This document shows positions 1 to 33,868 of a stretch of DNA of 33,868 nucleotides, one piece after another. The translations under genes were made by a program, and so were the position numbers. Source of the stretch: an uncultured Pirellulaceae bacterium (GTDB lineage: Bacteria; Planctomycetota; Planctomycetia; Pirellulales; Pirellulaceae); NCBI GenBank assembly GCA_937981585.1, contig CALJOA010000149.1:1-33868 (forward strand), read 5' to 3'. The notes below the pieces were generated by a model that did no database searches, was not told where the DNA came from, and saw only the letters and a list, made by a program, of their open reading frames with translations. Positions within the stretch are counted from its first letter, which is position 1, and the number at the start of each line of letters is the position of its first letter.

Positions 1-210
1 CCTGGGGGCTCGCTACGCTCGACCCCAGCCACCCATGCCACCCCAGCCACCCATATATGGATACGCAACTACTGCCCACCAGTAAGATATCCAACAGCTT
101 GGGTTGGACGTCCGCCCTCTTCAATCTGATCGGCCACGATCAAAGCACGTTCTCGATCAAAGCACTTTCTCGATCAAACAGCAATTCGACCATTCCACGT
201 AAGACGAAAT
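1..210. other. Intergenic left edge with short direct repeats
   Basis: No convincing coding region is seen here; the plus-strand frame running through it has no recognisable protein character. A 14-base direct repeat CCCCAGCCACCCAT occurs at 23-36 and 41-54. A 17-base unit starting CGATCAAAGCAC is tandemly repeated at 137-153 and 154-170, with a partial third copy from 171. The stretch lies just downstream of the stop codon of the minus-strand protease gene. Confidence 0.6.
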
Positions 211-1761
211 TTAATTGGTCTGGCGCAGCTGAGCCATGTCCAACTGCCGAGTCGGTTCAGAACGCGAACGCTGCATCGTCCTCAAGTATTCCAGCAATCG
301 CGGACCAGGATCGCTGACTGTAATTGCGTCGGCCTGTGCCGGATCGCTTTTGGATCGGACGATGATAATCACTTCCTGATCGGAACCTCGAACATTTCGC
401 TCCTCCCCACCACGAGAGCGCCGATCCCATCCAACGAGGGTTCGCCCTTGGCCATTCAAAGCCGCGAGCTCAGATTTTGGCCGGATCACCGCCGGCATCG
501 TTTTCCGTGGGCTTGTCGAACTTGCCAAATCTTGTTGGCTGACGCGATCTTCCTGCTTGAACAAATGTTCCAGGTTGACTTTCGCAATCTGCCAGTGCAG
601 AGTTTCCAGCGCCGTGTAAATTCCTTCATCGACTTCAACTGCGGCCGCATTGCAGACGCCGATCAACTCGCCGTCTTCGTTGAACAAGCCGCCGCCACTT
701 CGGCCGTCGACTGGTCGACCGAAAATGTCGTACTTGATCGCACCATCATAAGCGGCGCGATTCTTGATTTCCGAATGCCGGATCGTCGGATCATCACCAT
801 GATCGCAGCCGATACTAAAGACATTTCGGCCTGCCTTTACTTTCGATTGCAGCGGTGCAATTGGAACAGGTTTAATCTCTTCGTCGGTTCGAATCGCAAC
901 CAAACCGATATCCCTTGCGTCAGCATCGTAAAAGATCAGCTGGCCAGTTGCGGTTTTTGTTTTGATTTTGTCGAAGCCGTACTGGGCGGTGATGACGCCA
1001 TCTTCACCGGCTTCGCGAAACACATGGCCGCAAGTCATCACCAAACATTCGCCTTGATGGTTGTGGATAACGGTTCCCGTTGCATAAGAAATTCCTTTCG
1101 GATCTTCGACTTTGAGCTTTACGGTGGCCTGTAGAGCAAGCCGCTCGATTTCGTTGCCCGGTCGCGGCGTTCCTTCAAGCATCGTTGGCGTAGAAAATCC
1201 CGAAATTGCCGATGCATTGGACCTGCTGAAGCCACTTGCAGATTTTCCTTGATCCGCCATCACAATCTTGGTTCCACCGACCAGCTTATCGGATGCCTGG
1301 GCGAACATGGTTCCTGATGTAACACCTACCGCCGCAAACCATTTCTTAAGCGTCACCGCATCGATCAACCCAGCATGGCGCCCGGCCATTTGATTCCCGG
1401 TCAGCAACACAACAGTCGGAGTGCGATCAACTCCCAGCCTGCGGCCCAGCTCACGATGCTCACTCAAGAAAACGGTTTTGACCGGATAGCCTTCCAGCTT
1501 CAACGCTTCGATCCCTGGCTCGACTTGCCGGCACGGCGCGCAACCGTGGTCAGTGAAAAAATAGAGTTGAGCTTGTGACTGGACCCCAGATTGAGCCATG
1601 CACTGACTCGAAACGATGTGCCCAAACAGAATCAGGCTCAGCCCTAAAATCGCAACAAAACACTTGCTCTTGAATTTGCCGCGACGCCAGCGAGGACCAA
1701 GTCGACTCGTTTGACGTTGAGAATCAACAATGGCCGACGGCGGAAAAATACTCTGACGCAT
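211..1761 (-). CDS. Membrane-anchored thioredoxin-fold / trypsin-fold serine protease fusion
   Basis: The protein of about 516 residues has three parts. A basic N-terminus leads into one hydrophobic segment (about 34-54), a signal anchor or signal peptide. A thioredoxin-like domain follows, with redox motif CAPC at 74-77 and a T-P-T segment near 114-116 fitting the cis-proline loop. A trypsin-like domain ends the protein, with a plausible triad: His246 in TCGH, Asp284 in ARDIGL and Ser355 in GRSGGG. The active sites would face the periplasm if the segment is a single anchor. I chose the ATG at 1761 because GGGAGGGATGG lies just upstream; the open frame continues to a TTG at 1809 without such support. 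The C-terminal ~110 residues are polar and look disordered. The substrate is unknown. Each domain call is solid; the joint function is inference. It diverges from the NfeD-like gene. Confidence 0.85.
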   Translation of the reverse strand: MRQSIFPPSAIVDSQRQTSRLGPRWRRGKFKSKCFVAILGLSLILFGHIVSSQCMAQSGVQSQAQLYFFTDHGCAPCRQVEPGIEALKLEGYPVKTVFLSEHRELGRRLGVDRTPTVVLLTGNQMAGRHAGLIDAVTLKKWFAAVGVTSGTMFAQASDKLVGGTKIVMADQGKSASGFSRSNASAISGFSTPTMLEGTPRPGNEIERLALQATVKLKVEDPKGISYATGTVIHNHQGECLVMTCGHVFREAGEDGVITAQYGFDKIKTKTATGQLIFYDADARDIGLVAIRTDEEIKPVPIAPLQSKVKAGRNVFSIGCDHGDDPTIRHSEIKNRAAYDGAIKYDIFGRPVDGRSGGGLFNEDGELIGVCNAAAVEVDEGIYTALETLHWQIAKVNLEHLFKQEDRVSQQDLASSTSPRKTMPAVIRPKSELAALNGQGRTLVGWDRRSRGGEERNVRGSDQEVIIIVRSKSDPAQADAITVSDPGPRLLEYLRTMQRSRSEPTRQLDMAQLRQTN

Positions 1762-1927
1762 CCCATCCCTCCCTGGACTGGACGAAAATTCATGATGTAA
1801 CTTTTTCAATCAGCTCGATGTGATTGAAGTGCGTTCACGCTGAGTTCAATCCTTGAACTCAAAAACTCAAGCCATTTGTCACATTCGCAAGCCCGTTAGA
1901 CTCCTGAAAAGACATAGCCCAAGAACT

Positions 1928-1978
1928 TTGCACCTTTTGTGCACCCTCTTTGCACCTTCTTTGCACCTTTTGTGCCAA
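1928..1978. repeat. 11-bp phased GCACC repeat array
   Basis: GCACC occurs at 1930, 1941, 1952 and 1963, an exact 11-bp period, with a degenerate further unit near 1974. The unit is roughly TTTGCACCTTY. The array lies in the divergent intergenic region about 70-120 bp upstream of the NfeD-like start. Spacing of about one helical turn would suit cooperative protein binding, but a plain microsatellite is also possible. Confidence 0.6.
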
Positions 1979-2048
1979 TTCGTTAAAGGATTAGAATGAA
2001 AACTCCGACACGATCAAAGCTCGATTTCTAAGTTTGGAACGACAGACC

Positions 2049-3653
2049 ATGACGCTAGCAAGACTTTTCAACCTAAAAGCGCTTTTGTGCTTGCTCGTCG
2101 CTTGCTCGCCAGCGTCGATCTCCGCTTTGGCTCTGGTTCCCCCGACTTTAGCGCAAGAGGCTGACTCCGAGGAACCAGCAGCCGCCCCCAACGTTCCCGA
2201 CGCCACCCAACCCCGACCTGAAAAGGTCACCAAGCCTGCGGTGATCGAGTTCAAAGGCGAAATCAATCAAAAGCTCACCGTGTATTTCAAGAACCGTTTT
2301 GCCCAAGCCAAAAAATCGGGCGTCGATTTGCTGATCATCGAGATCGACAGCCCCGGTGGTTTGAAGATCGAAAGCCTAGAGATGGCGAGGATGCTGCGCG
2401 ATTGCAAGTGGGCCTACACCGTGGCGATTATCAACAATGAAGCCATCTCGGGCGGAGCTTTGGTTTCGCTCGGCTGCGACGAAATTCAAATCGACCCCAA
2501 CGCGAAATTCGGTGACTCAGGAGAGATTGGATTTGATACTGAAGAATGGGCTTGGAGATTGATCGAGCCCAAAATTGAATCTTACCTTTCTCGCGATGCC
2601 CGCGATCTGGCGGAATCCAAAGGTCGGCCAGCCGATCTTGCCGAAGCGATGATCGACAAGGACTTGCTGGTCTACTGGCAGCCGCCGAGCGAAGAGAATG
2701 AAGTCGCCAAGTTCAAGTCGGTAAGAGTCGACGACAATGACAAGCCAGATCCTCCATGGCAACTGATCGAGGAAAGCAAAGCCGAACGGTTTTTGACGCT
2801 TAGTGGGCAGCGAACCGTCACACTCGGGCTCGGGCAGGGGAGTTCAAGCACCCGGGCCGCACTTGCCAACGAATTCGACTTTGATCTCAAAGAGATGAAA
2901 GTTTACCGGCTCACCACAACTGACTCCATCGTTTATGGACTTAACTTGCCTTTGGTGACAGGCCTCTTGGTGCTGGTCGGCCTGATCGCTTTCTACTTCG
3001 AGATGAGCGCGCCGGGCCTTGGTGTTGGTGGCTTGATTGCGGGATTGTGCGCACTATTGTTTTTCTGGAGCAAGTTCCTAGGTGGAACTTCTGGCTGGTT
3101 GGAAGTCATCCTGTTCATTGCGGGGTTAGTTTTTCTGTTCACAGAAGTTTTTATCATTCCCGGTTTCGGTGTGCCAGGAATCACCGGTTTGGCGCTTCTT
3201 TTTGCGAGTGTGATTCTGGCAAGCCAAGATTTCGTTGTTCCTCAGAACGCCGATGAGTGGAACCAGACGCTGACGACGTCGCTGGTGATGATAGGAACGG
3301 GGGTCGGTTTCGTCGCTGCGGCTACTTTAATCTCGAGGCGGATGGGATCGCTTCCCATTTTCAACAAGATGGTTTTGGCCCCTCCATCAACTCAGAGCGA
3401 TTCCCAAAGCGGCAAAGTCGAAGTCGGCAAAGATGGCCAACCGTTGAACCAAGAGCATCCCGCTGTCTCAGTTGGGGACTGGGGACACGCCGAGTCGCTG
3501 CTTCGTCCGGCTGGACGAGCCAAATTCGCGGGCCGATCGTTCGACGTCATTAGTGACGGAACCTATGTCGAGTCTGGAGCTCAGGTTCGAATTGTCAAAA
3601 TTCAAGGTCGGGTCATCACAGTGGCGGAAATCGACGAACCTAACGCTGGTTAA
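2049..3653 (+). CDS. NfeD-like ClpP-class membrane serine protease
   Basis: A long-form NfeD protein of about 534 residues. It starts with a signal peptide (hydrophobic to about residue 35, ending near LAQE). A ClpP/crotonase-like protease domain follows, with IEIDSPGG near 97-104 and the likely nucleophile Ser134 in AISGGAL; a lysine near 175 in EPKIESY is the candidate dyad partner known from NfeD proteases. From about 295 to 390 lie several membrane segments rich in Gly and Pro (PGLGVGG, PGFGVPG), typical of NfeD. A C-terminal OB-like domain follows, from about 455. Family members cleave membrane proteins and are linked to stomatin-type partners, but no stomatin gene is adjacent. ATG 2049 is preferred over the upstream TTG 2034 because GGAAC sits at a workable distance and the signal peptide begins there. 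Confidence 0.9.
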   Translation: MTLARLFNLKALLCLLVACSPASISALALVPPTLAQEADSEEPAAAPNVPDATQPRPEKVTKPAVIEFKGEINQKLTVYFKNRFAQAKKSGVDLLIIEIDSPGGLKIESLEMARMLRDCKWAYTVAIINNEAISGGALVSLGCDEIQIDPNAKFGDSGEIGFDTEEWAWRLIEPKIESYLSRDARDLAESKGRPADLAEAMIDKDLLVYWQPPSEENEVAKFKSVRVDDNDKPDPPWQLIEESKAERFLTLSGQRTVTLGLGQGSSSTRAALANEFDFDLKEMKVYRLTTTDSIVYGLNLPLVTGLLVLVGLIAFYFEMSAPGLGVGGLIAGLCALLFFWSKFLGGTSGWLEVILFIAGLVFLFTEVFIIPGFGVPGITGLALLFASVILASQDFVVPQNADEWNQTLTTSLVMIGTGVGFVAAATLISRRMGSLPIFNKMVLAPPSTQSDSQSGKVEVGKDGQPLNQEHPAVSVGDWGHAESLLRPAGRAKFAGRSFDVISDGTYVESGAQVRIVKIQGRVITVAEIDEPNAG

Positions 3654-4187
3654 CGGCAGCGCATTTCAACGGAACCTGAAACCGCCAACGGTAAGGGTAA
3701 CGGTGGTTCCACCAACAATGCCGGGATTTGTCATACCGTTTGAAATCCAATCGAAGCGGACAGCAAGTTTTCGATAAGCCCGAAATTGTAGGCAAAAGCG
3801 AAAATTGCCCTTTCCCGTCTTGCCATATAAACTAACATTTCCTTTGGTAGAAATCTCGCCATTAGATTTGGAACCAATTATTCAACCCACTTTGGTTCTC
3901 TTCTACGAGAAAACACCGGTCCTGCACGGAAGCGTGAACCTTTTTGGTTGTTTTTCAACACTGATATTATCTGTGTGGACGTCTATACCGATGGAATTGC
4001 TGTATAGACGCAAACACATAGAATTTTGTATAGCTGACTCCGTTTGATTGGGTCAACGACTCGATCTGGTAAAGCAAAGAGGTGTGTTACCTCGGCTCAG
4101 TCGCGATTGCTTCGAAGCATGGCTTCAGCGATTTGATTGGGCAAACTTCGTTACTATCTTTTTAATTGTATTGTTGACGGTGCATTG
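3654..4187. other. Long intergenic region upstream of fusA
   Basis: No supported gene; the 80-residue plus frame at 3805-4047 shows no recognisable features. A hairpin with a bulge (GGAACC at 3671-3676 pairing GGTTCC at 3705-3710) follows the NfeD-like stop but lacks a T-tract, so it is at best a weak terminator. A stronger palindrome at 3976-4014 is listed separately. The DNA becomes AT-richer towards 3800-4060, as expected of a promoter region, but I found no convincing -35/-10 pair. Confidence 0.6.
3976..4014. promoter_or_regulatory. Palindrome/hairpin upstream of fusA
   Basis: A perfect 9-bp inverted repeat CGTCTATAC (3980-3988) / GTATAGACG (4002-4010) encloses a 13-base loop. It extends outward, after a short mismatch, with TGT and ACA/ACAC sequences. 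It lies about 180 bp upstream of the fusA start with no gene in between. It could be a 5'-UTR hairpin or an operator; the sequence alone does not decide. Confidence 0.45.
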
Positions 4188-6317
4188 ATGAACCTCACGA
4201 AATATCGGAACATCGGAATTTCAGCCCACATCGACTCGGGTAAGACGACTCTTAGCGAGCGAATTCTTTATTACTGCGGTCGTATCCACAAAATCGAAGA
4301 CGTTCGTGGTGGCGGTGATGGTGCGACGATGGACCACATGGAGCTCGAAAAAGAGCGTGGTATCACAATCACCAGTGCGGCGACTCAGGTGTCGTGGAAT
4401 GATCACACGATCAACTTGATCGATACACCCGGGCACGTTGACTTTACTGTTGAGGTCGAGCGTTCGCTTCGCGTACTTGATGGTGCCGTCCTGGTTCTTT
4501 GTGCCGTTGGTGGCGTTCAAGCCCAATCGCTGACCGTTGACCGTCAAATGAAACGTTACGGCATTCCGCGACTTGCGTTTGTCAACAAAATGGACCGCAC
4601 CGGAGCCGATCCATTCAGTGTCGCCGATCAGATGCGTGAGAAGCTTGGCGTCGAAGTCATCCTGTTCCAGCTACCGATCGGAATGGGCGAAGACTTCGAT
4701 GGCGTTGTCGATTTGATCGAGATGAAAGCCTATCGCAACGACGGCGAAAAAGGCGAAACCGTTCTTACTGAAGAAGTCCCGGCAGACATGATGGACGATG
4801 CGAATAAGTATCGCCAGGAGTTGCTTGAAGGGCTTTCGATGTACAGCGACGAAATGATGGAATTGCTTCTCTCGGAAGAAGAAGTTCCACTCGAACTGAT
4901 CTACAAAACAGCAGCCGCGGCGATCAAAGCCCAGAGCTTCACTCCATTGTTCATGGGAACAGCTTTCAAGAACAAAGCCGTTCAGCCTCTTATTGACGCG
5001 ATCGTTCGCTACCTGCCAAATCCGCTTGAGCGAAAGATCTCGGCCAAGGTCTGGGACAATCCGGAAGAGGACTTTCCACTTGAGCCCAGCAAAGACAAAC
5101 CGCTCGTGGGCATGGCATTCAAGATCGTCGAAGATCCATTCGGCCAGCTAACCTTCATGCGTATCTACCAAGGTACGGCAAAGAAGGGTGGAACGTACTT
5201 CAACCAACGAACTAGTCGTAAAGAGCGATTCAGCCGAATTGTTCGTATGCACTCTGACAAACGTGAAGAAATCGACGAAGCCTATGCCGGTGACATCGTT
5301 GCCGTGATGGGAATCGATTGTGCTTCGGGTGAAACGTATTCCGATTCAACGAAGTACTGTTCGCTTGAAAACATGTTTGTTCCCGATCCGGTTATCTCAG
5401 TTGCCGTGGCTCCTGCAGACCGAGGCAGCGGCGAGAAACTTGGTAAGGCGCTTCAGCGTTTCCGCAAAGAAGACCCAACATTCCGCGTCGCAACCGACGA
5501 GGAAACTGGCGAAGTCATTATCTCGGGAATGGGTGAGCTTCACCTCGACGTTTATGTCGAGCGTATCCGCCGTGAGTACGGAATCGAGTGCGAGGTCGGT
5601 GCTCCGAAGGTTAGCTACCGTGAACAGCCGACGCTCAAGACTGAATTCGACTACAAGCACAAGAAACAGTCTGGTGGTTCTGGTCAGTTCGCGCATATTA
5701 AAGGTTGGATTGAACCATTCGACGAAGAAGCGTTCGCCGCTGACGAAGACAATCCGGAAATCGTTGATAACTTCCTGTTCGAGGAAAAAATCGTCAGTGG
5801 TCGTATTCCCAAGCAGTTCATCCCTGCGGTTGAAAAGGGAATGCGTCAGTCGATCCTCAAAGGCGTTCTTGCCGAGTATCCAGTCGTTGGAATGCGAATG
5901 ATGCTTGCCGATGGCTCGTACCACGACGTCGATAGTTCCGAGATGGCGTTTCAGGCTGCCGCTCGCGGAATGTTCCGTGAGTATATGCCCAAAACGAAAC
6001 CCCAGATCCTTGAGCCAGTTATGTATTGCGAAATCGAATGCCCTGAGCCTGCACAAGGCTCGATCGTTGGTGACTTGACGTCACGGCGTGGAATCATGGA
6101 ATCGACCGACATCAACCCCGATGGCTCTGTGCTGATTCAGTGCGAGATTCCGCTAAGCGAAACGTTCGGCTACGCGACTGACCTTCGTTCGATGTCACAG
6201 GGACAGGCTACATTCACGATGGAGCTTCGTGGATACCGACCTGCCCCTCGAAACGTTCAGGAAGACATCATCGAAGAACGCCGAAAAAACAAAGAAGCTT
6301 TGGCCGCTTCAAAGTAG
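4188..6317 (+). CDS. fusA: Elongation factor G (mitochondrial/spd type)
   Basis: A translation GTPase that drives ribosomal translocation. The 709 residues carry all G motifs: AHIDSGKT 13-20, RGIT 57-60, DTPGH 79-83 and NKMD 133-136. The full EF-G domain run follows, including [15 protein letters not shown] and a C-terminal domain ending near YRPAPRNVQ. Most bacterial EF-Gs have AHIDAGKT; the Ser here and the following [12 protein letters not shown] segment resemble mitochondrial EFG1 and the bacterial spd EF-G group found in spirochaetes, planctomycetes and deltaproteobacteria. I start at ATG 4188, where family homology begins; an in-frame upstream start at 4137 would add 17 unrelated residues. 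The gene stands alone, with no rpsL, rpsG or tuf beside it, and ends at a strong hairpin terminator. Confidence in EF-G is very high, in the spd subgroup moderate to high. Confidence 0.96.
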
Positions 6318-6371
6318 TTTGCGAATTGGCGATCGTTTTGGTCGCTTGAAACAGCAAATCTAAAACGCCTC

Positions 6372-6408
6372 AAACGACAGTCTGTCACCATACAGGCTGT
6401 CGTTTTTT
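6372..6408 (+). terminator. Rho-independent terminator of fusA
   Basis: The inverted repeat AAACGACAG (6372-6380) / CTGTCGTTT (6397-6405) continues inward through a G-T wobble into CTGT/ACAG, giving a long stem with a CACCAT loop. A run of T ends at 6408. It lies 55 bp past the fusA stop. Confidence 0.85.
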
Positions 6409-6533
6409 CGTGGCCACGTGGGTTTCTAGGGCAAAAGAAAAACTGGACTTCTTCAATGGTGAAGAATTCAAGTTTAAATAACAACCTCGGGACTTCGGAG
6501 ATGGCGAGGTTCGATACTCCAATACCAATAGCT

Positions 6534-7826
6534 TCAAAGCGAACCGTCATCGAGAATTGGCCAGAAAATAGCCGCCAGCCAGATCACCGTTGTGGTCCCT
6601 GGAACGTAGTCGAAGATCGCGACTTCGGTTAGGGAATTGAGGATGATTACGAACGAAACCAGCGCCGCTAGGCGATACTTACCACCGAGCGAAACGAAAA
6701 GCTGTTGAAGAAACATCATCAGCCCGCAGAAGCCTGCAAAAACTCCGCCTGAAAACGCCAGACTAAGAACAACATTGTGCGGATGAAGCAAGTACTGTTT
6801 CTTGGCTAGATAAATCTTCGATACGCCGGGGCCGTATCCAATCAACGGTCGCTCAGCAACCAATCTTGCGCAATACTCCCAAATAGCCGCACGACCGGTG
6901 ACCGATGTAATCTCTTCTACGTCTCCCGATCTAGTCGCCGAACCAATCAATGATGATGACACCGGGCTGATCTTTTCTGACGAAAACAGGACCAACGCGC
7001 CCAGCAAAATAGCCACCCCCAACGCCGCAGTGATCGGCAAGATGTCAACTCGCAACCAAAACCTTCGGTAGACCACAAGAATCGAAACAACGGCAGCTAC
7101 GAGTGCTACGCGAGTTCCTGTAAAGACCATCGTCGTGAAACAGAGCAAAAGTAGCGGTAGGCAAATCTTCCAGCTCTTCTTTCCCTCAAACCAAAGGTAG
7201 GACAAAAGCACAATCATCAGAACGACCACACCCGAAAGCACATTAGGGTGCGACATTCCTCCCATCCGTTCAACCGTTTCGGTCTTGCTGGTATGCTCGA
7301 TCATTACGCCATACTCGGGCATAAACAAATAGAGAAACCAGCTTCCCAGCAATGTCAGCATCATTGTTGACAGGACTGTTTTGAAGAATCGTTTGGTTCC
7401 CAAAGTGTAAAAAGCAAAGGGCGAAAAAAGCACGACCGCAGTCATAGTGACAAGGTATGGAAACGAGTAAGTCTTGTAAGGCGAGAGGACCGTTCCCCCA
7501 AAAACGAACAACACGACGCCCAAAACCCAAACGCCGGGAAAGCTCAGAAACGCCAACCGAACTTTCGGCACAAACAGAAATCCGTAAATCCCGAGCAAAC
7601 CAGCAGCGCCCGTTGCGGCCAGTCTCAACAAAAGCTCCAATCCTCCGGCCAGCTTAACCTTTTCGTTCGTTTCGATGTGCGTCTGATTGAGAAACAGAAC
7701 ACCGAACAGAACCATCGCAGTAATCGGAACGATCGCACTCTCGATAAACTCATTAAGCGAAAACACCGACCCACCATCGTCGCCGTGGTCAAATCCTCGA
7801 TTTGCTCCGAGTGTTGGGTTGGACAT
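6534..7826 (-). CDS. O-antigen ligase / polymerase family membrane protein
   Basis: A 430-residue polytopic inner-membrane protein with about ten or more hydrophobic segments. Features typical of the O-antigen ligase/Wzy_C family are the FTGTR segment (235-239), a large loop at about 282-345 with GRAAIWEYC (311-319) and ERPLIGYGPG (325-334), and HPHN (348-351) near the end of the loop, followed by further membrane helices. Such proteins join lipid-linked glycan repeats to each other or to an acceptor on the periplasmic side. It follows the Wzz-type gene on the same strand after about 150 bp, so the two probably act in one exopolysaccharide or O-antigen-like pathway. Ligase and polymerase cannot be told apart by sequence alone. 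Confidence 0.88.
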   Translation of the reverse strand: MSNPTLGANRGFDHGDDGGSVFSLNEFIESAIVPITAMVLFGVLFLNQTHIETNEKVKLAGGLELLLRLAATGAAGLLGIYGFLFVPKVRLAFLSFPGVWVLGVVLFVFGGTVLSPYKTYSFPYLVTMTAVVLFSPFAFYTLGTKRFFKTVLSTMMLTLLGSWFLYLFMPEYGVMIEHTSKTETVERMGGMSHPNVLSGVVVLMIVLLSYLWFEGKKSWKICLPLLLLCFTTMVFTGTRVALVAAVVSILVVYRRFWLRVDILPITAALGVAILLGALVLFSSEKISPVSSSLIGSATRSGDVEEITSVTGRAAIWEYCARLVAERPLIGYGPGVSKIYLAKKQYLLHPHNVVLSLAFSGGVFAGFCGLMMFLQQLFVSLGGKYRLAALVSFVIILNSLTEVAIFDYVPGTTTVIWLAAIFWPILDDGSL

Positions 7827-7978
7827 TTAAACCTGAATCTAGTGCAAGATAGTCGTGAATGAAGCAGTTTGCTGGAGTGAACATCACGTCAGACACGGCT
7901 TGCCGATGCCAATTCAATCACTGGCGAAGCTGTTTGCTGACAGAGCTGCAACGCCAGCCAAAACTGGCGACCAAATGA

Positions 7979-9847
7979 TTAAAAGACAAACAGGAACAAA
8001 TACGCTGCGATCAAAATTGAGAAAACTCCTACCAGAGAGAAGATGCTGACCTGACTCTCGGCCCGACGGCGCCATGTTTCAATTCTGGACCGAGCCGCAC
8101 TGGATACCTGCGAGTGGTTGGGCTGGTAAGCCTCCTCTCGCTGGAGCTCCTGATGCAGCGGGGGTTGGGCACGGTATTCGCCTTGAGCATATTCTTCGTC
8201 CTCGGCGTATCGCCCCTCATTACTGAAACCTGCTGGTGAATCTGCTGGTTGAAAATCTTCTCGAACAGCCCCCGTTCGCGCCAAAGCAGGTTCCCGGACC
8301 AATCGACGAGGACGAGTCTGCGTCTGCCCGACCGACTCAGGAGGATAGTATCCCTGATCGAGTCGTCGCTGCCGATTCTGTCGATCCATTTCATAGCCGA
8401 TCTTGAAATCTTTCAAGAACGTCATCACAGTCGCCATCAATGCAGAGACAGCGGCACCGAGAACACCAAACATCGTTCCACTTGGGAATACTTTCTTGGG
8501 AACAAGACAAGCCGACTGAGCGACCTTCACGTTTGAGATTCGCTCACTATCGAGGGCGTCATTGGTTACACTTTCAGCCGTCTTCTCCGCGATTCCCATC
8601 ATCGTCTTTTGCATGATTTCGACATTTCGAACCATCGCATTCTCTTGTACGACAAGCTTGTTGAGTCGATCGACTTCTGCAACCTTCATTGCGATCAATG
8701 CTTCGGTCGCTTGCAAACGTTTCTGAAAACCTTCTGCGTCCGCAGAGGCCTTTGTCAACATGACAAGAATCTCTTTGTGAGCCGGATTAGGACTTTTCTG
8801 TGCTTCCTTGAATGTTTGCGGAATCCTGTTGTACTGGCTCTTCGCTTTCTTGATTGAATTGCGAATCGCGGTCAGTTTCGGATTACTGCTGTTGTACTTG
8901 GATGCCAAATCCGACTCTTGAATTTGCAAATTGTAGAGAGCTTCACGAGCCCTATCACGCGCCAATGATGAAGTCGTTGTGTTACCGCCGACGATAAACT
9001 CTGGAATCTTAGAAAACGACTTTTTCATTTTGAGAGATTTCTCTTGTGACTCGCTCAGCTTTACCGCTGTCGTCAAGGCGTCGAGTCTTAACTGATTAAT
9101 CTCCCTCTGCAGGAGGTTACGAGCGCTGCCCACATCCAGCACATTGAGGCTGGAACGAAACACCTCAAGTTTTTGTTCAGCCTCCAGCAACTCTTTCTTG
9201 CGGAGCTTTAATTGCGAGTCAAAAAAGCCCCCCGACTGCGGCGTATTAACTTTGACGTGAGTTTTTTGGTATTCGTCAAGATAATTCTGGACTACATCCT
9301 GAGCTAAAAACGGAGACTGTGCCTTAATGCCGACCGAAACTACCGTCGTGTTCTTTTCGTGTTGAACGTCGATTCCTTTCATCAGCCGTGTAATTGCCTT
9401 GTTGCGTCGATTGAGGCCTTTGATTTCGTCGCTGGTCAAATCCGTTTCGCTTTGATCGACCGTCGCTCCGCCAAGTTGGATTGACGGAAGCCCATTGATA
9501 AAGCGACCGATTGCGGAATTCGGTTTCAGAATTCGCTCCACACCCACGTTATCAACGACTTTTCCTGCCAGTTCGCGACTGCCAAGCAAATCAACAACCG
9601 ATTTGACCTCAGTCTCCCGAGAGTCTTGAAGCGAGACTTTTCCTGCCGATGTTGTTGGACCAGCACCAACACTGCTGCGACCAACCTGAACAAACAGCTT
9701 TCCGTCCGACGCGTACTCTCGCGGAACTACCAAGTAGGCCAACACGAAAAGCGAAAAGAAAACGAGGAACCAAAGAATGAACTTAATCGGCGATTTGAAG
9801 ATCGCCATAACTACGTCGATGATGGTGAAGGACTGGGTGGAGTTCAT
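7979..9847 (-). CDS. Wzz/GNVR-type polysaccharide chain-length protein with long C-terminal tail
   Basis: A polysaccharide co-polymerase of 622 residues. It has TM1 at about 22-42 followed by REYASDGKLFVQVG, the usual start of a Wzz domain. A long helical periplasmic region (about 205-440) likely forms coiled coils, with the GNVR-like segment near 405-450. TM2 spans about 456-477. Unlike Wzc proteins there is no kinase domain with Walker motifs. Instead a polar 120-residue tail, rich in Arg, Gln and Tyr (Tyr near 500, 501, 547, 553, 558 and 574), leads to a third hydrophobic segment at 601-622, the very C-terminus. Its role is to set glycan chain length with the downstream O-antigen ligase-like protein. 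The tail and third segment are unusual for the family and their role is unknown. Confidence 0.88.
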   Translation of the reverse strand: MNSTQSFTIIDVVMAIFKSPIKFILWFLVFFSLFVLAYLVVPREYASDGKLFVQVGRSSVGAGPTTSAGKVSLQDSRETEVKSVVDLLGSRELAGKVVDNVGVERILKPNSAIGRFINGLPSIQLGGATVDQSETDLTSDEIKGLNRRNKAITRLMKGIDVQHEKNTTVVSVGIKAQSPFLAQDVVQNYLDEYQKTHVKVNTPQSGGFFDSQLKLRKKELLEAEQKLEVFRSSLNVLDVGSARNLLQREINQLRLDALTTAVKLSESQEKSLKMKKSFSKIPEFIVGGNTTTSSLARDRAREALYNLQIQESDLASKYNSSNPKLTAIRNSIKKAKSQYNRIPQTFKEAQKSPNPAHKEILVMLTKASADAEGFQKRLQATEALIAMKVAEVDRLNKLVVQENAMVRNVEIMQKTMMGIAEKTAESVTNDALDSERISNVKVAQSACLVPKKVFPSGTMFGVLGAAVSALMATVMTFLKDFKIGYEMDRQNRQRRLDQGYYPPESVGQTQTRPRRLVREPALARTGAVREDFQPADSPAGFSNEGRYAEDEEYAQGEYRAQPPLHQELQREEAYQPNHSQVSSAARSRIETWRRRAESQVSIFSLVGVFSILIAAYLFLFVF

Positions 9848-9977
9848 GCTGCTACTCGGAAAAAGGCGACGCGAAAAAAATTCTTGGGTGTTTAAATCAA
9901 TGAGAGAAAACTGGCTTAACGTTGATGAGCGATTTCAATCGCAGACCTCGTTCTATTGTGATTTGGGGGGGCCAGTT

Positions 9978-10283
9978 TTAGTAGATGATAAATCCCCAAT
10001 TGAAAATATGGCTTAACACGTTTATCCCCACGATCGCCCCAATCCAGATAAGCCATCCCATCCCACCTTCGCCACCGCCTCCATGCGCCGTGCCGGCATC
10101 CACTTGATACAGCTGATACTCGATCAAGCTTACGAATTCCTCGGCGTCACTCTCAGATAACCCGTTCTTGGCCAAGTCTTCAATCACCGATTCACGGCTG
10201 TCTCCACGTGCAAGTGCTTCAGCCACCAATTGGGCCAGCTCTTGCATTTCGTCATCTTCGAGGGAGATTTTTTCATCAGCCAT
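9978..10283 (-). CDS. Small C-terminally anchored protein with helical N-domain
   Basis: About 101 residues starting at ATG 10283. The N-terminal part (about 8-58) is acidic and helical, with a pattern reminiscent of small helical bundle domains: SRESVIEDLAKNGLSESDAE. A glycine-rich linker (HGGGGEGG) leads to one hydrophobic segment at about 75-98 ending at the C-terminus, so the acidic domain is probably cytoplasmic. The open frame extends to 10334, but those residues (MGTCGFDVV...) do not look like protein. I do not recognise the family. It stands alone, 130 bp upstream (in sequence) of the Wzz-type gene start on the same strand. Confidence 0.65.
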   Translation of the reverse strand: MADEKISLEDDEMQELAQLVAEALARGDSRESVIEDLAKNGLSESDAEEFVSLIEYQLYQVDAGTAHGGGGEGGMGWLIWIGAIVGINVLSHIFNWGFIIY

Positions 10284-10797
10284 TGGACTATACAGCTCTT
10301 TGTTAGGGACGACATCGAAACCACAAGTCCCCAAGCCTCAGGGGTGCGTTTCGACACTCTCGTAAACCATTCAATCTTAACCCAAAGGCCACCACGTAGT
10401 CCAATGGCTGGCGATGGAATCGAACACTGGCAGTAACGATTATTGTAGCTGGGCAGAATCCTCAGATGGCTTTCTGCAAAAAGAACACTTTTCCATCCTC
10501 GGTTGAAAGCTGATACGCCTCGAATCTGAAATTCAGATAGGCCTTTTTCGCAGCTCTACTCCCCTCCCAAACTTCAAACGTCAAGCCATATTCAGTTTGT
10601 TTTCAAGCTCCCTACAGGACATTAAGATGCGTGTATGTCACAATACCGAAAACCGCTTTGAAGTTCACTTTGCTGCTTCGCCAAGACTGAAACTCGCGAT
10701 CGAGGGCGATTCCAGAATCCGGAGAGATAGACTCACACTTTGAAGAAGAAATGCACGATTGGTACAGAACGCCAGATTGCCTTCGGATGAATTAAAC
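10284..10797. other. Intergenic region, no gene recognised
   Basis: This is the divergent region between the small membrane protein (minus) and the archaemetzincin-like gene (plus). Frames here are short and overlapping with no protein character. A segment near 10410-10430 resembles a tRNA T-loop on the minus strand, but no cloverleaf can be built around it. I see no clear promoter. Confidence 0.55.
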
Positions 10798-11712
10798 ATG
10801 AATGACAAATTGCTTTTCTGCCTTTTATTTACATGCTTGACCGCCATACCGGCGACTGGATTGGCACAAAACACAAAGCCACTCACGCCAGCAAAAATCA
10901 AGAAGACGATTCGGCAGCTCAAGCCGCTTCACAAGGAGATCGCAGAACCTCAACCAGGGGACTGGCTTGCGTCTCACGAGGAGAAAGGCCAAACGTTTGC
11001 CCAGTATGTTCGGATCCGGCCCAACATCCTCACGCGGCAACGAAAGAAACTTTACATCCAGCCGATCGGCGAGTTTTCGGAGAAGCAAACTGAGCTGATC
11101 AAGCTCAGCCATGAATTTCTCGGGATCTATTTCAATTGCGAAGTAGAAACGCTTGAGACCAAATCTGAAAAAGATATTCCCGAAAATGCGCAACGCGAAC
11201 ATCCGAGTTGGGGTGATCATCAGCTTCTCACCACTCACGTATTGGACAAAATACTCGGTCCCGAGCTGCCCGATGATGCGTTCGCTACGATCGCGTTTAC
11301 CTCATCGGATTTGTGGCCGGGTGATGGATGGAATTTTGTGTTCGGTTACGCTTCGTTTCGCCAGAGGGTCGGTGTTTGGTCGTTATATCGGTTCGGTGAT
11401 CCCGAAAAGAGCGATGAAGAATTCAAGCAATGTCTGCGACGAACGCTCAAAGTCGCCACACACGAAACGGGGCACATGTTTTCGATTCAGCATTGCATTG
11501 CCTATCAATGCAACATGCAGGGCAGCAACAGCCTTCCAGAATCGGATCGCCAGCCGACTCATCTTTGTCCCGAATGTCACGCGAAGATTCTCTACGCAAC
11601 CAAGGCCAACCCGATTCAGCGGTATGAAAAACTAATCGAGTTTTGCAACAAGCATGAGCTGACTGAAGAAATGAAGTTCTTTCGGACGTCGAAGGCCAAA
11701 CTCGAAGAGTAG
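10798..11712 (+). CDS. Secreted archaemetzincin-like zinc metalloprotease
   Basis: 304 residues with a signal peptide (MNDKLLFCLLF... to about LAQ, residue 24) and a metzincin-type zinc site. The pattern is HETGH (222-226), then a third histidine 232 directly followed by Cys233, with Cys238, Met240, Cys257 and Cys260. This closely follows the archaemetzincin signature HExxHxxGxxHCx4CxM...CxxC, in which the four cysteines bind a second zinc. Two deviations: the glycine between the helix and third ligand is Ser229, and the Met-to-Cys spacing is one shorter than the classical 17. Archaemetzincins are usually cytoplasmic, so export is notable. ATG 10798 follows GGATG at a normal distance and starts the signal peptide; the frame opens earlier at 10759. 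Substrate unknown. Confidence 0.85.
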   Translation: MNDKLLFCLLFTCLTAIPATGLAQNTKPLTPAKIKKTIRQLKPLHKEIAEPQPGDWLASHEEKGQTFAQYVRIRPNILTRQRKKLYIQPIGEFSEKQTELIKLSHEFLGIYFNCEVETLETKSEKDIPENAQREHPSWGDHQLLTTHVLDKILGPELPDDAFATIAFTSSDLWPGDGWNFVFGYASFRQRVGVWSLYRFGDPEKSDEEFKQCLRRTLKVATHETGHMFSIQHCIAYQCNMQGSNSLPESDRQPTHLCPECHAKILYATKANPIQRYEKLIEFCNKHELTEEMKFFRTSKAKLEE

Positions 11713-12123
11713 CTACCCAGACTGAGCGTTTTTGAATCCTGCAACAGGTAGGCCAGGCCATTGCCTGACGAATTACCAAAGAGGCATGCTCGCCCTACTT
11801 CGGACCGAGATTGTAGGTCGCACTCTAGCCCGACTCGAGGTTTAGAGAATGCAATGAAAGTTAAAGACAGGATTTACATGATTGACAAGATGTTTTGCGA
11901 TCATGTCAATCATGTGATGCTGTCCGAAACCATTGATTTGCTGGACGAATTTCAACATTCCATTCCTAACTCCTATTTAACATTCATGCAGTTTGCCACT
12001 GTGCGATTATGAGTTTGTGATTGAAAGTTGCTTTCGAACTTCTTGACTAACAGATTTGCCTGAGATCAACTGTTGGTCAGGGAAAAGATTAGCCACCAGC
12101 ACTGCAATTTCGAGGCAAAAGAC
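11713..12123. other. Intergenic region with short repeat-like sequence
   Basis: The 83-codon frame at 11761-12012 has no recognisable protein features and I treat it as noncoding. A small hairpin CAGGC (11754-11758) / GCCTG (11763-11767) sits in a GTAGG...CCCTAC-flanked segment (11748 to about 11804), resembling degenerate dispersed intergenic repeats. It separates two plus-strand genes of unrelated function, so they are probably not in one operon. Confidence 0.5.
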
Positions 12124-13059
12124 ATGTCACAACAACCAAATTTCAATAGCCCAATGGATGAACCTTTCAAGCCAGGACCAGCGGGCAAGGCGACGGGAAC
12201 CAGTGGCAAAGCGATCGCCAGTTTGGTTCTTGGTTTGCTTAGTTTTGTTGGGATGTGCTTGACCGGCATTCCAGGCCTGATCCTTGGCATCATTGGCCTA
12301 AGCGATGTTAACAAAAGCGCCGGACGGCTTGGGGGCAAAGGCTTGGCGATTGCCGGAATCGTGCTCAGCACTATCGGAATTTTTTGGACGATAGGCGCGA
12401 TATTGGTTGGCATGCTGCTTCCGGCAGTTTCCCAGGTCAGAGAAGCCGCTAGACGGGTAACGTCGGCGAACAACATGCGGCAGCAAGCGCTCTCCATGCA
12501 CAACTACCATTCGGCCTACGGCGCTCTTCCTACTCAAGAGAAGAACGGGCTAAGCTGGCGCGTTCACATTCTTCCGTTCCTTGAACAACAGGAACTCTAT
12601 AGTCGTTTCAACCTCGAAGAGCCGTGGGACAGCCCAAACAACATTCAGCTGATTCCCGAGATGCCGGAATTTTTTGCGTGTCCCGGCGTGGAGCTTCCGC
12701 CAGGGTTGACCATCTATCAGGTTCCATTTAGCAACACTGATTTTCTCCAAGAAGAAAGTTTATCGGTGTTTGACAATAGCGGTAAGGCAATCTCGTTCGC
12801 TCAAATTACCGATGGCACCTCTAACACAATCATGATCCTCGAAGTCGACGCGTCTGCGGCAGTCGAATGGACAAAACCAGACGATTGGGATTTTGACCCA
12901 GCCAACCCAATGCTGAACGTTGGAACGGCATTCCCGGGAGGTTTCAACGTTGCAATTGCCGACGGAGCCACAGTTTTTGTGCCGTCCAGCATTCCCCCTG
13001 AGGAGTTCAAGGCATTGATCACGCGTGCAGGTGGCGAAGCTGCAAGGATGCCCTATTAG
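12124..13059 (+). CDS. DUF4190-DUF1559 membrane protein
   Basis: 311 residues. After a proline-rich start, residues about 28-98 form a DUF4190-like unit of two hydrophobic hairpins around GIPGLILGIIGL and GLAIAGIVLSTIGI. It runs straight into a DUF1559 domain at GMLLPAVSQVREAARR (96-111), then NNMRQQALSMHNYHSAYGALP, a typical block in this family, and ITDGTSNTIMILE further on. DUF1559 proteins are the large planctomycete family resembling type II secretion pseudopilins (G/H-type). Here the prepilin-type N-terminus is replaced by the DUF4190 helices, so this copy is probably a fixed inner-membrane protein rather than a processed pilin. ATG 12124 follows GAGG; the frame opens at 12073. Confidence 0.85.
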   Translation: MSQQPNFNSPMDEPFKPGPAGKATGTSGKAIASLVLGLLSFVGMCLTGIPGLILGIIGLSDVNKSAGRLGGKGLAIAGIVLSTIGIFWTIGAILVGMLLPAVSQVREAARRVTSANNMRQQALSMHNYHSAYGALPTQEKNGLSWRVHILPFLEQQELYSRFNLEEPWDSPNNIQLIPEMPEFFACPGVELPPGLTIYQVPFSNTDFLQEESLSVFDNSGKAISFAQITDGTSNTIMILEVDASAAVEWTKPDDWDFDPANPMLNVGTAFPGGFNVAIADGATVFVPSSIPPEEFKALITRAGGEAARMPY

Positions 13060-13413
13060 GCAATCAATCGCTACGGCTCGACGGGGCGCACCGTCGGGCT
13101 GCAAGCCCCGACTACTCAAACTGAGCACAAGAACGTCCGTCGATTCGATTTTCAATACCAGCCCGAAGCGTTAGCGAGGGAACGTATACGGGAGGAACCC
13201 TCGCCCGCGCTTTTTGAAGTTGCACACTTTCAACCGCTAGGCCAATAACCCCATGCTGACGCATGGGGCTACATCCTGTCGCCTCTTCGAGGCTGCAATG
13301 TGCAACTTCAAAACTCGCGCTTCGGGCTGGTATTGCTTGCGGCAAAAATGATGGTAGCGATTGCTAAATGGAAGAAGCAATTCTTCTGGGAGGCAAAGCT
13401 CTTCAAACCGCTT
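13060..13413. other. Intergenic region between convergent genes
   Basis: No gene is supported. It is dominated by the nested palindromic element at 13154-13334, listed separately. The 5' part (13070-13130) contains GGGGCGCACCGTCGGGCTGC-like sequence of the same intergenic-repeat character. Confidence 0.6.
13154..13334. repeat. Nested three-level inverted repeat element, 181 bp
   Basis: The outer arms are perfect over 17 bases: AATACCAGCCCGAAGCG at 13154-13170 and its complement at 13318-13334. Inner arms are GAAGTTGCACA (13216-13226) and TGTGCAACTTC (13299-13309). At the centre CCCCATGC (13249-13256) and GCATGGGG (13261-13268) form a tight hairpin with a 4-base loop. It lies between convergent genes and contains no ORF of note. 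It looks like a dispersed palindromic (MITE- or REP-like) intergenic element. Confidence 0.75.
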
Positions 13414-16400
13414 CTACCGTTCACCCCACTCGCACAGCGAATCAACAAAGCTGGCTGTTCCGTCCCTCAACCAGGAATCCAGTTGAGCCTGCTGCTTCAA
13501 CTGCTGGCCACGCTGTAGGGGAACGACAAAGAAATTGCAGCTGACTTCAGGCAAGCCCGACATATCGCTCCACAACTTTTCGAATTGAGAAACGGGGAAG
13601 ACATCTTCCTGGCCGTGGCCCCAGCGCTTCTTCACGTCTTTAATCGTGATATAAGTCGGCATTCGTTGGCTCAGCACGCGAATCGCCTTGTCGACCTTTT
13701 CCAAATCGTTTAGCGACTCGCGGTCCAGACCAAACACGCTCAGTAACTGGTCGATGTCAATCCAAGTCGTCATTGAATTGTAAAACGACAACTTAAATTC
13801 GTCTTCTTCGCGTGGCATCGAAAGCCCTTCAAGCAACCTCGGGCTACCGTTGACACGAGCCAAACCTCCACCGCGATCCTCCAAACGGCGCGAGATGACT
13901 TCGAACGACAAGCACTTCTGACTCGAAATATGCAAACCCAACAATCCCGGATCGACACTCGCACCAAGCGTATCAACGTTGTGAAGCATCAAGTATTTCA
14001 GCTCGGGTTGCCGCTGCAACAATCCCGAAAGAACGCCATTGCGAAGCATGTTTGGCACTTCAAACCAGTGCCCCACCGGATGCAAACACTGCATCGGCAT
14101 GTTGTCGCGATAGTCGCTACCTTCACCGGCTTGGCGAGCCCAACCGATCAGCGCCGTTCGCAAGCTCTCTCGCATTCGCTGCTGTTGTTCGTCTAGCATC
14201 TGTTGCGGCATTTCCTCCCATTGGAACTGCAGGTCACGAACCATCGGAACCGTTCGCAGGCCGATGTAACGGCCCCGAGACAACAGGACCTCGCCGGGAT
14301 AGTCGTAGTTTTTGACATCACTGAGGTGATCTTCAATCGCCTGGTGAGTCATGTACCCGGTTGTGATAATGTGCGGGAACGGCCGGTCAAATTTCTTTCC
14401 AACGCGCCTGCTTTTAGCCAAATGGACTTCGATAAAGCTACGATGCTTGCCGTCGAACTGGCTGAACGGATGAAGCCCTTTGACAACGCCGGCGCCTTCG
14501 GTCCAACGGCTCCCTACACCAGCCGACAATGTCACGACGGCGACTTTTCCATCACGTATCGCCTGCTCACCAACCGACCGATGCTTTTCGTCAACACCAT
14601 CGCGCGATTCAATCACGTCTTCGGCTTCAACGTCCGTAATACTGGTAGTGACAGGCAGCCGATTTTGGGCCAGGCCATAGCGGCCAGATTTTAAATCGGA
14701 ACGAACTTGTTCATGTTGATCTCGATCAAACCCAATTCGCCGAAGCAATTCATTGAGTGTCTCAGTTTTCTCCCGGGTTGATTTTCGCCCGGGCAGAATC
14801 CCTTCGACCAGTTGCTGGAACGCTTGTGAGTGCCCTTCGTTGCGATACTCGCTTCCTAACAACTCCATCTCGGTTCGGTAGAGAGCCGAAAGTTCTCGCG
14901 GAGGAAGCTTCAACCATCCTGGAATCATCAGCGCGTAGTACTCGTTCGGCATCCGGGCATCGTCGGCGTCAAGAATCTCACCCCAGGTTCCGTTGTCGTT
15001 GATCTCGAAGTTGTACACAACCGGTTCCATCGCAAAAGGCAGCCGTGTTTCAAGCCGTTTTTTAGTTGCTGACATCGCTGATTGGAGCCATTTTTGCGCC
15101 TCTGGCTTGATCTCCGGATCGAAAATAAAGCCCATACCGCCACCGGCCATTCCGCCGAGCATCCAAAAGCCCCAGAACTTGTCGCCGTACTTTTGCTGAC
15201 ACTGTTCGACCAGCGAGTTGGTGAACAGGTTGGTACACCACGGAATGATCTTTTGCAGTGGCCCGAAAAAGTTCCGGTGTGTTGCCGCGCCGACCGCTTT
15301 AATGTCGCCTTTGTTGAGCGCGTCGGTGATCTCATCGAGAATTGAAATCGCGTCTTGTCGGGCTTCCCATTCTTCGGGCGAACGAAGTAGATATTTCTCG
15401 GTCACCATTTCGAGAATCGGCCCAACGTTCTGAGCCATTCCGCCGTGAACCAACACGAGACTGTCCTGAAGTTTCTGACGTGTTTCAGAGCTGATTTCTT
15501 CTTTGGAAAACACGGAGTGCTTTGGCAGTAAACGACCGCGACTGATTCCATATTCCGGATCGCCTTCACTGGCAGCCGCACCTTGAATCAGTTTAATGCC
15601 CGGCCAAACGCCTCCCGAGTCCTGCCAACCGCCACCAGACCCACCAATCCACTCGCCCAAAATTGCACGGGCCGCAATGATGCGCCGATCGGCTTCTTCC
15701 AAAGCACCTTCCAGCGAAGAAACCTGGCCAGTCGCTCGCATACACAGCGAAATCAGTGAACCGAGAAGGTTAGTTGATACCGCCAGCCGTGAGCCCTTGG
15801 GGATGTCATTGACCTTGCTAACAATCTCTAGGCCCAAACCAGGACCGATCATTCGTTCGAGCAGCGTCTCTATGTCTTGGCCGCATCCTTCCATTCCAGG
15901 AGGAACGATCCCAGCCGCGATCACTGCGGCTTTGAGAAGCCCAAGGTAATCGCGAGCAAAATCAAACACTTCCGCGATGGTTGTGATCTCGGCGTGGGTT
16001 TTTAAGTCGATGCTGACGAGCTTCAACACCGGTCGGTCAATCACTCGCAAATAGCATTCGATCGGTGGATCGGGACTGGCATCGCGATCCATCACGCCAA
16101 GGTTAACCGAAGCGTTGATCACTCGGGCGCCTGACGGATAGTCCATCCCCAGAAAGAAAATATCGCTCCAACCGCTATGAGTAAAATCCATTCGCACAGC
16201 TGTTGTTTCCTTGAGAATCGGAAACGCAACGCTTTCCTCGGGACGCTCGATCAGCTCTCGGCGGAATCGGATCGGATGATCGGTCGGATGGCCGGTTCGA
16301 AACATCCATTGATTGCCTCGGACAGTACGAACGCTTCTGCGAACCTGATCGGCGAGGGTCTGGAACGCAAGTTCGTGGTAGGCTTGAGAAAGCGCACTTG

Positions 16401-16788
16401 AAAGTGCGTCACTGGCACCGCTTTCGGATTGAGCTTCCAACAGCGAGTCGATCGATTCGACGAAACGGCGACCAAGTAAATGCTGGTAGCTGCTGAAAGG
16501 TATATTCCCGACAGCGCGACGGTCAAAATGCCGAGGCAAGTGGAAACGATGAATTGACGACAGGAAGAACAACGCCCGGACGCGGTGGTACAGGTTCTCG
16601 GTGCCACGCCAGAACTTGTCCAGCGCAACAGTATCTGCGATCAGCCGATCAAAGTCGGCGTCGGCACAAACCAAATCGAGCGATTGGTTTCGAATCGAAT
16701 CATCTTCGGACTCAATGATCTGAACAAGCCGATTGTCGCAGCCTGACTCGGAGTCGATTGAGTTATCGGAAGTAGCTTTAACATCCAT
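13414..16788 (-). CDS. Fucokinase-like GHMP kinase fused to UDPGP-type nucleotidyltransferase
   Basis: 1124 residues with two enzyme modules. Residues about 190-575 are a GHMP sugar kinase of the L-fucokinase type: RMDFTHSGWSD and SGARVINASVNL (199-230), a motif-2 region PKGSRLAVST (330-339), GGGWQDSGG (385-393), LVHGGMAQNVG (446-456) and MAGGGMGFIFDP (547-558). Residues about 745-1120 resemble the eukaryote-type UDP-sugar pyrophosphorylase (UDPGP) family: LSAGVGSRW (754-762), HPVGHWFEVPNML (903-915), LHNVDTLGASVD (935-946) and FYNSMTTWID (1002-1011). Residues 1-180 and the linker 600-740 are unassigned. The predicted role is to phosphorylate a free sugar at C1 and convert it to a UDP-sugar. 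In known bifunctional fucokinase/GDP-fucose pyrophosphorylases the order is reversed. Motif 2 is degenerate (R and A replace glycines), so activity or substrate may differ. The start overlaps the upstream gene's stop (TAATG). Confidence 0.82.
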   Translation of the reverse strand: MDVKATSDNSIDSESGCDNRLVQIIESEDDSIRNQSLDLVCADADFDRLIADTVALDKFWRGTENLYHRVRALFFLSSIHRFHLPRHFDRRAVGNIPFSSYQHLLGRRFVESIDSLLEAQSESGASDALSSALSQAYHELAFQTLADQVRRSVRTVRGNQWMFRTGHPTDHPIRFRRELIERPEESVAFPILKETTAVRMDFTHSGWSDIFFLGMDYPSGARVINASVNLGVMDRDASPDPPIECYLRVIDRPVLKLVSIDLKTHAEITTIAEVFDFARDYLGLLKAAVIAAGIVPPGMEGCGQDIETLLERMIGPGLGLEIVSKVNDIPKGSRLAVSTNLLGSLISLCMRATGQVSSLEGALEEADRRIIAARAILGEWIGGSGGGWQDSGGVWPGIKLIQGAAASEGDPEYGISRGRLLPKHSVFSKEEISSETRQKLQDSLVLVHGGMAQNVGPILEMVTEKYLLRSPEEWEARQDAISILDEITDALNKGDIKAVGAATHRNFFGPLQKIIPWCTNLFTNSLVEQCQQKYGDKFWGFWMLGGMAGGGMGFIFDPEIKPEAQKWLQSAMSATKKRLETRLPFAMEPVVYNFEINDNGTWGEILDADDARMPNEYYALMIPGWLKLPPRELSALYRTEMELLGSEYRNEGHSQAFQQLVEGILPGRKSTREKTETLNELLRRIGFDRDQHEQVRSDLKSGRYGLAQNRLPVTTSITDVEAEDVIESRDGVDEKHRSVGEQAIRDGKVAVVTLSAGVGSRWTEGAGVVKGLHPFSQFDGKHRSFIEVHLAKSRRVGKKFDRPFPHIITTGYMTHQAIEDHLSDVKNYDYPGEVLLSRGRYIGLRTVPMVRDLQFQWEEMPQQMLDEQQQRMRESLRTALIGWARQAGEGSDYRDNMPMQCLHPVGHWFEVPNMLRNGVLSGLLQRQPELKYLMLHNVDTLGASVDPGLLGLHISSQKCLSFEVISRRLEDRGGGLARVNGSPRLLEGLSMPREEDEFKLSFYNSMTTWIDIDQLLSVFGLDRESLNDLEKVDKAIRVLSQRMPTYITIKDVKKRWGHGQEDVFPVSQFEKLWSDMSGLPEVSCNFFVVPLQRGQQLKQQAQLDSWLRDGTASFVDSLCEWGER

Positions 16789-17669
16789 TAGCGGTCAACT
16801 CCGGCCAGCATCGGCTGGCCATTGCTTTGTGTGCTTTGCGAAACCAGACTCAAAAGGTCAGTAAGTATCTCGTCGCGATCTTTTCCTGAAAGAGCCAACG
16901 CCATTTGAGAAAGCAACAGACCGTACTTCACACCGATGTTGTATCGAGTGCCAACAATCTCCGACGCGAGGTATCTTTCTCGCCGCCCAAGCGTCTCTAG
17001 GGCAGGGCTGAGCTGGATGCTTGCGGTTGAAGGAGTGTTTTCAATTTCCTCGCCCAGCAACTCCATTACTGTCGGAGTCAACACATGGACACCCGAGAGA
17101 CAAAGATAATGGCTAGCCCTCAAACCGGCGACGATCAACTCCTGCTCAGCCTGAGTTGGAGTTGGCTTTTCCAAAACTGATTTGACTTCGTAGAGATCGC
17201 GGCGATTGGCAACCCGCTTGGCCCCAATCGCACCAAAGAACGGCAACATATTTTCGCGCGTCGACTGAACAGAAGAAACCGCACAAGACTCTCGATTGGC
17301 AACGTTCACCAACTGCTGAGCGTAACCAACGTCGGCAGGACTGATGTAAACGTGATCTGAAACCAGATGGAGAAAATTGTCAGACCCAACAAAGTCACGA
17401 GCGCGATAAAGTGCGTCTCCATAGCCACGCGGATTTGACTGCTCAACAAACGTCAATCGCGACGCGTGTTCGCCTGCTGCTTTCTCATAGTTCTTTTGCT
17501 CACCGGGGCAAATAACAATACAAATTTCTTCAACGCCTGCGTTGACGGCTTCGTCAGCGATCAGCTGAAGGGCCGTTTTCGCGATGCCTTGCTGATCGAC
17601 AAGATTCTGCAAAGGAAGAGATTTCTGTTTCGGTGCGCCCGCCGTAATGACGGCTTTGAGGATGCTCAT
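16788..17669 (-). CDS. GalU-like sugar-1-phosphate nucleotidyltransferase with altered signature loop
   Basis: 293 residues resembling UTP-glucose-1-phosphate uridylyltransferase along its length: FVEQSNPRGYGDALYRA (74-90), HLVSDHVYI (101-109), VLEKPTPTQAEQ (165-176), SGVHVLTPTVMELL (192-205) and GTRYNIGVKYG (240-250). The N-terminal nucleotide-binding loop, normally GxGTRxLPxTK, reads AGAPKQKSLPLQ (10-21), so the glycine run and the arginine are gone, though lysines occur at the site. The DD metal-site pair is reduced to SDH. It may be an inactive or regulatory paralogue, or have changed specificity. It is the first gene of a two-gene operon; its TAA overlaps the ATG of the kinase-pyrophosphorylase gene by one base, implying translational coupling and a shared nucleotide-sugar pathway. 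Confidence 0.8.
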   Translation of the reverse strand: MSILKAVITAGAPKQKSLPLQNLVDQQGIAKTALQLIADEAVNAGVEEICIVICPGEQKNYEKAAGEHASRLTFVEQSNPRGYGDALYRARDFVGSDNFLHLVSDHVYISPADVGYAQQLVNVANRESCAVSSVQSTRENMLPFFGAIGAKRVANRRDLYEVKSVLEKPTPTQAEQELIVAGLRASHYLCLSGVHVLTPTVMELLGEEIENTPSTASIQLSPALETLGRRERYLASEIVGTRYNIGVKYGLLLSQMALALSGKDRDEILTDLLSLVSQSTQSNGQPMLAGVDR

Positions 17670-18241
17670 TTACTTGGGTCCAGTTAACGAAGAAACGGAG
17701 AAATAACGAGGAGGACGCCAGAGGTGCAGACGCCTAGCAAAATTCTGCTGGGCTGAGCATTCATTCGGCAGATCTGATCAAGTCAAGACTCGTAAGCTTG
17801 GTTTCCATTCTAGTTGTTTCCTGGAGGACTTAAACGTTAGATTCTCTAGCCCAGCCAGAATCTGTGACGGATTAAGCCGGTTGCTTGGACGGTGACACCA
17901 AGACTTACCCGCACAGCGCCTACTTGCGCCTACTCTGGGCTTCAATCGAGCGTAAAAAAGGCGTCATGCCCTAACAAAGCCCTCTGATCGCCGACTCAAA
18001 CCGTAAAAGTAACCTTGGAAGCAACCTTGAGGATAGGAAATCCAAAGTCCCTCAAGTAAGAGTTGTTGGCCTCGGGCTTGGCCCCAATTGTTGAATTTGT
18101 CAGAGAATTGAGACACTCTGGATTGCGAGCAAGAGCCTGGACACCACGATTGAGGCCACATTGGGCTAGTCAGGGCGGCCTGAAATTTTTAAATTCCACC
18201 GATGATTCTTACCGCTCCGCTCCCATTTTTCAGGGTCGTTG
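17670..18241. other. Divergent intergenic region, no gene recognised
   Basis: This region of about 570 bp lies between the GalU-like gene (minus) and the TerC gene (plus). It has only short frames without protein character, and no RNA gene or clear palindrome. It must hold the promoters for both directions, but I cannot place them. Confidence 0.5.
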
Positions 18242-19279
18242 ATGTACCGTTCTGTAAAACCTTTCATTTATGCCACCGCCCTTTTGCTTGTTGGACTGTT
18301 TTTGGCGGACTGCTTTGACCGTAGTCAGGCCTCAGCAGGCACACTGGCCGTTCAGGAAACGGCAGTCGCCGCCGAGCCTGAAACCGAAGCGGCCGCTGTC
18401 GCACCAGATGCCGTAGATGATGATGCGGACCGTGCGACGGATGATGGCGAAGCTCGCGCGGGCGAGTTGCATGGTGATGAACCTCAACCAGGCATCGTAG
18501 CAAACTTGGTTACGTTGGTACTTCTGATCTTGCTGCAAGCAGTACTCGGTTTCGACAACCTGCTTTACATTTCGCTGGAGTCCCGGCGTGCTCCTGCTGA
18601 CAAGCAAAAGATGGTGCGTATGTGGGGAATTGGATTGGCGATTCTCCTGAGAATCGGATTGCTGTTTTTATTGCTGCGGCTAATTTCACTGTTCCAGAAT
18701 GAGTTGTTCGAAATCCCGAAGTTCATGAATCCGTTTATGGAAGGTCATTTCAACGGTCATAGCTTGATCGTGTTGGCTGGAGGCGCGTTCATTCTTTATA
18801 CGGCGGTCAAAGAAGTCCTGCATATGATGAAGATCGAGCATGATGGACATGACGAAGACAAGAAACCCAAAAGCGTGTTCTCAGTCATCTTCTGGATTGT
18901 GTTGATGAACCTTGTATTCTCGTTTGATTCCATTCTCAGCGCGATGGCGTTGACGCATGTGTTTTGGGTAATGGCTACCGCAATCGTGGTAGGCGGGATT
19001 TTGATGATCGTGTTGGCCGACACCATTTCGACCTTCCTCGAAAAGAACCGGATGTACGAAGTGCTAGGGCTGTTTATCCTGTTTATCGTAGGCGTAATGC
19101 TAGTTAGCGAAGGCGGTCACCTGGCTCACCTGAAGTTCTTTGGTAACGAAGTGACTCCCATGACCAAGACAACGTTCTACTTCGTGATCGGAGTATTGGT
19201 TGTCGTCGACATTGTCCAAGGGCGCTATCAAAAGAAATTGATGGCCAAAAAATCCCACCACACCTCGGGGCACGCTTAA
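18242..19279 (+). CDS. TerC-family integral membrane protein with N-terminal acidic extension
   Basis: 345 residues. The TerC domain starts near residue 85 and has about seven membrane segments, with the paired acidic motifs of the family: GFDNLLYI (103-110, Asp105) and FSFDSILSAMAL (227-238, Asp229). TerC proteins act in metal export, for example Mn(II), or tellurite resistance. Ahead of the domain is a hydrophobic signal-like segment (about 8-22) and a strongly acidic stretch (about 37-82, many D and E), which would be extracytoplasmic if the signal is cleaved or acts as an extra helix. A His/Asp-rich loop (IEHDGHDEDKK, 198-208) and a terminal SHHTSGH could bind metal. ATG 18242 is preceded by AGGG; a TTG sits immediately before it. 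Confidence 0.88.
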   Translation: MYRSVKPFIYATALLLVGLFLADCFDRSQASAGTLAVQETAVAAEPETEAAAVAPDAVDDDADRATDDGEARAGELHGDEPQPGIVANLVTLVLLILLQAVLGFDNLLYISLESRRAPADKQKMVRMWGIGLAILLRIGLLFLLLRLISLFQNELFEIPKFMNPFMEGHFNGHSLIVLAGGAFILYTAVKEVLHMMKIEHDGHDEDKKPKSVFSVIFWIVLMNLVFSFDSILSAMALTHVFWVMATAIVVGGILMIVLADTISTFLEKNRMYEVLGLFILFIVGVMLVSEGGHLAHLKFFGNEVTPMTKTTFYFVIGVLVVVDIVQGRYQKKLMAKKSHHTSGHA

Positions 19280-19352
19280 TCGAGGCCTAGGAAAGTTCTA
19301 GTCAGTGACGATTGAATATCTGATGGCGATTAAGGAAGAGCGTCACTTTACC

Positions 19353-19412
19353 GGGCTGTTTGGGCGTTAGCCCGCTTGTACTTCAAGAACCGGGGCTAGC
19401 GCCCAAACGGCT
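19353..19412. repeat. Palindromic repeat, core form (copy A)
   Basis: The left arm GGCTGTTTGGGCGTTAGCCC (19354-19373) pairs, with a few mismatches and wobbles, with the right arm GGGGCTAGCGCCCAAACGGCT-like sequence ending at 19412. The same arm sequence appears in the two longer elements at 32751-32864 and 33631-33745. This copy lacks their AGGCTGTGATTTT ends. It lies between the convergent TerC and hemL genes, where its hairpin could also act as a two-way transcription barrier. Confidence 0.75.
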
Positions 19413-19451
19413 AAAAGGTCCCCAAAAAGCAGACCCGTTAGCGCTGCCCAA

Positions 19452-20744
19452 CTAGAGCTCTGACAAGACTTCTTTGGCAGCATCGATCGTCATATCGATA
19501 TCCGATTCAGTATGGGCTGCGGAAACAAACAACGCTTCGAACTGGCTACACGGCATATAGACGCCTCGCTCAATCAGACCCCAAAAATAGCGTGAGAATT
19601 TTTGCGTGTCAGACTTTGAAGCGGAATCCCAATCGGTGACCGGTCCCGGATTGAAGAAAAGCGTCATCATGCTGCCGACACGCTGAAGGCAATGCTCAAC
19701 ACCGGCCGACTCAGCGGCGGCAGCGAGCCCATCAGCCAAACGTTTGCTCAGCGATTCAAGTCGTTCGTATGGCGGATTGTCTCGTAGCGAACGAAGCATC
19801 GCGATTCCTGCGGCCGTCGCGATCGGATTGCCGCTCAACGTCCCGGCCTGAAAGACTTTTCCAGCCGGCAACACGTGCTGCATGATCTCACGCTTGCCAG
19901 CAAACACGCCCAGCGGCAAACCACCGCCGACGATTTTCCCCATCGTCGTCAAATCAGGAGTCACACTAAAAAGCGCCTGTGCACCTCCATGAGCGACACG
20001 AAATCCACACATGACTTCGTCGAAAATCAAAACCGCGCCGCTTCCATCACAGGACGTCCGCAAGGCCCGCAAGAATTCTTCGGTCGGAACGACACAGCCC
20101 ATGTTACCGCAAACCGGCTCAAGGATGACTGCGGCGATTTTGTCGCCATGAGATTTAAAGGCTGCCTCCAAACCTTCAACGTCGTTGTACTGCAGGACCA
20201 TTGTGTCTTTGCTCGTTCCCTCAGTCACACCGGGTGAATTGGGAACGGCAAGCGTTGCGGCGGCACTGCCAGCGGCGACCAATAAACTATCGACATGCCC
20301 GTGATAGTTGCCGGCAAATTTGATGACGATATCACGACCGGTGAATCCACGGGCCAGACGAATCGCGCTCATCGTGGCTTCGGTTCCCGAATTGACCAGT
20401 CGAACCATTTCGACCGAAGGCACCGCTTCGATGATCAGTTCGGCCAGCTCATTCTCTGCCACGGTTGGCGCGCCGAAACTGGTTCCCCGATCGACGGCAG
20501 AGTGAACGGCTTGGCTGACCGCCGGCCATTGATGACCAAAAATCATCGGTCCCCATGATCCGATGTAGTCGACATACTTGTTCCCGTCGATGTCGAACAG
20601 ATAAGCACCCTCGCCACGCTCAAACACAATCGGATCGCCGCCAACGGCGCCAAAGGCACGTGCGGCACTGTTGACCCCGCCTGGCATCAGTCGTTTGGCG
20701 CGGGCGAATTCAGATCGGGATTTATCGTGAGTTAGTCGAGGCAT
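19452..20744 (-). CDS. hemL: Glutamate-1-semialdehyde 2,1-aminomutase
   Basis: A PLP enzyme converting glutamate-1-semialdehyde to 5-aminolevulinate in the C5 pathway to tetrapyrroles. 430 residues, the usual length, with RLMPGGVNSAAR (18-29), LVNSGTEATMSAIRLAR (116-132), NYHGH (146-150), the cofactor aspartate in IFDEVMCGFR (Asp242) and the Schiff-base lysine in MGKIVGGGLPLGVFAG (Lys270). I start at ATG 20744 because the conserved N-terminus (PRLTHDKSRSEFARAKRL) begins there; the open frame extends to 20804. No other haem gene is adjacent and the gene looks monocistronic. It converges with the TerC gene. Confidence 0.96.
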   Translation of the reverse strand: MPRLTHDKSRSEFARAKRLMPGGVNSAARAFGAVGGDPIVFERGEGAYLFDIDGNKYVDYIGSWGPMIFGHQWPAVSQAVHSAVDRGTSFGAPTVAENELAELIIEAVPSVEMVRLVNSGTEATMSAIRLARGFTGRDIVIKFAGNYHGHVDSLLVAAGSAAATLAVPNSPGVTEGTSKDTMVLQYNDVEGLEAAFKSHGDKIAAVILEPVCGNMGCVVPTEEFLRALRTSCDGSGAVLIFDEVMCGFRVAHGGAQALFSVTPDLTTMGKIVGGGLPLGVFAGKREIMQHVLPAGKVFQAGTLSGNPIATAAGIAMLRSLRDNPPYERLESLSKRLADGLAAAAESAGVEHCLQRVGSMMTLFFNPGPVTDWDSASKSDTQKFSRYFWGLIERGVYMPCSQFEALFVSAAHTESDIDMTIDAAKEVLSEL

Positions 20745-21052
20745 GTTTCGTTTTGAAGTTGAAAGAGTAACGTTAATAACGATGAAATTTTGACCGGCCG
20801 ACAAGACGACCGGCTTGATTAATATGGATTGGTCGAAGGCTGGCGCTTTGGATTAATTTACCAAGGAAACGAAGGTTTGGCTTCCCTCTACCTCGGGAGG
20901 GAGAAACCTCGGGAGAGCGAAGCTCCTGCTGAGCTTGAAGTGCCGGATGACGCCGGCTCAGCAGGAGCTTCGACCTCCCAGGAAATTTCTATCTGTCGGT
21001 GGGGCACCCAGCAACACTAGCGGCTTGCGTCTTACCGCTCACACTGTAGCGA
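20745..21052. other. Intergenic region between hemL and the DUF3754 gene
   Basis: No gene. It contains the long palindrome listed at 20909-20979. The hemL promoter (minus strand) must lie towards 20745-20850, but no clear boxes are seen. Confidence 0.5.
20909..20979. repeat. Long palindrome with perfect 17-bp core arms
   Basis: CGAAGCTCCTGCTGAGC at 20918-20934 is exactly complementary to 20956-20972. The arms extend outward with one or two mismatches (GGGAG at 20911 against CTCCC near 20974-20978). The loop 20935-20955 is GC-rich. It lies upstream of hemL and downstream of the DUF3754 gene, so on the minus strand it could end hemL-upstream transcription or be a dispersed element. Confidence 0.75.
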
Positions 21053-22534
21053 CTAATCTCCGATCAGCGGATCACCGACGCCAACCCCGTTCGCTCGGGC
21101 TTCGAATAGCGAAACCCAATTTTGATTTAGCCCATCTGTGGCTACGTCGATCGCTTCGGCTTTCCATCTTCCATCTCGGCAAACATGGGCCATTCCCAGC
21201 CGAGCCAGCTTGCCAAGCGCATCGTGGACTTCGAAATCGACATCTATCTCGGTAATCCGAAACAAAAACGCCTCGACCTCATCGTCCAACTCCTTCTCCG
21301 TCAGACCTTCGTTCGACGCATCTTTCCACAAAAACGTATAAGCCAGAATCGCTTCGCAAAGCTCCTGCTCTTCGGCTTCGTTGAGGATCCGGTAAATCAC
21401 ACTCGAATTGTTGTCCAGGTTTTTGAGATAAAGGCTTTGGGTAAGCCCAAACTGATAATTCTTCTTGGTTCGAAAGTAGCTCAGAAACGACTTCACTACA
21501 TAGCCCGAAGTAATCGCTATCAGGATCAGCCATCCTAAGAGCGTCTTCCATGCAAACGCTAAACCCAAAACCAACGCGCCGCGGATGATTTTGTAGGCGG
21601 TGATCGCCATCCCGGACAGCGTTGGAAAAAGGATTTTGGCTCGGTCAAGCTTCGAGAACCTGACGGTCGAGCCAGGAAGCAAAATTTCCAAATCGGTTTC
21701 AGGAATGTTCTTGAACGTCTTGAGATAGACGAACTTGTGATCCAACTCGTCATCGTCCGGATTCTTTTTTGTCTTTTTCTTCTTCTTTTTCGGATCATCC
21801 TCGGGAATCGGTTTGACGCGAAACGCCATAATCAGACGCTGGAACTCGGGAAGCTCGATCGTCTCTTCTCTGAACCAATTCTGCCAACGCCTACGACTCA
21901 CAAGGACAGTGCGATAACCTCTGGCAAACACATCCAGGCGGTCGAAGATTTCAAAATTCACATCGAGTTTCACACCCCACTGCCAGCCAATCTCAATCGC
22001 TTGTTCCAGTTCGGAACGTGAAAGCCGTTTGTAGTGCGCGCTGTAGAGCAAACCTGAAAGCCGATCAATCAGCGTGTTGGCCATTCGGTTACGGTACGCC
22101 TGGTCGATCGTGCCGACTTCGACCAGCTGGCTGTCAGGGTCGAGCGTGTCATACAACTCCTCGAGGTGCAATAGCGCCGAAAGATGCTCAACATGAAAGA
22201 TGGCTTTAAGGCGCCCGCAAAGGTGTTGGAACTTCGCCAGATCTTCGTCGACGATTCCATATTCGTCGGCGAGCTTGTTTCTCAAGTCAGCATCGCGCAA
22301 CGGAATGAACGTCGCGCGAACAGGCAACTGCTGGGCGATGGGATCTTCTTCGATCCTTCCAACCAGATTTTCGGGAGAGTGTTTTTGCAAATCTTTGGGT
22401 TTCTTAACGGTTTTGGCAGCTCGTTTCACGACGCTGTAAATTTTGCTCTGTGCCTTAATTGATATCGGCCTATGTGACAGGTCCAGTATCAGTTCGATCT
22501 TCGGTGTCTTAAATTTCAAATCATTTGAAAACAA
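21053..22534 (-). CDS. TMEM143/DUF3754 family membrane protein
   Basis: 493 residues. The C-terminal half matches the DUF3754 family (human TMEM143 and cyanobacterial relatives): a hydrophobic hairpin at about 312-350 followed by LTQSLYLKNLDNNSSVIYRI (364-383) and LNEAEEQELCEAILAY (384-399). The N-terminal half carries a conserved RATFIPLR near 73-80. A lysine-run insertion (KKKKKKTKK at about 249-257) separates the two halves. Function is unknown across the family. No ATG start is available near the N-terminus; TTG 22534 or TTG 22519 are the candidates. The gene starts right at the T-tract of the rpmF terminator, so its leader must be very short or it is read through from rpmF. Confidence 0.82.
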   Translation of the reverse strand: MFSNDLKFKTPKIELILDLSHRPISIKAQSKIYSVVKRAAKTVKKPKDLQKHSPENLVGRIEEDPIAQQLPVRATFIPLRDADLRNKLADEYGIVDEDLAKFQHLCGRLKAIFHVEHLSALLHLEELYDTLDPDSQLVEVGTIDQAYRNRMANTLIDRLSGLLYSAHYKRLSRSELEQAIEIGWQWGVKLDVNFEIFDRLDVFARGYRTVLVSRRRWQNWFREETIELPEFQRLIMAFRVKPIPEDDPKKKKKKTKKNPDDDELDHKFVYLKTFKNIPETDLEILLPGSTVRFSKLDRAKILFPTLSGMAITAYKIIRGALVLGLAFAWKTLLGWLILIAITSGYVVKSFLSYFRTKKNYQFGLTQSLYLKNLDNNSSVIYRILNEAEEQELCEAILAYTFLWKDASNEGLTEKELDDEVEAFLFRITEIDVDFEVHDALGKLARLGMAHVCRDGRWKAEAIDVATDGLNQNWVSLFEARANGVGVGDPLIGD

Positions 22535-22571
22535 ACAAAAAAAAGCCCCACGGCCGGAACCGAAGGGCTTT
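22534..22571 (-). terminator. Rho-independent terminator of rpmF
   Basis: On the minus strand AAAGCCC (complement of 22565-22571) pairs with GGGCTTT (complement of 22542-22548) around a GC-rich loop, followed by a run of eight T (complement of 22537-22544). It lies about 25 bp past the rpmF stop and abuts the next minus-strand gene's putative TTG start. Confidence 0.8.
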
Positions 22572-22596
22572 GAATATTTCGATTATTAGTCTCAAT

Positions 22597-22794
22597 CTAG
22601 GATTGAGCTTCCATTTCGTCTTTAATCGGCGTCACAACACGGCCCATATAATAACCACAAGTCGGGCAAACCACGTGAGTCGGGATCGAAGTGCTACACT
22701 TGGCGCAAATCGTCAACGATTTGGCAGTCAAACCATGATGGGCACGACGCTTGTTGGTACGTGAATTTGAGTGTTTTCTTTTAGGAACGGCCAT
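22597..22794 (-). CDS. rpmF: Large ribosomal subunit protein bL32
   Basis: 65 residues starting MAVPKRKHSNSRTNKRRAHH, the unmistakable bL32 N-terminus. A zinc ribbon is intact: Cys30-x2-Cys33 and Cys43-x2-Cys46 (CAKC, CPTC). It is a structural protein of the 50S subunit. ATG 22794 has AGGTAA just upstream; six codons of open frame precede it. The usual neighbours (DUF177 upstream, plsX/fabH downstream) are absent. A terminator follows directly. Confidence 0.97.
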   Translation of the reverse strand: MAVPKRKHSNSRTNKRRAHHGLTAKSLTICAKCSTSIPTHVVCPTCGYYMGRVVTPIKDEMEAQS

Positions 22795-23490
22795 CGAATT
22801 TACCTGAATCAAGCTTCTGAGAATTTGAGATTTCGGATTCTAACGTGCTTGGGGCGTTATCTCAACGCCTGATTCGCATTTTTCTCCGTGTTTTTGCGAT
22901 GAAAAAGGCTTGTGGCAAGCCCTTTTCAAGTCAGCGGGGAGAGCCTCCAGTTGATCGCCTGTTTCAACGCCCTGCTGGATTTCATTATTTGGTGCTGAAT
23001 TGAAGTTTCCATGCGTCCGGTACCTCTTTGCGTCTTCGACCCTTTGTTTAACCAACAGCCAAAGCATTAAAAGGTTCCTACTTCGGCACGTCCTTACTTC
23101 TAAATGCTTTCTTCTTACCACGGCCTAAAATTGAAGTATTGAAGACAGAGAATTGAGTTCCATAAATCCGCGACTGAATCCACATCGACGCTAGCGGCCT
23201 CGTGCAGGAACAACAAGAGCGGGTTTCACCACGTCGCCAACGTCCCATTTCTCCCAAACTACTATCTCAATAATTTTTCTGTCAAACTTTGATGATTAGT
23301 CAAAGTCTACTGTCAGAGGGGACGATATCTGAGGTGTCGGTTCTTGGGCACCGGATGCGCGATTGCGTTTTTGGTTTCCGAGAACATGAACCGGGGGGTT
23401 CGATGACAAACCGACTGTTTGTCAAAACGTTTCGTGGCTTGCTGCGAGCCGCGTTACGTTTTTTTCGAACACACATCAGGGAATTTTCCG
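22795..23490. other. Long divergent intergenic region (rpmF / TolC-like gene)
   Basis: No gene is supported. The 93-codon minus frame at 22840-23121 and the frames at 23289-23597 lack protein character. It contains a perfect palindrome ACTTTGA (23286-23292) / TCAAAGT (23300-23306) with a 7-base loop about 185 bp upstream of the TolC-like start, a candidate operator. Promoters for both flanking genes should lie here. Confidence 0.5.
23286..23306. promoter_or_regulatory. Short perfect palindrome, possible operator
   Basis: ACTTTGA-N7-TCAAAGT, with a preceding GTCA that also echoes the AGTCAAAG arm. The location in the divergent rpmF/TolC-like spacer and the spacing of about 1.3 helical turns fit a dimeric repressor site, but nothing links it to a known regulator. 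Confidence 0.3.
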
Positions 23491-26112
23491 ATGAGTTACA
23501 ACCCTCCACAAATCTTGGTTTGTTTTACACTTCTAATGGCAAGTTTGACCATTGGTTGTTCGCCCACCAAACCAATGTATCTCAACGATACCGGTGATCT
23601 GTCGACTTATATCGAACAGGCAACCAAAGTCGAATACCCAGATGTCGAGCATCCTACGCTCGACGAAGTCACCCAGTCTTACCAACCGATGACCGTTCTG
23701 GACCCTGACTTCACAACGTACATGGACCTTTCGCTCGAAGATGCGGTTTCTTACGCACTTTCCAACTCGAAAGTTATTCGCGGTTACGGAACACCAAGCT
23801 TGCAAGGAACTCGTGTTTCGCCGGGGCAAGACGGATTGGCCAATGGGCCCAACGCTGCTGCAACTACCTACAACGTCGCGATTCGCGAAACCGAGCCAGG
23901 ATTTATCGGAAGGCCAGGCCAGATTGCCAACCCAAGCGGCATCACGACCAACACTGCGCTTGATGGTAACCAAGGCGTCGAGGCAGCCTTGGCTGACTTT
24001 GACGCTCAACTCACCAGTAGCTTTACGTTTACCAAAACCGACGAGCCACGAAACAGTCTACTGAATCAGTTTAACGCCCGTGTCTTCCAACAAGACCAAC
24101 TGCAATGGCAAACCGAAGTCGCAAAGAAGACGGCCAACGGAACGCAGCTCTTCTTCCGAAACGTCAATCGTTACACCGACAACAACAACCCTCTGATCAG
24201 CGATCCAATCGGCGGTCTTCAAGCTCTGGACAGTTGGTACCGAGCGAGTTTCGAAGCCGAAATTCGCCAACCGCTGCTTCGTGGCCGCGGTGCGTTCATC
24301 AATCGCATGCCGATCGTGATCTCTCGAATCAGCACTGACCAGGAAATCGCCAACCTTGAGGCGACACTTCAAAACATGGTGACCAACGTCGAGATTCGAT
24401 ATTGGGACCTTTACTGTTCCTATCGCGGACTCGACGCCGCCAAGACCGGTCGAGACGCGGCTCTTGAGACTTGGCGAATCGTCAAAGATCAATACGACGA
24501 GGGAGCAGAAGTCAACATTCAACAATTGGCACAAGCCTCCGAGCAATATCACTTCTTCGAAGCCCAGGTCATCGACGCGTACAACACCGTCATGGACAAC
24601 GAGGGCAAGTTGCGATACCTGTTTGGCTGGGCTTCAACCGATGGCCGGTTCATCCGTCCAATCGACGAGCCTGTGATGGCTCCGGTTGAGTTTGACTGGT
24701 GCACTTCGTTGTGCGAAGCCCTGTCATACCGCCCCGAACTTCGGCAGGAACGATGGGAAATCAAAAAACGAGAGTTGGCGTTGGCCTATTCGAAGAACGG
24801 ATTGCTGCCCGAGTTGAATGTGTCGGTGCTTTACCGGTGGCTGGGGCTTGGAAACAAATACGGAACTGCGGGCGACAACAATGGCTTCCCCGATTCTGAC
24901 AGTGCGGCATTGAATGAGCTATACGGTGGCGATTTCCAAGAGCTTCAATTTGGCGGAACGTTCGGAATGCCGATCGGCTTCCGACGTGAATTGGCAAATG
25001 TGAGAAACGCTCAACTGAAACTTGCTCGTGAGATCGCTCGGATCGAAGACATGGAGCTCGACATCACCAAAGAGCTCAGCGAAGCCATGAGAGCGCTGGC
25101 CGCCAACCAGATGATCATGTTGTCTTCGTTCAATCGTTGGAAAGACACAACTGTCGAAGAAGAACACTTCGAACGGCTTCAAGACGCAGGCGTAGAAACG
25201 CTCGACGTTGCCTTGGATGCCCAACGACGAAGATCACAAGCAGAAGTCGCGTTCTACACGGCGATGTGTGAGTACAACAAAGTGATCGCGTTAATCCATC
25301 GACGCAAAGGAACGATCCTACCTTACAGCGGTGTATCTTTCTCCGAAGGTCCATGGCCCGGCAAGGCATACATGGATGCCCAGGAACATGCTCGACGCCG
25401 AGGAGCGAGTCAAGAAATCAATTATGGCTGGAGCCGACCAGGCGTCATCAGTCGGGGTGAGAATTGGCCAACCGCCCACAACACAGGACACCCTCCAACC
25501 GGATATGCCAAACCGGCGGCCCAATACACTCCGGTGATGGACCATGGCGTCGCGCCGCTTTACGATCCCTACAGCCCAACGCTTGATGGCGGATACGATT
25601 CTATGATGGAGTCACAACCAATCAATTCAACTCCAATGCATGACGCTCCGATGAATGCTCCATATTACGAAGCACCCTCAGAGTCACCTTTTGATGGCTT
25701 GACCATCCCAAGTCCAGCACTGGGAAAGACAAGCCGCAAACGAACCAAACGACGAGAAGCATCCCAATCGACTCAAGGCGATGTTCGTCAGGTCAGCTAC
25801 ACCGAAGAAATCGAAAATGCCACACCGGCTCCCGTTGCGGTTCTCAAAGAAAGGTATCGCAAGCGAAAATCGACAGCCAAAAAGTCGATTCAACGCCCCG
25901 TCCCCAATCGGGATCTTTCGCCAAAGCCAACGAAGCGGTTACGGGCGACTCCAATCGGTTCCGCTGCGAACTCAAGCAAACCGACGGCTAAAACTTCGGC
26001 CAATCCTCCAAACGCAAGACTTCGAACCGGCAATATGTCGTGGGAGAGGTTCGGACTGACACAGCCCCAGAAAACATCAACCCAATCCACCGCTCGAATC
26101 AAAACCAACTAG
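23491..26112 (+). CDS. TolC-family outer-membrane lipoprotein with basic C-terminal tail
   Basis: About 873 residues. The N-terminus is a lipoprotein signal with lipobox LTIGC (Cys23). Residues about 80-620 follow the TolC/OEP pattern of long helices: an RQPLLRGRG-type segment (typical 'LxQPLLrg'), VEIRYWDLYCSYRGLDAAK, and a second half containing RLQDAGVETLDVALDAQRRRSQAEVAF split around an LKLAREIARIEDMELDI block. Beyond about 640 is a long polar, proline-rich tail that becomes rich in Lys and Arg, an unusual addition for the family. The protein would form the outer-membrane channel of an efflux or type I secretion system, but no adaptor or pump gene is adjacent. ATG 23491 is preceded by AGGGA and starts the signal; the frame opens at 23419. 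Confidence 0.88.
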   Translation: MSYNPPQILVCFTLLMASLTIGCSPTKPMYLNDTGDLSTYIEQATKVEYPDVEHPTLDEVTQSYQPMTVLDPDFTTYMDLSLEDAVSYALSNSKVIRGYGTPSLQGTRVSPGQDGLANGPNAAATTYNVAIRETEPGFIGRPGQIANPSGITTNTALDGNQGVEAALADFDAQLTSSFTFTKTDEPRNSLLNQFNARVFQQDQLQWQTEVAKKTANGTQLFFRNVNRYTDNNNPLISDPIGGLQALDSWYRASFEAEIRQPLLRGRGAFINRMPIVISRISTDQEIANLEATLQNMVTNVEIRYWDLYCSYRGLDAAKTGRDAALETWRIVKDQYDEGAEVNIQQLAQASEQYHFFEAQVIDAYNTVMDNEGKLRYLFGWASTDGRFIRPIDEPVMAPVEFDWCTSLCEALSYRPELRQERWEIKKRELALAYSKNGLLPELNVSVLYRWLGLGNKYGTAGDNNGFPDSDSAALNELYGGDFQELQFGGTFGMPIGFRRELANVRNAQLKLAREIARIEDMELDITKELSEAMRALAANQMIMLSSFNRWKDTTVEEEHFERLQDAGVETLDVALDAQRRRSQAEVAFYTAMCEYNKVIALIHRRKGTILPYSGVSFSEGPWPGKAYMDAQEHARRRGASQEINYGWSRPGVISRGENWPTAHNTGHPPTGYAKPAAQYTPVMDHGVAPLYDPYSPTLDGGYDSMMESQPINSTPMHDAPMNAPYYEAPSESPFDGLTIPSPALGKTSRKRTKRREASQSTQGDVRQVSYTEEIENATPAPVAVLKERYRKRKSTAKKSIQRPVPNRDLSPKPTKRLRATPIGSAANSSKPTAKTSANPPNARLRTGNMSWERFGLTQPQKTSTQSTARIKTN

Positions 26113-26135
26113 TTGAACTTAGAATGCTCGCCAAA

Positions 26136-26185
26136 GTAGCACGCCTCACCGAGGCGTGAAAACTCGCCACTATGAGGCGAGCTAC
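26136..26185. repeat. Compound hairpin after the TolC-like gene
   Basis: CACGCCTC (26140-26147) / GAGGCGTG (26151-26158) is followed by CTCGCC (26163-26168) / GGCGAG (26176-26181). Both hairpins are enclosed by GTAGC (26136-26140) and GCTAC (26181-26185). It looks like a dispersed REP-type element; there is no T-tract, so it is not a classic terminator. Confidence 0.6.
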
Positions 26186-26247
26186 TAACTGGCCAATTCA
26201 TAGTTGCACGAACAAATTACAGGACCTCGAATCCTCAAAGGTCAGCC

Positions 26248-26721
26248 ATGAAAAACTGGATCACTTACATCGCCATTTTGACACTCCTACTGGGCACCAC
26301 GTTTGGATGCAGTATGTGTTGTGGCCCTTACGACTACGACTATCCAAACTTTGGCGGAAAACACCAGCGTGTCGATCCTCGATACGGTCGCGTTGGTTCA
26401 ATTTTTTCCGACCCGACTGCATTTGCCGATGGTCCAAGCGCCGACTCAAATCTCGAAGCACCAAAACCGCCACGCGCCGATACCTCAGATGATATCGAAG
26501 AAGATCAGGATACCGATCTGGACCTCGACGCCGAATTAGAACGGATGCGAAACGATCTCGATCTTGAGCTCGATGGAAACCGGGAAGAAATTGAACCGAT
26601 GCTCGATCCGACTGACGAAACTGAAACGCTTCCCGCGCCCGAGCCCGACACCGACGGTCCGACGGCATCACGGATGTGGCGAACGCAGCCACTTCGGCCA
26701 GGACAAAAGAACTGGCGGTAG
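26248..26721 (+). CDS. Small acidic lipoprotein
   Basis: 157 residues. A signal peptide ends in a lipobox TTFGC (Cys21), followed by SMCCGPYDYDYPNFGGKH and GRVGSIFSDP, a block I associate with planctomycete lipoproteins encoded beside TolC-type genes (recollection, not checked). The remainder is strongly acidic with many Asp and Glu (about 70-125) and looks disordered. It follows the TolC-like gene by about 135 bp on the same strand, with the compound hairpin between. It is probably an envelope accessory protein; its function is unknown. Confidence 0.75.
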   Translation: MKNWITYIAILTLLLGTTFGCSMCCGPYDYDYPNFGGKHQRVDPRYGRVGSIFSDPTAFADGPSADSNLEAPKPPRADTSDDIEEDQDTDLDLDAELERMRNDLDLELDGNREEIEPMLDPTDETETLPAPEPDTDGPTASRMWRTQPLRPGQKNWR

Positions 26722-26865
26722 AACGCGGGTACGCCTCACGTTCATCGCAAAGCGAAGCAAAGATGGCTTGACAAGTATTCGGCAGATGAGCATGTCCAGC
26801 CGCCAACTACCAAACCGGTTTTTTAAACCCGCGTCTGTCGCAACCAACCTCTTAACCACTTTCCA

Positions 26866-28113
26866 ATGTCGCTTCCTATTGTAACCCTCAACACGGAAGA
26901 AAAGTGGGACTGCCATCAATGTGGTGTTTGCTGCCGCGGTAGCTTGGTACCACTGAGTAAACAGGACGCAGATCGGCTTCGTAGTCAAAGCTGGGAAAAA
27001 CAGCCTGGATACGAGAACATTCAAATCATGGTCCCGCATCGCGGCGCCGAAAGTAAACATCGGCTTGCGCATCGGCCCGACGGATCGTGCGTGTTCCTAA
27101 AGGACGATGGGCTATGCCTCATTCATTCCAAGCTGGGGCTGGAAGCCAAGCCAACGATCTGCCAGACATTTCCAATGCAGTTGGTCCCTCAAGACAAGCA
27201 GGCCGTGTTGACCTATCGTCGAGCGTGCCCCTCAGCGGCCGCCGACAAAGGCATCGGTGTCAAGGAGCGCGTGCCCGGGATCGAGCAACTGGTTAAATCC
27301 GATCGCTTAACAGCCGAACCAATTGTTCCTCCACTTTTGAAGACTGGCGAAAAAAGAAAGTGGAAAACGATCCGATGTGTATTGGAATCAGTTGGTTCGT
27401 TACTGCGAGATGAGCGATTCCCTCCTGTACGGCGAATTGTTCATGCGTTGCAGTTTGCCAAAAACATTGACGCGGCAAAGTCACGGCGCATGTCAGAATC
27501 AGATATCGTTGAGCTGGCAACAGCACTGGTCGAGCTGGCCCCGCATCAGTCCAAACCATTTTTTGACGACCGAAAAACGCCCAAGGGAATTTCCAAAGCG
27601 ATGTTTCGCTTGATGGCCGTTTCCTGTGCTCGGCTTCATCCCTATTGCCGACACCAATCGAATTGGGCCACACGAATGGACTTGGCAAAAACCTCCTGGA
27701 AATGTTTTCGCGGCAAGGGCCAGACACCTGCGTTTGGTGATGGCTTTCCAACATCAACGTTTGAAACTCTTGAGCAACCGATCGGCATCAAGCCTCCAGA
27801 GGTATACCTGCCGCTTACCCGAATGATTGAAACCACGTCTGCGACATATCTCTATGCACTTGCCGATCGAAATGGATGGACGGTGACGGATAGCATCCGA
27901 GGACTGGCGTTACTTTTCCCAGTGGGGATGTGGATGCTGCGCTGGCAAGCATCCAGCCATGAGCCAACGGTCGAAGACATGCTGAACATTGTGGTTGCGC
28001 TTGACCGAAGCCAGGGATACAAACCGCTTTGCGGTCGGCAGCAACGATTGAAACTTTCGATGCTTGGTTTCAATGGAGAGCTTGAGCGGCTGGTTGTTTC
28101 TTACGTGAGTTAG
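26866..28113 (+). CDS. YkgJ-type cysteine-cluster protein
   Basis: 415 residues. The N-terminal ~110 residues carry the YkgJ/FliB-like cysteine pattern: CHQCGVCC (16-23), then Cys75, Cys84 and PTICQTFPMQ (Cys99), matching the CxxCxxCC...C...C.xFP arrangement thought to bind zinc or an Fe-S centre. The remaining ~300 residues are without a recognised domain, longer than typical YkgJ proteins (about 100-150) and closer in size to lysine-N-methylase FliB, though no flagellar gene is nearby. ATG 26866 has no clear Shine-Dalgarno sequence. The gene's stop overlaps the convergent minus-strand gene by 4 bp. Confidence 0.8.
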   Translation: MSLPIVTLNTEEKWDCHQCGVCCRGSLVPLSKQDADRLRSQSWEKQPGYENIQIMVPHRGAESKHRLAHRPDGSCVFLKDDGLCLIHSKLGLEAKPTICQTFPMQLVPQDKQAVLTYRRACPSAAADKGIGVKERVPGIEQLVKSDRLTAEPIVPPLLKTGEKRKWKTIRCVLESVGSLLRDERFPPVRRIVHALQFAKNIDAAKSRRMSESDIVELATALVELAPHQSKPFFDDRKTPKGISKAMFRLMAVSCARLHPYCRHQSNWATRMDLAKTSWKCFRGKGQTPAFGDGFPTSTFETLEQPIGIKPPEVYLPLTRMIETTSATYLYALADRNGWTVTDSIRGLALLFPVGMWMLRWQASSHEPTVEDMLNIVVALDRSQGYKPLCGRQQRLKLSMLGFNGELERLVVSYVS

Positions 28114-29252
28114 GTTTTCATTCGCTTCAACTTCGATTCAGACTTCCTGTTTGAATCCGATTTCATTTCCTTTTTATCCGATTTCATTTCCTTTGAATCA
28201 GGTTTTTCCTTCGAATCCGATTTCATTTCCTTCGAATCCGATTTCTTTACGTCAGTCTTTTTTGAATCGGCCTTCTTGGCGTCGGACTCGCTATTCTTTT
28301 TTTCCTTGCTTTTCATATCGTCGCGCATCTCAGGCGACTTTTCTTCTTCAGGAAGTACCGCCTCAAATTCAGCCTCAATGTCGTCAGGTTCTTGGACCTC
28401 AGAACTGATTTTTCTCAAAACCGAAAACTTGGGAGAATTTGTATTTGCGTTAACCGCAGCCAACATATGCCGCCGGTCAAGTTTTACGTAAACCGTAGTC
28501 TCTGTTCGAGAGCTGAATACTTTTCGCTTACGATCCGAGTAGAACTGAACGATCTCGTAGTACGCGCCTTCGCCAGGCTCCAGTCCGTCGGTTTTGAAAG
28601 AACGCTTCGCGATGACACCGACATTCGAATGACACGGCAGCACTTCCCAGGTGCCGTGTATCTCTTTAGGCGAAGGACCGGGAGTACCGTTGACGATTCT
28701 GGTAAGCAACGAAGTATTGGCGTTGATTAACTCCATCGGCGCAGGCAACTTCATTCTGGCAGGTTGTTTCCTCTGAGGTTTTTTAGATTTGTTTGGCTTG
28801 GCTGACTTGCTCCGGCCCTTGCTCATACTTTTGCGTTTGCTCCTAGAGGGCAACGGAGTTCTTGGACTAGCTTCCTTGGCCCGTTTTTTGGCTTGGGCTT
28901 TCCGAGCCTCTTTGGCTTTAGCCTCTTCCAATTTGGCTTTGGCCTCTTCCAATTTGGCTTTGATGCTTTGCTTCTTGTCAGCAGGATCTATTTCCTCAAT
29001 CGTGATCACTGGCTTCTTTTTTTCGCCGCGAGCTTGCGTCTTGGGTGACTCGCTTTCGGCAAGCTTACTCAAGATGCTCTCTCCATTGTTTTCTGGCAGC
29101 GACGCGATTGGCACAGATACCTGCTCAACGGCAGCCATTGAGACTTTCGCTTCACCGGCATTTTCCAACTGGGAAAACGCTCCCCAGGCGGTAAACACCA
29201 ACGCAGTGGAAATGGCAGCAATTGCCCCAAAAATTGCAAAGTAATTTCTCAC
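28110..29252 (-). CDS. Anchored Lys/Glu-rich repeat protein, unknown function
   Basis: About 380 residues. A hydrophobic segment near the N-terminus (about 5-22) is followed by a charged helical region with repeated LEEAKAK units and a KSKRKSMSKGRSKSAK-like basic stretch. A compact middle part (about 185-290: GTWEVLPCHSNVG, YYEIVQFYSDRKRKVF, TVYVKLDRRHMLAAV) looks like a folded beta domain. The C-terminal ~55 residues repeat KSDSKEM-type units. The folded part may carry the function; I do not recognise it. GTG 29252 is chosen because AAGAGG sits 6 bp upstream; a GTG at 29273 is the alternative. It converges with the YkgJ-type gene with a 4-bp overlap. Confidence 0.7.
   Translation of the reverse strand: MRNYFAIFGAIAAISTALVFTAWGAFSQLENAGEAKVSMAAVEQVSVPIASLPENNGESILSKLAESESPKTQARGEKKKPVITIEEIDPADKKQSIKAKLEEAKAKLEEAKAKEARKAQAKKRAKEASPRTPLPSRSKRKSMSKGRSKSAKPNKSKKPQRKQPARMKLPAPMELINANTSLLTRIVNGTPGPSPKEIHGTWEVLPCHSNVGVIAKRSFKTDGLEPGEGAYYEIVQFYSDRKRKVFSSRTETTVYVKLDRRHMLAAVNANTNSPKFSVLRKISSEVQEPDDIEAEFEAVLPEEEKSPEMRDDMKSKEKKNSESDAKKADSKKTDVKKSDSKEMKSDSKEKPDSKEMKSDKKEMKSDSNRKSESKLKRMKT
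28151..28260. repeat. Intragenic tandem repeats encoding the KSDSKEM tail
   Basis: About four to five degenerate copies of a 20- to 30-base unit containing TCCGATTTCATTTCC run through this segment, within the 3' end of the minus-strand repeat protein gene. The repeats stay in frame, giving the Lys/Ser/Asp-rich tail. Confidence 0.7.
28921..28962. repeat. Perfect 21-bp tandem duplication inside a gene
   Basis: The 21-base unit beginning GCCTCTTCCAATTTGGCTTT is repeated exactly (28921-28941 and 28942-28962). It encodes two identical KLEEAKA heptads in the minus-strand repeat protein. Identity at the DNA level suggests recent slippage. Confidence 0.85.
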
Positions 29253-29511
29253 GACAAACCTCTTACGCGACACTTATAGATGTGACTCAAAAACTTCCTT
29301 CCATGGTGCTTGGAAAGCAAAGCAATTGCTACCATTTGTGGATGAACTTTTTATTACTGGGCTTTTTTCAGCATGAGTACACGAGAAATCCTCAATATCC
29401 TCGAAATCCGAAGCGCCCCAAGCCGACCAGAAGGTATTAGCAAAACTTGGCAAACAGCTTGCGCGAGAGTTTGATGCAGGTACTCCATCGCAGCCCCAGC
29501 GTCAAAAACGC

Positions 29512-30456
29512 TCAGCTCTGGTTGGCCAATACAGGGCGCTCAACGCCAGTGACTTCGATCACTTTCTGGCGGAAGGCTTCGCTCAATGTTTGCATCGATT
29601 CGACATCCAACTGCTCCGAGCGAGCATCAGCACCGTGGCCAAGCCGATTCAACACGTCGTCGACATCAGGTTTACTCAATTGGTTCTTAAAAGCCGAGAC
29701 AGCAACCGATCGCATGAATTTCCGACGGTGGAAGAACATCGACCGGACAAAAGCGTAGAAGAAATCCAGATCGGCGATCGCGGCTCGTCGCTCGGGACGA
29801 TGCACAATATGAATGATCGCCGAATCAACTTTGGGTCGAGGCCAAAACACCTTAGGCGACATGATGCGGACAATCTTGGTATCGCAAATGCTTTGAACCC
29901 AGATGCTCAGCGCACTGTAGTCCTTGGTGCCTGGCTTGGCGACCAGTCGTTCTCCCAGCTCTTTTTGAATCGTGACCGTCATCGTCGCCGGAATAATCTC
30001 GCTTCTTAATAGATTGGAAATAATGGGCGTCGCAACGTTGTAGGGCAGGTTGGCGGCCAGCTTAAAAACCCGATCCGGATCAACTGCAAGGTGGCGCTGG
30101 ACGGCTTCGATGACTTCGGACGCGAACTGGTTTTTGTTTTTCAGTGCGTCCTGCTTGAGCATCTCGATGTTATCAAACGACTCGAGTTCTTCGGCGGCCA
30201 TTTGATGCAAATGATGGTCGATCTCAACGGTCACCACCTGAGCAGCGGCCTCGGCGAACAAGCCCGTCAAAGACCCCATCCCAGTTCCAATCTCCAACAC
30301 GACGTCGTTTTTGTTGAGTTCAGCACTTCGAGCGAGCAAGTGAAGCAGGTTCAAGTCGATCAGGAAGTTTTGCCCATGACGCTTGTTCGGGTTCAGCCCG
30401 ACCTCTTCGAAACGACGTGACAGGTAGGAAACGGTTTGTCGATTAACTTTTGTCAT
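29512..30456 (-). CDS. rsmA: 16S rRNA dimethyladenosine transferase
   Basis: Dimethylates the two adjacent adenines near the 3' end of 16S rRNA during 30S assembly. 314 residues with RHGQNFLID (26-34), the SAM site EIGTGMG (55-61), the acidic ribose-binding end of strand 2 (VEID, 77-80) and the catalytic NLPY (136-139). A C-terminal helical domain follows. It is slightly longer than the usual ~270-290 residues. The start codon overlaps the riboflavin synthase stop as ATGA, indicating translational coupling. Confidence 0.95.
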   Translation of the reverse strand: MTKVNRQTVSYLSRRFEEVGLNPNKRHGQNFLIDLNLLHLLARSAELNKNDVVLEIGTGMGSLTGLFAEAAAQVVTVEIDHHLHQMAAEELESFDNIEMLKQDALKNKNQFASEVIEAVQRHLAVDPDRVFKLAANLPYNVATPIISNLLRSEIIPATMTVTIQKELGERLVAKPGTKDYSALSIWVQSICDTKIVRIMSPKVFWPRPKVDSAIIHIVHRPERRAAIADLDFFYAFVRSMFFHRRKFMRSVAVSAFKNQLSKPDVDDVLNRLGHGADARSEQLDVESMQTLSEAFRQKVIEVTGVERPVLANQS

Positions 30457-31085
30457 TGGTTGTCACAATCAGTTCTGTTATTCGAATCCGTCAACTGCCC
30501 ATGCGCCAATTGCTGCTGAACGTACTTCGCCAACAAGTCGGTTTCAATATTGACGCTGTCTCCAATGGCACGATCACCAAGCGTTGTGACCTCCAGCGTA
30601 TGGGGAATCAGTGCCACGCTGAACCGTTCAGTTTCAACTCCAACGAGCGTAAGGCTGATCCCATCGACGGTCACCGATCCCTTGGAAGCCATTTGACGCG
30701 TCAACGCCGCAGGAACTTTGAACCAAAACTCAGCCCACTCGCCGTCGTCATTTCGCTCGTCGACCACACCGATCGCATCGACATGACCAGACACATAGTG
30801 CCCACCCATTCGCTGGCCAACCTTGAGCGAGCGTTCGAGGTTGACTCCGCTGCCAGACTCAAGCAATCCAAGGTTGGTTCGACTAAGCGTTTCAGTTCCG
30901 GCTTGGAATGTGAGAACCTGACCGTCAATCTTGACCACCGTCAGGCAGCACCCATTGATCGCAATGCTATCCCCGATCGCCACGTCGCTGGAAACCAACG
31001 GAGCATCAACCAACAAATCGGCGGCGCCACTTTTGGCAACGATTTCTTTAATGGTTCCTTTTTCTTCGACAAGCCCGGTGAACAA
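30453..31085 (-). CDS. ribE: Riboflavin synthase alpha subunit
   Basis: Catalyses dismutation of two 6,7-dimethyl-8-ribityllumazines to riboflavin. 210 residues with the family's internal duplication: MFTGLVEEKG (1-10), SIAINGCCLTV (40-50) and NLERSL in the first barrel, then GGHYVSGHVDAIG, VTVDGISLTLVG and LIPHTLE in the second. It is the first gene of a pair with rsmA, sharing an ATGA overlap. No FMN riboswitch core is visible upstream and no other rib gene is adjacent, so it is probably constitutive. Confidence 0.96.
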   Translation of the reverse strand: MFTGLVEEKGTIKEIVAKSGAADLLVDAPLVSSDVAIGDSIAINGCCLTVVKIDGQVLTFQAGTETLSRTNLGLLESGSGVNLERSLKVGQRMGGHYVSGHVDAIGVVDERNDDGEWAEFWFKVPAALTRQMASKGSVTVDGISLTLVGVETERFSVALIPHTLEVTTLGDRAIGDSVNIETDLLAKYVQQQLAHGQLTDSNNRTDCDNQ

Positions 31086-32727
<1,642 letters not shown>

Positions 32728-32750
32728 AGCTGCCTAGGGCGCTCACTCAG

Positions 32751-32864
32751 AGGCTGTGATTTTATTAGCCGTTTTGGGCGATAGCCTGGTTGAACTGCCA
32801 TTAACCGTGGCTATCGCCAAAACGGCTGATGTTGTTAAGGAGTGTTTTGAAAAAATCACAACCT
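32751..32864. repeat. Full-length palindromic element (copy B), MITE-like
   Basis: 114 bp bounded by AGGCTGTGATTTT (32751-32763) and AAAATCACAACCT (32852-32864), near-perfect terminal inverted repeats. Inside, AGCCGTTTTGGGCGATAGCC (32767-32786) pairs with 32809-32827. It begins 23 bp after the eno stop codon. Its interior matches the reverse complement of copy C. Confidence 0.85.
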
Positions 32865-32912
32865 ATCAGAGGCGACCATGAAAACCGATAGATCTAAACT
32901 GACTAGTTAACC

Positions 32913-32946
32913 AATCCCGCGTGTCCAGCACTCGCGGGATTTTTTT
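32913..32946 (+). terminator. Rho-independent terminator of eno
   Basis: AATCCCGCG (32913-32921) pairs with CGCGGGATT (32933-32941) around an 11-base loop, followed by a T run to 32946. It lies about 185 bp past the eno stop because element B sits in between. Confidence 0.88.
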
Positions 32947-33052
32947 CTATCCAGCGCGTTTCGTTTCAACTCAGAACCGACTTGCGCCAATGACTTTGTG
33001 TTGCTGGCCTCTATAATCCCAGAGGATAGAACGCGTCTTTGAAAGGATGGGC

Positions 33053-33592
33053 ATGGCGTATTGGCTGACCGAGAATTCAATGGTACCAATGATCACTGGA
33101 GCAATTCTGGTGGTCATTCTTCTTTTAATGTCGTTCTCGGCGCGAGACCGATTGTTAGCAATCGTCGCACTCACGGTCGGCGTTCTTACATTGGCGATTG
33201 TTGTTTGCGAGCAGTTGATCGTGACCGACCAGGAAGAGGTAACAGCAACGCTTTATGTGTTGGCGGACCATGTTTCCAATAACAATGCCGATGGAATTTT
33301 GGCTTACATCAGCGACGATCACCCTCAAACCGCCGTTAGAGCGAGAAACGAAATGGCCTCGGTCAAGTTTGAGTCATGCCGACTGATCGGGACCAACTAC
33401 TTCGTTGGTCCTAAGCCGGGTAACGAAAAAGCCGAGATTTGCTTTGTCGTCGCGGCTTCGGGTACGTCCAAGCAATTGGGAACCGGTGCGAGCAACGTAA
33501 AAGTGAAGCTTTACCTCAAGCGCGAGTCCGAATCCAATTGGAAAATCATTGACTACAAACGCGAGCTCCCTCACGCCGGATTGAAACTTTAA
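33053..33592 (+). CDS. Membrane protein with extracytoplasmic alpha/beta domain, unknown
   Basis: About 179 residues. Two hydrophobic segments (about 12-30 and 36-56) are followed by a soluble domain (about 60-175) beginning EEVTATLYVLADHVSNNNAD and ending in LKRESESNWKIIDYK. The helix-then-strands layout with a final W-K-I-I-D-Y strand recalls NTF2-like (DUF4878 or similar) domains; this is a resemblance only. ATG 33053 is preferred because GAAAGGATG lies 6-8 bp upstream; ATG 33047 is the other possibility. No operon partners. Confidence 0.75.
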   Translation: MAYWLTENSMVPMITGAILVVILLLMSFSARDRLLAIVALTVGVLTLAIVVCEQLIVTDQEEVTATLYVLADHVSNNNADGILAYISDDHPQTAVRARNEMASVKFESCRLIGTNYFVGPKPGNEKAEICFVVAASGTSKQLGTGASNVKVKLYLKRESESNWKIIDYKRELPHAGLKL

Positions 33593-33630
33593 CCGGGCAC
33601 AACTTTGGTGTGCGAGATGGTAAATCGAGG

Positions 33631-33745
33631 AGGCTGTGATTTTTTCAAAACATGCCCTAACAACACCAGCCGTTTTTGGCGCTAGCCATTGTTAACGGCG
33701 TTTCAACCGGGACTGTCGCCCAAACGGCTAATAAAATCACAACCT
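33631..33745. repeat. Full-length palindromic element (copy C), interior inverted
   Basis: 115 bp with the same ends as copy B (AGGCTGTGATTTT at 33631-33643, AAAATCACAACCT at 33733-33745). Internal arms are at 33668-33687 and 33711-33729. The interior reads as the reverse complement of copy B's interior, while the ends and the right flank (AGAGGCGA) keep copy B's polarity. Confidence 0.85.
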
Positions 33746-33789
33746 AGAAGAGGCGATAGGAGCATCAAATGTTGCTGTCGTCGCCACTT

Positions 33790-33868
33790 CTATGATTTGT
33801 ACAAACCGATATACTTCTTAATAGTATCGAATTGATTCTCGACTGCCTGCACGACTCGCCCACGAACA
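33790..33868 (-). CDS. 3' end of a gene running off the right edge
   Basis: On the minus strand an open frame enters at 33867 and ends with TAG at 33790-33792. It gives the C-terminal residues VRGRVVQAVENQFDTIKKY followed by IGLYKS. The composition looks like a genuine amphipathic protein C-terminus, but 25 residues are too few to assign a family. The gene would converge with the membrane protein gene, with element C between them. Confidence 0.4.
   Translation of the reverse strand, partial: VRGRVVQAVENQFDTIKKYIGLYKS

Follow-up and report, generated by a model that had tools for sequence, protein, structure and literature searches.

The central finding in the window, a stretch of 33,868 nucleotides from an uncultured Pirellulaceae bacterium, is a gene whose product joins an FKP-type sugar kinase to a UDPGP-family pyrophosphorylase, with a loop-less GalU relative encoded directly upstream. 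We consider it probable that the fusion is a bifunctional sugar-1-kinase/nucleotide-sugar pyrophosphorylase and that its partner may be a non-catalytic, nucleotide-sugar-binding regulator. Judged from sequence, the best reading of the fusion is a salvage enzyme that would convert a free sugar to an NDP-sugar, with a reversed architecture that is not that of FKP. The fusion is apparently an undescribed and widespread bacterial enzyme. The coordinates are collected in Table 1.

Table 1. Features of the fusion gene and its upstream partner in the window.
Feature	Positions	Strand	Evidence or remark
Fusion gene, 1124 aa, ATG start: helical domain, FKP-type GHMP kinase, UDPGP-type pyrophosphorylase	13414..16788	minus	
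N-terminal helical domain, residues 20-180	16249..16731	minus	AlphaFold secondary structure
GHMP kinase, L-fucokinase type, residues 185-606	14971..16236	minus	PRK13412, hhalign, Foldseek
Kinase motif 1, residues 199-210; R199, W207, D209 = FKP R592, W599, D601; I210 replaces T602	16159..16194	minus	69/69 rows
Rewritten phosphate loop PKGSRLAVST, residues 330-339	15772..15801	minus	invariant 69/69
Kinase catalytic motif E379...Q389-D390 = FKP E751, Q761, general base D762	15619..15654	minus	69/69
Linker helices, residues 607-677	14758..14970	minus	AlphaFold secondary structure
UDPGP-family pyrophosphorylase, residues 678-1121	13426..14757	minus	Pfam UDPGP, own profile, Foldseek UAP and UGP
Nucleotide-binding loop, residues 755-772 (G757, G759, R761, K770)	14473..14526	minus	four residues 69/69; stand-alone UDPGP alignment
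Family-specific conserved insert, residues 846-898	14095..14253	minus	many invariant residues; mostly absent in six stand-alone UDPGPs aligned
Sugar-phosphate and metal residues, H907 to D939 = UGP His228, Asp258	13972..14070	minus	both 69/69
Catalytic Lys1098 = UGP Lys403	13495..13497	minus	69/69
Partner gene, 293 aa, GalU-fold protein; last base of stop = first base of fusion ATG	16788..17669	minus	adjacency 75/80 loci
Partner residues 11-21, GalU G-x-G-T-R...K NTP-binding loop shortened and lost	17607..17639	minus	38-row alignment vs YngB and unlinked GalU-type genes

The open reading frame of the fusion is real. Separate profile matches, the AlphaFold model (pLDDT 86.6, pTM 0.87) and Foldseek were concordant on the kinase-then-UDPGP order, which bears out the kinase-first arrangement proposed in the initial annotation. 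Foldseek with the model returned FKP on top and UAP and UGP next, with the heptokinase WcbL among the matches. Residues 1-180, reported earlier as having no assignment, still match only within the family: for the N-terminal part, predicted as helical, neither HMM nor hhalign comparison within the local set produced a convincing match beyond its own family, and hhalign to FKP gave none. The stretch 600-740 had likewise been left without assignment and is now explained in part: residues 680-706 approximately show a weak alignment to the N-terminus of a stand-alone UDPGP (E 0.0014, small local set).

The kinase half was matched by the NCBIfam FKP profile PRK13412 over residues 196-568 (E 2.2e-18), and the part of the profile involved, 614-944 of 974, comprised the kinase only. 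Against the FKP profile NF009948 the fusion scored 65.4 bits, below the curated cut-off of 721 bits, and no GHMP Pfam model matched the protein in the Pfam scan. Aligned by hhalign with one genuine FKP (L111), the kinase half reached a probability of 99.2%, while the UDPGP half and the N-terminal part gave 0.3% each; in Foldseek the kinase half matched 9iip with TMt 0.78. The FKP-like character ascribed to this half was thus confirmed. The roles of the FKP active-site residues R592, W599, D601, E751, Q761, D762 and T602 were taken from PMC11982464, in which D762 is the general base and T602 contacts the C3-OH. Residue counts were made on 69 aligned rows from 77 full-length proteins, the eight left out being mostly close relatives of included rows. 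The first six of these FKP residues and both loop hydroxyl residues were retained in all 69 rows; T602 was retained in none, with Ile in every row. The canonical GHMP loop reads PxxGxGxSS, and the FKP-type relatives carried PKGSGLGTSS-like loops. The fusion departs from this pattern with PKGSRLAVST in 69/69 rows, and since Arg and Ala stand in place of the P-loop glycines in every row, the use of ATP by the kinase half is unproven. The initial annotation had described this loop as degenerate. The motif is present as described, but it is not degenerate: all 16 additional homologues (L002-L017), at least 42% identical, carried it too, with one K to R change, and because of this invariance among relatives we regard it as a family signature, not decay.

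The second half matched Pfam UDPGP (PF01704) over residues 902-1040 with E 2.2e-10 and 40.3 bits against a gathering cut-off of 22. Together with the Foldseek matches to UAP and UGP, this agrees with the UDPGP-type module recognized earlier. Our own profile of this half matched stand-alone UDPGPs with E down to 3e-30 in the local set. No match to the fucose pyrophosphorylase PF07959 was found in the fusion, either by the Pfam scan or by hhalign of the UDPGP and N-terminal parts. In all four FKP-type kinase relatives scanned (L111, together with L019, L021 and L028, which are truncated by the end of the locus) PF07959 preceded the kinase, in line with the N-terminal pyrophosphorylase stated for known FKP types. 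The UGP residues Lys135 (K770 in the fusion), Gly227, His228, Asn256, Asp258, Glu307, Asn329 and Lys403, mapped partly by eye, were retained in 69/69 rows, and the second sugar Asn was lost in 61/69. At residue 840, corresponding to the uridine-pocket Gln198 of UGP in a less certain part of the alignment, we counted R in 45 rows, A in 11, K in 9, Q in 3 and S in 1. Because the Gln was kept in only 3/69 rows, a UDP product is not established. Hence, of the earlier proposal of a free sugar to UDP-sugar enzyme of new architecture, the reversed order stands, but the UDP product, with this Gln replaced in 66/69, is uncertain. By family membership UTP would be the nucleotide donor.

The partner adjoined the fusion in 75 of 80 loci, directly upstream in 73 and overlapping in two (L052 and L064, by direct tblastn). 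In the remaining loci it lay 1.2 kb from the fusion (L043), its region was cut by the contig end (L049, L077), or it was located elsewhere in the assembly, outside the examined stretch (L066, L076); the partner of L066 (G297) had an in-frame stop. A partner was found in 14/14 genomes tested, but at E 1e-20 not in 6 of 9 diverged genomes, these nine being 81-94% complete; together with the in-frame stop, this indicates that the partner is not strictly required. It scored 87.7 bits against the GalU profile TIGR01099, below the curated cut-off of 326.8 bits, and its predicted fold, of high confidence, was that of GalU (Foldseek to YngB, TMt 0.73, E 3e-21). Of 65 partners collected, 38 were aligned for residue counts. 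The G-x-G-T-R...K loop was absent in 38/38 and present in the unlinked homologues L176-L179; the loop region was of normal length yet degenerate in Hymenobacter and in L010, and shortened in the main clade. Q77, G82, D105 and K168, presumably base, metal and sugar-phosphate sites, were invariant in 38/38, and the position of the second metal Asp was occupied by Asn in 26/38. The best reading of the partner is a catalytically dead GalU relative. Neither this gene nor the breadth of the fusion family appeared in the initial annotation.

Folds, domain order, catalytic residues, loop loss and linkage were obtained from sequence and predicted structure; activity, substrate, co-expression and regulation are what we infer. 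The FKP-type kinase would phosphorylate a free sugar at its anomeric OH; this sugar most likely resembles L-fucose in shape and could be L-fucose itself, L-galactose, D-arabinose or a related compound. The sugar-1-phosphate would then be coupled by the UDPGP-type half with an NTP, presumably UTP by family, to give NDP-sugar and PPi. The partner is probably made together with the fusion and, having lost the NTP loop and kept base, metal and sugar-phosphate residues, may bind the nucleotide-sugar without catalysis and regulate the fusion; by analogy with GMPPA, it may sense the product. A bolder version, which we put forward only tentatively, is a two-gene unit in which the kinase has a rewritten loop, possibly with a different phosphate donor or Arg-assisted transfer, the UDPGP half has an altered base or sugar choice, and a GalU homologue was stripped stepwise of its catalytic loop to become a nucleotide-sugar sensor for an enzyme of another pyrophosphorylase family. 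If this were true, it would place an NDP-sugar pathway off the current maps, in several phyla.

Several other explanations were weighed. The source assembly consists of 158 contigs and is 80.2% complete; nevertheless, an assembly artefact or local oddity of this genome is hardly conceivable, being refuted by the same single-ORF architecture in 77 full-length proteins, the window's included, and in the chromosome-titled records CP036432 and CP036526. We find it unlikely that the kinase half is a pseudokinase serving as sugar sensor or scaffold, with the UDPGP half alone catalytic. Its glycine-rich loop is rewritten in every row (Arg and Ala for the glycines, Val for Thr) and poorly defined in the model (residues 332-335 below 50 pLDDT), as such a reading would have it, but D390, Q389, E379 and R199 do not vary, nor do the two hydroxyl residues of the loop, and dead kinases usually lose some catalytic residues. 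The partner could instead be catalytically active as a nucleotidyltransferase that binds NTP in a new way, and the operon would then yield two nucleotide-sugars, an idea which fits the best explanation of the fusion itself. The four invariant residues and the high-confidence fold point that way; against it, the region corresponding to GxGTR and the lysines of GalU has become shorter and varies among partners, and the frequent Asn at the second metal position also makes the idea improbable. As a special case of the preferred salvage reading, the fusion might be an FKP analogue making GDP-L-fucose, its UDPGP half switched to GTP. Most sugar-site residues of the kinase are those of FKP and the uridine-pocket Gln is lost, both in its favour, yet we regard it as rather doubtful: alpha-L-fucosidase GH29 was not associated with the fusion (7/17 carriers vs 82/277 others, Fisher p 0.41, with genomes paired by identifier) and was not found in the window's genome, and T602, the C3-OH contact of FKP, is replaced by Ile in every row.

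Among known systems, HldE/RfaE heptokinase-adenylyltransferase is also kinase-first and bifunctional, with folds unrelated to the fusion in both halves. The fusion resembles FKP of Bacteroides fragilis (PRK13412; PDB 9iit, 9iip) in kinase fold, catalytic residues and the probable conversion of a free sugar to a nucleotide-sugar by a single chain. However, the FKP kinase is C-terminal and combined with PF07959, whereas in the fusion the kinase comes first and UDPGP second, without a detectable PF07959 match, and its P-loop and motif 1 are unlike those of FKP. With the UDPGP family (UGP, UAP/AGX, USP; PF01704) it shares the fold and the phosphate, metal and catalytic residues; it differs in mostly lacking the uridine-pocket Gln and the second sugar Asn, in an insert of about 50 residues, in being joined to a kinase and in matching the Pfam profile only distantly (E 2e-10). 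Zebrafish DrGKUP (PMC3938481) also has a GHMP sugar-1-kinase and a pyrophosphorylase domain in one protein, but there the pyrophosphorylase is N-terminal and of a short bacterial type. In GMPPA/GMPPB (PMC11228364) a non-catalytic pyrophosphorylase paralogue regulates the active one. This offers a possible model for the partner by analogy, with the difference that both those subunits are of one family, whereas the present pair combines a GalU-type partner with a UDPGP-type enzyme. The linked loop-less GalU would represent a parallel to GMPPA in bacteria and across two enzyme families. A literature search, covering listings and the beginnings of abstracts and largely outside subscription journals, gave no description of a kinase-first FKP/UDPGP fusion. 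A conserved, widespread enzyme described only in half by the profile libraries searched is a candidate for a new sugar salvage route. Its invariant non-glycine loop tests how much of the GHMP signature can change in a kinase that remains functional, and a kinase-first, UDPGP-based fusion could become a tool for making nucleotide-sugars.

The search of genome contigs gave at least 579 matched stretches of the fusion family, and in four phylum samples the carriers numbered 17/294, 22/240, 15/151 and 3/201 genomes. In a FastTree phylogeny of 77 rows the phylum labels of 74 rows required 7 changes, the least possible being 5. Frequent horizontal transfer was therefore not supported, since the rows mostly clustered by phylum. 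A plasmid copy of the fusion was the sole match in 72,556 records.

The neighbouring genes were rejected as a guide to the sugar: apart from the partner, no family occurred in more than 11 of 81 sequences (80 loci and the window). Close relatives accounted for several of the recurring families, and one family or more looked like antisense ORFs lying over partners that had seemed absent. Pfam searches showed no common theme in ten ORFs from five loci, where the ORF of L064 was antisense over the partner, nor in 32 further same-strand neighbours. The latter gave 51 families, of which the top 25 by number of members had a single member each; glycosyltransferase 2 and 3-keto-disaccharide hydrolase both appeared once.

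One copy of the fusion gene was found in the genome from which the window comes. Its only Pfam match was UDPGP at residues 902-1040, and in NCBIfam it matched FKP alone, over residues 196-568 and within the kinase part of that profile; neither PF07959 nor the GHMP Pfam models matched (Pfam, E 1). The AlphaFold2 model built from 69 aligned fusion proteins had a pLDDT of 86.6 and a pTM of 0.87, with pLDDT below 50 at 1-17, in the kinase loops 332-335 and 385-388, and at 667-674 and 1055-1061. Residues 20-180 were helical in the model, without family assignment. Among the best 50 Foldseek matches full-length FKP came top, and TMt values were 0.78 for the FKP kinase part, 0.80-0.81 for the heptokinase WcbL and 0.48-0.61 for UAP and UGP chains.

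Coordinates of the fusion, its partner and other genes in the window
Feature	Position	Strand	Length and remarks
Fusion ORF	13414-16788	minus	1124 aa
Partner	16788-17669	minus	293 aa; one-base overlap with fusion
O-antigen-ligase-like and chain-length-determinant-like proteins	6534-9847	minus	
Archaemetzincin-family metalloprotease (below cut-off)	10759-11712	plus	
ORF	28110-29273	minus	387 aa

Fusion relatives were encoded in at least 579 stretches of genome_contigs (E 1e-3), of which 80 were retained as loci; by record labels these span Planctomycetota, Verrucomicrobia, Chloroflexi, Armatimonadetes, Lentisphaerae, Kiritimatiellaeota and KSB1. Pairwise identity was at least 57% among the 77 full-length proteins, the window's included. 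Counting matches at E 1e-30 or better, relatives of the fusion occurred in 17 of the 294 genomes sampled from the window's phylum, in 22 of 240 and 3 of 201 from the phyla of genomes labelled 'Verrucomicrobia subdivision 3' (G299) and Caldilineaceae (G306), and in 15 of 151 from that of G297, labelled Armatimonadetes, three of the 15 being clearly partial. The three genomes of the window's own family among the 294 gave only weak matches confined to the UDPGP region, and the presence of the fusion is therefore patchy. One match (G885:C300:5775-7337) covered residues 605-1123 alone; its open frame is 546 aa long and may encode a UDPGP half that stands alone, or may owe its extent to a contig end.

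The kinase half aligned with a genuine FKP (L111), which carries PF07959 plus GHMP, at 99.2% probability across 334 columns (hhalign). Our home-built kinase profile gave 34-87 bits to four FKP-type proteins (L018 and L111 being one gene) and at most 19 bits to the remaining matched GHMP-like ORFs. Residues with roles described for FKP in PMC11982464 were mapped to R199, W207, D209, E379, Q389, D390, S338 and T339, each present in 69/69 rows. Equally invariant were three departures from FKP at sites of known or likely role: Ile210, replacing the FKP T602 that contacts the C3-OH (PMC11982464), and Arg334 and Ala336 at the presumed FKP G715 and G717, a loop numbering set by motif, without the B. 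fragilis sequence in the alignment. The signature also occurred in 16/16 homologues (L002-L017). The initial annotation had called this loop degenerate; being invariant, it argues against decay. Judged by these residues, the site resembles that for L-fucose except at the C3-OH contact.

The pyrophosphorylase half was searched with a profile made from residues 640-1121; in a local set it matched stand-alone UDPGPs, the best of them at E 3e-30. The UGP active-site residues described for Aspergillus nidulans (PMC10470519) were mapped via stand-alone UDPGPs, UGP itself being absent from the alignment and its motif positions assigned by eye; on this mapping K770, G906, H907, N937, D939, E987, N1004 and K1098 were each conserved in 69/69, and Lys292 was Arg972 in all 69. 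Where the alignment is less certain, residue 840, the site of the uridine-pocket Gln198, was Gln in 3/69, and residue 1006, the site of Asn331, was Asn in 8/69. The initial annotation stands as to a kinase followed by a UDPGP-type module; its UDP-sugar product finds no firm support in the base pocket. The insert 846-898 was conserved in the fusion family and mostly missing from stand-alone UDPGPs in the printed alignment. Four stand-alone UDPGPs among the top-scoring relatives of this half (L020, L023, L029 and L143; ORFs of 375-488 aa) all had the loop LNGGMATR.

The kinase half would convert a free sugar and a phosphate donor to a sugar-1-phosphate, from which the UDPGP half, with an NTP, would form an NDP-sugar and PPi. 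UTP would be expected by family, not by the base pocket. A separate UDPGP-family gene (L131) lies in the same genome, so housekeeping UDP-sugar supply need not rely on the fusion. The fusion is not an FKP by its sequence, since the FKP-defining features tested are absent, and it probably works in an FKP-like manner. The pyrophosphorylase comes first in the single chain of FKP (PMC11982464) and in zebrafish DrGKUP (PMC3938481), whereas here the kinase does. No published report of this kinase-first/UDPGP fusion was found in the literature searched. Kinase-first order itself has precedent, as HldE is a kinase-first bifunctional enzyme, with folds unrelated to those here.

The partner adjoined the fusion in 75/80 loci. 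It was found in 14/14 genomes drawn from the 80 loci, once with an in-frame stop, including ten where an earlier ORF-based survey saw no adjacent partner; it was missing in 6 of 9 genomes, all incomplete assemblies, with a diverged fusion or no partner seen (E 1e-20). It has a GalU fold, with YngB as best structural match, and scored 87.7 bits on the GalU profile against a cut-off of 326.8. In an alignment of 38 of the 65 collected partners, a short variable stretch before LPLQ replaced the G-x-G-T-R and following lysines of YngB in every row, while Q77, G82, D105, E167, K168 and P169 were invariant; the position that we take to be the second metal Asp carried Asn in 26 rows and Asp in the other 12. 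More distant partners (L010 and that of Hymenobacter, L185) retained the loop length and lost the loop residues; unlinked GalU-type genes (L176-L179) retained G-x-G-T-R, a pattern found among rows above 150 bits on the partner profile in L176 rows only. L176 (in G297), with an intact RGTR loop, topped the other unlinked GalU-type genes at 172 bits, and is followed by an ORF named by eye as MurG-like. From these residues we infer that the partner lost catalysis stepwise while staying linked to the fusion. It might serve as a product sensor, by analogy with GMPPA, which lacks catalytic activity, binds GDP-mannose and acts as an inhibitor of its paralogue GMPPB (PMC11228364).

Among 72,556 plasmid records the sole match to the fusion was a 51% homologue on NZ_CP095065.1 of Hymenobacter volaticus (Bacteroidota; L185 15001-18232). 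Its frame is broken at more than one place, reflecting either a pseudogene or sequencing error; the upstream partner, annotated as sugar phosphate nucleotidyltransferase, has an open frame and stops 27 bases ahead of the fusion match.

Elsewhere in the window, the 387 aa ORF had no Pfam match (E 0.001), and the archaemetzincin-family gene scored 99.2 of 145 bits, under the NCBIfam cut-off. The O-antigen-ligase-like protein (Wzy_C, Pfam) adjoins the chain-length-determinant-like protein (weak NCBIfam match), and the pair is perhaps part of an exopolysaccharide locus.
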